Of a stretch of 64,000 nt of DNA, positions 1 to 64,000 are shown in pieces (the first letter of the stretch is position 1; each line of letters opens with the position of its first letter). A program made the translations under genes and the position numbers. Below the pieces are notes generated by a model that had not been told where the DNA came from, did not search any database, and saw only the letters and a program-made list of their open reading frames with translations. The DNA comes from Fischerella sp. JS2 (GTDB lineage: Bacteria; Cyanobacteriota; Cyanobacteriia; Cyanobacteriales; Nostocaceae), in assembly GCF_032393985.1 (NCBI RefSeq), contig NZ_CP135918.1, forward strand, positions 5,085,724-5,149,723, read 5' to 3'.

Positions 1-3000
1 CAATTTTTAAACAGTTATTTAGTGCATCTAATGCTTCTTGATATCTTTCTTTTATGTAATACAGAGTACCGATGTTTAGCCAAGCTGCGGCATGATGGTT
101 ATCCCACTGTAATACTTCCTGAAATTTCTTCTCAGCTTCATCCAATTGTCTATTATGATAGAATGCAAGAGCTTGCGTATGTAATTGACTTATTACCTCT
201 TGACGGCTCTTAAGATGATTCTCTGGCTCAAGTTGACAATTGTGGCTATTTTTGCTTAGTAAATTATTCTGTAGTTTTTCAATAAAGATGTTTGTGCTGT
301 AAGATATTAATTTTTCCGCTTTTAACTCTACAATGGCTTGCTTGTTTTCCTGTTCTAAAATAATTCTTGCTTTGATACGAGGTAACAAAGCTTGCCACTG
401 AATTTCAGATAAATCACTTACTAAGGAAATTTCTAATTCCTCATAAATGTCTGCATCTGTCTGCATCAGGATATTCATCGTCACACCAGACAAAAACATT
501 TGAGCATCTTCATAAGAAATATTACTAGTGCAGATCAATAAAGTAATCTGTTTACTATTAGGACAAGATGCGATCGCTTTAATCACTTTTCCCAACTCTA
601 AACAGAGTGATTCTTCTGGTCGCGACCAATCTGGAAAAATAATTAAATTTGTCTCTTGTAGATTTAAAGGCAGAAGCATAGCATCAATTAAAGCTGAACT
701 GACAATGTTTGCCATTGTAGACCAAGAAAACTTTTTCGCTTGTTCTAAACCCGCAGCAATTAATGCTTGACGAACACTAGGTTTTTGTACTTCGCAAAGT
801 GCATCTGCTAATCCCTGTACATCATCATCCTTAATGTATATGGCTGTTTCTCCTGCTACTTCGGGAAGTGAAGCGTTAGGACAAGTAATAACTGGACAAC
901 CACAAGCCATTGCTTCTAGTACAGGTAAGCCAAAACCTTCATACTTAGAAGGATAAACAAGTGCTACAGCACCAGAGTAAGCTATTGCTAACTCTTCATC
1001 GCTTAGTTGCAACATATGCACAACACTACCTGATGTTAAAGCTCTAAATTCAGGTGCTAATACACCACAGCTTCCTGTACAGACAATATCAAATCCGTTG
1101 CTACTTGCTAACTGATAAAAAGCTTGAAAAAATAAAATACTGTTCTTATACCCACTTCCTTCACCAACTACCATAAAGTATGGTTTACCAATACCATACT
1201 TGGTTCTAAAACTATTAACTTCTTCTGGTTTAGATGGTAAAAAAGTATTTTTTACTCCGCAATAAGCTACAGTGATAGCCTCTCTAGCTACATACTTGTA
1301 ACAGTTTACAAGATCATTTGCTGTATGTTCTGAAATTGCTATATACGCAGATGCATGTCTAATACCCTGCTGTTTTTCTCGCCACATAGGATGATTCATA
1401 TCCCATCCCATAATTTCTGGAATCATGTCATATGCCATAAATACAGAAGGTGTTGTAATTGGCGTTGTGTAGTAAGTGGAGATAAATATATCAGCACTTT
1501 CTTCATCACAAATTTGCTGTAATATTTCTCGGTCTACATCAGTATTATCGTAGTCATAAGTTGGAACTGTGCGGTATCTAATACCAGGAATTTTAGGAGT
1601 AGTACCAGCGCGATCAAGCACAATAATATGTTTAGCAAAACTGTTATTGCTCCATTCTTCTAGTAATGATGTCCAAACACGAGCAATACCTGTTTGATAT
1701 AATTGAAAAAATACGCCATCAACAATAATTAATGGTTGCGGTTTTTTAAGTTGTGGAGTCTGTAACTCTGCCGATTGTAAAAACTCCCAACTCTGATTTT
1801 CCGAATCTCTATAAGCTATTGGTTTTACACCGCATGATTCAACAGTATCAACCATTGTGTCATCTTGTACCCATGAGAAGTAATGCCTTAATAAAACTGG
1901 AAATTTAGTTTCTTCTTGTAAAACTTTCCACTGGGAAACGGCATTTTTATATCCATAATATTGTTCTTTGAATTCCAACTGATTTTGTGTTATATAGGCA
2001 AAATGTTGAAAGATCAAACCGTATTTTTCGGTTTCATGATGTAAAAAAGGATTTATAGCTGCAACATTTTGCCATTGACCATTTGGTAGAGGTTCTTCTA
2101 GTGTCGGTGGTTCGTGTGCTACCCACACTGCACCTGGTTTATATCGCCAGGTTCTCAACCATTCTTGTCTGGGATTTTGAGAATAACAGTTACGAGTGCT
2201 GACAATTAAGTTTTCTCCTACAAAATACCAACACCAATAAAGAGCAGCAGTTTTTTCAGGATTATTAATAAACATTTGTCGTGCAGTACAAATCTGCTCG
2301 ACTGTCCATAATTCATCTACATCTATTTGCCACAATAAACATTCTTCAGTGATGTTGAATAATGGCTCATTAACCATTTCCCGCTTTCCATCCCAGAAAA
2401 CGCCTTCAGGCTGCCGATAAATTGTAATATTATCTGGGTATTGGCGCACTAATTCATCCAGATACTCTGTTGTACCATCATTACTGTGCCCATCGCGATG
2501 AATTGTAGCACTGATATGCCCACCTAACTTAAGACTCCATCCAGTATCGTGTTGAAGTTCAGCTACACCTTCAACTATGTGCCAATGCCATTTAAAAGGT
2601 AATTGTTTGAATACTTCAATATGATATCTAATGAATGGTTCGCCGTTGAGAACTATCGTAAAAAAGTTAATTGGTGTATTGGCATTACAATTAATTTGCT
2701 GTTCAGCTGGGATTTTAAAATCATCAACTCTTCTAAAGACTGAGTAACCATTGCGTAGGGCAAGATTTTGAATAACTAACTCATAATTAGGATCAGAAAT
2801 TAATCTTTGATGATTTTGATAGTTTTTGAAAGCGTTGATGTCATCTAGTAATATATATTTTGCTCCATAAATCTCATTGAGTTCACTTGCACCAGTAAAC
2901 TCAGAACCATCAATTAAGACAGCATCAAAATATTCAATGTTATTTTGTTCTTTAATTTTCTTGATTCCATTTTGAGGAACTCCAGAAGTTTTTACATATT

Positions 3001-4105
3001 CAATATCTTGTTTTAGCCAGCCTATTACTTGCTCAAGAGAGTAGTAGTTTAAATTGGTGTTAGTACTGCTATAAAAATTTATAATTTCATTGATACTGGG
3101 AAAATTCTCTAGAGAAACAGATGAAATATTGTAGCATTTTACAAAAGAGTCATTAGCATACCTCTTTTTTAACTCTGTAAATCGAGTATGTGAAACTTCA
3201 ATACAGAATAGTGTTGGGTGATTTGGATTTTTTTGCAGGCCTGTAACAAATGCTTCTGTACTTCCTTCTCCTGAAGATGAACCGATTTCTAGAACTGTTT
3301 TGATATCGCTTTGGTTAACAATCTTCTTAATGATGTAGTAAAAATCATCATTTGTTATTTCAGGTAAAATGATGTTGTTTAATTGTGAATTTAATATTTT
3401 ATTATTATCTAATTTTTCAAGTAAAGCTTGAACAGAAGGTAGTATTTCAATATAATTCCATTCTGTTATCTCAATTTTTTTCGGATCTGGCAAATAAAAA
3501 TGCCGTCCTCCATCTTGCGGATTTATCTTAGAGTAGCGTCGAATTTTTGTACGTCGCTGTTCTTCATTATTAATAAATAAATCTAAATGATATATACTTA
3601 ATTCACTTAAGTATATACCTGGATGATTAAGATTATGAACACTTTCATGAATTTGTCCAGTATAATAAATATCTTGATTATATTTAAATAAACGCCGCTG
3701 AAAATTAGGATAATGTGGTGAGCTACTAATATAGTAATGTTTACTAAAATTACTAATCCATTTTCTAGGAATCCAAAAGTTATCACTGTCTAAATTATAT
3801 CTGGAGTTTTTGATAAGTTGTAAGAATTCTCTAGTTTCTGTGTTAACAAACTCATCTGAATCAAGGACAAATATCCAATCAGTCTTAACCCAATTTAAAT
3901 ATAAATTCCGCTGTTGAGAATGATTACCTGACCATTTTGAATGTATTATTTTAGCTCCATAATTTAATGCAATTTTACAAGTGGAATCAGTACTGCCACC
4001 ATCAATAATTATCAACTCATCATAAATATAATTCAGAGATTCTAAAGCAATAGCTAATGTTTTTTCTGAATTTTGTACCATCATGCACACAGAAAGACTT
4101 GGCAT
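1..4105 (-). CDS. Giant multi-domain glycosyltransferase (GT2 + SAM-like + GT-A-like + GT4 + TPR), 3' end outside window
   Basis: An open frame runs from an ATG at 4103-4105 to the left edge (1368 codons, no stop found in the stretches I checked), so the protein continues outside the window. Residues 1-220 are a family 2 glycosyltransferase (start [14 protein letters not shown], DxD-type VLDSDEF). Around 270 is a Rossmann methyltransferase-like motif [11 protein letters not shown]. Residues 480-700 form a second GT-A-like unit ([20 protein letters not shown]). Residues 790-1130 are a family 4 glycosyltransferase with the donor-site [14 protein letters not shown] near 1052-1069. TPR helices start near 1305. 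Such chimeras in filamentous cyanobacteria are thought to build surface polysaccharide or glycosylate proteins. The acceptor is unknown. Domain family calls are by motif recognition. Confidence 0.85.
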
Positions 4106-4189
4106 ATAGTATTCAAACTCCTTAATTTAAAAATTAATTTAATCATTTGTAAAAATATTTACAAGCTGTTCAAGTTTTATGGAAATTTG

Positions 4190-4588
4190 TTAGCGATCGC
4201 TCTTATTACCCACTTGTTTTTTCAATTGTTCTAAAATGACTTTGTAATCTTCTCTTTCAGGATTCAATTTCACTAACTTTTCCAAGGGTGCGATCGCGCC
4301 CTTCATATCACCTAACTGCAACCGTATTTTCACTAGTCCTTCTAAAGCAGTTTGATTTTCTGGTTCTCGCTGCAATACCACCTCAAAACCCTGTACCTGT
4401 TGTTGTAACGAGGTATCAGCAGAAGAAGTAACTGGTTTAGGGTTTTGAATAGCCTGTTGCAGTGTAGGAACTATAGCAAACATCCCAGAACCAACAAAAG
4501 ATACAATTGACACCCAAGTCAAAATCCTTTGTCGCCGCTCTATTTTTTTACGGTGGGCGACTAGGTATTCTTCTCCAGAACTAACCAT
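4190..4588 (-). CDS. Membrane-anchored tetratricopeptide protein
   Basis: A 132-residue protein with a basic N-terminus ([11 protein letters not shown]), one membrane segment at about residues 22-42, a low-complexity linker, and one to two TPR-like helix pairs at about 65-125 ([20 protein letters not shown], then [19 protein letters not shown]). This is a common small cyanobacterial architecture in which the TPR part faces the cytoplasm or periplasm and acts as a protein-binding scaffold. No catalytic motif is visible. It ends 84 bases before the giant glycosyltransferase start on the same strand, so co-transcription is possible. Partner proteins cannot be inferred from the sequence. Confidence 0.8.
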
Positions 4589-4743
4589 ATTTCAACAGTC
4601 ACTGCGGTAAATACTTAAGTACCAGCAAGCCTCCTGTTAAGAGAATACCCAGTGTCTCTTAAAAACTAACATTTGGGCTAAAAATTTTTTACCTTAAGTT
4701 CAAAAGCCTATTGTGAGTGTAGAGACGAATAAACAAAGATGAA

Positions 4744-4945
4744 TTATTTAGCAGTGTCCGACTCGCTACTTTTTTCCTGTATTGCTTTTGTATCTGCTAC
4801 CTGTCTCACTAACTCTATATCTAACTTTAGTGCCTCCGCTATTTGTTCTACAGTTGCACCTAAGCTCAACATAAAAGGAACTGCTTCTAACTTACCTTCT
4901 AACTTGGCTTCTTGATATACCTTGGTTTGCTTTAACTTGATGTTT
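4744..4945 (-). pseudogene. C-terminal remnant of an Rpn/PD-(D/E)XK family nuclease
   Basis: Reading the minus strand toward a TAA at 4744-4746 gives a tail with EAKLEGKLEAVPFMLSLG followed by a helical segment with VEQIAEALKLDIELVRQV. This is the usual C-terminus of cyanobacterial Rpn-type (recombination-promoting nuclease / putative transposase) proteins. An in-frame stop lies just upstream near 4945 and there is no start codon or nuclease core, so only about 65 codons survive. Family assignment is from the characteristic EGKLE and LxLxxxxI pattern. It is a decayed mobile-type gene. Confidence 0.65.
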
Positions 4946-4993
4946 TATTTGATGCAGCAGTTATAAATTTAGAGCGCTTGTCGTTTGCATAAA

Positions 4994-5072
4994 GTACAGT
5001 TTTATCGGTGTGCATCTGTGTGCATCTGTGTTCGTTTTTTCCCCATACTGCACCTAACTGCAAATCGCTATA
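4994..5072. repeat. Interspersed repeat, copy 1 (inverted copy at 19523-19593)
   Basis: About 79 bases running from GTACAG through TTTATCGGTGTGCATCTGTG and TTCGTTTTTT to TACTGCA..TGCAAAT.GCTATAT. A diverged copy in opposite orientation lies at 19523-19593 and shares the same blocks in the same order. The central CATCTGTGTTCG core also occurs alone near 12632, 28565 and 61880-62055. It is non-coding and lies between the nuclease remnant and the large membrane-protein gene. Confidence 0.75.
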
Positions 5073-5077
5073 TTCAC

Positions 5078-8000
5078 CTACTGCCAATCTTGAAATTTAT
5101 CGCTTGTACTGCGAAGTAAAGAATTTAACTGGGTGCGATGGGTTTCAAAGTTGGCGGCGATAGAAATGAAGATGATACCCACTACTAAGCTAATAATCCA
5201 TTTAAAAAATGAGTAGCGTAAGCTAAAAAGCACCAATTGATAAAAAGCAGTAATCAAAAAGGTAGCTGTGCCAACATAGAGAAAAGCCCGCACTCGCAAA
5301 CCCAAGCCAGCAAAGATGGCGATGAGACTGAAAATTCCTGGTATTAAGGCTGTATCTTGATGAAATAAAATCGCCCATCCGCAAATTAAGCCACTACTTA
5401 GCAGTCGCCAATAGTGACGACTGGTTTTCATGTCTGGTTGTCTTAGTTGAGGATCAAATTGGGCAACATATAGTAGAGATAAGCCGATTACTGTCACATA
5501 CCATAAACTATCATTCAAACCCAAGACAGCAAACCAGCGGAAAATAGCCCAATCAATCAACGCCACACTGATGTAGGTGACACGGAATTGATGGCTAAAT
5601 ATACCAAGGAAAGCATAAAATCCGGCTGTTAGCAGCAAAGCAATTGGATGAATTTGCAGCCTGGTTTCCCATAAAAGTATTAGTGGTATGATGTAGGCGG
5701 CTCGTTGCCAAGGTCTTTTTGACCAACCCCAGTTTTCCCAAGGTAAGATGTAGAGGAAATAGGCAACGACACAGGCGATCGCAGCATTCCAAGGTACTAA
5801 CGGCCCAGCAAACCATTGTCCCACAGCTGTTTCTCGCCAAAATATCCTCACGGCAGCTACTTCTAACAACCCCAGGTAAACCCAGATTTCGTCAGGTGTA
5901 ACGAGTGAGGTGTGGGATTCTTCCCTTTGCTGTGGGAATCTTCCCTGAAAGATAGCGTAACGAATCAAAAATACTCCTGTTCCTAAACCCAAGAGGCGGT
6001 TAACTTGAATGGGTGCAGTTATAGCGACTATCAATAAAAAGCTACTCCAAGCCCAATGCAAATGGGCAATTACTTTTAATTCTTCTGGTGTCAGCCGTAA
6101 ATAATTGACTAGCCAAGGCGACAATATACGATAGGCATACATAATAGTTGTGCCTAAAGCTGACATGGCAATTAAACCATCGCCCCATGCACCCCCTGAA
6201 GCTTGCAACATTTGATAGAACAACAGTTCATAGGCAGAAATTGATATGCCCAGAATTCCTAAGTAAACTAGAGGTTTAAATTCTTCCCGACGTCGCCCGA
6301 CTCCAATCACAATTACAGCTACACCCAAAGAAGCCAAACCTGTCCACTCTGTGAAGGTGTCCAAGCGCAGCAGTAAACTGAACCCTGCATAGATTAACGG
6401 GAGAATGTGAAAGCTACTAGGCAATCTTTCTAAGCGGTGTCGCCGTTGCCACCATTCGCCAAATAGTTGAGAAAATAAACCCAAGGCGATATTAGTGATC
6501 GCAATTTGAATCATAGAGCGATCGCCAAAAGCCAGCAACTCGGCAATTAATAATTCTAAACACCAACCGATGCCATAAAAAGCCAAATTTGTTGGTTGCT
6601 GCCAACTACGATAAATTATGGCTGCGAGAATAATCACATTAGCAGCTACATACAACAATCCAGGAGTTGTAACACCCTGGTAAACCCAGACAGAGTGCAG
6701 TGTCAAACTCAATAACTCTACACCAGTTAATGCGATCGCCCATCTATCTGTGGCAACTGCATATATACTTGCTAGTTCGTTACCTCTATGTTGCAGTGCT
6801 GTGCGAGTTAGCCATAATCCTAGAATAGTTATTGCGCCAACTACAAACCACCCCTGTACTGACAAGTTTGGCAAACCTGGTACATCTTCCCACAACAAAG
6901 CAGCGATCGCACTTAGAACAAACCCGACTGTAATTACCGCATAGACTTTGTATTTTAAAAAACTAGTATTTACAAACATTAAAGCCGCAGCGACTGCCAA
7001 GGCGATTAATCTCACTCTGGGTAGCGGTAAAGTTAGCAACTGAGTAAGTCCCAACCCGATGACACTCAAAATAACCTTGAGATTGCGTTGTTCTCCGGAA
7101 CTGCGACTAGCAACACCTGTGAGAGTTATGGGAGTAATTAGCCAAGCGATCCCCCAACTGGCATTATTGACAGCGTAGTTTCTCCAGGCGAATTCAGCAT
7201 TTACCCAAAATAGGTAAAAGCTAATCACAGCTAGCCCCAAACCGATGAACCAAGCACTACGTCGCCACCAACCTTCACCAAGGCTAAATAGCCACTCGGC
7301 TACCATGATGACTAACAAAATTGTTGCCCAAATTTCATTACTTAGATTTGGGAACAGCCAATCAATTATGGAACAAAGTGTTAGTACTCCTGTGATGTGA
7401 GTGAGATATATCAGGGTAGGGGAGGTGTGAGGAGTGGGGCGGCGTTGGGTGACAACTGCTAAAGTGATTGTGGAAAGGAGTAGATTTAGTGATCGCAATG
7501 CTGGGTTAACTAAAGCAATTACAGTTAACGCAGAGGCAAAACCCAATGTTAACTGTTCGCCAAACTTAGCTATTTCTCTTCTACCGAGGTGGTGTAACTT
7601 GTCTGTCACCACCACCATTAAAATTACGTAGGGAAATAAAGCGACACTTAATAAAGCCCAGGCTTCACCTTGAGAATTGGTGAGTTGGGTTGCAGTAGCG
7701 ATCGCTGTTTGTTGTAAAGCGTCAGGTACTAATCGCCAGCCTAGCCAAATTGCCTGTAAGCCGATTGTAAAAATAGCAACAAAGTCACGTTTGTAGTTAT
7801 ATAGTTGCAAACGACGGGCGAAAAACCACAAACTTAAGCCACTTACAGCTATTGCTTGTCCAGGATGAGATAGTACTGAGACTAACCAACCGAGGAATAA
7901 TAAGATACCACCGATTAGTTGCCAAGGAAATATAGAGATAGGGTGATCGGGTGATCGGGTAATAGGGTGATGGGGAGAACTTAGAATCAAATTCTCCCCA

Positions 8001-9022
8001 CCTCCGGTTCTCCCCACCTCCTCATCTTGTTGTTGTGCCAACCAAGTTAGCAGCCAACCGCAAATACCAACAGCTAACCCCAACTGTGTCACATCTAGGT
8101 GGTGAATAAAAATTCCCCTGACTAACAATACCAGTAAGGCATAAACCACAACTAAAGCAGATAAACTAATACCGTTCTCACTTTGTCTATCTGTTTGTCG
8201 TGATCGCAAACGAGTTTGATAAACCGTAATCAGAGTCGTTCCTGCAACTGCAAGATAAAGGGCAATCAAGGGAAATATGGGTAGATTCCAGCCCCAGTGC
8301 AGATAACTTAAGCCGAGAATATTTACTAGAAATAATTTTTGATTTGCTAAACCGACAGCAAATAGGCGACTTTTGCCGATCAAAACTGTAATCGCACTCA
8401 GACAAATAGAAGCGATCGCTACTACAATCCAGTTCACAGGATTCTGCCACAACCCAAAGCGATCCATTGCCCAAAAATTTATCGGTACTAACAAAAGCGT
8501 GACAATTAATAATGTCTGTGCTGTTAGTCTTAAATTACTTTGCTTGGCTGTCCACAAACTCATTCCCCCAAAACTCAGGGTATAAGCAAACAAAACCCCA
8601 TACTGTCCGGACGCAGGAAATCTCTCCCACTGGCTAGCTGCAAGCACCCCAGAAGATAGCACTACCAGAAATACACCCAAAAACAGCAGCCAACGCACAC
8701 TTAATTCTGATAGCAGTGACTGCAATATTTCTGTGGCAAAATTCGGTTTTGCTGGTTCTGGTGGTGGCTGAACTCTGTTAGCAGTTACAGATTGTACAGA
8801 TGTAGATGTGATAGCTGCTTTTTCTGGTTCAGATTGAATCTGAGATTCCAATACTACTTTGCAAACAAGGTATTCTCGACACAGTTGCCGAACTTGGGCA
8901 TCAGATATCAAGCCCAAACGTAACCACGTATCAAGTCCTTGCAGTAACTGCGGATGGTAGGATGGCAGCCTAATTTCAATTTTGAGTGGGCGATCAAGTG
9001 GGGATGACATAAGTAGTAGCAA
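5078..9022 (-). CDS. Very large polytopic membrane protein of unknown function
   Basis: A 1314-residue protein. Residues 1-100 are soluble, with a short helical segment (LRLGLISDAQVRQLCREYL) and a Pro-rich linker. From about residue 105 to the end there are roughly thirty or more hydrophobic helices. I recognise no transporter signature, catalytic motif or ligand-binding motif. The layout (short cytosolic cap plus a long helical array) resembles uncharacterised DUF2157-like cyanobacterial membrane proteins, but I cannot assign a family with certainty. The TTG/ATG region offers a second start at Met5 (MSSPLDRP). A low-complexity acidic stretch near residues 335-355 (EEVGRTGGGE) looks like a repeat-derived insertion between helices. 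Confidence 0.8.
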   Translation of the reverse strand: MLLLMSSPLDRPLKIEIRLPSYHPQLLQGLDTWLRLGLISDAQVRQLCREYLVCKVVLESQIQSEPEKAAITSTSVQSVTANRVQPPPEPAKPNFATEILQSLLSELSVRWLLFLGVFLVVLSSGVLAASQWERFPASGQYGVLFAYTLSFGGMSLWTAKQSNLRLTAQTLLIVTLLLVPINFWAMDRFGLWQNPVNWIVVAIASICLSAITVLIGKSRLFAVGLANQKLFLVNILGLSYLHWGWNLPIFPLIALYLAVAGTTLITVYQTRLRSRQTDRQSENGISLSALVVVYALLVLLVRGIFIHHLDVTQLGLAVGICGWLLTWLAQQQDEEVGRTGGGENLILSSPHHPITRSPDHPISIFPWQLIGGILLFLGWLVSVLSHPGQAIAVSGLSLWFFARRLQLYNYKRDFVAIFTIGLQAIWLGWRLVPDALQQTAIATATQLTNSQGEAWALLSVALFPYVILMVVVTDKLHHLGRREIAKFGEQLTLGFASALTVIALVNPALRSLNLLLSTITLAVVTQRRPTPHTSPTLIYLTHITGVLTLCSIIDWLFPNLSNEIWATILLVIMVAEWLFSLGEGWWRRSAWFIGLGLAVISFYLFWVNAEFAWRNYAVNNASWGIAWLITPITLTGVASRSSGEQRNLKVILSVIGLGLTQLLTLPLPRVRLIALAVAAALMFVNTSFLKYKVYAVITVGFVLSAIAALLWEDVPGLPNLSVQGWFVVGAITILGLWLTRTALQHRGNELASIYAVATDRWAIALTGVELLSLTLHSVWVYQGVTTPGLLYVAANVIILAAIIYRSWQQPTNLAFYGIGWCLELLIAELLAFGDRSMIQIAITNIALGLFSQLFGEWWQRRHRLERLPSSFHILPLIYAGFSLLLRLDTFTEWTGLASLGVAVIVIGVGRRREEFKPLVYLGILGISISAYELLFYQMLQASGGAWGDGLIAMSALGTTIMYAYRILSPWLVNYLRLTPEELKVIAHLHWAWSSFLLIVAITAPIQVNRLLGLGTGVFLIRYAIFQGRFPQQREESHTSLVTPDEIWVYLGLLEVAAVRIFWRETAVGQWFAGPLVPWNAAIACVVAYFLYILPWENWGWSKRPWQRAAYIIPLILLWETRLQIHPIALLLTAGFYAFLGIFSHQFRVTYISVALIDWAIFRWFAVLGLNDSLWYVTVIGLSLLYVAQFDPQLRQPDMKTSRHYWRLLSSGLICGWAILFHQDTALIPGIFSLIAIFAGLGLRVRAFLYVGTATFLITAFYQLVLFSLRYSFFKWIISLVVGIIFISIAANFETHRTQLNSLLRSTSDKFQDWQ

Positions 9023-9192
9023 TGCAGCTAAGATACTTAAATCATCAGTTTCTCCAACTGTATTTTCGCTCTAGCTGTGCCACTTATGTTGCTGACTGTC
9101 GTTAATTTTTATTTACTTTCATTTACATCTGATGATAATTAAGGAGTAGGAAAAATTATTTTAATCATCGAACACCAATGCACGCATTGAGA

Positions 9193-10761
9193 TTATTCGT
9201 ACTGTGAACGAAGAATAGTTCGTGCTGACACAAACATCAAAATCAACAAAGGAGTTACCAAAACCACTACTAAATACCAGGGAACACCTGCATATAAAAG
9301 AGAATTAGACCACAGATTGATTGTGCTGCTTGCATACTCATTTGCCTCTGAGTATGTATCTTTGATAGTGATAATTGGTGCATGAGTCAGTATCCGCATA
9401 ATGTTGCCGTATGCACCACTAATCATATCTATTGGCTGACTCTGCCAAAAATTCCAAATAAAATCATTGTTAACTTCTAGAGTGGCAATACCACGCTCCA
9501 AGGCATAAACCATGCGAAAATGCCAATTAGAAATTATCGAGGATAAAGCAAGAATAAATCCAAAACTTGCTAGAAAAATTGTGGCAATCCTCAAGGCGGT
9601 TTTTTGCAAAACAAACTCTATATTGACAGCAAAAGGTAAAAATGCGATCGGCACAATCGTAAGTAAGTGACGCGGACCCCATCCAGCAGCACCATACCAA
9701 TTTCTTAACTTGGCATGAAGTAATAACCAGAGTATAGTAATTGTCGCAATGTATATTGCTTCTTTTTTATACTCTTGATAAAACTTTTTGAATAAAATTA
9801 CCGATAAAATCAGTAAAGGAGCATAAATAAATATACTTTTGCCTGGGCTGAAAAGTAAACCACTGATTCCTACAAAAATATTACCATCTAAGGCATTATT
9901 TCCAGCATAAACATCTGTTTGTACAGGAGATTTATAAAATATTCCTGTTCTAAGATAGTTATACCAAGATTGCCAAATGAAAAAAGGTATCAGTGTAAAA
10001 GTTGCTAATGAGATTTCCCGCAAACGTGTTGCAATAGACGAACGATTAAGACTTAATAAATAAGCAAATGATACTCCAATCGCTAGAATCATCGTGATTC
10101 TAGTAATAAATGCAAATCCTAAACAAATAAAACAACCGACTAAGAATTTCAAATTATTTGTCTGACGGTATCTTAAAATCAGAAAAAACGCAGAAGTCAA
10201 TAATGTAGTAGATAGTACACCATCAAATAAATTTCTAGAATAAGTCCACAAATAGGTAGTCAAAGCTAAACAAAGAGTTGCTAATAAGCTCGATATTACT
10301 GCTTTGGAAAATCCGATTCTTAAGATAGCCAAGAAAATAGTAGCAGTGAGCGATACATAAATTCCTGCTTGAAATGATAAGATAAACTGTTGAAATTTTT
10401 CTATAGTTTCTTGACTAATAAATCGAGATAAAATATTTTCTAAAATAACATTAATCAATGCAGTTGGCAGTAGAAAAAGTGTATTACCAATTTCATGTCC
10501 TGCATAGGTTCTACCATTAGGTGCTATTTGAAAAATACCGTCTTGTGGAGTATCAAAGCCTAGCTGACCATGCTTAATAATTTGCACTGCAACTTTGTAA
10601 TGAAATAATCCTTCTGATGAATCAACACCACTATTAGTTAAAGCAAATAAAGCCCAGAAAAAAACAAAGATGCTGAAATAGAGTAAGTTACTTGAGTAAA
10701 ACTTACGCCAATCGGAAACTAAATTGTTCATATTTTCATATCTTCCAATATTACTTGTCAA
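9193..10761 (-). CDS. GT-C-like membrane glycosyltransferase
   Basis: A 522-residue protein with a cytosolic N-terminus of about 25 residues and 10-12 predicted membrane helices. The first periplasmic loop has an acidic motif (SGVDSSEGLFHYKV, near residues 45-58), the position where GT-C enzymes (PMT/ArnT-like) hold the catalytic Asp/Glu. GT-C enzymes move sugars from polyprenyl-phosphate carriers to acceptors on the outer face of the membrane. The gene follows an SMR-like gene with a one-base gap, which recalls the ArnE/F-ArnT arrangement, so a lipid-linked sugar donor is a reasonable inference. Donor and acceptor are unknown. A later Met (NMNNLV, residue 11) could also be the start. Confidence 0.72.
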   Translation of the reverse strand: MTSNIGRYENMNNLVSDWRKFYSSNLLYFSIFVFFWALFALTNSGVDSSEGLFHYKVAVQIIKHGQLGFDTPQDGIFQIAPNGRTYAGHEIGNTLFLLPTALINVILENILSRFISQETIEKFQQFILSFQAGIYVSLTATIFLAILRIGFSKAVISSLLATLCLALTTYLWTYSRNLFDGVLSTTLLTSAFFLILRYRQTNNLKFLVGCFICLGFAFITRITMILAIGVSFAYLLSLNRSSIATRLREISLATFTLIPFFIWQSWYNYLRTGIFYKSPVQTDVYAGNNALDGNIFVGISGLLFSPGKSIFIYAPLLILSVILFKKFYQEYKKEAIYIATITILWLLLHAKLRNWYGAAGWGPRHLLTIVPIAFLPFAVNIEFVLQKTALRIATIFLASFGFILALSSIISNWHFRMVYALERGIATLEVNNDFIWNFWQSQPIDMISGAYGNIMRILTHAPIITIKDTYSEANEYASSTINLWSNSLLYAGVPWYLVVVLVTPLLILMFVSARTILRSQYE

Positions 10762-10762
10762 T

Positions 10763-11101
10763 TTACAGAGTTTTTCCTACAGCGATCGCCCAAATTCCAC
10801 TGATAAGCAATCCAACCCCAATCCACTGAGCAGGCGACACTTTTTCTTGGAGAATCATAGAACCAACAATTGTGGTAGCCACAACAGTTAATCCGATGAC
10901 TATAGGATAGGCAATAGATAAATTAAACTTTCCTAAAACAGTAATGTAAACAATCATACTAAAAAAGTACAGACAAGTACCTCCAAATAAATAGATATTC
11001 AAGGGATTTTGACCTGCTCCTAGTTTCAAAAAAGTTTGAGCTACAGTATTTAAAGCGACTGTAAGTAAAATTAATAGAATAAAAAAAATCTGACTCAGCA
11101 C
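10763..11101 (-). CDS. SMR/EamA-like four-helix membrane transporter
   Basis: A 112-residue protein with four hydrophobic helices. The last pair contains the small-multidrug-resistance signature region (AYPIVIGLTVVATTIVGSMILQEKVSPAQWIGVGLL, about residues 64-100; Glu in LQEK). It lacks the helix-1 Glu of EmrE, which fits the ArnE/ArnF-like branch that flips undecaprenyl-phosphate sugars rather than drug exporters. It abuts the GT-C gene downstream by one base, suggesting translational coupling. I infer a flippase subunit for a lipid-linked sugar. A generic SMR exporter remains possible. Confidence 0.75.
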   Translation of the reverse strand: MLSQIFFILLILLTVALNTVAQTFLKLGAGQNPLNIYLFGGTCLYFFSMIVYITVLGKFNLSIAYPIVIGLTVVATTIVGSMILQEKVSPAQWIGVGLLISGIWAIAVGKTL

Positions 11102-11195
11102 GATTGCAATTTACTCCCTGTGTTTTTAGTCTTGGTGTATAAATATCATTGCATTCTTTTGCTATTTAGAATAAATTATTATTCTGAATCATATT

Positions 11196-11816
11196 TCAAT
11201 AATTATTAGCATTAAAATCCCAAAGTTCCATATGAGTCGGATAGGTAGTTTGTACCCATTTTCCGCCTATTTTTTCCCACCAACGAAGTGGATGAGGAAG
11301 TGTCGCTACTTGAATGCTGTAACAGCCTGATAGCCATGCTCCAAAAATATCTGTATGCAAACCATCACCTATAACAACTACTTGTTGAGGTTTTAATTGC
11401 ATATGAGTAATTGCCTTACGAAAAGACTTAGGAAATGGCTTTTTAGCTGGATTAATAGCTGGAATATTTAAACGGTGACACCAATATTTTACTCGATAGT
11501 GACGTTTACCATTTGAAAGAATAAAAAATTGTAATCCTGCTAACTTTGCTTGTGTAATCCAAGCTTCGGCATTTGGAGATAGGTAGCGGTCATCTTCAGA
11601 TATTATAGTGTTATCTAAATCGAGGATAATTCCTTTAATGTCACATTTTTGGAGCCTTTCAATCTCAATACTTGCTAATGTATAGGCTCTACGTGGTAAG
11701 CGATACGGTTTACCATCCAAAGTGGGCCGATTGGTTTCTTGAAAAAATAAGCGTAACCAATTTAAAAGAGTTTTTAACCATTTTTTCCATAAATCCTTAA
11801 GCTTCAATTTAATCAT
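11196..11816 (-). CDS. HAD-superfamily phosphatase, YqeG-like
   Basis: A 206-residue protein with HAD motif I DLDNTI (near residue 66), motif II around LSNGKRHYRVK, motif III Lys in NPAKKPFPK, and motif IV GDGLHTDIFGA (near 150). This is the complete set of the YqeG/HAD-IIIA type (usual length 165-210). Residues 1-45 are an extra amphipathic or membrane-proximal segment (LWKKWLKTLLNWLRLFF). It lies 13 bases from the methyltransferase stop and upstream of the SMR/GT-C pair. In this context a role in dephosphorylating a lipid-linked phosphosugar is an inference. The YqeG family is otherwise annotated only as a phosphatase. Confidence 0.82.
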   Translation of the reverse strand: MIKLKLKDLWKKWLKTLLNWLRLFFQETNRPTLDGKPYRLPRRAYTLASIEIERLQKCDIKGIILDLDNTIISEDDRYLSPNAEAWITQAKLAGLQFFILSNGKRHYRVKYWCHRLNIPAINPAKKPFPKSFRKAITHMQLKPQQVVVIGDGLHTDIFGAWLSGCYSIQVATLPHPLRWWEKIGGKWVQTTYPTHMELWDFNANNY

Positions 11817-11829
11817 TCTTTCTCACACT

Positions 11830-12495
11830 CTAAGGAACTACTGCTACTATTTGAAAATGTGGATACCAAAGAGTCCAACGTAGAACAGGTCGACTCACAC
11901 TTGCTCCTGTTGAGCGTAAAATATTAACAATGTCTTGACTGCGGCGTTGATGAACCCATTCTCTTGCTAGTAACAAATCGTGCAGCTGATTCATCAAAGC
12001 TCCTAAAATTTTTGATGCTTCTATATCTTTAATAATTAATTTTGCCCCGGAATTCATACGGGCAATAATTTTCCGCAGAAAATCATCTTGTTGTGCTTGA
12101 GGAATGTGGTGCAAAACATCTATCATAGTGACAGTATCATAGCTAGAAAGATCCGGGGGAGTATCTTCTGGTCTCATGTACATAACTTGAAAATTTTGAG
12201 AATCGACAGCAAAAGCTTTAGAAGCCTTCACTGCTTCTAGGGAAACATCGTAACCATGAGCAACTTTTACCGACCGAAATTTTAAGGCAAGATAAAGTAA
12301 AGTTCCAGTTCCACAACCAATATCATAAAGATGTGCGTCTATAGGAATCTCTGCAAGAACAAGATCAAGGGGACAAATAAATGGGCGATAGCGTGTTTTG
12401 AGTGCTGCAAGACCAGACATTTTCTGACAAGGCAATTTTAATGCACGATAAAGACTAAAAGAGTTCATAAAATTATTGAGTTGAAAATTCGCCAA
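11830..12495 (-). CDS. Class I SAM-dependent methyltransferase
   Basis: A 221-residue protein. The SAM-binding motif I DIGCGTGTLLYLALK lies near residue 58, followed by GYDVSLEAVKAS (motif II acidic residue). VTMIDVLHHIPQ is the motif IV region typical of Methyltransf_11/25-type enzymes. LIIKDIEA follows. Substrate cannot be deduced. It begins the unit methyltransferase - HAD - SMR - GT-C (gaps 13, 94 and 1 bases), so a modified lipid or sugar intermediate is plausible. The first Met may be followed by an alternative at residue 10 (MNSFSLYRALK). Confidence 0.82.
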   Translation of the reverse strand: MANFQLNNFMNSFSLYRALKLPCQKMSGLAALKTRYRPFICPLDLVLAEIPIDAHLYDIGCGTGTLLYLALKFRSVKVAHGYDVSLEAVKASKAFAVDSQNFQVMYMRPEDTPPDLSSYDTVTMIDVLHHIPQAQQDDFLRKIIARMNSGAKLIIKDIEASKILGALMNQLHDLLLAREWVHQRRSQDIVNILRSTGASVSRPVLRWTLWYPHFQIVAVVP

Positions 12496-12569
12496 AATTT
12501 GATGATTTACATAAGACTGTGAATTGAAGAAGCAGTATAAGGTTTTTTAGCAATTGTCCAGAGTTTGAT

Positions 12570-12660
12570 ATTAGTTAACATAGACGCCCTAAGGGCGGCT
12601 TCTCGTAGGGAACACAGATGATTCTCAATGTTCATCTGTGTTCATCTGTGTTCGACCTTA
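12570..12660. repeat. Two short interspersed repeats in the methyltransferase-UbiA gap
   Basis: TAGACGCC...CTTCTCGTAGGG (12581-12612) belongs to the TAGACGCG...CCCGTAGGGTA family seen also near 36700, 37028, 41650 and 61972. The following CATCTGTGTTCATCTGTG segment (12632-12655) belongs to the CATCTGTGTTCG family. Non-coding. Confidence 0.65.
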
Positions 12661-12696
12661 AAAACAAAATTATTGTTATTGATTTAGCGGCAAAAT

Positions 12697-13671
12697 TTAT
12701 TCGATCCAGCCTTTATTTTTCAGCCAAATAATAAAAAAACAGGTAACAATCCAACCTGCCACAGTCACTAGAATTGCCTTATCTTTTAGCAAAACTTCTT
12801 CAGGTCGTTCACTACGTCCACCTTGCTCAATATCACCTTCTATATAATTGGCTATTTCTTGGGGATCGCTAAGCAACTGATAGCGAAAAATACCATACAA
12901 GACAAAAGGTAAGGTCAACAGCATCCAGGAAGTCGAAGCGCCGCGTACGACCGGGCCAGAACTCCACAAAGCATAGGTGACAACCGTTCCTGTCGTCACA
13001 ACATTTTCCATACGACTGAGTAGTGGTAGAGAGTAGCGCTTAAGGACAGAACGAGGTTTGGCACCTTTGATTTGAGCTAATCGCAATTCTGCCTTACGTT
13101 TTTCTATTGCCAAAAACAGAGCCAGCATAGCGTTACATAACTGAAACCAAGGTGATAAGATAATGCCGGTGGCAGCAGCACCAGCATAAGCACGTAGCAC
13201 AAATCCAGTGGCGATCGCACCAATATCCAAAATCACCATGCGTTTGAGTCGCAAATTATACGCTACTTGCAAGGCAGCATAAACAGTTATAGTTGCACCC
13301 AAAGCCCAGGATTGCCACCAACCAATACTTAAAGCACCACCCAGCAGTACTAATGCCATAACTAGTGCTAAACGGATGCTCACCAATCCAGCAGCGATCG
13401 GACGTTTACATTTAACAGGATGTTGACGGTCGGATTCTACATCTGCGATGTCGTTGATTAAATAAAATCCACTAGAAGCACAACAAAATAGGATAAATGC
13501 TAATAAACTACCCAAGATTGTATGGACATTGATGCTAAAAGCAAACAAAGGTGCAGCAAACACGACAAGGTTTTTTGTCCACTGTCGAGGTCGCAGAGCA
13601 GTTATGTAAGGCATTTTATGTCTTATCCCTGCAATACCATTGCTTTCCACAGGAGAGGTCAGGGGTTTCAT
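12697..13671 (-). CDS. UbiA-family prenyltransferase, decaprenyl-phosphate phosphoribosyltransferase-like
   Basis: A 324-residue polytopic protein. The N-terminal ALRPRQWTKNLVVFAAP and the first Asp-rich motif NDIADVESDRQHP (near residues 68-80) are typical of the DPPR-synthase branch of UbiA, as is LALFLAIEKRKAEL in the middle. That branch transfers 5-phosphoribose from PRPP to a polyprenyl phosphate at the inner membrane face. The product, after dephosphorylation, is polyprenyl-phosphoryl ribose. The nearby HAD phosphatase, SMR flippase-like and GT-C genes fit such a pathway. The subfamily call is from motif resemblance; an aromatic prenyltransferase is less likely. Nine or so helices are visible. 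Confidence 0.8.
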   Translation of the reverse strand: MKPLTSPVESNGIAGIRHKMPYITALRPRQWTKNLVVFAAPLFAFSINVHTILGSLLAFILFCCASSGFYLINDIADVESDRQHPVKCKRPIAAGLVSIRLALVMALVLLGGALSIGWWQSWALGATITVYAALQVAYNLRLKRMVILDIGAIATGFVLRAYAGAAATGIILSPWFQLCNAMLALFLAIEKRKAELRLAQIKGAKPRSVLKRYSLPLLSRMENVVTTGTVVTYALWSSGPVVRGASTSWMLLTLPFVLYGIFRYQLLSDPQEIANYIEGDIEQGGRSERPEEVLLKDKAILVTVAGWIVTCFFIIWLKNKGWIE

Positions 13672-14175
13672 TGCCTTTGTATATAATTAAACAATAATAT
13701 TATTTAGACAATATTATTTAGACTTGTCTAAACATTAGTATTTATATCAGATGTCAATCAGATGTCAGAAATATGGTTGAAATTTTTACCTAATCTTTAA
13801 ATACTTTTTATATACCATTCATTAATTGTTCTTGACAGAATAAGATAATAGTTATGATAGTTACTACATTAATACAGTAATTACTTAGATTCTATTGGGC
13901 TGCTCTTGGAATTAATCACACTTCAAGCAACACAGTTCGACTTTCTGTCTTCACTATGGTCAATAACTGTTACACAGATACTAGTAATATCTCGCAAAAT
14001 GTAAGTCCTGATGTTACCGTCGCAACCACAGGACTTACGAAAATATATATCTCACCAAAAGTTGAGGGGAAACTGCTCAAGCGTGTCTGGGGTGAGAGGG
14101 TTATTAGTAATTGGTAATCGGAAAAACCAATTACCAATACACGCGGTTAATAGAAGTGTTCAAGCGAACATGACA
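13672..14175. other. 504-base gene-free stretch with promoter-like sites and an inverted repeat
   Basis: AT-rich, with no convincing coding frame. It holds a plus-strand TTGACA (13832-13837) and TATGAT (13853-13858) with a 15-base spacer, a perfect 10-base inverted repeat GTAAGTCCTG / CAGGACTTAC (14001-14010 and 14029-14038), and a second dyad ATTGGTAAT / ATTACCAAT near 14109-14137. The latter two lie downstream of the minus-strand PRC-barrel gene and could end its transcript. A small RNA from the plus-strand promoter is possible but not shown. Confidence 0.4.
14001..14038. repeat. Perfect inverted repeat GTAAGTCCTG
   Basis: Ten-base perfect arms (14001-14010, 14029-14038) with an 18-base loop. 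No U-tract follows on either strand, so it is more like a MITE end or palindromic repeat than a classic terminator. Confidence 0.6.
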
Positions 14176-15009
14176 TTACTTATCAACAATCGGACGACCC
14201 TCGCTATCTATGTCAAGCTCTTCGCGTCGAACATTTTCTTGAGCTTGAACTGTGTCCTGTTCTACAACTTTCTTAACTCGAACTTCTTCGCGTACAACAG
14301 CTTCTTTGCGAATATCAGGTGTTTCTTCGTAAATTTCCACGCGAGCTGCTTCACCTTCACGAAAAGCCTGGTCTGCATCGGTTGGTGTAGCATTAGTAGG
14401 ATTTGTGCGCTCAATTACAACTCGCTCTTTTTCAACAGGTACTGCTACACGGGCTGTATCCGTTTCTACGTGTTTACCAACAGTAACTTCCCCTGTCTTG
14501 CGACGTTGTTTGTTAGCAATTAACCGTTCTTCGTATAATTTTAAGGTTTGACTATCCTGGGTGTTAACGTCATAAAGTGACGGTTCTTGCTCATAGTTGT
14601 AAGTGCTGCGGTCATAAGCAGCAGGCTGAGTCATACCAGAAGTAGCAACTGAGCCACGATACACTCCACGTACTTGCTCTTCATAATCGTAATCAACTCT
14701 TTCCAAGTTATCAAAGTTAGGCAGGTTTTCTACTTGCTCTTTAGTCAGACCTTTGGCATAAATTCGTTTGTCAGTGTAACGAATATCAGCAAGACCGACC
14801 GGTAGTAAAACTTTTTTACCAAAAACCCAAAAGCCTGTATCTACTATAAAATAGCGGAATTTACCTGTTTGTTCATCAACTAAAATATCATGAACCGAAC
14901 CAACTTTTTCATTTGTTTGAGCATAAACATCAAAACTTTTGATGTCATCAATGTCAGAATCATCTTCACGATAGCCGGGGTAAAAATCTTCTAGTTTTAC
15001 AAGTGCCAT
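14176..15009 (-). CDS. PRC-barrel and DUF2382 stress protein (AvaK/YsnF-like)
   Basis: A 277-residue soluble, highly charged protein. The PRC-barrel lies at about residues 25-95 (FDVYAQTNEKVGSVHDILVD, FRYFIVDTGFWVFGKKVLLP). A Tyr/Gln-rich linker follows. DUF2382 lies at about 155-277 (LKLYEERLIANKQRRKTGEV, the repeated VRKEAVVREEVRVKKVV pattern). This is the architecture of AvaK, an akinete-associated protein of Anabaena, and of YsnF-type general-stress proteins. Biochemical function is unknown. It stands alone, with dyad structures downstream that may terminate it. Upstream on its own strand (15010-15230) there is no gene. Confidence 0.85.
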   Translation of the reverse strand: MALVKLEDFYPGYREDDSDIDDIKSFDVYAQTNEKVGSVHDILVDEQTGKFRYFIVDTGFWVFGKKVLLPVGLADIRYTDKRIYAKGLTKEQVENLPNFDNLERVDYDYEEQVRGVYRGSVATSGMTQPAAYDRSTYNYEQEPSLYDVNTQDSQTLKLYEERLIANKQRRKTGEVTVGKHVETDTARVAVPVEKERVVIERTNPTNATPTDADQAFREGEAARVEIYEETPDIRKEAVVREEVRVKKVVEQDTVQAQENVRREELDIDSEGRPIVDK

Positions 15010-15259
15010 TTTGTATTTTCTCCAAATAATTCTCTGTTAACTACTATGTTAAAAATATTTATTCAGCTATCTTCTAACTAGGGGATGATTAACTATGATA
15101 AATTTATCAAGCTGAAGAAGTTTTCACTGAGAACGCCTCTATCTACATTGATTATGCTGACTGTCGGAATATAGTTATGGAAATTTTTGCGTTTTGTTTT
15201 GATGATTGCGATACACACCAATAGCATATTCTTCAGACACAATCGGAGAACCGTATATT

Positions 15260-15420
15260 TTGGCATAATGTGTTTCTTTTAACAGTCTCCAAATTTGTCT
15301 TAATCGGCAGAATTATTGGAAAAGTTGATCCCTTCTCGACTACACTTTTGACACTAATATGTCCACCGTGTGCAGAGACGATTTGTAGGACATCCTCTAA
15401 CGCCAATTTCGAGACAGTGG
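15260..15420 (-). pseudogene. C-terminal remnant of a histidine kinase ATPase domain
   Basis: The minus frame at 15233-15526 contains LEDVLQIVSAHGGHISVKSV followed by VEKGSTFPIILPIK. This matches the end of HATPase_c in sensor kinases (xIVxxHGGxIxVxSxxxxGxTFxxxLP). The preceding N, G1 and G2 boxes are absent and the upstream part of the frame overlaps the DUF202 gene. It is therefore a fossil of about 50 codons rather than a gene. Confidence 0.7.
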
Positions 15421-15840
15421 CTGAGTCTGAGTTAATTTCCTTTGTAAAGGAGGTACTTTTTGTCGCATCATCAGTAAAGGAAGACTGAAAAATCCAAACA
15501 GCATAACTATTCCTGCTATCACCCAAACCATATAACGCATCGGTCGATAGTCGCCTTTCTCAATTTGCCAGTAAGCTTGGTTATATCGCCATGCTGCAAA
15601 GGCAATAGTCATAATCCCAAAAATTACTAAAGCAATCCCTAAATTTTCGGAATTAAAAAAAGCGTGTGATGGTGGCTGTTGTTGTGTCACCGTATAATTA
15701 AGCTGACGCAAAAATAGACCAAACCTAGCAATGGCAAAACCAAAACCAATGAATGCGATCGATGTTCTCAGCCAAGCCAGAAATGTACGCTCGTTTGCCT
15801 GATGCTCTCTTTGTCGGTCAACTTTGGGTATTTTATTCAT
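15397..15840 (-). CDS. DUF202 (YidH-like) small membrane protein
   Basis: A 147-residue protein. The N-terminal REHQANERTFLAWLRTSIAFIGFGFAIARFG is the DUF202 signature. Three membrane helices are visible, near residues 25-45, 65-85 and 108-130. Family members are about 115-135 residues. The tail after LLMMRQK (VPPLQRKLTQTQPLSRNWR) is probably foreign, created where the gene was fused to the histidine-kinase remnant whose frame it overlaps at 15397-15526. Function is unknown; the family is often called a YidH inner-membrane protein. Confidence 0.85.
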   Translation of the reverse strand: MNKIPKVDRQREHQANERTFLAWLRTSIAFIGFGFAIARFGLFLRQLNYTVTQQQPPSHAFFNSENLGIALVIFGIMTIAFAAWRYNQAYWQIEKGDYRPMRYMVWVIAGIVMLFGFFSLPLLMMRQKVPPLQRKLTQTQPLSRNWR

Positions 15841-15894
15841 ACATTACAGAACACCTACCCCTTTAAGTATTGTGCTTGCTCATCTCTTGCAAAA

Positions 15895-15936
15895 ATAAAA
15901 AATGTAGAGATCTAAAAAAACTTTACATCTCTACAT
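15895..15936 (-). terminator. Rho-independent terminator of the Hlip gene
   Basis: ATGTAGAGAT (15902-15911) and ATCTCTACAT (15927-15936) form a perfect 10-base stem. Read on the minus strand it is followed by TTTTTTATTTTT, about 40 bases after the hli stop. Confidence 0.85.
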
Positions 15937-15975
15937 AAATTAAAAAAGCGTCAGTGATGTAGGCAACCTAGTTAC

Positions 15976-16191
15976 TTACAGGTTGGCAAACAGACCAAAT
16001 ACACCGTGTCCTGTAAACACTTCTAATGCAATCAGAGACACAAAGCCAATCATTGCCAAACGACCGTTAAGCAACTCAGCATAGGGAGTGAACCCAGTGC
16101 GATCGCCTTGTTCATCTACATAAACTCTTGGCTCGATCGCAAAGTTGTTCATTTTACCTTGGTCGTCAACAATAGCACCGTTTGTACGCAT
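15976..16191 (-). CDS. hli: High-light-inducible (Hlip/Scp) chlorophyll-binding protein
   Basis: A 71-residue protein with one membrane helix carrying the chlorophyll-binding signature ELLNGRLAMIGFVSLIALEV (near residues 40-60), where Glu and Arg/Asn are the pigment ligands of the LHC superfamily. The preceding hydrophilic arm (YVDEQGDRTGFTPYAE) is typical of cyanobacterial Hlips. These proteins bind chlorophyll and carotenoid in thylakoids and protect photosystem assembly under excess light. It has its own terminator at 15895-15936, so it is monocistronic. The number of hli copies elsewhere cannot be known from here. Confidence 0.93.
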   Translation of the reverse strand: MRTNGAIVDDQGKMNNFAIEPRVYVDEQGDRTGFTPYAELLNGRLAMIGFVSLIALEVFTGHGVFGLFANL

Positions 16192-16380
16192 GGATAATTC
16201 CTAATGAATGGGATTATTGCATTTATGTAAAGAATGGTAACAATAAAGTTAAAAAATGTAAAGAAAATAAGATGGGCGATCGCGTGGGTTTTTGGCGATC
16301 GTCAAATAATTAAAGAGTGCAGATGGTAGAAGGAACAAGAGTATGGGGATTTCTCTATTCCCCTTCCTCGTTCCGATTCC

Positions 16381-17052
16381 CTATTCCCCATTCACCAACA
16401 CTAATCTTCCTTCCTTATATGCTTGTCGCAAAGCTATGGCTTCTGCCACAATCTGTTGGGCAGTTAACCCTTCAGAATCCATCATCTTTTGCAAAGTTAC
16501 ACCTGTATGCTCATACTCAGAATGAATTGGTGGAATTTGGCAGTAGCGTCCACCATTCTTTGTCCGTCGCCAAATACTCGGTTTTTCCGGTTTTGGTTGT
16601 CTAGGAGTGCGGCGCTGTTTGACTAATGAACGTACAGCCTCTTGGGTGATTGCAGTTATGTCCAATAAAGCATCTATGACTGGCTTGTACTTATTATGGT
16701 TATTTGCTAGCTTGTATATGGTCAATGGCTCAACGTGTGCTAAATCCTGGGGTGCAAACTTACCAAATACCGCAGCAATCTTGAGATACTTTTTTTCCTC
16801 ACCTTGCCAACCCCGATCAACAAGTAGCTTTCTGTACTCCTTAGGTGAAAGTTTCTGTTTTTGGTCGGCTAGCCAACAGGCATGATGCAAAATTGTCTTG
16901 GTAACATCAGCAAGCGAAAGCACTTGAAAATTCTCGACACTAACACTGTCAGAATCATTGGCTTTTTCCTCAGCGTATTGCTCAAACTTTGATATGGCAA
17001 TTACTTTTTCGTCAACTTGCTCTGCAATTATGCTCTGCACTCGTGTCATCAT
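16381..17052 (-). CDS. Hypothetical cyanobacterial protein with helical C-terminus
   Basis: The likely start is the ATG at 17050-17052 (MMTRVQSIIAEQV), because a GAGG lies 8 bases upstream. The longer frame to 17097 has no such site. The product is about 223 residues, soluble and Lys/Arg-rich in the middle (VKQRRTPRQPKPEKPSIWRR), with a helical C-terminal segment (LTAQQIVAEAIALRQAYKEG). I do not recognise a family. The arrangement (acidic N-half, basic hinge, helical end) could suit a nucleic-acid-binding protein, but this is only impression. It lies between the hli gene and a 390-base gap. Confidence 0.65.
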   Translation of the reverse strand: MMTRVQSIIAEQVDEKVIAISKFEQYAEEKANDSDSVSVENFQVLSLADVTKTILHHACWLADQKQKLSPKEYRKLLVDRGWQGEEKKYLKIAAVFGKFAPQDLAHVEPLTIYKLANNHNKYKPVIDALLDITAITQEAVRSLVKQRRTPRQPKPEKPSIWRRTKNGGRYCQIPPIHSEYEHTGVTLQKMMDSEGLTAQQIVAEAIALRQAYKEGRLVLVNGE

Positions 17053-17440
17053 AATATTGACCTCGTAAAAACTTCCCAGTACGCGCAACAAATCCATCGC
17101 CTTTAGTCAACAAAGGCGATCGCACTTCTGGGTGCAATTCCATCAAGTTGCCACTATGCGTATTGCACCGTGACACCAAAGCTGGTGAAAGTTTGAAAAT
17201 AAATTTACTAACTAGAACAATTGTACTACTAAAAGAGAAAGAAAAAACCCCAGTAATACTCAAATTTTGGGGAAGATGATCAAAGCTTTATACATAATTA
17301 TCCTCTGGGCAATGCCAACACTCATGACTCCACAAGACGAAAATCACACCTATGTCTGTTCTAAATCACAATTTTCTACCTGGAGAATTGCCGTAAGAAC
17401 TTGAAGAGACTTATAGAAATAGAGAATTCGAGGTAACGAC
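17053..17440. other. Gap upstream of the hypothetical gene
   Basis: Contains a CCCCAG...TTGGGG dyad near 17250-17272 and a HIP1-like site at 17118. No convincing gene is present. The small minus-strand frame here overlaps the gene end and has no family signal. Confidence 0.4.
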
Positions 17441-17441
17441 A

Positions 17442-17552
17442 ATGACTTTTAATTTAAGTGACGCCATTCAAGTTGTTCTGATTGCTTTTGTTGCTAGCAC
17501 AGTGTTGTCTTCAGCTATTTGCTGGACACTGCCTAAATCTAACAAAGCTTAA
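17442..17552 (+). CDS. Candidate 36-residue single-helix membrane protein
   Basis: A complete frame from ATG 17442 to TAA 17550-17552, with GAGG 8 bases before the ATG. The product starts MTFNLSDAIQVVLIAFVAS and has one long hydrophobic helix (residues 8-28) and a basic end (LPKSNKA). Size and layout match the small single-helix subunits of photosystems and cytochrome b6f, but I cannot match it to a named one. It is followed by a GCGCAAAGCTTTGCG hairpin at about 17600-17615, compatible with a monocistronic transcript. It could be a chance frame. Confidence 0.5.
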   Translation: MTFNLSDAIQVVLIAFVASTVLSSAICWTLPKSNKA

Positions 17553-17596
17553 GCTATGGCAAAAGTGCCTTTCACCTATCTAGATATAGACTATGG

Positions 17597-17622
17597 GTAG
17601 GGGCGCAAAGCTTTGCGTCTCT
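17597..17622 (+). terminator. Hairpin after the small frame, terminator-like palindrome
   Basis: GGGGCGCAAAGC followed by TTTGCGTCTCT gives a dyad with a short loop, then CTACAAAAATTATGTTT. Resembles the GTAGAGACGCG palindromic repeats seen at 63176 and 63673. Confidence 0.45.
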
Positions 17623-17743
17623 ACAAAAATTATGTTTCCAAGATAGTTGGTCTATTTCTAAAACATGATTCTATAGCAAACGCCATTAACCGTAAACCAT
17701 CTCAAGAAAGATAAAATTTGCTGAAAGTAATTTTTAAAATTAC

Positions 17744-19186
17744 ATGAGCAGCAAGCGTTTACTGGTGCTGATTTTAGCACTACTGCTGATTAGCATTTCT
17801 TGGTGGGGTGTGGTAACGGCACGAACCGGACTTGTGATACGTCAACTGTCGCGTGAAGGAGTACCGTTACTGTACGTAGCGCCAAAGAACGCCTTCAAAG
17901 CACCTGGAGTTTTAATCGCCCACGGATATGCAGGTTCTAAGCAGTTGATGTTGGGATACGCCCATGTTTTGGCACATGCAGGTTATGCAGTCATGTTATG
18001 GGATTTTGATAGCCATGCAGCTAATAGCCAACCTTTAGAGAGAAATTCACTTCAAAAAAATTTAGATACTGCTTATGCTGCACTGGTGACACAACCAGAA
18101 GTAGATGGATCACGTTTAGCTACTTTAGGTCACTCAATGGGGAGTGGTGCAGTGATGTCGGCTGCAATTGCCGATGTTGATCGCTATGCTGCGAGTGTGG
18201 CTGTTTCACCTACAGGCGTATCTGTAACAGCAAACGCACCTCGCAATCTGCAATTGCAAGCAGGTAGTTGGGAGGTTGGATTTGTTGCGAATGCACGACG
18301 ATTACTGCAAGCTGGGGGCGGAGAGAATTTAAATTTGGCTAATGGAATTGGGCGATCGCTTGTAATTATACCCAATGCCGAACACATTACAATTTTGTTT
18401 CGCAATCAGAGCCATCAAGCTGCAAAAAATTGGCTTGATGCCACCTTCGGAGTACAGCGTCCAAGCAACTATGTTGATCGCCGCATGATTTGGTATGGCT
18501 TACATTTACTAGGATGGTTGGCTGTACTTGCAGCTATTGCTTCCAGTTTAGTTGTGCCTGCCAGTATAAGTAAACCAAGGCAGTTAAAAAGCTTTGTTGG
18601 TTTACTAATAGCGCCGTTTGTCGCCAGTGGTGTATTGTTGTTGCTTAATCGTATTGCTGACCTTGATAGCTTAGGCGGCATGTTGGTGGGTGGTGCGATC
18701 GCTATTTGGTTTGGTATAGCAGGTTTAACTTGGCTGATTATTATCTCACGGCTAACAATTCCAACACTACGAGCCGTCTTTGTCGGTGTAGTGCTATTTG
18801 TGGTGTTATGGATTGCCTTAGGAGTAATGGCACAGGTGGTATGGTTACAGTGGTGGCTAATTCCAGTACGTTTAGGGTTATTTCCCCTACTGGCACTGAT
18901 TTGTTTTCCTTGGTTTTTAGCATCGGGAGTAGCACAACAAAGTCTGAAACTGGGAAAACGAATTTTATGGTGGCTCGGACAAAGTACGGTTTTAGTGGGG
19001 GGATTTATCTTAGTACTTTACCTATTGCCTCAACTTGGTTTTATTTACCTTTTATTGCCTTTATTTCCGATCTTGATGCTTATTTTCTCCTTTGCTGCTA
19101 GCTTACTCAATGAACCTTGGAGTTATGCAATTGGCAGTGCAATGTTCTTTGGTTGGATATTGGCAGCTGCTTTTCCTTTAGCTTGA
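17744..19186 (+). CDS. Alpha/beta hydrolase with C-terminal membrane domain
   Basis: A 480-residue protein. A signal-anchor helix lies at about residues 5-25. The hydrolase core spans about 45-245: HGYAGS (oxyanion loop, near 66), nucleophile elbow LGHSMGSG (Ser near 131), and a late His region (NAEHITILF, near 211). About six or seven helices follow from 250 to the end. The fused membrane domain is unusual for lipases and dienelactone hydrolases, and suggests an enzyme acting on a lipid or envelope substrate at the membrane. Substrate is unknown. The start ATG at 17744 has no strong SD. Confidence 0.8.
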   Translation: MSSKRLLVLILALLLISISWWGVVTARTGLVIRQLSREGVPLLYVAPKNAFKAPGVLIAHGYAGSKQLMLGYAHVLAHAGYAVMLWDFDSHAANSQPLERNSLQKNLDTAYAALVTQPEVDGSRLATLGHSMGSGAVMSAAIADVDRYAASVAVSPTGVSVTANAPRNLQLQAGSWEVGFVANARRLLQAGGGENLNLANGIGRSLVIIPNAEHITILFRNQSHQAAKNWLDATFGVQRPSNYVDRRMIWYGLHLLGWLAVLAAIASSLVVPASISKPRQLKSFVGLLIAPFVASGVLLLLNRIADLDSLGGMLVGGAIAIWFGIAGLTWLIIISRLTIPTLRAVFVGVVLFVVLWIALGVMAQVVWLQWWLIPVRLGLFPLLALICFPWFLASGVAQQSLKLGKRILWWLGQSTVLVGGFILVLYLLPQLGFIYLLLPLFPILMLIFSFAASLLNEPWSYAIGSAMFFGWILAAAFPLA

Positions 19187-19702
19187 AAATAGGGATCGGG
19201 GATTGGGGATTAGGGATTAACTTAGCAGCAAAACCATGATTAATCTGTGTGCATAGCCTTGTACGGTGGTCGAGTTTTCATTCCCTCACTGTAAGCGATC
19301 GCCCCTGGGGTTCTAGCTTGAAAAAGGGTGTGGGGTGTAGTTTGAGTACAAAGTACATACTTCGTGTTCTGGTATACAGACTTGTAGTAAGAAAATCATC
19401 CTTGAGAATGAATGAGTTTAAACCTATAGAGAGGGCATTGTATGGTCGGGGGCGAATAATATCGAAATATCTAAGCAATGTTGAGAAATATTAAAGAAGT
19501 ATTAACAATGCAAAATCACAACATATAGCAATTTGCAATTGGATGCAGTACAAGATAAAAAACGAACACAGATGAACACTGATAAAGCTGTACTTCATCC
19601 AAAGGAGAAGCGCTATATTCTCCACTCTCACCAATTAACTTAAATTTTTGTCGATTTACTCATCTGGTTAATCAAGGCTTAGAAATACAAAATAGGGTAA
19701 AT
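19187..19702. repeat. 516-base intergenic stretch built from interspersed repeats
   Basis: 19187-19324 is a diverged copy of the element also at 28505-28637. Shared blocks are AAAATAGGG.TCGGGGA, ACTTA.CAGCAAA.CCATGAT and TCTAGCTTGAAAA. 19523-19593 is the inverted copy of the 4994-5072 repeat. Neither of the two small open frames here has protein-like features. The end of the region should hold the nblA promoter, but no site is obvious. Confidence 0.65.
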
Positions 19703-19906
19703 ATGTTTATGAATCAATCAACTGAATTATCCATAGAGCAACAATTCAGCTCAAGAGTCTTTGCAGATTATGTGCGGCAGATGTCCCGCGAACAGGCTAT
19801 TGAGTTTCTGATTGACCTGCACGAGCATATGATGCACAAAGAAAATATGTACAAGTCTTTGTTAGAGCATGACTGGGGAATTGGTTCAGATCCGATGTCT
19901 GCGTAG
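19703..19906 (+). CDS. nblA: NblA phycobilisome degradation protein
   Basis: A 67-residue protein with the NblA pattern: IELS-like ELSIEQQFSSRVFADYV, then MSREQAIEFLIDLHEHMM, then YKSLLEHDWGI. NblA is a small helical dimer that binds phycobiliprotein and a ClpC chaperone partner and sends phycobilisomes for proteolysis during nutrient starvation. AGGG five bases before the ATG at 19703 supports this start, although homologues usually begin at Met3 (MNQSTELS). It is followed 84 bases later by an HtrA protease gene on the same strand. A co-regulated starvation unit is an inference. Confidence 0.95.
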   Translation: MFMNQSTELSIEQQFSSRVFADYVRQMSREQAIEFLIDLHEHMMHKENMYKSLLEHDWGIGSDPMSA

Positions 19907-19990
19907 AATGGATCTCACTTTTTGCTAGAGAAATACTATCGAGTCAAACCTGATTGGCTCAGACTAATCCCAATAGAGGAATCAAGAATT

Positions 19991-21226
19991 ATGGATGGCG
20001 ATCGCGCCAATGCTGAGCTGACAGTTGGCAACCGGACAAATCCTTACTCAAGTCAGAATACACAACAAATTCAACTAACAGTTTTTCAGCACTGGTTACA
20101 GAAATTATCTACTTACACACTTATCTTGTTAATAAGCATTGGTATGGTATTGTTCCAAGGTTGGTCAAGCCCTGCTTATGCTTATGACAGCATTCTTGTT
20201 GCACAAATTGATCCAGAATCTAATTTTGTCACAGCAGCTGTAGAAAAAGTAGAGTCTGCTGTAGTTCAGGTAAATGTCTCCCGCACTTTGGGAGGGGATG
20301 TGCCAGATGTCCTCAAACCCTTTCTGGGTGGTGTTCGGGCAATTCCGCCTTCTGCACAAATTTTGCGGGGAATTGGCTCCGGTTTTGTGATTGATCCCAC
20401 TGGTTTAATTCTGACTAATGCTCATGTTGTGAACGAAGCAGATACAGTGACCGTATCCTTTCAAAATGGTCAGATTTTGGCGGGTAAAGTTTTAGGGAAA
20501 GATCCAGTCACTGATGTCGCTGTGATTCAAGTACAAGCAGGGGATAATTTACCAACGGTGGTGATGGGTGATTCCGATCAAGTGCGACAAGGACAGTGGG
20601 CGATCGCAATTGGTAATCCTCTCGGTTTACAGGAAACGGTAACGGTTGGCGTGATTAGTGGAACTGAGCGCTCTAGTGTAGATATTGGGATACCAGATAA
20701 GCGTATTGGCTTTATTCAAACTGATGCCGCCATCAATCCTGGTAATTCTGGTGGACCGCTTTTGAATGCCAAAGGTGAAGTCATTGGCATTAACACTGCC
20801 ATCCTCAGGGGCGCACAAGGACTTGGCTTTGCTATTCCCATCAACGGTGCAAAAGCGATCGCGCAGCAGCTGATCGCTACAGGACAAGTTCGACATCCCT
20901 ACATCGGCATCCAAATGGTTGCTCTTAACCCACAAATCAAGCAGCAAATTAACAATGCTCCCAACACTAATATTCATGTTGAAGATGACCAAGGAATTTT
21001 GGTTATCCAGGTTGGCAGAGGCTCACCAGCTGCGAAAGCTGGACTTAGAGTTGGAGATGTAATTATAGCAGTAAATGACCAACCTGTAACAAAAGCCAAG
21101 ATCATTCAGCAGATTGTAGACAAAGCTGGAGTCGGCGGCAATTTGCAAATGGAAGTCCGGCGACGGGAACAGACTGTGACATTAACGCTTAAACCTGAAC
21201 AGCTTCCTGACATTCAAACTCGCTAG
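19991..21226 (+). CDS. HtrA/Deg-family serine protease (HhoA/HhoB-like)
   Basis: The open frame begins at a TTG (19922), but the ATG at 19991 is preferred because AGAGGA lies 10 bases before it. The product is then about 411 residues. It has a membrane or signal helix near residues 45-65. The trypsin-like domain holds the catalytic triad LTNAHVV (His near 142), TDVAVI (Asp near 174) and PGNSGGPL (Ser near 252). A PDZ domain lies at about 310-400 (GRGSPAAKAGLRVGDVI). Deg proteases degrade misfolded envelope proteins and lie in the periplasm or thylakoid lumen. The family is clear; the hhoA/hhoB/htrA paralogue identity is not. Confidence 0.93.
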   Translation: MDGDRANAELTVGNRTNPYSSQNTQQIQLTVFQHWLQKLSTYTLILLISIGMVLFQGWSSPAYAYDSILVAQIDPESNFVTAAVEKVESAVVQVNVSRTLGGDVPDVLKPFLGGVRAIPPSAQILRGIGSGFVIDPTGLILTNAHVVNEADTVTVSFQNGQILAGKVLGKDPVTDVAVIQVQAGDNLPTVVMGDSDQVRQGQWAIAIGNPLGLQETVTVGVISGTERSSVDIGIPDKRIGFIQTDAAINPGNSGGPLLNAKGEVIGINTAILRGAQGLGFAIPINGAKAIAQQLIATGQVRHPYIGIQMVALNPQIKQQINNAPNTNIHVEDDQGILVIQVGRGSPAAKAGLRVGDVIIAVNDQPVTKAKIIQQIVDKAGVGGNLQMEVRRREQTVTLTLKPEQLPDIQTR

Positions 21227-21250
21227 GCAGGTTTTTGCTAATTGCTAAAA

Positions 21251-22006
21251 TTAGCGGATGTCTTGATAAAACCGCTTTAAATACTTTGTATCTACGCCGA
21301 TTCCCCATAAAATCCCGATGTAAACGTAAATTGCGATCGCTTTCAACACACCCCAGTGCGCCACACGACGATCTGAAGTGTAAACAATGCGGTTTACCAT
21401 CCGAATTCGTCCTTTTGACAATAGTCTCAGGCATAAATCTCCATCTTCCATAATTGGCAGTACTTCATTAAAGCCACCACAGTCCCAAAAGTCACTGCGA
21501 CGGCAAAACATTACCTGATCTCCAACCAAAAGTCGCAATCCCCTAAAAAAGAGGTGGGGTTTAAATAGCAGTGGAAAGCAATAAGTTTTGAGGTAATTAA
21601 TCAAAGATATGCCCCAATAAGTTTTTCGAGAGCCTGCCATGAGAGAAATGAACCCCCCACAAGCGATCGTTGTATCAGCTAAGGTTGACTCAATTACAGA
21701 CACCAAATCATCCGGAACCCAAGTATCCGCATGAAGAAAGCAAAGAATTTCTCCAGTTGCTAGGGAAGCTCCGTAGTTCATCTGAATAGAGCGTCCACGT
21801 CTGGTACAAGATATAACTTTTACTTCTGCTGGTGGAGAGAATAATTCCAAGTTGCGCTTTGCAGTTACCACCGTCTCATCTTCACTACCGCCATCTACCA
21901 CCAAAACTTCCTTCGCAGGCGGATCTAGCAAAGTTAGTCGACGCAAGGTGCGTTCTAAACAGGTTGATTCATTTAAAGTGGGAATGATTATAGAAACGCT
22001 CAACAT
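21251..22006 (-). CDS. Family 2 glycosyltransferase, TIGR04283-like
   Basis: A 251-residue protein with a GT-A fold: VSIIIPTLNESTCLERTLR at the start, EVLVVDGGSEDETV (donor-binding Asp), ILCFLHADTWVPDDL (DxD-like), and GGFNEVLPIMEDGDLCLRLL (catalytic-base region, near 175-195). A late hydrophobic segment (AIAIYVYIGILWGIGV) may tether it to the membrane. The TIGR04283 subfamily is linked in some genomes to arsenosugar biosynthesis, but no arsenic gene lies here. It converges with the HtrA gene (gap 24 bases). Donor and acceptor are unknown. Confidence 0.87.
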   Translation of the reverse strand: MLSVSIIIPTLNESTCLERTLRRLTLLDPPAKEVLVVDGGSEDETVVTAKRNLELFSPPAEVKVISCTRRGRSIQMNYGASLATGEILCFLHADTWVPDDLVSVIESTLADTTIACGGFISLMAGSRKTYWGISLINYLKTYCFPLLFKPHLFFRGLRLLVGDQVMFCRRSDFWDCGGFNEVLPIMEDGDLCLRLLSKGRIRMVNRIVYTSDRRVAHWGVLKAIAIYVYIGILWGIGVDTKYLKRFYQDIR

Positions 22007-22470
22007 CTACTAACCCAGTTTACTAGTTTCTAATATTTGTTTTGGCTCTATAAAAGTGCAATCCTCGCTGAACTTGGATTAATGGTTTTTTGGTACAAAC
22101 ACTTAGATTTATCAATACAAACATTCTTTTAAGACAGCATGGTTATACGTAGCATTTTCATATTAAAACGCAGTAACTAAACAGAGTATGACACTACAAA
22201 TTTGTGTAAAGTTGTACTAACAAAAGTAAGGCTGTGGTGAGGTAAGTAATTTCTAGATTACTGTACTCTCTCTCGACAAAATCCTAGATAAATAGTATGT
22301 GCAAATTTGTCAAGTTATATGCATCAAAACATGTAAGTTTGTATCTATTATAACAACAGAACTTTATACTAACCTATTAATAGACTGATCTATAGATAGA
22401 TACAAAGGTTTTGTAATCAATTTAGTATTATTTCTGGAAGAAGAGAAACATTTAAGTCATACCTCACTTT

Positions 22471-22512
22471 ACCCCTTGAGGATAAAATTGCTCCTCTAGG
22501 GGTATTTTTATT
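22471..22512 (+). terminator. Orphan Rho-independent terminator
   Basis: ACCCCTTGAGGA (22471-22482) pairs with TCCTCTAGGGGT (22492-22503) in an 11-of-12 stem, followed by ATTTTTATT. No coding gene precedes it on the plus strand for over 1.2 kb, since the gene there (21251-22006) is on the minus strand. Confidence 0.8.
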
Positions 22513-22693
22513 CAGTTATCAGTTATCAGTTATCAGTATGTCAGTAAAGAGAGTCCTTATCAATTGGTCAAATGCGTTGGTGTGTTATAACACTGCACCA
22601 TAGCCTGAGCCTGTTCACTGATAACTGTAGACTGTTCACTGATTTAATTTTGCAGGGTTTTATGGCATTGGATGGAAGAGAAGATCAGGGAAA

Positions 22694-22783
22694 ATGAAGT
22701 TAAATATAGCCCAGGTCGAGAAGGTAATTGACACCGCTAAAACTGCAAGTACTGGTCCAAGAGAAAGATATCGAAGGAAATAG
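22694..22783 (+). CDS. Doubtful 29-residue small protein
   Basis: The ATG at 22694 is preceded by AGGGA at four bases and ends at TAG 22781-22783. The product is basic and helical-looking (starts MKLNIAQVEKVIDTAKTAS, ends RERYRRK). No known family. It could be a chance frame. Confidence 0.25.
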   Translation: MKLNIAQVEKVIDTAKTASTGPRERYRRK

Positions 22784-23097
22784 CTTCTTTGATCACTTGA
22801 TTTTTGCACTGTTCATTCTCCAAAATTAACATTATCACTCTCATATTTCTCTGTTTTGGATATAAAAAACACCAAAATTATTCTGTTTATTTTTGGATTT
22901 TAGGTTTCCAAAACTAAGAATTAAATTTAACTATTTAATAATTTATTTAATAATATTTAATCAAGCTTCTAACTCAAGAGATAGATCAAGATTAAATAAC
23001 TCAGTTGTTTTGTATACTCAAAATTTGTTAATTTTAAGAAATAGAACTAAGTCTAAATCCAAAATCCAAAATCCAAAATCGGATGACTGATGTATAT

Positions 23098-24375
23098 TCA
23101 AATTGCTTGTGCAATATTGAAGGGTTGGTTTTGAGTTACTTGCTCAACAATATCTGCTGCTCGTTTAACACCGCCTGAAAGTTGAATTGACTGTTGAATT
23201 TTGCGTGCATTATTTTTGTAGGAATCTTCTGTTAACACGCGCTTAATTGCCGATCGCAGACTGGAAATGTTCAGTTTCGCTAGCGGAAGCACTTCTCCTA
23301 CTCCCGTTGAGTGAATTCGTGCGCTAGTTCCTGGTTGTTCAAATGTAATCGGAATGGCTACCAAAGGCACGCCATAGGTAAGAGAATCCAATGTTGTATT
23401 CATACCTGCATGAGTAATTGTGAGACTAGCATGAGCCAGTACATCAGGCTGGGGAGCATACTCGACTACTAAGGGGGAACCTGGTAGGGATCGCACAACT
23501 TCTGCACTCATCCCACCCCCGTGAGCAATTACCAGTTGCACATCCAGTCCTTGACAAGCAGTTGCAATTGCTAGAAATACTTTTTGCTTAGTGTTGTGTA
23601 CACTTCCCAAAGAGGCATAAATCATGGGTTGTCCGGTCAATTTTTCATAGGGAAAAGCAACTAATTTTGGTGAAGCATTTCGCAAAGGACCGACATAATG
23701 CAGGTGTGATGGCAAATTAGGAATAGGAAACTCAAACAACCCAGGCTGTTGACTAATATGAGCAAGCCGTGCATTAGAAGCATAGATATGGTGGTAATCG
23801 GGTAACTTCCACTCCTGGCGGTAGCGATTAATCGCTTGTAAAATCGGTTGACAGCTACGATCTAAAAAGTAATAGGCAATCTGATTGCAAATCTTTGCCC
23901 AGTGTGTATTCTGGTAATTCCAGGGAGTAAAGAAAGGGGGAACATCGCTTCGACGGTGAATTACCTGACCGCACGAAATGCAGATAAACGGGAGATTGAG
24001 ATATTCTGCTACTGTTTCACCCACAGGTTCAAGTTGATCTACCAGCAAGACTTCAATCCCCGTCGTTGCGATCGCTTTGGGTGCATCTTGGCAAACTATT
24101 TCCACCATTTGCTGGCAAAAGTCAACAGAGTAACGTAGCGCCTCTATAGCGCTGAGTTTCCCCAGTTGTACAAAAGTTTCAGACATTGACCCAGGCTGAT
24201 AGATGGCTTTGCCAATCGCATAAAAGTTTACACCTTCTGATTCCACCTTCGATTCTAAATCTGAAATTTGCACAAAGGTGACACGATGACCACGGGATTG
24301 CAGTTCTCGTGCTAAGGCTGCTTGGGGATTGATGTGTCCAGGATAAGGTGGACAAATAATGCCAAAGTGAGTCAT
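23098..24375 (-). CDS. GT1 (UGT/MGT-like) glycosyltransferase
   Basis: A 425-residue GT-B protein. The N-terminal acceptor half ([20 protein letters not shown]) has the usual GH motif. The C-terminal half carries the sugar-nucleotide site [20 protein letters not shown] followed by [18 protein letters not shown] (near residues 305-340), the signature of macrolide/zeaxanthin glycosyltransferases such as CrtX. In cyanobacteria relatives glycosylate carotenoids or other small lipophiles, but no carotenoid gene lies nearby, so the acceptor is unknown. It lies beside the decayed kinase, whose repeat tail ends near its start. Confidence 0.87.
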
Positions 24376-24396
24376 GCGATTTTGGATTTAATGATG

Positions 24397-24445
24397 TCAT
24401 ACCATTTCACAAAATTCTTGATACAAATTCTCCCCCTTGTCCTCC
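24397..24445 (-). repeat. Interspersed repeat, copy in the kinase remnant tail
   Basis: Read on the minus strand this gives GGAGGACAAGG.GGAGAATT then TGTATCAA.AATTTTGTGAAA then TGGTATGA, nearly identical to plus-strand 31187-31235. In this orientation it is translated as the foreign end ([12 protein letters not shown]) of the pseudogene. Confidence 0.8.
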
Positions 24446-25016
24446 TTAGCACACCGTACTGTTTCAAAATGGCGGTAAATCTAGGTAAATCTATTAAGGG
24501 AATCTGTACTGTAAATGTTGCTCCTTCCCCAGCAGGTATGAACTTAATGGCGTTAGAAAGCAGATTCCAGACGATTTGTTGCAAGCGATCCGCATCACCC
24601 ATAACCTGACCTACTCAGGGGTCAAGCATAGACTCTATTTGAATGTTTTTGATATCTGCGGTTGGATGCATATTCTCTATGACTGCATCAAGGATTGGTG
24701 CTAGATACACAGGACGAGTATTCAGGCGAATTTTCCCTTGGACGATGCGCGAGATATCTAAGATGTCCTCAATCAGTTTTTCCTGTAATTTTGCATTTCG
24801 CTCAATTGTCGCCAGTGCCTTATCGGTTCTGACTTCGTTCAGTTTGCGGTTACAAAGCATTTTTATCCTACCTATTATGGCATGCAGAAGTGTACGAAGT
24901 TCATGGGAAATGATCGCTAAAAACTCGTCTTTGAGGCGATTAGCTTCTTGGGCTTCGTGGTAGAGGCGGGCATTATCAAGGGCAATAGCAGCACGTCGGG
25001 CAAGTTCAGTAGCCAT

Positions 25017-25036
25017 TGCTAGGTCTTGCTAGGTCT
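25017..25036. repeat. Tandem 10-base duplication causing a frameshift
   Basis: TTGCTAGGTC occurs twice in a row. Removing one unit restores the reading KDLAMATELARR of the kinase GAF-HisKA region. Confidence 0.85.
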
Positions 25037-25277
25037 TTTTGAATGTAGTCTCGTCCTGGCTGCGAGGAAGCAAATGAGATTGTCCCAAGTTTTCGCTCCT
25101 GGATTATGAGTAGCCCAACCATGTAAGACTTAGCCTGAAGCTGAACAAGTAAGTCGAGGTGTTCTGCATCAGATGCAATTGCTAACGGAATAGAGTTGGG
25201 AATTTCGGGAACAAGCTCCAGAATGCCTGTACGTAATACCTTTGGCGCTCCATAATCAGCATCGGGGGAGTGTCGAT

Positions 25278-26462
25278 TTAATCTATATCTTTGATGATTA
25301 TGTGTCTTTTACTATCAAAACTAATTTTTCCTTGGTGTTTTAACTTGCACAGTAATCGTGTAATAGTTACTCGAGTTGTGCAGCAGGCGTTAGCTAAATC
25401 TTCATGAGTTAGGCGAACACAAAGACGAGTTTCATTGCCTACTTTTTCACCAAATTCCTGTTTCAAAATCCGCAAAAGATAGTATATGCGGTCTTGTACT
25501 CGTCGCAAACCAGAGACAGCTAAAAAAGATTCTGTTTGTCGTAGTCGTTGATTTAATTTGGGTAAAAGGATATGGCTTAAATTAGGAGAATCTATGATCT
25601 CTGATACGTAAATTGATATTAACTTAGTATCGGACATGGCTGTGGCTTGGTAAGTGTTAAGGGAAGTCATGTAAGAGCCAAAAACCATTCCTTGATCTGC
25701 TAAACCTACTAGCACTTCTTCACCGCTTTCACTAAGGGTAGTCAACTTTACTAAACCTTGAGAAATATACCAAATTCTCTGTGGGTTAAGAGGGATTATT
25801 TCTCCTTTGGGATAACTATGTATGGGGCGATCGCTAAAGTCACATTCTTTTTTTAAATGTACTAATTCTACTCGTCTACTTTCAGTAATTCCTCGGATTA
25901 ACCAGCGCAGCTCTTTGATTTTGCCTTGGTTGTCATAGCTAGCCGCTACCGTTAATGCTGCATTAAATAACTCACCATTGCGACGTTGCAGGCGGATTAG
26001 TAACTCTTGGTTCCTGCCTGCTTGACTTAACTGGCTGAGGAAATTGCGAAAGTACTGACGTTCTTCTAAGTGAATAAAATTAACTATTGCTTTGCCTACG
26101 AGATAATTCTTGTCAATATTGAGCAATCTTACTGCTTTATGGTTAGCTAGTCGGATCTTGCTATGTGCATCAGTCACTAAATAGCCGTCTGGTGCTTCCT
26201 CAAATAATTCCTCATAACGTAGGTACTCTGCTCCTAAAACTTCTTGGACTTGTTCTAGTTGTTCATTCTGCTGATACAGTTCCTCTACAGCATGGTGTAT
26301 TGTTTGTGAAGCGTTACCAAGTTCAAAGAGAGCTTGCGGAACTGAATTTGGCGGCACAGGCATGACCATAACCTTTTCGTATAGTTTGGCTATACGCTGA
26401 TCCATTACCTGTGTTTTCTTAGCAAATTGATCTATTGTTGACTTATCTATAATATCCACCAT
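25278..26462 (-). CDS. PAS-containing Crp/Fnr-family transcription regulator
   Basis: A 394-residue protein. A coiled-coil N-terminus (to about 80) contains LYQQNEQLEQVQEVLGAEYL. A PAS domain lies at about 80-190 (EEAPDGYLVTDAHSKIRLAN, then GELFNAALTV). A cyclic-nucleotide-binding-like barrel lies at about 210-310 (GEIIPLNPQRIWYISQGLVK, GQ-like DQGMVFGSYM). A Crp-type winged helix lies at about 335-390 (LTHEDLANACCTTRVTITRLLCKLKHQGKI). PAS-plus-Crp fusions are uncommon, and the effector is unknown because the canonical cAMP-contact residues are not evident. It directly precedes the decayed kinase, with one base between their reading ends. Confidence 0.85.
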   Translation of the reverse strand: MVDIIDKSTIDQFAKKTQVMDQRIAKLYEKVMVMPVPPNSVPQALFELGNASQTIHHAVEELYQQNEQLEQVQEVLGAEYLRYEELFEEAPDGYLVTDAHSKIRLANHKAVRLLNIDKNYLVGKAIVNFIHLEERQYFRNFLSQLSQAGRNQELLIRLQRRNGELFNAALTVAASYDNQGKIKELRWLIRGITESRRVELVHLKKECDFSDRPIHSYPKGEIIPLNPQRIWYISQGLVKLTTLSESGEEVLVGLADQGMVFGSYMTSLNTYQATAMSDTKLISIYVSEIIDSPNLSHILLPKLNQRLRQTESFLAVSGLRRVQDRIYYLLRILKQEFGEKVGNETRLCVRLTHEDLANACCTTRVTITRLLCKLKHQGKISFDSKRHIIIKDID

Positions 26463-26992
26463 AATTTTTTACTACTTTATATTGTAGAGATTGAATAAAA
26501 AGTCTGAGTTAAAAAGGCAGGTATTCTAGAGATAGAACGCAAAAATCAAGATAATCTCCTATTGCCTTTTGATCTTTTCCAGTACATGCACTTGGAAATG
26601 ATTATTTAGTCGCTATATTAAGGTTTTCAGAGAAAAATCTAGATTACCAGTATCTAGAAGCAATCAGATTTTTATCTTAATAATTAGCAATGTATTTTGA
26701 TAATTCCACTATGGCAACCAAGAGGGGTAAAATCCTATTTAGAAGTTTTTATAGATATAAAAAAATTAGTGGTCTTTAGTTAAATATTACTTCTATCTTA
26801 AGGTAGAAAAACTTTTGATTACTTAGATATTGTTAAAACTTATATATTAACCATTAAATTCAAGCACTGCCAAGTTGCACCAGATAAGCATCAATGAGTT
26901 AAGGGGAAAGGGTTAAAGGAATTGCAAACTCCTTTTCCCTTTGCCTTTTAACCTTTATCCAAATTCTTACAAAAGTTAGTTTTGCAAGAGTT
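26463..26992. other. 530-base gene-free stretch
   Basis: AT-rich leader of the PAS-Crp gene on one side and the 3' side of the WGxxGxxG gene on the other. A dyad AAAGGG...TCCTTTTCCCTTT at 26907-26942 could end the WGxxGxxG transcript but has no U-tract. Otherwise I see nothing. Confidence 0.4.
26907..26942 (-). terminator. Weak terminator-like dyad
   Basis: AAAGGGTTAAAGGA (26907-26920) pairs imperfectly with TCCTTTTCCCTTT (26930-26942), about 50 bases past the WGxxGxxG stop. No run of T follows. Confidence 0.35.
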
Positions 26993-27385
26993 CTAATATC
27001 TAGAACGCGAGGTAGGTGTCTCATTGGGATCGCGATAAGCCTGAGGTTCCTCACGACGATTCCGAGCCAAACCAGCAAGACCAATCAAACCAAGCAAGCC
27101 AAGCCATCCCCAATCAAAACCACGATCGCTCCTTACATCAGTAGTTCTTGTCGTGTCAGTAGCAGTCCCGGTTGTACCTGTTCCGGTTGTACCAGTCCCA
27201 GTCCCAGTTGTACCAGTCCCAGTTGTACCAGTCCCAGTTGTACCAGTCCCAGTTGTACCAGTCCCAGTTGTGCCTGTTCCGGTTGTACCGCTTTGAGCAA
27301 AAACAGACACATTTAAAGCCAAAATACTTAAACTGATGGCAAAAGCACTAGCCCAAACTTTTTTAGATAAATTAGAAGATTTCAT
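26993..27385 (-). CDS. WGxxGxxG-family exported protein with Gly-Thr repeats
   Basis: A 130-residue protein with a signal peptide (residues 1-30, AFAISLSILALNVSVFAQS), then a Gly/Thr low-complexity tract of about fifty residues made of GTTGT units (27173-27290 in DNA). A C-terminal membrane helix carries the family signature WGWLGLLGLIGLAGL, followed by a charged tail (RNRREEPQAYRD). The WGxxGxxG signature with its following basic cluster is a sorting-type tail found in cyanobacteria, presumably marking proteins for a membrane-processing route. The repeat is likely length-polymorphic between strains. No enzymatic part is present. Confidence 0.85.
   Translation of the reverse strand: MKSSNLSKKVWASAFAISLSILALNVSVFAQSGTTGTGTTGTGTTGTGTTGTGTTGTGTTGTGTGTTGTGTTGTATDTTRTTDVRSDRGFDWGWLGLLGLIGLAGLARNRREEPQAYRDPNETPTSRSRY
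27173..27290. repeat. Coding tandem repeat (15-18-base units) in the WGxxGxxG gene
   Basis: Units of the type CCAGTCCCAGTTGTA (encoding GTTGT) repeat about eight times with few substitutions. Good candidate for slippage and length variation. Confidence 0.8.
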
Positions 27386-28057
27386 GATTACACTTCCTTG
27401 AATTTTCTAAACTTTGCATTGCTTTATTGATTAACAAAAATTATTTCCCATTTAATCAAATACTTAATTACTGAAAAATCATAATTGTTAATTTTTAACT
27501 TACTTCTTTTTTAATAAAATTTTATTAGTATTCACACTATTGTGCGGTACTGTAAAATTTATTTATATTCCATTCAATCAAAATATTAATTGTGTTAACC
27601 ATGAAAAATTTTACTAATTCTCCAATATTTGTTTTTTATTATTTTCTATATTAATCGTGGAGAATGCAAAAAAATATTTTCCAATTTTTAACTATATAAA
27701 AAACAACCGCTATTTTTAAGAGCGGTATAACTTTTAAAGTATTTTTCATTTTCTCGAAAATTAAACCTAAAAAATACAATATCTGTTAATGTTTATCTCC
27801 AGCTTCTACCATAAGAATTAATCATACTATTTTAGCTATACCAAAAGAAATAATATTTATATTAATCATATTAATCTTATTACCGACGGTATATAAAGCA
27901 AAAACTCTCCACCTATAGGAAGGGATTTTGCTTAGGAATTTTGTGCTGTTGAACACAAAACTATTTAACATTATCCTGCTACCTATAGAAGAGGAATTTT
28001 GATAAGTAGCAGTGTTACTTATAGGACAAAACAACTCAATAGAGAAGGAGCATTAGT
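27386..28057. other. 672-base AT-rich divergent intergenic region with short direct repeats
   Basis: Between the WGxxGxxG gene and the DUF4383 gene. Two near-identical blocks, ACCTATAGGAAGGGATTTTG (about 27911) and ACCTATAGAAGAGGAATTTTG (about 27981, 21 bases with one insertion), and a third partial ACTTATAGGACAAAAC (about 28016) precede the DUF4383 start. GAGAAGGAG at 28041 serves as a ribosome-binding site there. The minus-strand small frame here is not convincing. Confidence 0.5.
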
Positions 28058-28495
28058 ATGAGAATACGCTACTTTGCTCTCATCGTAGGAATTCTATTTT
28101 TGCTTGTCGGAATACTGGGATTTATACCAGGTTTGCGTATACTTCCTCAAGATGCGCCTCTAATCTCAGTTGCTACTGGATATGGCTACTTATTCAGTCT
28201 TTTTCCGATCAATTACTTGCATAATTTTGTACATCTAGTGGTTGGCTTACTAGGGATTGCTGCCTTTTGGAGCTTTAAATTTTCACGCTTGTATGCACAA
28301 GGGTTAGCAATTTTCTATGCATTATTAGCAGTGATGGGTGCAATTCCGGCAACAAATACAACATTTGGCTTTATTCCCATCTTTGGTAATAATATTTGGC
28401 TTCATGGATTAACAGCACTGATTGCAGCTTACTTTGGCTACTGGATGCAATTAACTCCAGAGGAAGCTAAGAACATTGATACTAGAACGGTTTAA
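28058..28495 (+). CDS. DUF4383 membrane protein
   Basis: A 145-residue protein with four hydrophobic helices (about residues 5-25, 50-72, 80-105, 115-138). The DUF4383-type core is YLHNFVHLVVGLLGIAAFW, with conserved His in the second helix. Family function is unknown; members are often stress-induced in cyanobacteria and actinobacteria. A strong AGAAGGAG lies just upstream of the ATG at 28058. It is followed by the second copy of a repeat element at 28505-28637, so it is probably monocistronic. Confidence 0.85.
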   Translation: MRIRYFALIVGILFLLVGILGFIPGLRILPQDAPLISVATGYGYLFSLFPINYLHNFVHLVVGLLGIAAFWSFKFSRLYAQGLAIFYALLAVMGAIPATNTTFGFIPIFGNNIWLHGLTALIAAYFGYWMQLTPEEAKNIDTRTV

Positions 28496-28504
28496 CTGAG
28501 ATTC

Positions 28505-28637
28505 TGTCTTAAAAATAGGGGTCGGGGAAACTTAACAGCAAACCCATGATCAATCGGTGTTTATCTGTGTGCATCTGTGTTCGTTCTTTCATCTCCTCGT
28601 TGTGGGCAATTGCCCGTGGAGGTCTAGCTTGAAAATA
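28505..28637. repeat. Interspersed repeat, copy 2 of the 19187-19324 element
   Basis: Shared blocks with 19187-19324 include AAAATAGGG, CGGGGA, ACTTAACAGCAAACCCATGA and TCTAGCTTGAAAA. The copy here also contains the CATCTGTGTTCG core. Both copies lie immediately downstream of a plus-strand gene. Confidence 0.7.
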
Positions 28638-28699
28638 AGTCAGCCCGACCTGATGGCAGAAGGAGTAAAAGCAACTTTCCTAACTTTATTGTGAACATA

Positions 28700-29599
28700 T
28701 CATTGCAAAAGCTCTGGAAGAGGCGGAAATGAGTATGTCGTTTTCAACTCTTTTAGAGCTGCTTTTGCCAAAATCTGATGAGCAGCAGTGGTTGGATGAA
28801 TACCATCCCAGAATAAAAACTTGTCTGGATTGCCACAAGTAGCAAGATTATTTAGACAAGCTTCGGTTACATTTATAAAGCCAAACTTAGTTGGGTTGGT
28901 GATCGCTTCCTTATATAGTGAATGAACATCAAGCATAATCATTTGGGCGTCATGTCCTAACTTTTGTTTGAGAATATCAAAGGACTTAGCCAAGCTGAGA
29001 TTATGCGCGATCGTTGCAGAACTCAGAATACTAGAATAAGGACTATTGCGTGTGGCTGGAATATTCCCTAAATCTGGTAAGTTAGCAACCAAGATTTTTT
29101 TCGCTCCAGCTTTTGTCAGAGATTGGATTGCCTGAGATATATTATTGATTGATAGTGAAGGATTGCTCATGCCATGAAGATAATCATTAGCACCAGCCCA
29201 TAGAATATAGAGTGCATTTCTATCAACCTGCTGATGAAGTTTGATAAAGCCATCAACTTGTGTCAATAAATCTGGAATTCCATTAAGATTGCCACTTCCT
29301 GTAGTTGCGCCACCATAGGCAAAGTTAGTATTTGGTTTGGGAGTTAATGCTAGCCCAGAAGCAAGATATTCCACCCAAACTAAACCATTAGAAAAACGCC
29401 CTTGAAAGTAGGGAGGGCTAGAAGGATGGAATCCTTCAGTCGCATTAAATACGTTACCAATATCGGAAAGGCTGTCACCAAAGACATAAAGTTCATTGAT
29501 GCTAGTATGAGAATTTGTGATTGAATTTGTCAGTGCAACCATAATGAAGGATAAGAAAGCAAGCACTACTAAAATCTGTTTTTTCACGCTTCCATTCAC
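28700..29599 (-). CDS. Exported GDSL/SGNH-family hydrolase
   Basis: A 299-residue protein with a signal peptide (about residues 1-29). Block I is VFGDSLSDIGN (nucleophile Ser near 44), block III contains YLHG / WAGANDY (Asn), and block V is FWDGIHPTTAAH (Asp and His near 268-271). All SGNH catalytic residues are therefore present. The family includes esterases, lipases and cell-wall acetyl-esterases; the true substrate cannot be told. It stands alone between two intergenic regions, with no obvious operon partner. Confidence 0.9.
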   Translation of the reverse strand: MNGSVKKQILVVLAFLSFIMVALTNSITNSHTSINELYVFGDSLSDIGNVFNATEGFHPSSPPYFQGRFSNGLVWVEYLASGLALTPKPNTNFAYGGATTGSGNLNGIPDLLTQVDGFIKLHQQVDRNALYILWAGANDYLHGMSNPSLSINNISQAIQSLTKAGAKKILVANLPDLGNIPATRNSPYSSILSSATIAHNLSLAKSFDILKQKLGHDAQMIMLDVHSLYKEAITNPTKFGFINVTEACLNNLATCGNPDKFLFWDGIHPTTAAHQILAKAALKELKTTYSFPPLPELLQ

Positions 29600-30038
29600 T
29601 TTTAATGAGAAGCAGACTATTTTTTAAGCAAAAGCATTCTTCTGTTTTGATAAAGAAGGGTGAGACTGGTTCATAAAAGTTAGAAATTATGAATCATTTC
29701 TTTTCAAGAATTTGATACTTATTTAGCCTTTTAAGCTATTAGATTGTGATGTTATAAGGGTTAAAGCCTTTCCAGTGAATGCTTTTCTAATGTAACAATA
29801 TATTTCTGGTAAGGAAGCAGGGTTATCCGTACTTTGAATGGCGATCGCACTATATTTATTTTCAAAACTTAAACACACTTTAAAAAATTATGCCGAAAGA
29901 TAGAAGCAAAAAAAATTAATAGATAAATTGGTAATTAGTAATCGCTGGTTTTCCCCATTTCTCGTTACCTATTACCAATAATTGGTGATGCACCCCACCG
30001 TCTTTTATGGTGGGGAATTCCGCCGAATTGGTTAAAAA
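29600..30038. other. 439-base gene-free stretch
   Basis: AT-rich with nothing coding. It has a palindrome CCCCACC (29993-29999) / GGTGGGG (30009-30015) just past the SDR stop, and the dyad ATTGGTAATTAGTAAT...ATTACCAATAATTGG (about 29928-29985) resembling one at 14109-14137. Confidence 0.45.
29993..30015 (-). terminator. GC-rich hairpin after the SDR gene
   Basis: Perfect 7-base arms CCCCACC / GGTGGGG around GTCTTTTAT, 24 bases past the SDR stop. No U-tract, so a terminator role is tentative. Confidence 0.4.
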
Positions 30039-31052
30039 TTAAATATCATTTCCTGGACGCCATCCACCGAGAAATGCTGCCACACCTAACACAGCCAATG
30101 CTACTGTTCCCCACTTCAGTGGTGGATTCATATCAAACCAATCCAGGAAAGAGGGTATCGCTAGTTTATTAAAATCTCCCTCCACGCGATCGCAGCCTGC
30201 AACTGGTGCAAAAATATTGTTGGGTGCATCCTCTGACTTTGGTTCACTCGTACCTTGGGCAAACCCTATGAGCAGTAGTAGCGAATCTACTAAAGAAGGT
30301 GAAATTTTTTGTAGCAAATCTAACGCTTTACCTACATCTCCAACAATAAAATCACGCATGGGATGTTCGGCAGCATAAAGAATAGCGTCAGCAACAAGAT
30401 CAGGCTGGTAGTAAGGCGGGATACCAGTAGGTTTAACTCCTAGCTTAGTGCCAACCTTGTTGTAATAAGGTGTGTTGATGGTTGCAGGCAAGATAGAGGT
30501 AACGCTAATGGGCCATTTTTCGTACTGCAACTCCACGCGCAGGGTTTCTAAAAAACCTTCCAGACCATGCTTGGCAGCACAGTAGGGACTTTGCAAAGGT
30601 AAACTCCGCCTACCCTGCATAGAGGATATATGAATTAGCGCCCCACGTCCCTCGCGTTTTAGATGGGGTAGTGCTGCCATTGCACCGTATACCTGTCCCA
30701 TTAAATTAACATCAACAATTCGTTCAAATTCCTCCGGTGTGATTTTCTCAAAAGGCGCAATTACACCTGTAGCAGCAACATGAACCCAAGTATCCAACCG
30801 TCCATATTCTGCCACCGTTTGGGAAGCGATCGCCTTTACTTGCTCAAAATTACTCACATCTGCGATTATATATGTAGCCTCACCACCAAAGCCTTGAATT
30901 TCATCTACTAAGGACTTGAGACCGCCTTCACTGCGAGCAGAAACTACTACTTTTGCACCACGCTTTGCAAACTTCAGTGCTGTTAATCGTCCGATACCAC
31001 TGGAAGCACCAACTATCGAGACTACTTGCTGATTAATAGGCTTTAATTGCAT
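30039..31052 (-). CDS. Short-chain dehydrogenase/reductase with C-terminal membrane anchor
   Basis: A 337-residue protein. The NAD(P)-binding motif is VGASSGIGRLTALKFA (near residues 13-28). The catalytic triad is Ser in HISSM (near 144), Tyr and Lys in SPYCAAKHG (near 157-161). After the SDR core (about 250 residues) comes a linker and a C-terminal hydrophobic helix (ALAVLGVAAFLGGW) with a basic end, so the protein is likely tail-anchored. Substrate is unknown. Codon and base composition look ordinary for the window. It is not in an operon; its upstream region faces the RidA-like gene. Confidence 0.87.
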   Translation of the reverse strand: MQLKPINQQVVSIVGASSGIGRLTALKFAKRGAKVVVSARSEGGLKSLVDEIQGFGGEATYIIADVSNFEQVKAIASQTVAEYGRLDTWVHVAATGVIAPFEKITPEEFERIVDVNLMGQVYGAMAALPHLKREGRGALIHISSMQGRRSLPLQSPYCAAKHGLEGFLETLRVELQYEKWPISVTSILPATINTPYYNKVGTKLGVKPTGIPPYYQPDLVADAILYAAEHPMRDFIVGDVGKALDLLQKISPSLVDSLLLLIGFAQGTSEPKSEDAPNNIFAPVAGCDRVEGDFNKLAIPSFLDWFDMNPPLKWGTVALAVLGVAAFLGGWRPGNDI

Positions 31053-31353
31053 GATTGATCACTCTTGTGTCTCCTTCCCTGTATTAACTTTGATAAAGCG
31101 CCGCTACATCTTTCGTAAGGCTGACAGATAGGGCATCTGATATTGTTTCAGCATAAGTCTGATACACTTGGCGAACTGGAAGACAAGGAGGACAAGGGAG
31201 AGAATTTGTATCAATAATTTTGTGAAATGGTATGAGGTCTTGCACCAAGATCAACAAGAGCCAGAAGCTTTTGTTCTTGTTACCAGGTTCAATCTGGTAA
31301 CAAGGGTTTGGAGGCTCAGCCTCCTAGCTATTGCAGGTGGTGCAAAATGTAAA
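31053..31353. repeat. Intergenic repeats between SDR and RidA-like genes
   Basis: 31187-31235 is a copy of the repeat at 24397-24445. It is followed by a palindrome GTTACCAGGTTCAATCTGGTAAC (23 bases, 31278-31300) and GGAGGCTCAGCCTCC (31309-31323). The latter two hairpins are of the type scattered in Nostocales genomes. No gene is present. Confidence 0.65.
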
Positions 31354-31926
31354 TTAATCAGAAACTAGTCTGCCATCACCTTTTTCTGGAATCACCGCAT
31401 AAGCATCAATTTCAAACAACATACCATCAAGTGCAAGTCTAGGAACAGGAATGAGGGTGTTTGCTGGTGGTTTATCCCCCCACAAATTGCTAATTTCCCG
31501 TCCTAACGGTATCAATTTATCTTGATTATAATCCACTATAAGAATAGTAGTTTTTGCTACATCTTTTGGTCTGGCACCAACCGCTTCTAGGGCAAAGCGG
31601 AGGTTCTCAAAAGCCTTCACTAACTGTTGTTCAAAGTCACTGGAGACAAGATTCCCTTGTAAATCCGAACCAAATTGACCAGAAATATAGACGGTTTTCG
31701 TCTTTGGTGGCGTCACAGCTATATGACTATAGCCATTTCGGGTTGCATCATATAATGTTGGTGGGTTCACCAATGTTACATCTTTGTTGTGTTGAGCGCT
31801 GACTTCCTTTTGTGTTCCCACCACAAAGGCAGTACCTAGTCCGCTACCCCCAAGCCACAAAAGTGTATTTCGTCGCGAGAATTTTGTCACTAGTGAATTT
31901 ACAGCATTGGTAATACGTCGAGTCAT
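31354..31926 (-). CDS. Exported RidA/YjgF-like protein
   Basis: A 190-residue protein. Residues 1-45 look like a Tat-type signal (FSRRNTLLWLGGSGLGTAFV), with twin Arg at about residues 18-19. The mature part is a Rid-fold protein: GHIAVTP, VYISGQFGSD, EQQLVKAFENLRFALEAVG, KTTILIVDY, and PRLALDGMLFEIDAYAV. RidA proteins hydrolyse reactive enamine/imine intermediates in the cytosol. An exported member is uncommon. The RidA active-site Arg position appears as PVPRLALDG. Function is therefore inferred only by family. The gene ends near repeats on its 3' side. Confidence 0.82.
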   Translation of the reverse strand: MTRRITNAVNSLVTKFSRRNTLLWLGGSGLGTAFVVGTQKEVSAQHNKDVTLVNPPTLYDATRNGYSHIAVTPPKTKTVYISGQFGSDLQGNLVSSDFEQQLVKAFENLRFALEAVGARPKDVAKTTILIVDYNQDKLIPLGREISNLWGDKPPANTLIPVPRLALDGMLFEIDAYAVIPEKGDGRLVSD

Positions 31927-32066
31927 TTAATCTCCTTAAATATGAGTTCTCTATTTTTGCTCATATCTGGTTCTATTATGTGTTAAATTGGAATAAAAAA
32001 GCACTACTCAAGAGGACTGCTTAAGTACACTCACGTAATTCCAACTAGCTTAAATCGCAGGGTGGT

Positions 32067-33284
32067 TCACCATTTCACCACCACCCACTGCGTCACAGGC
32101 GCCATCGGCTTCCATCCCAAAAAACCACCAATGGGAGCAACTCTGTGTACAGCAACACGAATCAATTCTCCACCTACTTGATTGTGCCATTGCAGTAATT
32201 TTTGTTCACTTTCAATAGTCACAGCATTAGCAACCAAACGCCCACCCGGACGCAAAGCTTGCCAACATGCTTCAAACAAGCCTGCTGCTGTCGCACCACC
32301 ACCGATAAAAATAGCATCTGGTTGGGGTAAATCTTTTAGTGCAGTCGGTGCTTTGCCATGAATGATTTGTAAATGAGGTGTACCGAGGGCATTAGCATTG
32401 TCAGCGATGTATTGTAGTCGAGTGGGATTTTGTTCAATCGCGATCGCTCGACACCGAGAATGACTCCGCATCCATTCAATACCAATCGAACCACAGCCTG
32501 CACCGACATCCCACAATAATTGTCCTGGTATAGGAGCCAAAGCAGCAAGGGTAATCGCCCGTACTTCCCGCTTAGTGAGTTGTCCGTCATGGTGGTAGGC
32601 ATCATCTGGTAATCCTGCTAAACGAGATAACCCTACAACTCCAGGATCAGCAATACATTCTACAGCCACAGTATTTAAATCAGCTACTTCTGTAGTTGTC
32701 CACGAGGCGGCTATCCCATCAATAATCCGTTCTTGAGAACCACCCATACGTTCTAGGACAGTAAGCCTGCTACCACCAAATTTACGTTTTGTCAAGATAT
32801 CAGCTACAATTGTCGGGGTTTCCTTCCCTTCACTCAAAATCAACAATCGCGCCCCAGGATAAATAACAGTATGGAGCAAAGCCGGGGGACGAGCATTAAA
32901 GCTTAATGTCTCCACTTCCGTCAGCGACCATCCCAGTCTGGCACAGGCGAGACTAAAAGACGAAGGTGCAGGAATAATGGTCATCTCAGCAATAGGGATG
33001 CTGCGTCTGAGAGTAACACCGATACCAAAGCACATAGGATCACCACTTGCCAAAACACACACAGACTGACCCCGACGACAGAGAATTTCCTCTACAGACG
33101 CATTAATCGGTGAAGACCAAGTGATTTTGTCGCGCTGATCATCAGGTGGTAGCATGGCGAGATGGCGGCTTCCCCCAACTATTACCTGTGCATGTTGCAG
33201 TATAGAACGAGCGATCGCACTTAATCCTGATAGTCCATCCTCACCAATACCGATTACAGATAGCCATTTTTGCATGATAGTCAA
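32067..33284 (-). CDS. cobL: Precorrin-6Y C5,15-methyltransferase (decarboxylating), CbiE-CbiT fusion
   Basis: A 405-residue fusion. CbiE half (about residues 1-200): LSVIGIGEDGLSGLSA, then LASGDPMCFGIG, the typical tetrapyrrole methyltransferase nucleotide/SAM loop. CbiT half (about 205-405): LWDVGAGCGSIGIEWMRSH is motif I, then IFIGGGATAAG. Together they add two methyl groups and decarboxylate precorrin-6Y to precorrin-8. Met4 (MQKWLSV) is an alternative start. It is divergent from the riboswitch-controlled cobG unit, so its own control is not clear. The gene completes the aerobic-type corrin steps here. Confidence 0.95.
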   Translation of the reverse strand: MTIMQKWLSVIGIGEDGLSGLSAIARSILQHAQVIVGGSRHLAMLPPDDQRDKITWSSPINASVEEILCRRGQSVCVLASGDPMCFGIGVTLRRSIPIAEMTIIPAPSSFSLACARLGWSLTEVETLSFNARPPALLHTVIYPGARLLILSEGKETPTIVADILTKRKFGGSRLTVLERMGGSQERIIDGIAASWTTTEVADLNTVAVECIADPGVVGLSRLAGLPDDAYHHDGQLTKREVRAITLAALAPIPGQLLWDVGAGCGSIGIEWMRSHSRCRAIAIEQNPTRLQYIADNANALGTPHLQIIHGKAPTALKDLPQPDAIFIGGGATAAGLFEACWQALRPGGRLVANAVTIESEQKLLQWHNQVGGELIRVAVHRVAPIGGFLGWKPMAPVTQWVVVKW

Positions 33285-33317
33285 AACTTAGCAGGAGCCA
33301 AGTTATGATTGTAACGG

Positions 33318-33360
33318 AAACACTCTGCGAACCTCCGCGCCTTCCTCAGCGTCCCTCTGC
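33318..33360 (-). repeat. Interspersed repeat ACGCAGAGGGACGCTGAGG
   Basis: Read on the minus strand: AACGCAGAGGGACGCTGAGG then AAGGCGCGGAGG then TTCGCAGAG. A close copy lies on the plus strand at 52006-52047. Non-coding; lies in the cobL-cobG intergenic region. Confidence 0.7.
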
Positions 33361-33429
33361 GTTTCAAAAATTAGATTACTTCATGTGACAAAGCAATGAG
33401 ATTTTTGGACAAACATTAATCCAAGCTTT

Positions 33430-33645
33430 GATTTTATCTTTCGAGATACAAACTCATGCTAAACTACTCAAACTTAGAGTTGGGAAAGTTCGGTGAGATC
33501 CCGGTACTGTGCCGCAGCTGTAATCCAATTTGGTTAGTAGTTAGTAGTTAGTGGTTAGTAGTTGGTGGAAAAACCAACAACCAACAACCAACAACCAATA
33601 ACTAAACAACCAACCAATTCGGTTAGTCAGAATGCCAACTTCTAG
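33430..33645 (+). promoter_or_regulatory. Cobalamin riboswitch upstream of cobG, with heptamer-repeat insertion
   Basis: The conserved core is GGGAAAGTTCGGTGAGATCC (33482-33501) followed by CGGTACTGTGCCGCAGCTGT (33502-33521). The B12 box-like AGTCAGAATGCC lies at 33625-33636. Between core and box, at about 33533-33617, sits a tract of GTTAGTA and CCAACAA units forming a long dyad, in the peripheral variable region. It should let adenosylcobalamin repress the cobG-cobH-cobI unit. The AAGGAG SD (33694-33699) is next to a hairpin TCCCTG...CAGGGA (about 33677-33695) that may act as expression platform. The fold was not computed. Confidence 0.88.
33533..33617. repeat. Heptamer tandem repeats (GTTAGTA / CCAACAA) forming a long dyad
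   Basis: Left half: repeated GGTTAGTAGTTAGTAGTTAG-type units. Right half: CCAACAACCAACAACCAACA-type units. The halves are partly complementary, so an extended hairpin is expected in RNA. Sister arrays occur at 35251-35302, 63096-63174 and 63649-63717. Confidence 0.85.
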
Positions 33646-33707
33646 GGGTGTTACCAAGACACATAGTTTCTCTGCTCCCTGCGCTGCACAGGGAAGGAGT
33701 CGAGTAG

Positions 33708-35186
33708 GTGTATTTATCGTCAATTTCTGTCCCTTGTCCTGGTGTTTTTTACAGTACGTCCGCGCGAGACGGCACACTATTTCGTATCCGAATTCCCGGA
33801 GGAATAGTCACTACTGGGCAGTTTCGGATTGTCGCTGATTTAGCAGAGAAATTCGGTGCAGGCTACGTTAACATTACTAACCGTGCCAACTTACAAATTC
33901 GCGAAGTTCGTACACAAATAACTTCTGAAGTTCTGCACCTACTCCAAGACATTGGTTTAGCCTCACCAACTCCAGGTGTTGATCATCTGCGTAACATCAT
34001 GGGTAGTCCGACAGCAGGTATTGATTCCGAGGAATTGATTGATACGCGATCGCTCATTCGTAAATTGGATCATTATATCAGTAGCCATGCTGAACTTGCC
34101 CCGCTCTCACCCAAGTTCAGCATTGCAATTGATGGTGGAGGCGCGCTAAAGGTGTGCGATCGCCCCAACGATATCATTTTGACTGCTGTGGAACTCGGTA
34201 CACAAATATATTTTCACCTCAAGCTGAATTTAGGCGAATCATTTACAAACACAAGCATATTACTGCAACCCCAAGAATGTATAGATGTAGTAGGTGCGAT
34301 CGCCAAAGTCTATTTGCAACACTCTGCAATCAAGAAAGAGAATGTTACACCCTACCGCAAATCACCCAAAATTCGTTTATTTGAGGTTCTGCATAACTTG
34401 GGTATAGAAAGATTTCTCCAAGAAGTAGAAAGTCATCTTTCTTACCCTTTGCTGCGACTTCCCCACTCCCTTGGGGGATTGGAGATAGCGAGTTCTCATC
34501 CACACTTAACTCGCTATCTCCACCTTGGTGTCCACCCCCAAAGACAACAAGAACTTTCCTATATTGGTGTTGTGCTACCACTAGGTAAATTGGAAACATG
34601 GCAAATCCAGGGTTTAGCGGATATTGCCCAGGGTTACGGTAGTGGTACACTCAGGCTTACACCTTGGCTGAATCTACTGTTAACAGATATTCCCCAACAG
34701 TATATTCACGAAGTTAAAAGCAAAATAGAAAACCTGAATTTGCATTGGTCTGCAACTAAAATATATAGCGCCCTAGTTGCTTGTGCTGGTAGTACAGGAT
34801 GTGCATCCTCAGCCACGGATACAAAAAATCACGCCCTCAAGTTAGCTGAGTATCTAGATCAACGCGTTTCTCTCAATCAACCTGTGAATATTCACTTCAC
34901 AGGATGTCCAAAATCCTGCGCCCAACACAACAATAGCGATATCACTCTCTTAGGTGTTAGCGAGGACAAGTATCAGGTACACGTTGGAGATAGTGATCAT
35001 GAAAGCAAATTCGGACGAGTACTTTACCAAGCTGTGCATTTTCCACAATTACCTCCATTAATAGAAAAAATTCTCCAAGTTTATATTGCAAAACGCCTCA
35101 CTCGCCATGAATCTCTGAGAGAATTCGCCAACCGACATAGTATTGCACAGTTGCAACGGATGGTTGAGGAAGGTGGGGAGGTGTGA
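33708..35186 (+). CDS. cobG: Precorrin-3B synthase
   Basis: A 492-residue protein with GTG start at 33708. AAGGAG lies eight bases before it, and an in-frame TAG lies just upstream. It belongs to the ferredoxin-nitrite/sulfite reductase family. RIRIPGGIVTTGQFRIVAD is in the first nitrite/sulfite-like half. The 4Fe-4S/siroheme region has ACAGSTGCASS and NIHFTGCPKSCAQHN (near residues 362-407). CobG oxidises precorrin-3A with O2 in the aerobic cobalamin pathway. It is first gene of the riboswitch-controlled run cobG-cobH-cobI. The product is about 70 residues longer than minimal CobG, which is within the usual range. Confidence 0.93.
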   Translation: MYLSSISVPCPGVFYSTSARDGTLFRIRIPGGIVTTGQFRIVADLAEKFGAGYVNITNRANLQIREVRTQITSEVLHLLQDIGLASPTPGVDHLRNIMGSPTAGIDSEELIDTRSLIRKLDHYISSHAELAPLSPKFSIAIDGGGALKVCDRPNDIILTAVELGTQIYFHLKLNLGESFTNTSILLQPQECIDVVGAIAKVYLQHSAIKKENVTPYRKSPKIRLFEVLHNLGIERFLQEVESHLSYPLLRLPHSLGGLEIASSHPHLTRYLHLGVHPQRQQELSYIGVVLPLGKLETWQIQGLADIAQGYGSGTLRLTPWLNLLLTDIPQQYIHEVKSKIENLNLHWSATKIYSALVACAGSTGCASSATDTKNHALKLAEYLDQRVSLNQPVNIHFTGCPKSCAQHNNSDITLLGVSEDKYQVHVGDSDHESKFGRVLYQAVHFPQLPPLIEKILQVYIAKRLTRHESLREFANRHSIAQLQRMVEEGGEV

Positions 35187-35250
35187 GGGGCGTGGGGAGA
35201 TGGGGGACAAGGAAGAAATTACCTATTTCCTGTTAAGAGTTCCCTCTTAT

Positions 35251-35302
35251 CAACAACTAACCACTAACAACTAACCACTAACCACTAACCAACAACCAAC
35301 TC
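35251..35302. repeat. Heptamer repeats between cobG and cobH
   Basis: Units of CAACAACTAACCACTAACAA type, 52 bases, ending just before the cobH start at 35310. Same family as 33533-33617. Confidence 0.8.
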
Positions 35303-35309
35303 TTAGATA

Positions 35310-35939
35310 ATGACCATTGACTACATTCGAGATGGAAATGAAATATATCGTCAGTCCTTTGCCATGATTCGGGCTGAGGCAAATTTATCTGTGCTTCCTC
35401 CAGATGTAGCGAAGGTGGCAGTGCGTTTGATTCACGCTTGTGGTATGACTGATATTGTTGATGATTTAGTCGCTTCATCTACTGCTGTTGTATCTGGACG
35501 CACAGCGATCGCAGCTGGCGCATCGATTTTGTGTGATTGTCGCATGGTGGCAGAAGGAATAACCCGTAAGCGGCTACCAGCAGACAATGTAGTGATTTGT
35601 ACTCTCAATCACCCTCAAGTGCCAGAACTCGCCCAAAAGCTGCAAAATACTCGTTCTGCTGCGGCTTTAGAATTGTGGAGAACCCACCTAGAAGGATCTG
35701 TAGTAGCCATTGGTAACGCACCTACTGCCCTATTTCGACTCTTGGAAATGCTGGATGCAGGCGCACCCAAACCCGCATTGATTCTCGGTTTTCCAGTTGG
35801 GTTTGTGGGGGCCGCAGAGTCAAAAGCAGCACTAGCAGCAGATAGCCGTGGTGTGCCATTTATGACATTAAAGGGAAGGCGAGGAGGAAGTGCGATCGCA
35901 GCTGCCGCAGTTAACGCCCTAGCAACGGAGAAGGAATAA
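35310..35939 (+). CDS. cobH: Precorrin-8X methylmutase (CobH/CbiC)
   Basis: A 209-residue protein. It starts MTIDYIRDGNEIYRQSFAMI. The family core is VRLIHACGMTDIVDDL (His in IHACG is the usual catalytic residue), then CDCRMVAEGITRKRLPADN. PFMTLKGRRGGSAIAAAAVN is at the end. It moves the C-11 methyl to C-12, making hydrogenobyrinic-type acid. The stop overlaps the cobI start (TAATG), so translation is coupled. There is no obvious SD; the heptamer repeats occupy the space upstream. Length is that of the family. Confidence 0.96.
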   Translation: MTIDYIRDGNEIYRQSFAMIRAEANLSVLPPDVAKVAVRLIHACGMTDIVDDLVASSTAVVSGRTAIAAGASILCDCRMVAEGITRKRLPADNVVICTLNHPQVPELAQKLQNTRSAAALELWRTHLEGSVVAIGNAPTALFRLLEMLDAGAPKPALILGFPVGFVGAAESKAALAADSRGVPFMTLKGRRGGSAIAAAAVNALATEKE

Positions 35940-36637
35940 TGAAAGGTCGTCTTTATGGTGTTGGTGTTGGGCCTGGAGATCCAGAACTATTGACTATTAA
36001 GGCATTACGCTTGTTAAAGACTTGTCCGGTGGTTGCCTATCAATCAGCAGAAGACAAAGAAAGTATCGCCAGAGGTATCGTAGCTGAATATCTCCCCGGC
36101 AATCAAATCGAAGTCAAGTATCATCTTCCCCGTGCCATCGATCCTTACGCAGCACAACCAATTTACGACCAAGTTGTTACACCTATTGCTGAACATCTCG
36201 CAGCCGGACGGGACGTAGTAGTGTTGTGTGAAGGAGATCCGTTATTTTACGGTTCTTTTATGTATGTATTTACACGTCTATCTGACCAATTTGAAACAGA
36301 AGTTGTACCAGGAGTTTCCTCACCGATGGGGTGTGCTTCTGCATTGTCAGTACCCCTGAGTTATCGCGACGATGTTTTTAGCGTATTACCAGCCACCCTA
36401 CCCGCCGAAACTCTCAAAGCACAATTGTTAAATGCCGATGCCGCTGCAATTATTAAACTGCGGCGACATTTTGCGAAAGTCCGGGATGTGTTGCATCACT
36501 TGGATTTGGCATCACGGGCGCGTTACATTGAACGAGGAACGATGATCAATCAAAAGATTATTTCTTTAGATGAAGTAGATCCCGATCAAGTGCCTTATTT
36601 TTCGATGATTTTGGTTCCCAGTCAAAGTCGTTTATAA
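35939..36637 (+). CDS. cobI: Precorrin-2 C20-methyltransferase
   Basis: A 232-residue tetrapyrrole methyltransferase. It has LYGVGVGPGDPELLTIKALR at the N-terminus (SAM loop), LCEGDPLFYGSFMYVF (near residues 97-112), and VPGVSSPMGCASALSVPL, the CobI/CbiL pattern. It methylates precorrin-2 at C-20 to precorrin-3A, the substrate of CobG encoded two genes upstream. The ATG overlaps the cobH stop by one base. The cob run ends here; 700 bases of repeats follow before the next gene. Confidence 0.96.
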   Translation: MKGRLYGVGVGPGDPELLTIKALRLLKTCPVVAYQSAEDKESIARGIVAEYLPGNQIEVKYHLPRAIDPYAAQPIYDQVVTPIAEHLAAGRDVVVLCEGDPLFYGSFMYVFTRLSDQFETEVVPGVSSPMGCASALSVPLSYRDDVFSVLPATLPAETLKAQLLNADAAAIIKLRRHFAKVRDVLHHLDLASRARYIERGTMINQKIISLDEVDPDQVPYFSMILVPSQSRL

Positions 36638-37337
36638 GACAATACACTTACTTCTTGTCTACCCTGCGGGTAGACACGAAGTGGCTTCTGTTCCCTGAAA
36701 GGGTTCCCGAAGGGTAAGTAGCCTATGAACGCGTCTAATGCGGTTCATTTGTTGACCCTTCAAAATCAGTGTGGTAGACCAGTAGGACGAGATTTCTCTC
36801 AAAAGGTATTAAGTCTTATTTTTTACTACAAATAGAGAAATTAATTCTTGGTGTCTTGGTGACTTAGTGGTTCGTTCTATCCTGCCTTAAGCCCCCAAGT
36901 GTCTACATCCCTATTTAGCACAATACCAAAATTCTTAATATTCACATAGCCCTGCAAGGGGATTATTTGTGTTGTGCGATCGCTACTAGTGGTTTGGCAA
37001 CCAAACTTTGAGGGGTAAAGAATGAACCACATAGACGCGCTCATAGGCTTCCCGTAGGGTAGGACACAAAGAACACAAACAAAGAGGTTTAATCGATTTG
37101 TCCAAGTTGTTTTACCAAGTAAAGTTGCCTTGCCAGAGTACTAGTTTTAATTCAGTAATGCAGTAATCCAACAATAAATCTATAACACTACCAACTCGTA
37201 AAGTTTTGTCACTCTGCCGCGAAATGCTACCCTCATGCCGTGATGAAGGCATTAGATAGCAAACTGCTATTGGATTAACGCACTAGTCTTGGAAGGCGTT
37301 AGTCCTTAGTGAGGCAAACAAACACTAGAGCAAATCA
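36638..37337. repeat. 700-base repeat-rich stretch after cobI
   Basis: Holds CTACCCTGCGGGTAG palindrome (about 36659-36673), CCCGAAGGGTAAG and AGGCTTCCCGTAGGGTAG repeats (36707-36720 and 37045-37062, the TAGACGCG family), and a CTTGGTGTCTTGGTGACTTAG segment. No gene recognised. 37250-37330 is ordinary leader of the secreted protein gene. The repeats could end the cob transcript, but no U-tract is present. Confidence 0.5.
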
Positions 37338-38999
37338 ATGAAACAAAAGTCAAATCAAATAACCACATTTGTATTTGGTGCATTGGCAATTCTAGCAGGT
37401 ACCGTCGCTGTAATACTGCCGAATATTTTCTCAGGAGAACCTGCCGTCGGAGCAACGCCTGTCGATCTTGAACTCTCCCCTCAACCCTATCCGGTGCAAG
37501 GGATTAGTATACCGCCTAAACCAGTAAGTAGCTCATCATCGAATGTAGTCGATGATCTCACAGGAAAACCTGTTGAACACACCCATAGAGTTTCTGGACA
37601 GTTCCAGTTTGAGTATCAGGTCGGCTTACTACTCAATGCCCAACAATCACCCCTTTTCCCTTGGAAAGCTACTGTCACTAATACACCTCAATCCCGCCTT
37701 GTGCGCGATGCTGTAGTCATCCTGGAGGATGAGTGTGGACATTACATCAAACGTAAAATCTCATCGAATGGAGATTTCTCCTTTGAGTGGACCCCGGTTG
37801 GTTGCAACAAAGGCAAAATTACGGTCTGGTCGGTTGCCCCTGGCAATAAGGCTGACAAAGTCGGGGTTGGGAAATGGCTCAAAGGGCCAGTCAACACAAT
37901 GGATGAATTGACTACTAATACGTCAGACTATACTCCTTATTCCTTTAGCCACTCCTTTGATATCAAACCAGCACGCAAGAATGGTGGCAATGGTCTCGAC
38001 TTGGGGAAAATTACCATCCCCCTAAATGATGAAGCCTCGCGGGGTTTCTTTATTATGGATAACGTTCTCATTGCACGCAGCTATTACAGTAGTTTGCCAG
38101 GTATCTCTGATACTAAACTGGTAAAAATAAACGTAGTTCATAGCAAAGGTTTGAAGCCTCGTGGCTTGGAATGCGATGCATGGGATGCAAAAGAAAAGAA
38201 CCTCCAGTCAGCAATTTATGTCCCTACAAAGGATCTCGGCTTCATTTTCATTCCTTGGGATTGTAAAGATTTGGGTCAGGATGCTCATGCACATATTCAC
38301 GAGACCTCCCATTATTTTCAACGCCTTTTCCTGCGACAAAACCCTGACTATGGTCGGTTCGGTGAAGGCCTGGCTAATGTTCAGTCTGCCATCATCCGCA
38401 AAAGCCAGTGGATCACTACTACTGGAAGCGACTTGGTCGAGAATCTGGATGTGAATGCACGCATGGCCTGTTGGAATGGAACACAATGGAACCCCCGGAT
38501 TGATACCCCGAGTCAATTTAATGAATGCACTAATAGTGGTGGTACACCAGGGTTCCCCCAAGCAGTTGTTTGGTCTAATGACTTGGCAAGCGCGGGTTGG
38601 TTTCAGCGCATTGTATGGGACTTAGTCGATGGTGGAACCTCCGATCCTGAGCCGTTGACAACCTTTATTATCCCTAATCAGAGTCCCAACAACTGTGGCA
38701 ATGCTTGTGAATTTGGGCAATTCGACAAGATCACAGGCGGCGGAACCTCAACTCCTCCCTCATCCTTAGCGATTAACGATGTGCTGATTTACTATTTGGG
38801 CGGTAACGGTGCCTTGGGAACCAACCCTAACTATGTAGATCGTGGTTTACCTGGATTGGATATTACCGACTTTCTAGACGGCATGATTTGCCGGGGGCAT
38901 ATTACCGCTAGTGCAGCAAATGAGCTTGTTGCCACAGCAATGGGCCTGAACTATGAGGCTGAAGGTGGTCCTACTTCATGCCCACATCCGTTAGATTAG
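37338..38999 (+). CDS. Secreted putative zinc metalloprotease (HExxH...E)
   Basis: A 553-residue protein with a signal peptide (about residues 1-38, GALAILAGTVAVILP). A middle domain resembling a beta-sandwich lies at about 95-230. A gluzincin-like motif follows: IHETSHYFQ (HExxH, near residues 320-326), then 18 residues on FGEGLAN, where Glu would be the third zinc ligand. The remainder (Asn/Gly/Trp-rich, with many Cys) is not recognised. It sits alone on the plus strand between cobI and the CbiG-CbiH gene but shows no link to cobalamin chemistry. Target and processing are unknown. A non-enzymatic role is possible. Confidence 0.7.
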   Translation: MKQKSNQITTFVFGALAILAGTVAVILPNIFSGEPAVGATPVDLELSPQPYPVQGISIPPKPVSSSSSNVVDDLTGKPVEHTHRVSGQFQFEYQVGLLLNAQQSPLFPWKATVTNTPQSRLVRDAVVILEDECGHYIKRKISSNGDFSFEWTPVGCNKGKITVWSVAPGNKADKVGVGKWLKGPVNTMDELTTNTSDYTPYSFSHSFDIKPARKNGGNGLDLGKITIPLNDEASRGFFIMDNVLIARSYYSSLPGISDTKLVKINVVHSKGLKPRGLECDAWDAKEKNLQSAIYVPTKDLGFIFIPWDCKDLGQDAHAHIHETSHYFQRLFLRQNPDYGRFGEGLANVQSAIIRKSQWITTTGSDLVENLDVNARMACWNGTQWNPRIDTPSQFNECTNSGGTPGFPQAVVWSNDLASAGWFQRIVWDLVDGGTSDPEPLTTFIIPNQSPNNCGNACEFGQFDKITGGGTSTPPSSLAINDVLIYYLGGNGALGTNPNYVDRGLPGLDITDFLDGMICRGHITASAANELVATAMGLNYEAEGGPTSCPHPLD

Positions 39000-39048
39000 T
39001 ACAATTCTTCGGTAATCTATTCCATGAAATAAACATTTCGTGGAATAG

Positions 39049-40872
39049 ATGGCTCAAAGTATTGATTTACTATTGCCGACTAGAAACGCGATCGCCCCAC
39101 TTTCAGCTAATTCTATGACTCATATCGCACCTGCCATTATTGTGCTGGGTAACAACAGCATCCCCGTCGCCCGTAAAATCATCAGTGTCTTACCAGAAGC
39201 GCAATTATATGGACTAGCCGATCGCACTTCTGATGTAGATGTGAGTTTTACAGAGTTTGGAGCCACACTGCGGGAGTTGTTTGCAAATGGTACACCTATT
39301 ATTGGCTTTTGTGCTACAGGTATTTTGATTAGAACCTTAGCACCACTGCTTGCCAACAAACGGCAGGAACCCCCAGTTTTAGCAGTTGCAGAGGATGGTA
39401 GTGCAGTAGTACCTTTGTTGGGAGGACTCAATGGCGTTAATAATTTGGCACGTCAAATCGCTAGTGTGTTAAGTGTTATACCTGCGATCACAACAACTGG
39501 CGATATTCGCTTTGGCATCGCCTTAGAAGATCCGCCAGTAGGTTATCGTTTGTCTAACCCGGAATATGCAAAAGGCTTTATGTCTGACCTCTTGGCAGGA
39601 CATACGATGCGGTTAGAGGGTAATGCAGCTTGGTTGAGGAATAGTTCTTTACCTATTGTTCAGGATGCACAAAGAGTTATAGAAGTTACTGAAAAGGCAG
39701 TATTTTCTACACTAAACCACCTGGTTTATCATCCTGCAACAGTGGCAATTGGAATTACCCCGCTCAATTCCTCCTTCAGGGGAGAAGGTTCAGAGTTAAT
39801 CACCTTAGTACAGCAAATGTTGACAGATGCGGAGTTAGCCCCGGCAGCTGTTGCAGGAGTTTTTGCTAGTATCTCAGATACTGCTGAACCTGGTTTAGAA
39901 GCGATCGCTAATTATCTCAATGTGCCAATTCGTTTTTTTACTCGTGATGCGATCACTCAAGTTATGTCTCAACATCAGACCGCAGATGTGGCAGTAGGGG
40001 CGGCTTTAGCAGCTTCTGCTGGTGAGTTGATTGGACAACGGCAAACAGCAAATTTTTCCTGTGCCATTGCGATCGCACCTTTACCCATCGACATTAACAC
40101 CACAGGTACACCACGCGGACGCTTGGCAATTATTGGCACAGGTCCAGGCAGAAGTGATTGGATGTCACCAGAAGTCAAAGAAATTTTACGTAATGCCACT
40201 GATTTTGTTGGTTATTCTACTTACCTGGATTTAGTTAGTGCCTTCACCAAAGGCAAACACCTGCATGAATCAGACAATCGGGAAGAAATTGCCCGAGCAA
40301 AGGTCGCCCTGGATTTAGCAGCACAGGGACGATTTGTGGCAGTGATATCCTCTGGAGATCCTGGAATCTATGCAATGGCAGCAGCAGTATTTGAGGTGCT
40401 GGATAAACAAGCAAAGCCAGAATGGCAAGGTATTGAAATTCAAGTAGCGCCGGGTATTTCCGCAATGCAGGCAGCCGCAGCGAAGATGGGCGCGCCTCTT
40501 GGTCATGATTTCTGTGTAATTTCCCTCTCAGATATTTTAAAGCCTTGGTCAATTATCGAACAACGCATTAGTGCTGCTGCCGAAGCAGATTTTGTTATTG
40601 CTTTTTATAATCCGGTGTCTAAGCAACGTACCTGGCAATTAGCAGAGGCACAAAATATACTCCTGCGTCATCGTTCTCCTGATACCCCAGTGGTAGTGGC
40701 GCGCAACCTCGGCAGAGAGGCTGAATCTACTATAGTCTGTACTCTGGAAAATTTAGTACCAGAACATGCTGATATGCGGACAGTGATTCTTGTTGGTTCC
40801 AGCAAAACCCGGATGATCCAAAAGCGAGATGGTGGTATCTGGGTTTATACTCCCCGTCGCTATGATAATTAA
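39049..40872 (+). CDS. cobJ: CbiG-CbiH fusion: precorrin-3B C17-methyltransferase
   Basis: A 607-residue fusion. CbiG-like half lies at about residues 25-340 (ELFANGTPIIGFCATGILIR, AVAEDGSAVVPLLGG, VAIGITPLNSSFRGEG). CobJ/CbiH half lies at about 350-605 (GRLAIIGTGPGRSDWMSPEV, VISSGDPGIYAMAAAV, VAPGISAMQAAAAKMGAPLG, AFYNPVSKQRTWQL). In the anaerobic pathway CbiG opens the delta-lactone ring; CobJ/CbiH carries out ring contraction and C17 methylation. The start at 39049 may be internal to Met22 (MTHIAPAIIVLG). No strong SD is seen. Confidence 0.95.
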   Translation: MAQSIDLLLPTRNAIAPLSANSMTHIAPAIIVLGNNSIPVARKIISVLPEAQLYGLADRTSDVDVSFTEFGATLRELFANGTPIIGFCATGILIRTLAPLLANKRQEPPVLAVAEDGSAVVPLLGGLNGVNNLARQIASVLSVIPAITTTGDIRFGIALEDPPVGYRLSNPEYAKGFMSDLLAGHTMRLEGNAAWLRNSSLPIVQDAQRVIEVTEKAVFSTLNHLVYHPATVAIGITPLNSSFRGEGSELITLVQQMLTDAELAPAAVAGVFASISDTAEPGLEAIANYLNVPIRFFTRDAITQVMSQHQTADVAVGAALAASAGELIGQRQTANFSCAIAIAPLPIDINTTGTPRGRLAIIGTGPGRSDWMSPEVKEILRNATDFVGYSTYLDLVSAFTKGKHLHESDNREEIARAKVALDLAAQGRFVAVISSGDPGIYAMAAAVFEVLDKQAKPEWQGIEIQVAPGISAMQAAAAKMGAPLGHDFCVISLSDILKPWSIIEQRISAAAEADFVIAFYNPVSKQRTWQLAEAQNILLRHRSPDTPVVVARNLGREAESTIVCTLENLVPEHADMRTVILVGSSKTRMIQKRDGGIWVYTPRRYDN

Positions 40873-40896
40873 CGTAAGTTCGCAATCAGTGATCAG

Positions 40897-43800
40897 TTAT
40901 CGGTCATTATTAACTGTTAACTGATGACTGTGTAAAGTTCGGATCGCTTCCACTAGTATTTCTGGAGTAACAGGTTTAGCAATATGCTGTTGAAAACCCG
41001 CAGCTAGTGCTTGTTTCTGATTCACTTCTCCCGCATAAGCACTCAGGGCGATCGCTATAATCTTATTTTCTGGTTCTGATTCCAACGCGCGGATCTGACG
41101 CATTAACATATAGCCATCTGTTTCTGGCATCCCAATGTCGCTAACTAGAATGTCTGGCTTGAATTGCGTCAGTATTTGTAATGCTTCCCTAGCAGATGCT
41201 GTTGCAGCTACTTCAGCACCTGCTTGTTCCAAGACAAAAGCGAGAAAATTACGGGAATCTACTTCATCATCAACCACCAAAACCCGGAGATTTGTTAGTG
41301 GTAAAGTGTCAGGAGTAGACGTGCAGGAGTGATTCGTCGCTGTTCCATCTTTGGGTCTAACACTTGCGGATTTGATTGGTAACCTAACAGTAAAAGTTGC
41401 TCCTTGTCCCTCTCCTGGACTTTCTGCTGCAACGGTTCCCCCATGCAATTCAACGAGGTGACGTACGATCGCCAGCCCTAACCCTAATCCCCCAAACATC
41501 CGGGTTGTGGTGCTATCTGCTTGCCGAAAATACTCAAACACATGGGGTAAAAAATCTGGAGAAATTCCTTTACCTGTATCTGTGATTTGAATTTGAGCAT
41601 ACTTTGTCATTTGTCCTTTATCATTTGTCCTTTGTTCTTTACCTTCTCCAGATGACGTAGACGCGCCAGCGGTGAGACAGCGCGGTCTTGGGGGTTTCCC
41701 CCATGAGCGACTACGAACCCGAAGGGCTTCCCGTAGGGTATGACTAGTGACCAATGACAAGCGAATTTCTACCTGTCCTCCTTGGGGCGTAAACTTGACA
41801 GCATTGGAGAGTAAATTCCAAATCAATTGCTGGAGGCGGGCTGAATCTCCTAAAACTGGGAATTTGGGATTGTTTGGTTGTTCCTCGGTTGGTATGGATG
41901 CTAAATTTTGCTGACCATTCTCCAATCCAAAATCTGAAATTGTAAATCGCAAATCGATGGACTTGGCTTGGGCTGCTAACTGCACGGTTTCAAGTGCCGA
42001 TTGAATCACCTCTGGCAGGTTAATAGGAGCCATATTGAGGCTAAGCTTACCTTGGAGAATGCGCGAGACATCTAAAAGATCCTCAATGAGTTGGGTTTGG
42101 AGTTTAGCGTTGCGCTCAATTGTTTCTAAGGCATAATCTGTTTTTGCCGCATCCAATTTTCCCGTGCGCAGCAATTTAGACCAACCCAAAATTGGATTGA
42201 GTGGTGTTCGCAACTCATGGGACAGCACCGCCAAGAATTCATCTTTGACCCGGTTGGCAGCTTCTGCCACACTTCTTGCTGTTCGTTCTGCTTCGTAGAG
42301 GCGAGTACGAGCGATCGCCTGGGCACATTGTTGGGCCAGCGATAGGATAAACACTTGTTGTTCCCCATCCAACTGTTGTGGCTCAATGAAACCAAAAGAC
42401 ATGCCTCCGACTGCCCGACCTTCAACTATCAGGGGAATGGAAATCCAAGCATCGAAGGGCTGCTGCTCATACTGTTCTCTGAGGTGCGGATAGTGGATTG
42501 CTCGTCTTTGTGATGATTCTGCCCAGATGGGCTGTCCGGTGCGTACGGCTTCTGCTAAAGGCACAGGCTCATTGAGGGAAAATCGCTGCCAAGGGTTGAT
42601 TTGCTCGGGTTCACAGCCCACGGTTCGGATAACTTCGAGTTCAGTGCCAGTCTCATTCACTAAGGCAATCAGGGCAAATTTCGCACCCAGAACCGCAATT
42701 CCTTGATCTGCAATCACATCTGCTACCTGGAGGGGGGTCAGAGATTCCGAAAAAGCAGCCGTCACAGACTGAAGGCGGGCAATGCGCTCGGCAGATTGCT
42801 CTGCGGCTTGTTGCGACTGCTGTGCTTCTTGGTAGAGGCGGGCATTATCAATAGCGATCGCAGCTCGATGGGCAATGTCTTCTGCCAAGTCTATATCTGC
42901 CTGGTGATAACGGCGATCAGATTCAGCTGTGACCAAGGAAATTGCTCCTAAAATCTGTCCGCGAGCAATTAACGGTGAAACAATGGCAGACTTTAAGCCC
43001 AGTTCGCGCAAGATGCGTAGATGTTCAGCGTCTTGAGCCACCATTACTAATGCAGCATCTGGAATTTCAGTTGCCATTTCGCTTTTTCCAGTTCGCAGCA
43101 CTTTCGGCACTCCTTCCATCTCGTCGATTCGTCTAGGATATTGCCGATGAATTTCCCAACCCAATGCCACTTTCGTTGGGTCACGGTGAGCCACTGCAAC
43201 CCGATGAATGAATTGATTGTCTTGCAGCAGGTCGATCGCGCACCAGTCCGCAAACAATGGCACTACCAAATTTGCCACAGTTGCCAGAGTACATTCATAA
43301 TCCAGTGAGGATGCCAGTACTGTGCTGACTTCTGCCAGAAATGCCGATCGCCGCTGGTCGGCTTCTGCTTTGATCCGGGCAATTTGCTCTTGAACTTGCT
43401 GCCGCATCAATTGGGCGTGTTCCGCTTCTGAGCGTTTGCGCTCGGTAATGTCTTTGTTAATACCAATAAAAAAGATGGGATTCCCGGTTTTGTCGTACAC
43501 GGGTTTTGCTGTTGTTTCAATTGGCACTAGCGATCCATCTTTTCGCACACAGGGAATTTCACCACAAAACTTTCCTGCTGTCTGAATAGACTGAATAATT
43601 TCAGCCGTCATTGTCGCTTTGATATCCAGGTGATGGAGAAAGTTAACGGGTTTACCGATCACCTCTGCGGCTGTATAGCCAAAGATTTGCTCGGCATTAC
43701 CCAGCCAGCGTTGAATCTTCCCTTCCAAATCGGTTAACAAAATGGCATCGGGCATTTGTTGCAAAGCAACATCTGATACCAGTAATTCGGCTTCGGCTTG

Positions 43801-44826
43801 TTTGCGTTCGGTGATGTCGTGCATCACAACGACTGCTCCTTGTTTTTTGCCCTGGCTATCAGCGATCGCCTGTCCACTAGCAAGTAGTGTCCTCGCCTTT
43901 CCCTGTTTGGGCGCAATCACCATTTCAACATTCTCGACTGTTTGTCCTTGTAACGCTCGAAATAGGGGGATATCGTTTTTGGACATCCGCGTTTTGCCAT
44001 CGGGCAAATACAAGTCATAGTATTCTGCCCACTGTTCGGGTGGCAGTGGTTGTTCGGGCAAGCCATGAAATTCCCGTGCTGCGCGATTAAATAAAGTCAA
44101 AATTCCCTCGGCGTTACAGGCTACGATTCCTGCCTGGACATGCTCAAGCAGCACTTTGAGTAACTCCTGTTCTTTTTGCAGGGCTGCTTGGGCTTGCTGC
44201 CGTTGTGCAATTTCTAAGCGGAGTAATTCGTTTCCTTGTGATAATTCAGCCGTCCGTTGTTCAACTAATTGCTCTAACTCTTGCTGGGCTTGTTGCTGTG
44301 CTGCTTCTGTTTGCTGCCGCTCTAATTGATCCATTACCATTGCGGCTAGATCCGCGAGGATGGCTTTTTGCTCTTCGGTTAAGGCATCACGGGGTTTTGT
44401 ATCTAACAAACAAAGACTTCCCAGGTTAAAGCCATCTTGGGTGAGCAATGGTGCGCCGGCATAGAACCGCAAACCCGGTTCATTTTGTACAAAGGGATTA
44501 CAGATAAGGCGACGATCTTGCTTGGTGTCGGGAATAACTAATACCTCGTTGGATAATAGCGTCAAGCTGCAAATAATTTCATCTCGTTGCACCTCGCGTA
44601 TCTCAAAGCCATAGGAAGATTTAAACCAGCCTCTCGATTCATCAATCAGCAAAACCAACGCGATCGGCACATCAAATAAACGTGCTGCCAAGGAGGTGAT
44701 ACGATCAAAGGCAACTTCTGGTGGGGTGTCGAGAATATTGTATCGCCGCAGTGCCTCTAAACGCTCTACCTCATTTGCAGGTAAAGGAGCAGTTGTTGCC
44801 ATCGGTTGAGGGGAAGATTCAGTCAT
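40897..44826 (-). CDS. Hybrid histidine kinase (GAF-PAS-PAS-GAF-GAF-HisKA-HATPase-REC) with repeat-derived insertion
   Basis: A 1309-residue protein. GAF lies at about 20-175, a Gln/Glu coiled coil to about 225, PAS at about 225-340 and 350-470, GAF at about 495-680 and 690-860. HisKA has LSHELRTPLNPILGWSKLL (phospho-His near 870). HATPase has the N box LIWNLLSNAVKFTP, G1 DTGKGIS and G2 GGLGLGLAIVRHLVEL. REC lies at about 1180-1300 with DILVSDIGMPE (phospho-Asp near 1225). A foreign stretch of about 55 residues (about 1024-1080), coded at 41592-41760, lies between the N box and G1. It may still be active, as all core boxes remain. Ligands of the sensor domains are unknown. Confidence 0.93.
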   Translation of the reverse strand: MTESSPQPMATTAPLPANEVERLEALRRYNILDTPPEVAFDRITSLAARLFDVPIALVLLIDESRGWFKSSYGFEIREVQRDEIICSLTLLSNEVLVIPDTKQDRRLICNPFVQNEPGLRFYAGAPLLTQDGFNLGSLCLLDTKPRDALTEEQKAILADLAAMVMDQLERQQTEAAQQQAQQELEQLVEQRTAELSQGNELLRLEIAQRQQAQAALQKEQELLKVLLEHVQAGIVACNAEGILTLFNRAAREFHGLPEQPLPPEQWAEYYDLYLPDGKTRMSKNDIPLFRALQGQTVENVEMVIAPKQGKARTLLASGQAIADSQGKKQGAVVVMHDITERKQAEAELLVSDVALQQMPDAILLTDLEGKIQRWLGNAEQIFGYTAAEVIGKPVNFLHHLDIKATMTAEIIQSIQTAGKFCGEIPCVRKDGSLVPIETTAKPVYDKTGNPIFFIGINKDITERKRSEAEHAQLMRQQVQEQIARIKAEADQRRSAFLAEVSTVLASSLDYECTLATVANLVVPLFADWCAIDLLQDNQFIHRVAVAHRDPTKVALGWEIHRQYPRRIDEMEGVPKVLRTGKSEMATEIPDAALVMVAQDAEHLRILRELGLKSAIVSPLIARGQILGAISLVTAESDRRYHQADIDLAEDIAHRAAIAIDNARLYQEAQQSQQAAEQSAERIARLQSVTAAFSESLTPLQVADVIADQGIAVLGAKFALIALVNETGTELEVIRTVGCEPEQINPWQRFSLNEPVPLAEAVRTGQPIWAESSQRRAIHYPHLREQYEQQPFDAWISIPLIVEGRAVGGMSFGFIEPQQLDGEQQVFILSLAQQCAQAIARTRLYEAERTARSVAEAANRVKDEFLAVLSHELRTPLNPILGWSKLLRTGKLDAAKTDYALETIERNAKLQTQLIEDLLDVSRILQGKLSLNMAPINLPEVIQSALETVQLAAQAKSIDLRFTISDFGLENGQQNLASIPTEEQPNNPKFPVLGDSARLQQLIWNLLSNAVKFTPQGGQVEIRLSLVTSHTLREALRVRSRSWGKPPRPRCLTAGASTSSGEGKEQRTNDKGQMTKYAQIQITDTGKGISPDFLPHVFEYFRQADSTTTRMFGGLGLGLAIVRHLVELHGGTVAAESPGEGQGATFTVRLPIKSASVRPKDGTATNHSCTSTPDTLPLTNLRVLVVDDEVDSRNFLAFVLEQAGAEVAATASAREALQILTQFKPDILVSDIGMPETDGYMLMRQIRALESEPENKIIAIALSAYAGEVNQKQALAAGFQQHIAKPVTPEILVEAIRTLHSHQLTVNNDR
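41644..41745. repeat. Intergenic-type repeat inserted in frame in the kinase gene
   Basis: Contains TAGACGCGCCAGCGGTGAG, GGGGGTTTCCCCC and GGGCTTCCCGTAGGGTA, i.e. the same TAGACGCG...CCCGTAGGGTA family found between genes at 12581, 36707 and 37045. Here it lies inside the coding frame of the kinase ATPase domain. Confidence 0.85.
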
Positions 44827-44874
44827 GAACTTTGAGGAGTAGGGGCGACCAGAAGGCTGGATGTGAACTTTTTC

Positions 44875-44991
44875 CTAGCGATTCCCAGTGCAGTAAGCCA
44901 CCCCTAATGTTGCTGCAAATTGCTCCTGGCTCAGTGCGGTTAACTGCCTCAGTTGACGAATCAGCTGGCTAAGTTCTGGTTGCTTAAGCAC
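44875..44991 (-). pseudogene. XRE-family regulator truncated by Trp-to-stop codon
   Basis: A GTG at 44989-44991 (GAGG six bases before) opens a frame reading QLIRQLRQLTALSQEQFAATLGVAY then NR and TAG at 44875-44877. This is the start of an XRE/Cro helix-turn-helix whose usual continuation is NRWENG. The stop replaces the Trp codon (TGG to TAG is one base), and beyond it EKVHIQPSG resembles the ENGxxQPSP of relatives before decaying. After the stop the frame runs 17 codons straight into the kinase ATG (44826). The 38-residue product would lack a complete DNA-binding domain. Confidence 0.75.
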
Positions 44992-45254
44992 AGTTGCCTC
45001 TTTCAGTACGAAAGTTTGAGCCGGAACTGAACAAATTTAGAGACAGTATAGCATATACTATATCTGAATTATCCGTGAGTTAGAGGTTGTATTTATCTAT
45101 ATAGGTTATCTATATAGGTAGCCAAGCCTGAAAATAAATATCCGCAGGTTCCTACGTGAGGGTAGCGGATATTTATGAGTTCCGACGTAAAGACACCGAT
45201 ATGAGTTTCCCGTGTCTCTAGCGAAATGGTTTTTGTGAAGTGGGATAGCAGAAG
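44992..45254. other. Gap between XRE remnant and dapL
   Basis: Contains a perfect 13-base tandem duplication TTATCTATATAGG (45093-45118) and the dapL terminator dyad at 45134-45176. No gene seen. Confidence 0.6.
45134..45176 (-). terminator. dapL terminator hairpin
   Basis: Perfect 12-base arms ATAAATATCCGC (45134-45145) and GCGGATATTTAT (45165-45176) with a 19-base loop; on the minus strand ATTTATTTTCAGG follows. About 80 bases past the dapL stop. Confidence 0.75.
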
Positions 45255-46490
45255 TTATGCACAAAAGCGGGTTGTAATCCGCTTCATCGCCTCTTCGACA
45301 TTCTCCCGACTATTAAATGCGGAAATTCGGAAATAACCTTCACCTGCTGCACCAAAGCCAGATCCTGGTGTACCCACAACATTGCAACTATGCAGCAATT
45401 TGTCGAAGAAGTCCCAACTCGAAAGACCATTGGGTGTTTTCACCCAGACATAAGGTGCATTTACACCACCGTAGACAGCTAATCCTGCTGCTGTTAGTTG
45501 CTCGCGAATGATTTTAGCGTTTTCTAGGTAAAAACTAATCAGGGCTTTGGTTTGCGTTTGTCCGTTTTCAGAATAAACTGCCTCAGCTCCGCGTTGTACG
45601 ATGTAGGACACACCATTAAACTTAGTAGATTGGCGGCGATTCCAGAGTTTCCACAGTTCCACATCGGAACCATCAGCAGCTTTAGCTGTGAGATTCTTGG
45701 GTACAACAGTCAATGCACACCGCGTACCAGTAAATCCAGCATTTTTAGAAAAAGAACGGAATTCGATCGCACAATCTCTTGCTCCCTCAATTTCATAGAT
45801 AGAGTGGGGAATTTCTGAATCAGTAATATAGGCTTCGTAAGCAGCATCAAAGAAAATGATTGAACCATTCGCCCTTGCATAGTCTACCCAGGCATTGAGA
45901 TGTTCTTTAGTAGCAACTGCACCGGTGGGATTATTGGGGAAGCAGAGGTAAATTAAATCAACTTTCTGTGAGGGGATAGTAGCGGTGAAGTTATTTTCTG
46001 CTGTGATTGGCAGATAAACTAAACCTTCATACTCGCCTTTATCGTTAGAATTGCCTGTATTTCCCGCCATAACATTAGTATCTACATATACCGGATATAC
46101 AGGGTCAGTGACGGCAATAGTATTATTTTTGCCAAAGATTTCAAGAATATTTCCTGTGTCACACTTAGATCCATCAGACACAAAAATTTCCGATGCATCA
46201 ATTTCGCACCCCCGCGCTTGGAAGTCGTGTGTAGCTATTTTTTCTCGTAGCCAAGCGTAACCTTGTTCCGGGCCATAGCCTTTGAAAGTGGCGCGATCGC
46301 CCATTTCTTCTACAGCCTTAATCATCGCAGTGCGGCAAGCTTCTGGCAATGGTTCGGTGACGTCACCAATACCTAACCTGATAATTTTGGCATCTGGGTT
46401 AGCTTCTGCGAAAGCGTTGACACGACGCGCAATTTCAGGAAACAGATAACCAGCTTTCAGCTTGAGGTAGTTGTCGTTAATCGTAGCCAT
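45255..46490 (-). CDS. dapL: LL-diaminopimelate aminotransferase
   Basis: A 411-residue fold-type I PLP aminotransferase of the plant/cyanobacterial type. [19 protein letters not shown] at the N-terminus, [13 protein letters not shown], and [19 protein letters not shown] (PLP Lys in SFSKNAGF, near residue 249) are diagnostic. It converts tetrahydrodipicolinate and Glu directly to LL-diaminopimelate in the lysine and peptidoglycan pathway. It is monocistronic, with a terminator hairpin at 45134-45176. Length is the family norm. Confidence 0.97.
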
Positions 46491-46641
46491 AGTTGGGAAT
46501 TTTTATAAATGCTCTAAATAAACCAGCTTACTGCTATGTGCGATATCTTGGTTGAGTTGCGATCGCCAATATTAGTTTTCATCATCTGTGTAGGCGAAGC
46601 GTCACTGTAGATACTTTACGAAATTCTCTGACGCCAAGCAG

Positions 46642-47151
46642 TTACTGATTGAAACTAAACCGACCGTTGACCTTTTTACCGACCACATTCGCAGTAACTT
46701 TCACTTGATACTGACCAGTAGTTTTTTCAGCAAGTGTAGCCGTGTAGTGTTTGCCTTTGGCATCATAAATGAGAGGGATTGTTTTGTGTTGTCCATCGGG
46801 TAGCTGAACTTCAGCCGTTACTTTTGCGTTAGATACTGTTTCATGGTTGTCACCTTTTAGTAGGTATAAATCCATGTGAGTTGCACTTGCTTCTTTTTCC
46901 GGAACAAATTCTAAATGATAAGTTCCTGTCTCTACAACTTGACCACCTTTAGATGCACCATGTTCATTGTTTGTTTTAGCAGCAGGTGAAGCAGAAGTAG
47001 TTGCCGAGCCAGAACTGGAGTTAGAGGTTACTGAAGTATTATTATCTGTACTAGCAGTTTGATTGTTATGACTACAAGCAGCTAAAAAAAATAATCCGAC
47101 ACTTACTACAAGTACAAAACTAAGATTCAGATATTTATAACTAGTCTTCAT
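46642..47151 (-). CDS. Lipoprotein with FixH-like metal/stress domain
   Basis: The likely start is ATG 47149-47151 (MKTSYKYLNLSFVLVVSVG). The longer frame to 47262 would put a membrane-like stretch before the signal. A lipobox LAAC lies near residue 24 of the short form. A Ser/Thr/Asn/Ala linker follows, then a beta-sandwich (HLEFVPEKEASATHMDLYLL, YHTATLAEKTTGQYQVKVTAN) resembling FixH/YtkA-like domains. Anchored in the inner leaflet of the outer membrane or the plasma membrane. It shares the metal-resistance operon direction with the multicopper oxidase gene 200 bases upstream, which supports a copper role. This is inference. Confidence 0.72.
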   Translation of the reverse strand: MKTSYKYLNLSFVLVVSVGLFFLAACSHNNQTASTDNNTSVTSNSSSGSATTSASPAAKTNNEHGASKGGQVVETGTYHLEFVPEKEASATHMDLYLLKGDNHETVSNAKVTAEVQLPDGQHKTIPLIYDAKGKHYTATLAEKTTGQYQVKVTANVVGKKVNGRFSFNQ

Positions 47152-47351
47152 TTTTAACGAATGGTGTTTATACAAGAGTGTTGCTGATTTGAGAGCAATT
47201 ATAGTGAGAATGGTAATATTTAGTATTTCAAATAAAAATGAAATTGAAATAAAATTTGTCAAATAGTTATATAGTTATATTTAGTCAAGATGAGCATTCA
47301 CTGAAGTTTCAATGATTTGACATACAAAAACCAGCTTGTTACAAAAAACAA

Positions 47352-48812
47352 TCACCCTTGAATTGCCAGTGTCCCCATCATCCCCAAATCTTCATGGTCG
47401 AGAATATGGCAATGATAAACAGTTCTACCAGCGAAATTGCGGAAAGGAACGCGAATGCGGATTGTTTCACCTCTGGGTACTAAAACTGTATCTTTCCAAG
47501 CGGGATAAGGTTCTGGCTGACCATTGCGACTAATGATTTGAAAATGATTAACGTGGAGATGGAAGGGATGATCCATTACCCCTGTATTGACAATTTCCCA
47601 GTCTTCTACTGTGTTTAATTTGACTTGGGTATCAATGCGTTCATGCTGGTAGGACTGACCGTTAATTAGAAAGACCATACCCATACCAGGAGCCATACCA
47701 TGATTAAGTTCAAAGCGACGCACTTGCCTTGGTTCGGGTAAAGCTGGTATTTTCAATAGTTTTTTAGGTAAAGAAGCGGGTTTTATAGCCGAACCGTAAT
47801 TAATAGTTGCTAAAACTGTAGATGTGTCATCATTTCTGCCCATCATACCTCTTGTGCCCATCATACCCATTCCCATCGCGCCGCGATCGTAAGGTAGATT
47901 GAGCAAGCGATATTTTCCTGGTTTTTGATCTGCTTTAATCAGCACTTCTGCTCGTTGTCCTGGTGTTAGCAGCAATTCACTAATTTCTACAGGTTCGGTT
48001 AATGCCCCTCCTTCAGTCGCAATCAAGTAAAAAGGATGATTTTCCAGTGACAACCGATAGAAGCGGGAGGTGGAAGCATTGAGAATTCGCCATCTTACCA
48101 TTCCTTTTGCCGGAAATGAGAAAGAGGGGTTAGGATCACCGTTAATGGTAATTACATCTCCTTCACGTCCGGTCATAATTGACATATGTGCTGAAGACAT
48201 TAACCTTCCTTCACCATCAACAGCAAAATCTTGCAGCACCAAAAATTCTTCTTTGGCGGCTTTAATTTCGGGAATTTCATCCAATTCCCCCCGCACTATC
48301 AATAAACCAGCCAATCCCCCAAACAATTGTTCCGCCACAAAGCCGTGGCGATGGGGATGATACCAAAACGTCCCAGCACAATGGTTAGAAGGAATAGTAA
48401 ATTCGTAGTTTAAACTTTCTCCTGGCTCAATGCTTAAAAAGACATTATCAGCATTACCCGTAGGTGGAATGTGTAGTCCGTGGTAGTGGAGGTTAGTTGG
48501 TTGAGAAAGATTGTTAGTAAAATGAATGCGGACGGTATCTCCTGGTTTTGCTTCCAGGCGTGGTGCGGGTATTTGTCCGTTGTAAGTTAATAAATATGCT
48601 TGTTTGTCACCCAATTTTACAGCACGGTTACTAGCTTCGAGGTTAATTTCTAATAATCCATTATTACTTTTATGCAACTTAGGCAAGTCAATTGCTGGTT
48701 TTGCTGATAACTGAGAAGTACTAACTCTTTCCCATATCCAACTAGCAGCTACAGCCGTTCCAGCACCAGCCGCAGCCAGGGTGATAAACTGACGGCGATT
48801 TATGTTTTTCAT
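47352..48812 (-). CDS. Multicopper oxidase, CueO/CopA-like
   Basis: A 486-residue protein with a Tat signal (NRRQFITLAAAGAGTAVAASW). The type-1/2/3 copper ligands are NLHYHGLHIPP, WYHPHRHGFV, HPFHLHVNHFQI and YHCHILDHEDLGMM, the complete set of the family. A Met-rich insertion (GAMGMGMMGTRGMMGR, near residues 320-336) fits cuprous-ion binding as in CueO. It oxidises Cu(I) to Cu(II) in the periplasm. It lies between the lipoprotein and DUF411 genes in an operon-like minus-strand run. The gap to DUF411 is 52 bases. Confidence 0.95.
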   Translation of the reverse strand: MKNINRRQFITLAAAGAGTAVAASWIWERVSTSQLSAKPAIDLPKLHKSNNGLLEINLEASNRAVKLGDKQAYLLTYNGQIPAPRLEAKPGDTVRIHFTNNLSQPTNLHYHGLHIPPTGNADNVFLSIEPGESLNYEFTIPSNHCAGTFWYHPHRHGFVAEQLFGGLAGLLIVRGELDEIPEIKAAKEEFLVLQDFAVDGEGRLMSSAHMSIMTGREGDVITINGDPNPSFSFPAKGMVRWRILNASTSRFYRLSLENHPFYLIATEGGALTEPVEISELLLTPGQRAEVLIKADQKPGKYRLLNLPYDRGAMGMGMMGTRGMMGRNDDTSTVLATINYGSAIKPASLPKKLLKIPALPEPRQVRRFELNHGMAPGMGMVFLINGQSYQHERIDTQVKLNTVEDWEIVNTGVMDHPFHLHVNHFQIISRNGQPEPYPAWKDTVLVPRGETIRIRVPFRNFAGRTVYHCHILDHEDLGMMGTLAIQG

Positions 48813-48864
48813 AATTCATGGTTTGTTATAATTTGAGATTTTTACTCCTCACTTTTTTTCAAAA

Positions 48865-49440
48865 TTAGTAATTTTGATACTCTTTAAAAACTTCTACTTC
48901 ACCTTTTTTATCAAACGCTAAAATTGCAAACGGCTGTTTTCTATTGCCTGATTCCATTCCTGGCGTTCCTAAAGGCATTCCCGGTACAGATAAACCTGCC
49001 AACTTGGGTTTTTGTTTGAGAAAACGTTTAATATCATCGGCGGGTATGTGTCCTTCCATTACATAACCGTCAATAATTGCTGTGTGACACGATGCTAAAT
49101 CTTGAGGCAAGTTGTACTTTTGCTTAATTGCCTCCATTCCATCAGTTTTAATATCTTCTTTGATTGTAAACCCGTGCTTTTGCATATGTTTAATCCACTC
49201 TCCACATCAACCACAAGACGGACTGCGATAAACTGTGATTTCTTGATTTCCTGAGTAAGGTTCTGTTTCTTTGTCCCAGATGCTTGTGGTGGAAATTAAT
49301 GGAGAATTGCTGACTAATGTTTGTGGATTATTGTCTAAATTAGCATTTCCTTTGCTTAACAGAGCTACTGTTGCATAAGTAGTAGCTACTACTCCAGTAG
49401 TAATAATGACTGATACTAAAGGGCGGGATATTTTATTCAT
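48865..49440 (-). pseudogene. DUF411 copper-binding protein interrupted by an in-frame TGA
   Basis: One frame runs from ATG 49438-49440 to 48865, broken only by TGA at 49207-49209. Residues 1-30 are a signal anchor. The DUF411 site SPSCG-[TGA]-CGEWIKH lies at the break, where family members read SPxCGCCGxW. A Cys codon has thus become TGA. The downstream half (GFTIKEDI, CHTAIIDGYVMEGHIPADDI) is intact and keeps the conserved Cys/His. There is no frameshift. DUF411 proteins bind copper in the periplasm and usually sit beside CopA/CueO oxidases, as here. Possible readings: nonsense mutation, sequence error, or a UGA-encoded selenocysteine. An ATG at 49183-49185 could restart translation. Confidence 0.85.
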
Positions 49441-49683
49441 CGAATTAAATAAACGTTTTTCATCATCAAAATCCCAAACTAATTTTTGATTACTAATGAT
49501 GAGTTAATTTAGTTCATGGTTCCAAAACACTTCTTCTATTTTAGACTCTCTGGTTAGATGGAGAGTCAACTAAAATTACTACTAATTATTGTGATGTCTA
49601 TTACTGAGTATATCAGGCACAATTTGAAAATATATTTTAATTTTAAAACATTACTTCACAGTTTTTTGAGCAAGCATATCAAA

Positions 49684-49701
49684 ATGAAATCAGGATGAAA
49701 T
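49684..49701. promoter_or_regulatory. Putative OmpR-type operator, copper side
   Basis: Two ATGAAAT half-sites 11 bases apart, start to start. Matches the czc-side copy at 58870-58887. Shared bases extend further in the minus-strand direction (ATTTCAT...ATG). Confidence 0.55.
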
Positions 49702-49825
49702 TTAACATATGTATAAGTAAGAAAATTAAAAATTTTCTTTTATTCCCATAGTTAGAAGCACTGTTTTGAAGTATTTTTCTATTCTTCTAAATAAGAAAGT
49801 ACAAATCCTAAACATAGGAGTGTAT

Positions 49826-49873
49826 ATGCCTTTAGTTCATCATGAATATCAATCTAGCTTTGATGTCCAGTAA
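49826..49873 (+). CDS. 15-residue leader-type frame before the copper ATPase
   Basis: ATG 49826 with AGGAG five bases upstream; product MPLVHHEYQSSFDVQ; TAA 49871-49873. His-His pair. The CopB start is 58 bases on, so translation of this frame could affect CopB expression. It could also be a remnant of another gene. Confidence 0.4.
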   Translation: MPLVHHEYQSSFDVQ

Positions 49874-49931
49874 GGCAAGCGACTTTCTGCCACCTCACTT
49901 CATTGTTCTACCGGCTTCACTGTAATTCGTC

Positions 49932-52001
49932 ATGGCACATCGCAACCATAGAACACCTGTTGACTCTGTTACAGAACATCAGCAACATCACTACCCTAAA
50001 GAACATCAACCAGGACATTTGGAACACGGTGGACACGCTGGACATGGTAAACACGCTGGACACAGCCCGGAAATTTTCAAACGTCGCTTTTTTATCTGCC
50101 TGGTTCTGACTTTACCAATCTTATATTTTTCCACCCAATTACAAGAATGGTTGAATTACGAAGCGATCGCCTTTCCTGGTTCGGGGTGGATTAACCCGGT
50201 TTTAGCAATCATCATCTATTTCTATGGCGGTTGGGTATTTTTAAAAGGTGCTTGGAACGAACTGCACAGCAAAATCGGGATGATGACCTTGATTGCACTG
50301 GCAATCACAGTAGCATTTGTCTATAGCTTGGCAGTTTCTCTGGGTTTACGGGGGATGCCTTTTTATTGGGAATTAGCAACCCTAGTAGATATCATGTTGC
50401 TGGGACATTGGGTAGAAATGGCGTCAGTTCAAGGTGCTAGTCGGGCTTTGGAAAATTTAGCACAATTAGTACCTTCTCAAGCTCATCGCTTTACTAACGG
50501 TAAAGTTGAGGATGTGCCAGTTAACGACATTCAAGCAGAAGATATTATCTTAATTCGTCCGGGCGAACAGGTTCCCAATGATGGGATTGTCATTGAGGGA
50601 GACACCAATATTAATGAATCTTTTCTTACAGGTGAATCTCGTCCTGTTCCTAAACATGAAGGTGATGAAGTCGTAGCTGGTTCGGTTAACGGTGAAGGTT
50701 CGGTAAAAGTTAAAGTTACTCGTATTGGTGGTGACACGACAATTAATCAGATTATGCGCTTGGTAGAAGAGGCGCAGGGTTCAAGAAGTAGATATCAAGT
50801 TTTAGCAGACCGCACAGCTTACTGGTTAACTATCATTGCGATCGCTGCTGGTAGTCTCACTTTCTTTGTTTGGCTGTTTTTTAGCGATTTACTCTTTGCT
50901 GTCAACCGTACTGTTACCGTATTAGTTATCACTTGTCCCCACGCCCTTGGTTTAGCGATTCCTTTGGTAATTGCCAACTCTACTGGTTTAGCTGCTAAAA
51001 ACGGCATTTTGGTAAGAAACCGAGATGCTTTAGAACGGGCAAAAGATATTAAAAATATGGCGTTCGATAAAACTGGAACTCTGACAGAAGGACGCTTTGC
51101 AGTTCAAAGAGTTGTTAGCGACTCTATTGCAGAAGAACAAGCCTTAGCAATAGCCGCAGCTTTGGAAACTTCTTCCGAACACCCGTTAGCTAAAGCAGTG
51201 GTGGAAGCCGCCGAACGCCGCCAACTGCATTTACCCCAAATGAGCGATTTTAAGACAGTAACGGGTCGGGGTGTGGAGGGGAAAGTTAACGGTGAAACTT
51301 ACCAAATCGGTCGTCCGGAATGGGTGGAAGAACAAAATCTGAATTTACCATCATCTCTACGTCAAGGACTAAATACAGCAGACGAACGCGGAGAAAGTGC
51401 GGTAGTTTTAATGACTTCTAAAAGTGCTGTTGCCGTAATTTCAATGGCTGACCAAGTGCGAGAACGGGCGCGAGAAGCGGTAAAGAAGTTAAAGGAAAAA
51501 AATATTCAAGTAATCATGATTACTGGAGATGCGGAAGCTGTAGCCCGGACTGTTGCCGAGGATTTAGGTATTGATCGTTATTATGCCCGCGTTTTGCCAG
51601 AAGACAAGGTTAATATTATCAAACAATTGAAACAAGAAGGTGCAACAGCTTTTGTTGGCGATGGAATTAACGATGCAGCTGCACTTTTAGAAGCTAATAT
51701 TGGGATTGCGATCGGTGCAGGAACTAATGTGGCAATTGAATCTGCGGACTTAGTGTTGATTGAAGATGATCCTTTAGATGCGGTTAAAGCCCTCAATCTA
51801 GCACAAAAAACTTACAGCAAAATGATTCAAAATTTGGCATGGGCAACAGGTTACAACGTAATTGCCATCCCCCTGGCTGCTGGTGTGCTTTATACCTGGG
51901 GATTTTTGCTTTCGCCAGCAGTGGGGGCGTTGTTAATGAGTTTATCAACTGTGATTGTGGCAATTAACGCTGTGATGTTGCGACGAGCGAAGTTGGCTTA
52001 G
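49932..52001 (+). CDS. copB: Copper-translocating P-type ATPase, CopB-like (CPH motif)
   Basis: A 689-residue P1B-type ATPase. A His-rich N-terminus (GHLEHGGHAGHGKHAGHS, about residues 28-46) replaces the usual CxxC domains. Membrane helices start near 50. TGES lies in the actuator domain (FLTGESRPVP), CPH is the transmembrane metal motif (VITCPHALGLAIP), DKTGTLTEG is the phosphorylation site, and GDGINDAAAL the hinge. CPH plus a His-rich N-terminus is the IB-3 subgroup, linked to Cu(II)/Ag(I) transport. It lies on the plus strand opposite the copper-oxidase operon. Confidence 0.95.
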   Translation: MAHRNHRTPVDSVTEHQQHHYPKEHQPGHLEHGGHAGHGKHAGHSPEIFKRRFFICLVLTLPILYFSTQLQEWLNYEAIAFPGSGWINPVLAIIIYFYGGWVFLKGAWNELHSKIGMMTLIALAITVAFVYSLAVSLGLRGMPFYWELATLVDIMLLGHWVEMASVQGASRALENLAQLVPSQAHRFTNGKVEDVPVNDIQAEDIILIRPGEQVPNDGIVIEGDTNINESFLTGESRPVPKHEGDEVVAGSVNGEGSVKVKVTRIGGDTTINQIMRLVEEAQGSRSRYQVLADRTAYWLTIIAIAAGSLTFFVWLFFSDLLFAVNRTVTVLVITCPHALGLAIPLVIANSTGLAAKNGILVRNRDALERAKDIKNMAFDKTGTLTEGRFAVQRVVSDSIAEEQALAIAAALETSSEHPLAKAVVEAAERRQLHLPQMSDFKTVTGRGVEGKVNGETYQIGRPEWVEEQNLNLPSSLRQGLNTADERGESAVVLMTSKSAVAVISMADQVRERAREAVKKLKEKNIQVIMITGDAEAVARTVAEDLGIDRYYARVLPEDKVNIIKQLKQEGATAFVGDGINDAAALLEANIGIAIGAGTNVAIESADLVLIEDDPLDAVKALNLAQKTYSKMIQNLAWATGYNVIAIPLAAGVLYTWGFLLSPAVGALLMSLSTVIVAINAVMLRRAKLA

Positions 52002-52005
52002 TTTT

Positions 52006-52047
52006 AAACGCAAAGGGACGCTGAGGGAAACGCAAAGGTACGCAGAG
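52006..52047 (+). repeat. Interspersed repeat ACGCAAAGGGACGCTGAGGG
   Basis: Close copy of 33318-33360 in the opposite orientation. Lies between the copper ATPase and the DUF4396 remnant. Confidence 0.65.
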
Positions 52048-52177
52048 TCTAAGATGACGCTCGAAGCAAAGGATTGTCAGGATTACTATCTTCAAAATAG
52101 ATAGATATAAATTGCGAGTGATTCTTGTAAAGATGCGATCGCTCACATATCTAAAATTCTTTACTCTCGATTTTTAA

Positions 52178-52423
52178 GTACAAAAAGTCGGGATCTCGTT
52201 ATTTAAGGCATTTCGCGCTGAATTCTTTTCTATGCTCAGTGTGATGATCGGCATGGGTTATGTGATGAGAAGGATAACTCCCTTTGTTGTTGGCGAACAA
52301 CCACCCCCTTATACATATGCGTTCTGGGGGTTTGCAAGTCTGGGATTAATTGTTGGCATGATTGCAACAATTCCTACTAATTACATTATGGTCAAAATTG
52401 GATGGAAACATAGGATGTCTTAA
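52178..52423 (+). pseudogene. DUF4396 protein remnant (C-terminus)
   Basis: The plus frame reads SLFKAFRAEFFSMLSVMIG then GYVMRRITPFVVGE and IATIPTNYIMVKIGWKH, the C-terminal half of DUF4396 membrane proteins (relatives read IMVKIGWKHGM near the end). A TAA lies at 52175-52177 just before the frame, and no N-terminal half exists. Its 3' end overlaps the start of the next frame at 52362. DUF4396 genes commonly accompany copper ATPases in cyanobacteria. So this is a decayed member of the metal locus. Confidence 0.75.
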
Positions 52424-53096
52424 TTGGAAACAGATTAGTTGTTGTCTGGTTATTTCGTTTGGTTTAGTTAGTACCTCTGTAGTATTCGGTGAGACAGCAG
52501 CCGTGTCATCTTCTCCACAAGTAGTAAGTGCAAATGCAGAGATTCTCCAAAAGGGAATAGTTAAAAATATGCGCAATGCTGCTGAGGCGATCGCTACTAA
52601 GGGAAAGCGCAAGCAAGCAATGTTAGCGATTGACGAAGCCCGTCGTGTTGCTAAAGTCGGAATGTATGCCCAATCGGGTAACGGCAACTTTGCAAAAGCG
52701 GAAAAAGCCTTGGAAGAGGTACGGCACTCGATCCAAAATGGTAAGCCGAAAGAAGCTTCTATACAATTAAAAGCGGCTTTACAAGTACTGAATGAAGCAC
52801 CTATATCCCAAAACTTTGCTGTCTCTAAATCAACACAAGGCTATGAAGGGGCAACACTTATTAATGCACGCGGTCAGATTTTGGGAGAGTTGGAATCTAC
52901 TACAGGTGAAGTTTTACGCGCCCGGATTGGTGACTGGCAAAATACTTTAGGCTTTATCGATTTTGGTGGAACACCTGTTGCCATTCCACGAAACAAACTC
53001 GTTTTTGGCAAAAAACAAACCCTTGGGTATGTTTTTGTGGTTTTAGCAGAGGAAATAAACCAAGAGGAGGCGATCAAGCGATACGGCCGCCAATAA
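52362..53096 (+). CDS. Exported protein with coiled/helical middle and PRC-like C-terminus; start uncertain
   Basis: A 244-residue frame. The first 20 residues are probably not original, because they overlap the DUF4396 remnant. A hydrophobic signal (SCCLVISFGLVSTSVVFG) ends near residue 44. A helical repeat-like part lies at about 60-150 (EKALEEVRHSIQNGKPKEAS). The last 75 residues (GQILGELESTTGEVLRARIG, then VAIPRNKLVFGKKQT) look like a PRC-barrel. A ribosome-binding site at the frame's ATG is lacking, consistent with the N-terminus having been created by fusion. Function is unknown. It stands upstream of the flavoprotein remnant by 57 bases. Confidence 0.6.
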   Translation: MQQFLLITLWSKLDGNIGCLNWKQISCCLVISFGLVSTSVVFGETAAVSSSPQVVSANAEILQKGIVKNMRNAAEAIATKGKRKQAMLAIDEARRVAKVGMYAQSGNGNFAKAEKALEEVRHSIQNGKPKEASIQLKAALQVLNEAPISQNFAVSKSTQGYEGATLINARGQILGELESTTGEVLRARIGDWQNTLGFIDFGGTPVAIPRNKLVFGKKQTLGYVFVVLAEEINQEEAIKRYGRQ

Positions 53097-53153
53097 TTAC
53101 TTGGTATTGATGACAACATTATTACGAAAATATAAATAACATAGGACATCGCG

Positions 53154-53972
53154 ATGAGTTATGATTACGACCTTTTTGTGATTGGTGCAGGGCCAGGAGG
53201 TGTTGCAGCTGCCGAACGTGCTGCTAAATATGGGGCGCGAGTAGCGATCGCCGAACGAGATCAAGTGGGTGGAACCTGTGTAGTGCATGGTTGCATACCC
53301 GAAAAATTGATGACCTATGCAGCGAGTTTCTCCAAGTTTTTTCGCAATGCTGACGAATATGGCTGGGGTAAGGTACAAACCAACTTTGACTGGCAACAAT
53401 TTATGGCAGCCAGAAATCATGATATCAATCATCTCTCACAGGTACACACCGAGCATCTGCGAGAAGCTGGAGCAAAACTATTCACAGAAAATGCCCGATT
53501 ATTAGATGCTCATACTATAGACCTTGGCGATCGCCAATACACTGCTGAAAAAATATTGTTGGCGGTGGGTGGCAAAGCCACCAAACCAGGTATTCCCGGA
53601 ATTGAATATGCAATTACTACCCGCGAATTACTCACACTTAAGCAGCAACCAGATCATTTAGCAATTGTGGGCAGTAACCATATTGCCGTCAAGCTAGCGG
53701 GGATTATGAACGGACTAATATCGAAGGTGACTTTAGTTGTAGCCGAAGATAACATTCTACCCGTCAAAGATGAAGACTTGCGGAATATGATTCAAGCAGA
53801 AATTAGCGATTTAGGAGTGAGAATCTGTCCCAACAGTCAGGTTGACAAAATAGCTAAGGCAGACAAATGTTTAAATTTAACTTTGTCCTGTGACGATCGC
53901 CCTGTAGAAGTCGAAAGTATCGTGTTACCACTCCAATACTGCTCCAACTCCCTTTTGTTGTTCAACACTTGA
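53154..53972 (+). pseudogene. Truncated glutathione-reductase-like flavoprotein
   Basis: A 272-residue frame. FAD motif VIGAGPGGVAAAERAA, redox-active disulfide GGTCVVHGCIPEKLM (Cys near 43 and 48), and an NAD-binding segment LAIVGSNHIAVKLAG with a GxN variant. Gor/lipoamide-type reductases are about 450-480 residues, so the entire dimerisation domain and part of the NAD domain are missing. After VESIVLPL the last residues (QYCSNSLLLFNT) are read through the opposite-strand end of czcA, showing a rearrangement junction near 53925. The product could not form the usual active dimer. Confidence 0.82.
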
Positions 53973-56900
53973 CATTTGTTTTGGCATTAACAACTTACCG
54001 AACTTAGCGTATAAAGCAGGTAACACTATTAATGTTAAGGCTGTCGAGGTAAATAATCCCCCCAGTACCACCACCGCTAGAGGTTGCAAAATTTCCTTAC
54101 CCGCACCCGTACCAATGACTAGAGGAACCATTCCCAAAGCGGAGGTCAAAGCTGTCATTAAAATAGCTACTAAGCGTTCCATCGATCCCTGAAAAATTAC
54201 TTCCTTTAAAGTCATTCCCTGTGCCAGCTTATTGTTGTAATTATCTACCAGTAGCAAGCCGTTGCGTGTTGCTACGCCAAAAAGGGTAATAAAGCCTACC
54301 AAGGAAGCTACAGAAATTATCCCACCTCCCAAAGCAATGGAAAAGATTCCGCCAACCACTGCCAGAGGTAAATTAATCATAATCATCAGCATCGCCGCGA
54401 CAGATTTAACAGCAAAGTACATTAATATACCAATAACAACAATTGCCAGTCCTCCAAATACTAGTAAATTCTGAGTAGCTCGTTGTTCTGATTCAAACTG
54501 ACCGCCGTATTGAATAAAGTAACCTGTGGGTAGTTGTACTGAATTTTTGACTTGAGTTTGAATTTCATCTATCACAGAACCTAAATCTCGTCCTGATAGG
54601 TTTGCAGACACAACAATCAGGCGAGAAACATTTTCGCGGTTAATTGTATTGGGGCCAGTTCCATAATCTATACTGGCGACTTGCGCCAGAGGAATTTTTT
54701 GACCTGTGGGAGTATCTACTAGTAAATTACGAATAATATCTAAATTATTACGAGCATCTTCTTTTAACCAAACCACCAAATCAAATAGTTGTTGGTCTTT
54801 AAGAACCTGAGATACTACTCTTCCATTGAAAGCAGTTTCTACTATCTCACTCAGATTACCTACAGTTAAGCCATAACGAGCTGCTGCTTCACGGTTAAAT
54901 TGAATTTGTAATTGTTTAATCGGGACTTGGGGTTCGAGTTGTAAGTCTACAAGTCCAGGAATGTTACTTACTGCTGCTTGAACTTGGGAACCTAAACGGC
55001 GTAGTTCTTCCAAATCAGGGCCGAAAATTTTGATAGCGATCGCACTTCTTACCCCAGATAATACTTCATCCATGCGGTGAGAAATAAACCCGCCGATATT
55101 GGGCGCAGCACCGGGTATCTTCGCAAATTCGGCTCGCAGTTTTTCAATACTTCCTTTTCTATCTTTCAATCCCTCTGCACTCAGTTCTACATCCAAATGT
55201 CCCAAGTTAACCCCACCTGCATCTGCATCCCCAGGCGCACGTCCGGATCTTAACTGCACTGATTTAAATCGTTTATCATTTTTGAGAGCATCCTGCATCG
55301 CAAATCCAACTTGATTAGTTGCTTCTAGAGAACTTCCTGGATACAGAAGCACTGCGTTGACTAAAGATGGTTCTTGAAACTCCGGCAAAAATACTCGTCC
55401 CAAACTTGGCAGAATAACTAAAGATGCCACTAAAGATGCTGCTGCCACTGCTAAGATAATTGTCGGGAACCGCATCGAAAAATTCAGAATCTGTCGATAA
55501 AGTCGCTGTGAGAAAGCACTTACCCAAGTATCATCTGCTGGTAATCGTCTGTTCGCCAACAAAATCGCACACAAAGCCGGGGAAAGGGTCATTGCTACTA
55601 AAGTAGAAGCAAAAATTGACACTAAGTAAGCAATCCCCATCGGTGCAAATATCCGACCTTCCACGCCTGTCAGTGAAAAAATGGGTGCGAAGACGACGGC
55701 AATAATTACGGTAGAGAAAATTACACTAACTCTGACTTCTACAGAGGTATCATACACAACTTTCAAAGGATGCACAGGAGTTCCCGCTAGTTGATTCTTT
55801 CGCAAACCCCGGTAGGCATTTTCCATATCGACAATAGAATCATCCACTACCGAACCAATGGCGACAGCTAAACCTCCTAATGTCATAGTATTGATACCTT
55901 GACCAAATAAGGCCAAAATCATCATCCCAATCAAAACTGATAAAGGAATGGCACTCAGGGTAATCACTGCGGTACGCCAGTTCATTAAAAATATTAGCAG
56001 GATAATCGAAACGATGATGATACCATCACGTAGAGAACTGGTCACATTTGCGATCGCGGCATCGATAAAATTATTCTGGCGGAAGGTTTCGATAACTTTG
56101 ACATCTTTGGGTAAGCCAGCTTTGACTTCCTCCATTGCTCTTTCGATCGCTCTGGTGACGGTCGGGGTATCATATTGGGGTTGCTTGTTAACCATCACTG
56201 CGATCGCTCTTTGACCGTTTAAACTGCCATCTCCACGCTTGAGGGCTGCACCAATTCGCACATCTGCCACATCTTTGAGTAAAATTGGCGTACCATTGCG
56301 AGCTGTAATTGCCGAATTTCCCAATTGTTCAATTGAATCTATGCGTCCGACTCCGCGAATAACTATTTCTTGGTCGGGATTAATTAAAAAGCCACCTGCA
56401 GCATTGACATTTGCACCTCTTGCTGCTGCTGTGACTTCTTCTAAAGTGACATTAAAAGCCTTAAGCTTGGCTGGATCGACTAAAACCTGATATTGACGAA
56501 CATCACCACCATAGGCAATCACCTGAGAAACACCCGGTACAGCTAGCAGTCGATTGGTAATATCTCGATCAACCAAACGCCGCACTTCCATCATCGGAGT
56601 TGTTTCGGTAGTTAAGGCATATTGCAGAACTGTACCAATAGGTGAAGAAATTGGAGAAATTTGTGGATTTTCCACACCTTCTGGTAATTTCTGCACAGTT
56701 TGTTGCAATCGTTCTGTGACTAATTGCCGTGCTTGATAAACATTAGTACCCCATTTAAAAATTACTTTTACAACAGAAATACCAACAGCCGAGGAAGAAC
56801 GCACAGTTTCTACTCCCGGCGTACCATTGACTGCGCTTTCGATTGGTAAAGTAATGAGAGATTCGACTTCTTCGGGAGCGAGTCCTGGGGTTTCGGTTTG

Positions 56901-57047
56901 AATTTCTACTTGGGGTGGGGCAAAATCAGGAAAAACATCTAGAGGCATCTGGGTGAGGTTATACACACCCAAAAAAGTGACAACAATTGCCCCCAGCACA
57001 ACTATCCAGCGTTGGACAATCGACCACTTGAGAATCGCGTTTAGCAT
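53925..57047 (-). CDS. czcA: Heavy-metal efflux RND pump, CzcA-like
   Basis: A 1040-residue inner-membrane RND pump. N-terminal LKWSIVQRWIVVLGAIVVTFLG, then two large periplasmic loops. HME signature near residues 400-420: AIGSVVDDSIVDMENAYRGL, with the proton-relay acidic residues of the fourth helix. Twelve membrane helices overall. Its end (QMSSVEQQKGVGAVLEW) overlaps the flavoprotein remnant tail by 48 bases, so the 3' few residues may be altered. It is co-transcribed with the adaptor gene 31 bases upstream. The metal (Cu/Ag or Co/Zn/Cd) cannot be told from sequence alone; the neighbourhood favours copper. Confidence 0.95.
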   Translation of the reverse strand: MLNAILKWSIVQRWIVVLGAIVVTFLGVYNLTQMPLDVFPDFAPPQVEIQTETPGLAPEEVESLITLPIESAVNGTPGVETVRSSSAVGISVVKVIFKWGTNVYQARQLVTERLQQTVQKLPEGVENPQISPISSPIGTVLQYALTTETTPMMEVRRLVDRDITNRLLAVPGVSQVIAYGGDVRQYQVLVDPAKLKAFNVTLEEVTAAARGANVNAAGGFLINPDQEIVIRGVGRIDSIEQLGNSAITARNGTPILLKDVADVRIGAALKRGDGSLNGQRAIAVMVNKQPQYDTPTVTRAIERAMEEVKAGLPKDVKVIETFRQNNFIDAAIANVTSSLRDGIIIVSIILLIFLMNWRTAVITLSAIPLSVLIGMMILALFGQGINTMTLGGLAVAIGSVVDDSIVDMENAYRGLRKNQLAGTPVHPLKVVYDTSVEVRVSVIFSTVIIAVVFAPIFSLTGVEGRIFAPMGIAYLVSIFASTLVAMTLSPALCAILLANRRLPADDTWVSAFSQRLYRQILNFSMRFPTIILAVAAASLVASLVILPSLGRVFLPEFQEPSLVNAVLLYPGSSLEATNQVGFAMQDALKNDKRFKSVQLRSGRAPGDADAGGVNLGHLDVELSAEGLKDRKGSIEKLRAEFAKIPGAAPNIGGFISHRMDEVLSGVRSAIAIKIFGPDLEELRRLGSQVQAAVSNIPGLVDLQLEPQVPIKQLQIQFNREAAARYGLTVGNLSEIVETAFNGRVVSQVLKDQQLFDLVVWLKEDARNNLDIIRNLLVDTPTGQKIPLAQVASIDYGTGPNTINRENVSRLIVVSANLSGRDLGSVIDEIQTQVKNSVQLPTGYFIQYGGQFESEQRATQNLLVFGGLAIVVIGILMYFAVKSVAAMLMIMINLPLAVVGGIFSIALGGGIISVASLVGFITLFGVATRNGLLLVDNYNNKLAQGMTLKEVIFQGSMERLVAILMTALTSALGMVPLVIGTGAGKEILQPLAVVVLGGLFTSTALTLIVLPALYAKFGKLLMPKQMSSVEQQKGVGAVLEW

Positions 57048-57077
57048 ATTTGATTAAATTTAGGGCAATTAATTTAG

Positions 57078-58766
57078 TTAAGATTTTGGAAAATGAGTAT
57101 CTTCATGCTCATTTCCATCGGTGGTCGAAGCAGATAAGGCTGGCGATTTAGAATTATTGTGATAATTTTCTGTTTGAGCAGCGGGTGTATCTAACTCCGA
57201 CGAACTACCTACTAGCACTAGCTGACGTGACTTGCTGCGACGACTTGTGATGTAAACACCAGCCATGAAAGCTAAAGTAGCAGTCACAGCTACTCCACCT
57301 GCTCCTAACAGCCATAGCAAGTATGGTGTTTTAGGCTCTGTTATTGTCTGTGCAGGAGTTTCTCTCGCTTCTTCTTGTTTTGGTTTGCTACCCCCTCGCA
57401 GAGATTGTGCATAAAGTTGAGTAGCACGCTGGGTAACAATCATATCTCCCTCGAATAAGCCACTGTTAACCTCAATCATGTCCCCAGAAGTTTGTCCTAA
57501 AGTAACTTCTACAGGTTGGTAAGCATTACCATTTTGCAAATACACAACTTTTCTACCATTCGCGTCAACTACTGCTGAAGTGGGAATAGCCAAACTAGGT
57601 GCTGAGGTTTGGTCTGTCAGGACTTCTAGTTCTGCAAACATCCCTGGTTTAAGGATTCCGCCTGAGTTATTTATTTGGGCTTTTACAGGTACTACCCGCG
57701 TTTCGCCTTCTACCACAGACCCAATTACGGCAATTTTTCCTGTAAAAGTGCGCTTAGGTACAGAAGCAACTTTGACACTTACCTGTTGACCTGTCTTAAC
57801 TTTGCCTAAATCTTTTTCATAAATATTAGCTGTGGCAAACAGTCGGCTATCGTTGACAATCGTCATCAATTTGCCGCCAGCATCATTAAATGTTTGACCA
57901 ATAGTTACTTCTCTATCAGCAATTTTACCGGAGATGGGAGCGCCTACTGTTACTAGTCCCTTAGCGTTGGCACTGTTTCCTAGTTGAGCAAGTCGAGTTT
58001 GATAATTAGTATTACTGCGATGAATATTTGATTTTGCTAGTTGAACTGCGGCTTGAGCGCGTTTGAGTTGATTTTCTGCCTCAATCACGTTTCGACGGCT
58101 CTTGGCTTTGGTTAGTTCTGCTTTAGCTTGAGCTAGTTGGGTTTGAGATTCTAAAGCATTACGACGGGGTAAAGCACCAGCATCAGCTAACTGCTTGTCT
58201 TTGTCGTACTTTTCTTGGGCAAAGTCAACTTGAGTTTGTGCTTGAGCAATTTCAGAGTCAGCTATTTGTTGATAGCGATCGTAGTTTTGTTGAGCCAGCC
58301 TCAAGTCTGCTTGTGCTTGCTGTAAATCAGCTTGAGCTTGTGCTAATTTTTCCTGAGACTCCACCCGCAATGTTACCAAATCAGGGCTAGTAACAACGGC
58401 AACGGGTTGACCTTTTGTTACCCTTGCACCAGGTTCCACCAGCAATTCAACCACCTTCGCCCCAGATATTGGGGTAGTCACTTCCACTTTTTGGCTAGGA
58501 AGAGTTTCAATTTGTCCAGTGGTTTTAATTCCTACAGCTAGTCGCTGGCGTTTGACTGGCTCGACTTTAATTCCCAACCGTTTGGCTGTCTGTGCATCAA
58601 CTTGAATTGAGTCAGTAGTTTGAGTGGTTTGGTTTGGACCTTGAAATTCGTCTGCGTGTCCGCCATGACCTAGAACTACTGCGGGAGTTACCAGTAATAT
58701 CAAGCTGAGGAGTGTACCAGAAACACTACCAATTGCTACAAGTGGCTTGAAATAGGAGTTGGGCAT
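57078..58766 (-). CDS. czcB: RND efflux periplasmic adaptor, CzcB/CusB-like
   Basis: A 562-residue membrane-fusion protein. Signal peptide and His-rich start (VLGHGGHADEF). The biotinyl-lipoyl half (VELLVEPGARVTKGQPVAVV) is split by a long coiled coil (about residues 160-270, Gln/Ala/Lys rich). The second lipoyl half and beta-barrel follow (VGAPISGKIADREVTIGQTF, VPVKAQINNSGGILKPGMFA). A membrane segment near residue 480 (LLWLLGAGGVAVTATLAFMAGVYI) and an extended polar tail are extra compared with most CusB. It docks CzcA to an outer-membrane channel, which is not encoded here. Confidence 0.92.
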   Translation of the reverse strand: MPNSYFKPLVAIGSVSGTLLSLILLVTPAVVLGHGGHADEFQGPNQTTQTTDSIQVDAQTAKRLGIKVEPVKRQRLAVGIKTTGQIETLPSQKVEVTTPISGAKVVELLVEPGARVTKGQPVAVVTSPDLVTLRVESQEKLAQAQADLQQAQADLRLAQQNYDRYQQIADSEIAQAQTQVDFAQEKYDKDKQLADAGALPRRNALESQTQLAQAKAELTKAKSRRNVIEAENQLKRAQAAVQLAKSNIHRSNTNYQTRLAQLGNSANAKGLVTVGAPISGKIADREVTIGQTFNDAGGKLMTIVNDSRLFATANIYEKDLGKVKTGQQVSVKVASVPKRTFTGKIAVIGSVVEGETRVVPVKAQINNSGGILKPGMFAELEVLTDQTSAPSLAIPTSAVVDANGRKVVYLQNGNAYQPVEVTLGQTSGDMIEVNSGLFEGDMIVTQRATQLYAQSLRGGSKPKQEEARETPAQTITEPKTPYLLWLLGAGGVAVTATLAFMAGVYITSRRSKSRQLVLVGSSSELDTPAAQTENYHNNSKSPALSASTTDGNEHEDTHFPKS

Positions 58767-59014
58767 GGTGCTTCAAGTCCTTGAGTTCTGGGGGAAGGAA
58801 ATTGCATATCGTGTTTTTGTTATTAGTGCGTGTTAGATATACACACATTTTTTAGTCTTTCATGTAGAAATGAAATTAGGATGAAATGGCACTTAAACTA
58901 CTTCTTAAATCAAGAAACACACAGCTTAAATTTTCAAGTTTGATTTGTAAAAAATCTGTAATAATTATTTATGTGTCTTGGTTAAATAAATTAACATAGG
59001 ATAACTTTTCGCTG
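58767..59014. promoter_or_regulatory. Divergent region between czcB and the phosphatase gene
   Basis: Contains ATGAAAT-TAGG-ATGAAAT at 58870-58887, the same tandem site as in the copper region. Otherwise AT-rich. Confidence 0.55.
58870..58887. promoter_or_regulatory. Putative OmpR-type operator, czc side
   Basis: ATGAAAT half-sites at 58870-58876 and 58881-58887. Only the base after the first half-site differs from the copy at 49684-49701. Confidence 0.55.
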
Positions 59015-60289
59015 ATGACGGTAATCTATCCTGAAGCAGAACAAGGAACTGTCATTGAGAATTTACAAATTGTTAGGGGCCCGTATCTGCAACAAGGTAC
59101 TTCCTCTAGCATTATTATCCGTTGGGCTACTAATGCTCCTGTTCAAGGGGTGGTGTGGTACGGTACAGATCCTGACAGACTTTGTTTCCAACACCAACAA
59201 ACAACGATTACATCCGACCACATAGTCAAACTCAGTGGACTCACAAAAGACACGAAATATTACTACGCAATTGGAACAGTAGCAGGAATACAGATAGGAG
59301 GAACTGAAGATTACTTTTTTGTAACTGCGCCATCACAAGAGTCAGTATCTGTTGGACTCCGAACAATGCGAATTTGGGTTTTAGGGGATGCGGGACGCGG
59401 AAATGATGTGGCTGCATCTGTGCGGGATGGATATTTGAAATTTATACAGACGCGCCATACTGATTTATGGCTAATGCTTGGTGATAATGCTTATGACACT
59501 GGCACTTATGAGGAGTATCAGCGAGGGATATTTGATATGTATCCCCAACTCCTACGCAGTAGTGTTTTGTGGACTGCTATCGGTAATCATGATGCTGGGT
59601 GCGCTAATTCACAGTTGCAAACAGGGCCATATTATGAACTGTTTACTCTACCAACTCGTGGGGAAGCAGGTGGTGTGCCATCTTTGAGTGCAGCCTATTA
59701 CTCATTCGATTATGGCAACATCCACTTTATTTGTCTTGACTCCTATGGTAGCGATCGCTCTAGTTCTGGGAGAATGTTGAGTTGGTTAGCAGATGATTTA
59801 ACAGCATCTAATCAGGATTGGAAGGTTGCTTTTTGGCATCACCCCCCATACACAAAAGGATCACACGATTCTGATACTGAGATTGAGTTAATTGAAATGA
59901 GAGAGCTTGTCCTTCCTATTTTGGAAGAGGCGAATGTAGACATGGTACTATGCGGTCACAGCCACTCCTATGAACGTTCCTACCTGATTAACGGGCATTA
60001 TGGAAGTTCGGATTCTTTTGATGAACAAATGAAAAAAGATGCTGGTAGTGGGCGAGAAGACGAATCTGGAGTTTATCAAAAACCTCTTTTAGCTTCCCAT
60101 GCGGGAACAGTATATATTGTTGCAGGCACTTCGGCTTTGGCTGATCATGTATCACCGCATCCGGCAATGTATACTTCACTCAGCATTCCTGGGTCGCTTG
60201 TATTGGATGTACAAGGTAAAAGGCTTGATGTCAAATTTATTGATTGCCATGGCCAAGTAAACGATTACTTCACTATTAAAAAGCAATAA
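59015..60289 (+). CDS. Purple-acid-phosphatase-like metallophosphoesterase
   Basis: A 424-residue protein. A fibronectin-III/PAP N-domain lies at about 20-110 (VVWYGTDPDRLC). The metallophosphoesterase core starts near 125: WVLGDAGRGND, LMLGDNAYDTGTYEEYQ, TAIGNHDAG, ICLDSYGS, FWHHPPYTKG and LCGHSHSYERSY. All five metal-ligand blocks are visible. There is no signal peptide at the N-terminus, so it may be cytosolic or exported by a non-classical route. Family members release phosphate from phosphomonoesters or cyclic nucleotides. The substrate is unknown. Confidence 0.87.
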   Translation: MTVIYPEAEQGTVIENLQIVRGPYLQQGTSSSIIIRWATNAPVQGVVWYGTDPDRLCFQHQQTTITSDHIVKLSGLTKDTKYYYAIGTVAGIQIGGTEDYFFVTAPSQESVSVGLRTMRIWVLGDAGRGNDVAASVRDGYLKFIQTRHTDLWLMLGDNAYDTGTYEEYQRGIFDMYPQLLRSSVLWTAIGNHDAGCANSQLQTGPYYELFTLPTRGEAGGVPSLSAAYYSFDYGNIHFICLDSYGSDRSSSGRMLSWLADDLTASNQDWKVAFWHHPPYTKGSHDSDTEIELIEMRELVLPILEEANVDMVLCGHSHSYERSYLINGHYGSSDSFDEQMKKDAGSGREDESGVYQKPLLASHAGTVYIVAGTSALADHVSPHPAMYTSLSIPGSLVLDVQGKRLDVKFIDCHGQVNDYFTIKKQ

Positions 60290-60402
60290 CGTAATAAGTC
60301 ATTGTATGAAACTACCCTGAGGGAAAAAACCACCTTGGTGTAATCGAATCACAACTAACCGCTCACCAAAATATTTGTTATGATAAATTATACGTAGTCG
60401 TT

Positions 60403-61794
60403 ATGAGTTTGTTTATCTTAGCCATCATGACTAACCCAAATGTAGAAAACGTGGTAATCATAGGTTCTGGCCCAGCAGGCTACACAGCTGCTATTTACGC
60501 AGGACGTGCCAACCTGAAACCAATTGTATTTGAGGGCTTCCAAGCCGGGGGTTTGCCTGGTGGACAGTTGATGACAACAACGGAAGTAGAAAACTTTCCT
60601 GGCTTTCCCAAAGGGATTACTGGGCCAGAACTGATGGACTTGATGAAGGCTCAAGCGGAACGTTGGGGTGCTGAGCTATATACAGAAGACGTGATTGAAG
60701 TAGATTTGAGTCAGCGTCCATTTACAGTCCGCTCAGAGGAACGGGAATTTAAAACCCATAGTTTAATTATTGCCACAGGTGCAACAGCTAGGCGTTTGGG
60801 TTTAGCCAATGAGCATCTATTTTGGAGCCGGGGTATTTCTGCTTGTGCCATTTGCGATGGCGCTACGCCAATTTTTCACGGGGCTGAATTAGCTGTGGTG
60901 GGTGGTGGCGACTCAGCAGCAGAGGAGGCTATTTATCTAACTAAATATGGTTCTAAGGTAAATTTGCTTGTACGCTCGGAAAAGATGCGAGCTTCTAAAG
61001 CTATGCAAGACCGAGTTTTGAGTAACCCCAAAATCCATGTTCATTGGAACACTGAACCTGTAGATGTGTTCGGTAACGGTCACATGGAAGGAGTGACGAT
61101 TCGTAACAACAAGACTGGGGAAGAAAGCCAACTACACGTCAAGGGTTTATTTTACGCCATTGGTCACACTCCCAACACCTCTTTATTTAAAGGACAAATA
61201 GAACTTGATGAGGTGGGTTACATAGTCACTAAACCTGGCTCACCAGAAACAAGTTTAGAAGGTGTTTTTGCTGCTGGTGACGTGCAGGATCATGAATATC
61301 GCCAAGCCATTACCGCAGCAGGTAGTGGTTGTATGGCAGCGATGTTAGCAGAACGGTGGTTATCTGCCAATGGCTTAATTCAGGAGTTTCATCAAGTCTC
61401 ACAAACTCCAGATAATGAATTAGAGCCTCAGCCTACCTCTAACCGTACTCCTACTGACGATGAATTTGATCTAAATGCAACACGTCATCAGGGAAGTTAT
61501 TCTCTGCGGAAGCTTTTCCACGAAAGCGATCGCCTGATTGTTGTCAAATACGTCGCCCCTGGTTGCGGCCCTTGCCATACTCTAAAACCCATACTTAATA
61601 AAGTAGTAGATGAATTTGACGGCAAAATTCACTTTGTGGAAATTGATATCGACAAAGATCGAGAAATTGCTGAAAACGCGGGCATTAGTGGAACTCCTAC
61701 AATTCAGTTCTTTAAGAATAAGGAACTGTTAAAAGAAGTCAAGGGCGTGAAGCAAAAGAGTGAGTATCGCCAGTTGATTGAGAGTTATTTGTAG
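60403..61794 (+). CDS. trxB: NADPH-thioredoxin reductase fused to thioredoxin (NTRC)
   Basis: A 463-residue fusion. NTR part: FAD site [19 protein letters not shown], active site ACAICDG (near residues 150-156), NADPH motif [12 protein letters not shown]. Thioredoxin part at about 360-463 with [13 protein letters not shown] (CGPC) and [13 protein letters not shown] uses NADPH to reduce 2-Cys peroxiredoxins and other targets; it is a hallmark of plastids and many cyanobacteria. Met9 (MTNPNVEN, 60427) is an alternative and perhaps better start. No strong SD at either. The gene is separate from its neighbours. Confidence 0.96.
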
Positions 61795-61829
61795 CTGTAA
61801 ACTCTGGCCAAAAGAGATATTGGATGATT

Positions 61830-62055
61830 ACGAACACCGATAAACACCGATGAACACAGATAAATCATCGGTGTCTATCTGTGTGCATCTGTGTTCGCTT
61901 TCCCAAAACTATTGGACTATTGGTTATAAATCCCAGCCACAACAAAAATCAATATAATCACGAACACCGATGTAGACGCGCTCATAGGCTTAAGGCAAGG
62001 TACACCGATGAACACAGATAAATCATCGGTGTTCATCGGTGTGCATCTGTGTTCG
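61830..62055. repeat. Clustered CATCTGTGTTCG / AACACCGATGAACACAG repeats
   Basis: Two tandem-like copies. 61825-61908 holds GAACACCGATGAACACAGAT then a mirror CATCGGTGTCTATCTGTG. 61958-62055 repeats the same with an inserted TAGACGCGCTCATAGG segment (61972-61991). Arms are partly complementary, so hairpins are expected. The longer open frame starting at 62008 translates this repeat and is not used. Confidence 0.75.
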
Positions 62056-62196
62056 ATTAATAAAACAGAAATGAAGGTGCGTTACACTTCATTAACGCAC
62101 CCCACTTTATGCTTGACAAAATTGCCCTCAAACCCCAACACTCATAACTCAAATCTGAAATTTGCAGACGCGTCATGGTGCGTCTTCCCCAAACCT

Positions 62197-63093
62197 ATGA
62201 CTGTTGTAAAAACTCAACTGCCAAGATTTTTAAATTTTGCTAAAAGTCCTAACCTCTCCCAAAAATTAATGGTTGTGGGTTTAGTGATTACCATCTTCTT
62301 TATATTTTTAGCGTTATTTGCTCCTGTATTTCAGGCTTGGGGATGGCTACAAGATCCCACAGATTTCTTGAGTAACCCCATTCATAGCCCACCGTCAGCC
62401 AAGCATTGGTTTGGTACTAGTCGCCTTGGTTATGATGTTTTCTCACGTACAATATTTGGCATCCAAGCAGCGTTGCAAGTAGTTTTGCTAGCAACAGCCC
62501 TAAGTATGGTTGTGGGTGTGCCATTGGGAATGGTGAGTGGCTATATTGGGGGTAAATTAGATAAAACCTTGCTGTTTTTGATGGATAGCATCTACACTTT
62601 ACCAGGATTATTACTTTCGGTAACACTAGCGTTTGTAGTGGGACGGGGAATTTTGAATGCAGCGATCGCAATTAGTATTGCTTACATTCCCCAATATTAC
62701 CGTGTTGTCCGTAATCATACTGTGAGTGTCAAAACAGAAGTATATATCGAAGCCGCCCAAGCGATCGGTGCTAATACCTGGCAAGTCCTTTCTCGCTACC
62801 TCTTTTTCAACGTCATTCAAAGCGTACCCGTGCTATTTACCCTCAACGCCGCCGATGCAATTTTGGTCTTAGGTGGTTTGGGATTTTTAGGTTTAGGATT
62901 ACCCGAAGAAGTACCAGAATGGGGACGCGACTTAAAGCAAGCTTTGGAAGCCCTACCCACAGGCATTTGGTGGACTACCCTTTTCCCTGGCTTAGGTTTA
63001 ACACTCATGGTTGTAGGGTTATCACTACTTGGTGAAGGGTTAAACGAATTTATCAATCCGCGTTTGCGGAAAGAAAATGGAATCCGGAAATAA
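62197..63093 (+). CDS. ABC transporter permease, DppC-like
   Basis: The start at 62197 (MTVVKTQLPRFLNF) is preferred because upstream codons of the open frame are repeat sequence. The product is about 298 residues with six membrane helices. The N-terminal OppC_N segment has LALFAPVFQAWGW and STSRLGYDV-like HWFGTSRLGYDVFSR. The core EAA loop is EAAQAIGANTWQVLSRYLFF near residues 187-206. The permease would work with a DppB partner, ATPase and binding protein for peptides or nickel, none of which lies in the window. Substrate is unknown. Confidence 0.9.
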   Translation: MTVVKTQLPRFLNFAKSPNLSQKLMVVGLVITIFFIFLALFAPVFQAWGWLQDPTDFLSNPIHSPPSAKHWFGTSRLGYDVFSRTIFGIQAALQVVLLATALSMVVGVPLGMVSGYIGGKLDKTLLFLMDSIYTLPGLLLSVTLAFVVGRGILNAAIAISIAYIPQYYRVVRNHTVSVKTEVYIEAAQAIGANTWQVLSRYLFFNVIQSVPVLFTLNAADAILVLGGLGFLGLGLPEEVPEWGRDLKQALEALPTGIWWTTLFPGLGLTLMVVGLSLLGEGLNEFINPRLRKENGIRK

Positions 63094-63095
63094 TG

Positions 63096-63174
63096 ATTGG
63101 TTGTTTGTTGTTTGTTAGTAGTTAATGGTTAGTGGTTAGTGGTGAAAAAACAACTACTAACTACTAACTACTAT
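63096..63174. repeat. Heptamer repeats with palindromic arrangement
   Basis: GTTTGTTGTTTGTTAGTAG-type units followed by ACAACTACTAACTACTAAC-type units; same family as 33533-33617. Then a GTACAGACGCGA...TCGCGTCTCTAC palindrome at 63176-63205. Confidence 0.8.
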
Positions 63175-63175
63175 T

Positions 63176-63205
63176 GTACAGACGCGAGGAACATCGCGTC
63201 TCTAC
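63176..63205. repeat. Palindrome GTACAGACGCGA / TCGCGTCTCTAC, copy 1
   Basis: Second copy at 63673-63700 (one inside base changed). Short palindromic interspersed repeat. Confidence 0.75.
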
Positions 63206-63286
63206 TAACTACTAACCACTAACAATTATCATTTGATTCGATTTGCTATTCTGGATATTTGTTGTAGTTTTTAGCGAGAGATTTGT

Positions 63287-63475
63287 GTGAACGATAAACT
63301 TTCTTTAGTTGCTGCCACGGCTGGTGGTTTTATGCTTTCCGTTGCTTTGGCTGGTATTTTACGAGGTGCGCCAGTTACATCTTGGCAGGTACAAGCAAAT
63401 GTGGGTTCAACTCCAGTTATGTATGTAACTCGAACTACACCATATGCAAGTGAAATCATTCAAAAACATAAGTAA
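63287..63475 (+). CDS. Small membrane-anchored hypothetical protein
   Basis: A 62-residue protein with GTG start (63287-63289); AGCGAGAG lies 4 to 7 bases upstream. One hydrophobic N-terminal segment (LVAATAGGFMLSVALAGIL, about residues 7-25), then a short polar periplasmic part (GAPVTSWQVQANVGSTP) and a basic end (IIQKHK). No family recognised; it could be an anchored or secreted peptide. It lies between the permease and a ROK kinase but with repeats on both sides, so linkage is doubtful. Confidence 0.55.
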   Translation: MNDKLSLVAATAGGFMLSVALAGILRGAPVTSWQVQANVGSTPVMYVTRTTPYASEIIQKHK

Positions 63476-63648
63476 GTCAGCACAAATAAAACTAATTAGT
63501 TGGGGTCGTCATTTGTCCTTTGTCATTGGTCATTAGTAAGGGATTTAGGTATGTTTACTTTTTGTAACATAGTTATATTTATTTCCGTCGACTTACTTAG
63601 TAACTACAGATAGCTGTTGGTTGTTGTTCGTCGATTGCTATTTGGACA

Positions 63649-63717
63649 ACTAACCACTAACTACTAACCACTGTACAGACGCGATTAATCACGTCTCTAC
63701 CCACTAACTACTAACCA
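63649..63717. repeat. Heptamer repeats before the ROK gene
   Basis: ACTAACCACTAACTACTAAC-type units around the palindrome copy 2 at 63673-63700. The ROK gene starts a few bases downstream. Confidence 0.75.
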
Positions 63718-63724
63718 AAAAAGT

Positions 63725-64000
63725 GTGGTGACACCAGAAGTAATTGGTATTGACTTGGGGGGAACGGCAATTAAGCTGGGACGGTTTACAGCTGATGGCA
63801 CTTGCCTAAAATCCTTAACTGTAGCAACTCCCCAACCAGCAACTCCAGAAGCAGTGATAGCAACAATGGTAGATGCGATCGCCCAATTAGATCCACTCAG
63901 CCAGGCTGTTGCTATTGGTGTTGGTACTCCCGGCCCTGCGGATGCAACTAGGCGCATTGCTAAATTAGCTATTAATCTGCCAAGATGGGTTGATGTCCCT
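63725..64000 (+). CDS. ROK-family sugar kinase, 5' part only
   Basis: A frame of 92 codons open to the right edge, starting at GTG 63725 or 63728. VIGIDLGGTAIKLGRF (near residues 5-20) is the ROK/hexokinase ATP-phosphate loop. IGVGTPGPADATRR (near 70-83) is the GxGxPGx block that follows in glucokinases. ROK kinases phosphorylate glucose, polyphosphate-glucose or amino sugars, or act as repressors. The catalytic DNDAN and Cys-rich zinc motifs lie beyond the edge, so the subtype is open. Confidence 0.88.
   Translation, partial: MVTPEVIGIDLGGTAIKLGRFTADGTCLKSLTVATPQPATPEAVIATMVDAIAQLDPLSQAVAIGVGTPGPADATRRIAKLAINLPRWVDVP

What the first reader, a model, noticed from the sequence alone, without database searches (positions are those of the whole stretch)
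49207..49209. In-frame TGA exactly at a conserved Cys of a DUF411 copper protein
The frame is uninterrupted on both sides from 49440 to 48865. The TGA replaces one Cys of the SPxCGCCGxW metal site (reading SPSCG-TGA-CGEW) in a copper locus, one base away from TGC/TGT. A plain nonsense change, a sequence error and a selenocysteine codon all give this pattern. No obvious SECIS-like stem follows within 30 bases, which favours nonsense or error, but a candidate metal-site selenoprotein deserves testing. Otherwise the locus has lost a periplasmic copper chaperone, leaving only a short start peptide and a possible restart at 49185.
Basis: partly seen in the sequence, partly recalled or inferred. Interest (0 to 1): 0.7.

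Follow-up and report, generated by a model that had tools for sequence, protein, structure and literature searches.

The report
Broken copper-protein gene, not a selenoprotein
A cyanobacterial gene for a periplasmic copper-binding protein carries a stop codon exactly where a metal-binding cysteine should be, and a second fault at its start, in a genome where key parts of the selenocysteine machinery were not found, so it is most likely an ordinary, recently broken gene.

Summary
In detail: an in-frame TGA (49209-49207, minus strand) is codon 78 of a 191-codon DUF411/CopG-type frame, at the middle Cys of the CxCC copper site. All 81 distinct homologues that cover the site read TGC or TGT. The selenocysteine reading fails. 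No SelA, no SelB over cut-off, no tRNA-Sec over cut-off and no UCA-anticodon tRNA were found, and no SECIS-like fold follows the TGA. SelD is present, but so is MnmH, so tRNA 2-selenouridine explains it. RF2 is present. The sequence after the TGA still shows strong purifying selection, so the loss is very recent. Four neighbouring genes shared with the nearest relative are intact, which argues mildly against scattered sequencing error. Verdict: a recent pseudogene of a known family, of low interest. Resequencing would separate mutation from error.

The parts
48865..49440 (-). DUF411/CopG-like frame (191 codons), broken at codon 78
   Evidence: PF04214; 6wis, E 4.4e-34
49207..49209 (-). In-frame TGA at the middle Cys of CxCC
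   Evidence: 81 of 81 distinct covering homologues have a Cys codon
49455..49466 (-). Start-region lesion: the conserved upstream ATG (49463-49461) is followed by an A run one base shorter than in five close relatives; it is out of frame and opens an 8-9 residue peptide ending at a TGA (49439-49437) that overlaps ATG 49440
49183..49185 (-). In-frame ATG after the stop (possible restart; product would lack the N-terminal hydrophobic segment and CxCC)
47352..48812 (-). Multicopper oxidase directly downstream, intact
   Evidence: PF07731, PF07732, PF00394; 93% identical over 485 aa to relative G114, no stop
49932..52001 (+). Divergent P-type ATPase
   Evidence: PF00122, PF00702

Best explanation
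This is a recently inactivated (pseudogenised) copy of the genome's only DUF411/CopG periplasmic copper-protein gene. One change turned the middle Cys codon of the CxCC copper site into UGA, read as stop. A one-base loss in the start region put the conserved initiator ATG out of frame. Translation, if it begins at the internal ATG 49440 (perhaps by coupling through the ATGA overlap), ends after 77 residues, before the metal site is complete. The TGA, the start-region difference and the Cys conservation are shown. The loss of protein, its recency, and the coupling are inferred.
For: TGA in place of a Cys that is constant in 81 of 81 distinct covering homologues. No SelA match; no SelB or tRNA-Sec match over cut-off. 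No UCA anticodon among 73 tRNA matches, and no tRNA at the 30 (of 31) matches to a UCA-tRNA pattern that had loci. RF2 present. No SECIS-like fold. Start-region lesion. Four neighbouring genes, 2257 aa in the relative, align in the window without stops. No second DUF411 in the genome, and both same-genus genomes give no match, so the gene is dispensable in this group.
Against: Apart from the TGA, the coding sequence looks functional: no residue from 61 to 191 departs from a column at least 90% conserved in 69 distinct cyanobacterial homologues. After the stop, dN is 0.015 against dS 0.228 versus G114, with 1 nonsynonymous and 5 synonymous changes on the window's branch (P(<=1 of 6) = 0.0014 under neutrality). 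This requires very recent loss, or an error, or some read-through. The internal ATG 49440 could bypass the start lesion.
Confidence: 0.8

Rival explanations
1. Sequencing or assembly error at the TGA, and possibly also a homopolymer error at the start; the real gene is intact.
For: The rest of the gene shows no decay. A one-base change in an A run is a typical error type (recalled).
Against: Two faults lie within about 250 bp, while four adjacent genes (2257 aa in the relative) have none. If faults were scattered evenly over these roughly 7.4 kb, the second would fall in this gene in only about 8% of cases (my arithmetic; the first fault was the reason for looking here).
Confidence: 0.15
2. 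Partial function is kept by low-level near-cognate misreading of UGA (for example by tRNA-Cys or tRNA-Trp), giving small amounts of full-length protein.
For: Strong purifying selection downstream of the TGA; one tRNA-Cys(GCA) and two tRNA-Trp(CCA) genes were seen, which is unremarkable.
Against: No dedicated decoder found. The next base is U, recalled as a strong termination context. RF2 is present. Recency explains the selection pattern equally well.
Confidence: 0.04
3. UGA encodes selenocysteine at the copper site.
For: UGA exactly at a redox/metal Cys with Cys homologues; SelD present.
Against: No SelA match (the control rings in E. coli and M. jannaschii). Best SelB-like hit 191.6 bits, under the 242.25 cut-off, covering only model positions 1-264 of 581. 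No tRNA-Sec over 47 bits; the eight hits below it are found by ARAGORN as five Ser, two Tyr and one Gly tRNA (150 of 376 first-look candidates were scored). No SECIS-like fold. SelD is accounted for by MnmH. Surveys report that cyanobacteria lack the trait (PMC1794560, PMC9312934, passages seen).
Confidence: 0.01

Closest known systems
CopG of Pseudomonas aeruginosa (DUF411, PDB 6wis/6wje) and CutG of Rhodobacter capsulatus
   Same: Same family by sequence (6wis, E 4.4e-34, aligned over residues 68-189); CxCC motif in the homologues; gene next to a multicopper oxidase, as in cutFOG.
   Different: Here the middle Cys of CxCC is a stop codon and the start region is damaged.
Bacterial selenoproteins with a UGA codon at a redox Cys
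   Same: UGA at a conserved Cys position with Cys-containing homologues.
   Different: No SelA, and no SelB or tRNA-Sec over cut-off, and no SECIS-like element found.
Ordinary nonsense pseudogenes of bacteria (recalled as a kind, not searched)
   Same: Premature stop, start-region lesion, intact homologues, gene absent in close relatives.
   Different: Very young: no relaxation of selection is visible yet.

Membership tests
DUF411/CopG | Pfam PF04214 match over cut-off | tested here: met
   94.8 bits against 27; the matched stretch (residues 115-162) lies after the TGA
DUF411/CopG | Complete CxCC copper-binding motif | tested here: not met
   Middle Cys codon is TGA in the window; Cys in 81 of 81 distinct covering homologues
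DUF411/CopG | Copper binding or copper resistance function | not testable with these tools
   needs protein work
Bacterial selenoprotein | SelA in the genome | tested here: not met
   no match
Bacterial selenoprotein | SelB in the genome | tested here: not met
   10 matches, none over cut-off, best 191.6 against 242.25 bits
Bacterial selenoprotein | tRNA-Sec (selC) | tested here: not met
   8 matches, none over 47 bits (150 of 376 candidates scored); ARAGORN reads them as Ser, Tyr or Gly
Bacterial selenoprotein | SelD | tested here: met
   302.5 bits against 125, but MnmH is present too (370.3 against 219.75)
Bacterial selenoprotein | SECIS hairpin just after UGA | tested here: not met
   z between -0.97 and +0.73 in seven stretches of 40-150 nt; z -0.45; no Rfam match in the window at gathering scores
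Pseudogene | Premature stop that removes a conserved functional part | tested here: met
Pseudogene | Further disabling lesion | tested here: inconclusive
   conserved start out of frame, but the internal ATG 49440 may bypass it
Pseudogene | Relaxed selection | tested here: not met
   post-stop dN/dS about 0.07 against G114; fits recent loss only

The most novel reading that the evidence does not exclude
The UGA is decoded at a useful level by an unrecognised route (near-cognate tRNA-Cys, or an unknown Cys- or Sec-inserting tRNA), giving a recoded copper-site protein in a cyanobacterium.
Probability: 0.02. Interest if true: 0.8.

Novelty: new member of a known kind. Interest (0 to 1): 0.1.

Why it matters
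It closes a selenoprotein lead. It also shows why a UGA at a conserved Cys must be judged with the genome's whole Sec machinery: SelD alone misleads here, since MnmH explains it. The only lasting point is a young loss of a copper-handling gene beside otherwise intact copper genes. If the rare alternative (decoded UGA) were true, it would be a new recoding case in a phylum reported to lack selenocysteine.

Tried and rejected
Selenocysteine: rejected after searches for SelA, SelB, tRNA-Sec, SelD and MnmH, and folding. The archaeal/eukaryotic route (SepSecS) was not searched.

General UGA reassignment: RF2 is present, and 8 of 34 mechanical frames of at least 150 aa in the window end in TGA, so UGA works as a stop.

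UCA-anticodon suppressor tRNA: 73 Rfam tRNA matches (458 first-look candidates, of which 150 were scored), all lying in stretches given to ARAGORN, which found all but four and read no UCA anticodon. For those four I read the anticodon region by eye: GUC, UGU and UGU, and one unresolved but with no UCA in it. The Rfam list is not complete: a tRNA-Ser at 5773423 is but not among the 73. A UCA pattern gave 31 matches against 57 for the reversed control, and the 30 that had loci show no tRNA at the match; one was not examined.

Parallel cases: four homologue rows with an internal stop looked like parallels. In three the stop is the ordinary C-terminal one, and in the fourth the Cys site is intact and no stop occurs up to residue 188. 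No other DUF411 in the genome. Rfam on the whole window: no match at gathering scores. The plasmid search gave 10 records, none covering 80% of the query.

Papers: a search for 'selenoprotein' with 'DUF411' gave 0 papers; searches were seen as listings. Passages only of PMC1794560, PMC5029168, PMC7558416 and PMC9312934; passages and one section of PMC8456105. The CopG structure paper itself was not held.

Full report
What is there. The minus-strand frame 49440..48865 has 191 codons with one internal TGA at 49209-49207. Read through, it is a DUF411 protein (PF04214) related to the solved protein 6wis (E 4.4e-34), which two papers name as CopG, one of them as that of P. aeruginosa (passages, legend). 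The passages say that CopG binds a tetranuclear copper cluster through a CxCC motif and two methionines. The TGA sits on the middle Cys of that motif. The gene lies 52 bases upstream of an intact multicopper oxidase on the same strand, and a P-type ATPase runs the other way. R. capsulatus cutFOG also pairs a multicopper oxidase with such a gene; there the CxCC cysteines were not needed for oxidase activity.

Is the Cys constant? I took 98 homologous loci (17, 57, 24), which collapse to 83 distinct sequences. Two (L113, L126) do not reach the site. The other 81 carry TGC (41) or TGT (40). In the family search 109 of 217 genomes have a match, 115 places in all. Of the 114 places other than the window's, 113 cover residue 78. 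110 of the 114 report no internal stop; the other four do not have it at this site. Among everything examined, the TGA is private to this genome. The two other genomes of the genus have no match.

Can the genome read UGA as selenocysteine? SelA: no match, while the control rings in E. coli and M. jannaschii. SelB: ten matches, none over cut-off, the best over the first 264 of 581 positions only; by length and position it looks like EF-Tu (inference). tRNA-Sec: eight matches, none over cut-off (150 of 376 candidates scored); ARAGORN reads them as five Ser, two Tyr and one Gly. SelD is present, but so is MnmH/YbbB, the pair that makes up the selenouridine trait (passages). Surveys found that trait, and no selenocysteine decoding, in cyanobacteria. 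Folds of 40-150 nt from the TGA are no more stable than shuffles (likewise). RF2 is present. No UCA-anticodon tRNA was found, within the limits told under tried and rejected. With 99.99% completeness stated for this single-contig genome, the selenoprotein reading is not supported.

A second fault. Near relatives have an ATG eight codons upstream of the position of 49440. In some of them (L003, L075, L182, L183) the internal ATG does not exist, so the upstream one must be the start there. In the window the matching ATG (49463) is followed by an A run one base shorter than in L179, L004, L071, L180 and L181, and is out of frame. It opens a peptide of 8-9 residues that stops at a TGA overlapping ATG 49440. 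The missing base could also be placed just before the ATG; in either case no ATG, GTG or TTG lies in frame between the preceding stop and 49440. This lesion may be bypassed from ATG 49440, perhaps by coupling through the ATGA overlap (inference), so it weakens the gene but need not kill it.

How old is the damage? Against the closest relative (G114, 90% identical protein), the part after the TGA has dN 0.015 and dS 0.228. On the window's own branch it shows 1 nonsynonymous and 5 synonymous changes, against 3 and 7 on G114's branch, with 1 synonymous change unassigned. Before the TGA the numbers are 5 and 4 against 9 and 6, with 1 nonsynonymous unassigned. Under neutrality about 80% of changes after the stop would be nonsynonymous, and 1 or fewer of 6 has probability 0.0014. 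Counts are small, and branches were assigned by the majority of five relatives. No residue from 61 to 191, the TGA apart, departs from a column at least 90% conserved in 69 distinct cyanobacterial homologues. The loss is thus very recent, or the record is wrong, or some product is still made.

Mutation or error? I compared eight proteins of the G114 locus with the window; five match. Four of these, of 170, 486, 1040 and 561 aa in G114, align as single open frames without stops; the fifth is the DUF411 gene with its one stop. Two faults in one gene and none in the others favours real decay, but mildly: about an 8% chance for the second fault to fall in this gene if scattered (my arithmetic, and the first fault was the reason for looking). 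I cannot see reads, so error keeps 0.15.

Verdict. A young pseudogene of a known copper-protein family.

Noticed in passing
window 53154-53972 (+): A pyridine nucleotide-disulphide oxidoreductase frame of 272 aa ends inside the 3' end of the convergent RND-type pump gene (53925-57047; label recalled). The nearest paralogue in the genome sits in a 461-aa frame (45% identity over residues 1-251), so this copy looks truncated. Apart from short matches (157 and 45 bases), the window segment from the P-type ATPase to this frame is not found at the matching place in relative G114.
   Followed up: partly
L128 (G000:C1:5769500-5774000): A dense tRNA array. Three members (L128 242-341, 2005-2100, 3402-3497) match the tRNA model only with extra bases in the T-arm region (29, 27 and 25 letters where the model has 5, 6 and 4), and one tRNA has a four-base anticodon reading (tcct).
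   Followed up: partly
L145 97-168 (-), G000:C1:3691626-3691690: An isolated tRNA-like gene with a CUA anticodon (ARAGORN: tRNA-Pyl), which would read UAG. Its acceptor stem looks poorly paired by eye, so it may be a remnant.
   Followed up: partly
L066 (G000:C1:1497654-1498583): SelD lies in an open frame of 812 codons, far longer than the 311-position model, suggesting a fusion.
   Followed up: no
window 40897-44826 (-): A 1309-aa frame that looks like a hybrid histidine kinase (label recalled) holds a low-complexity insert (around ...TAGASTSSGEGKEQRTNDKGQMTK...) in what looks like its ATPase region.
   Followed up: no
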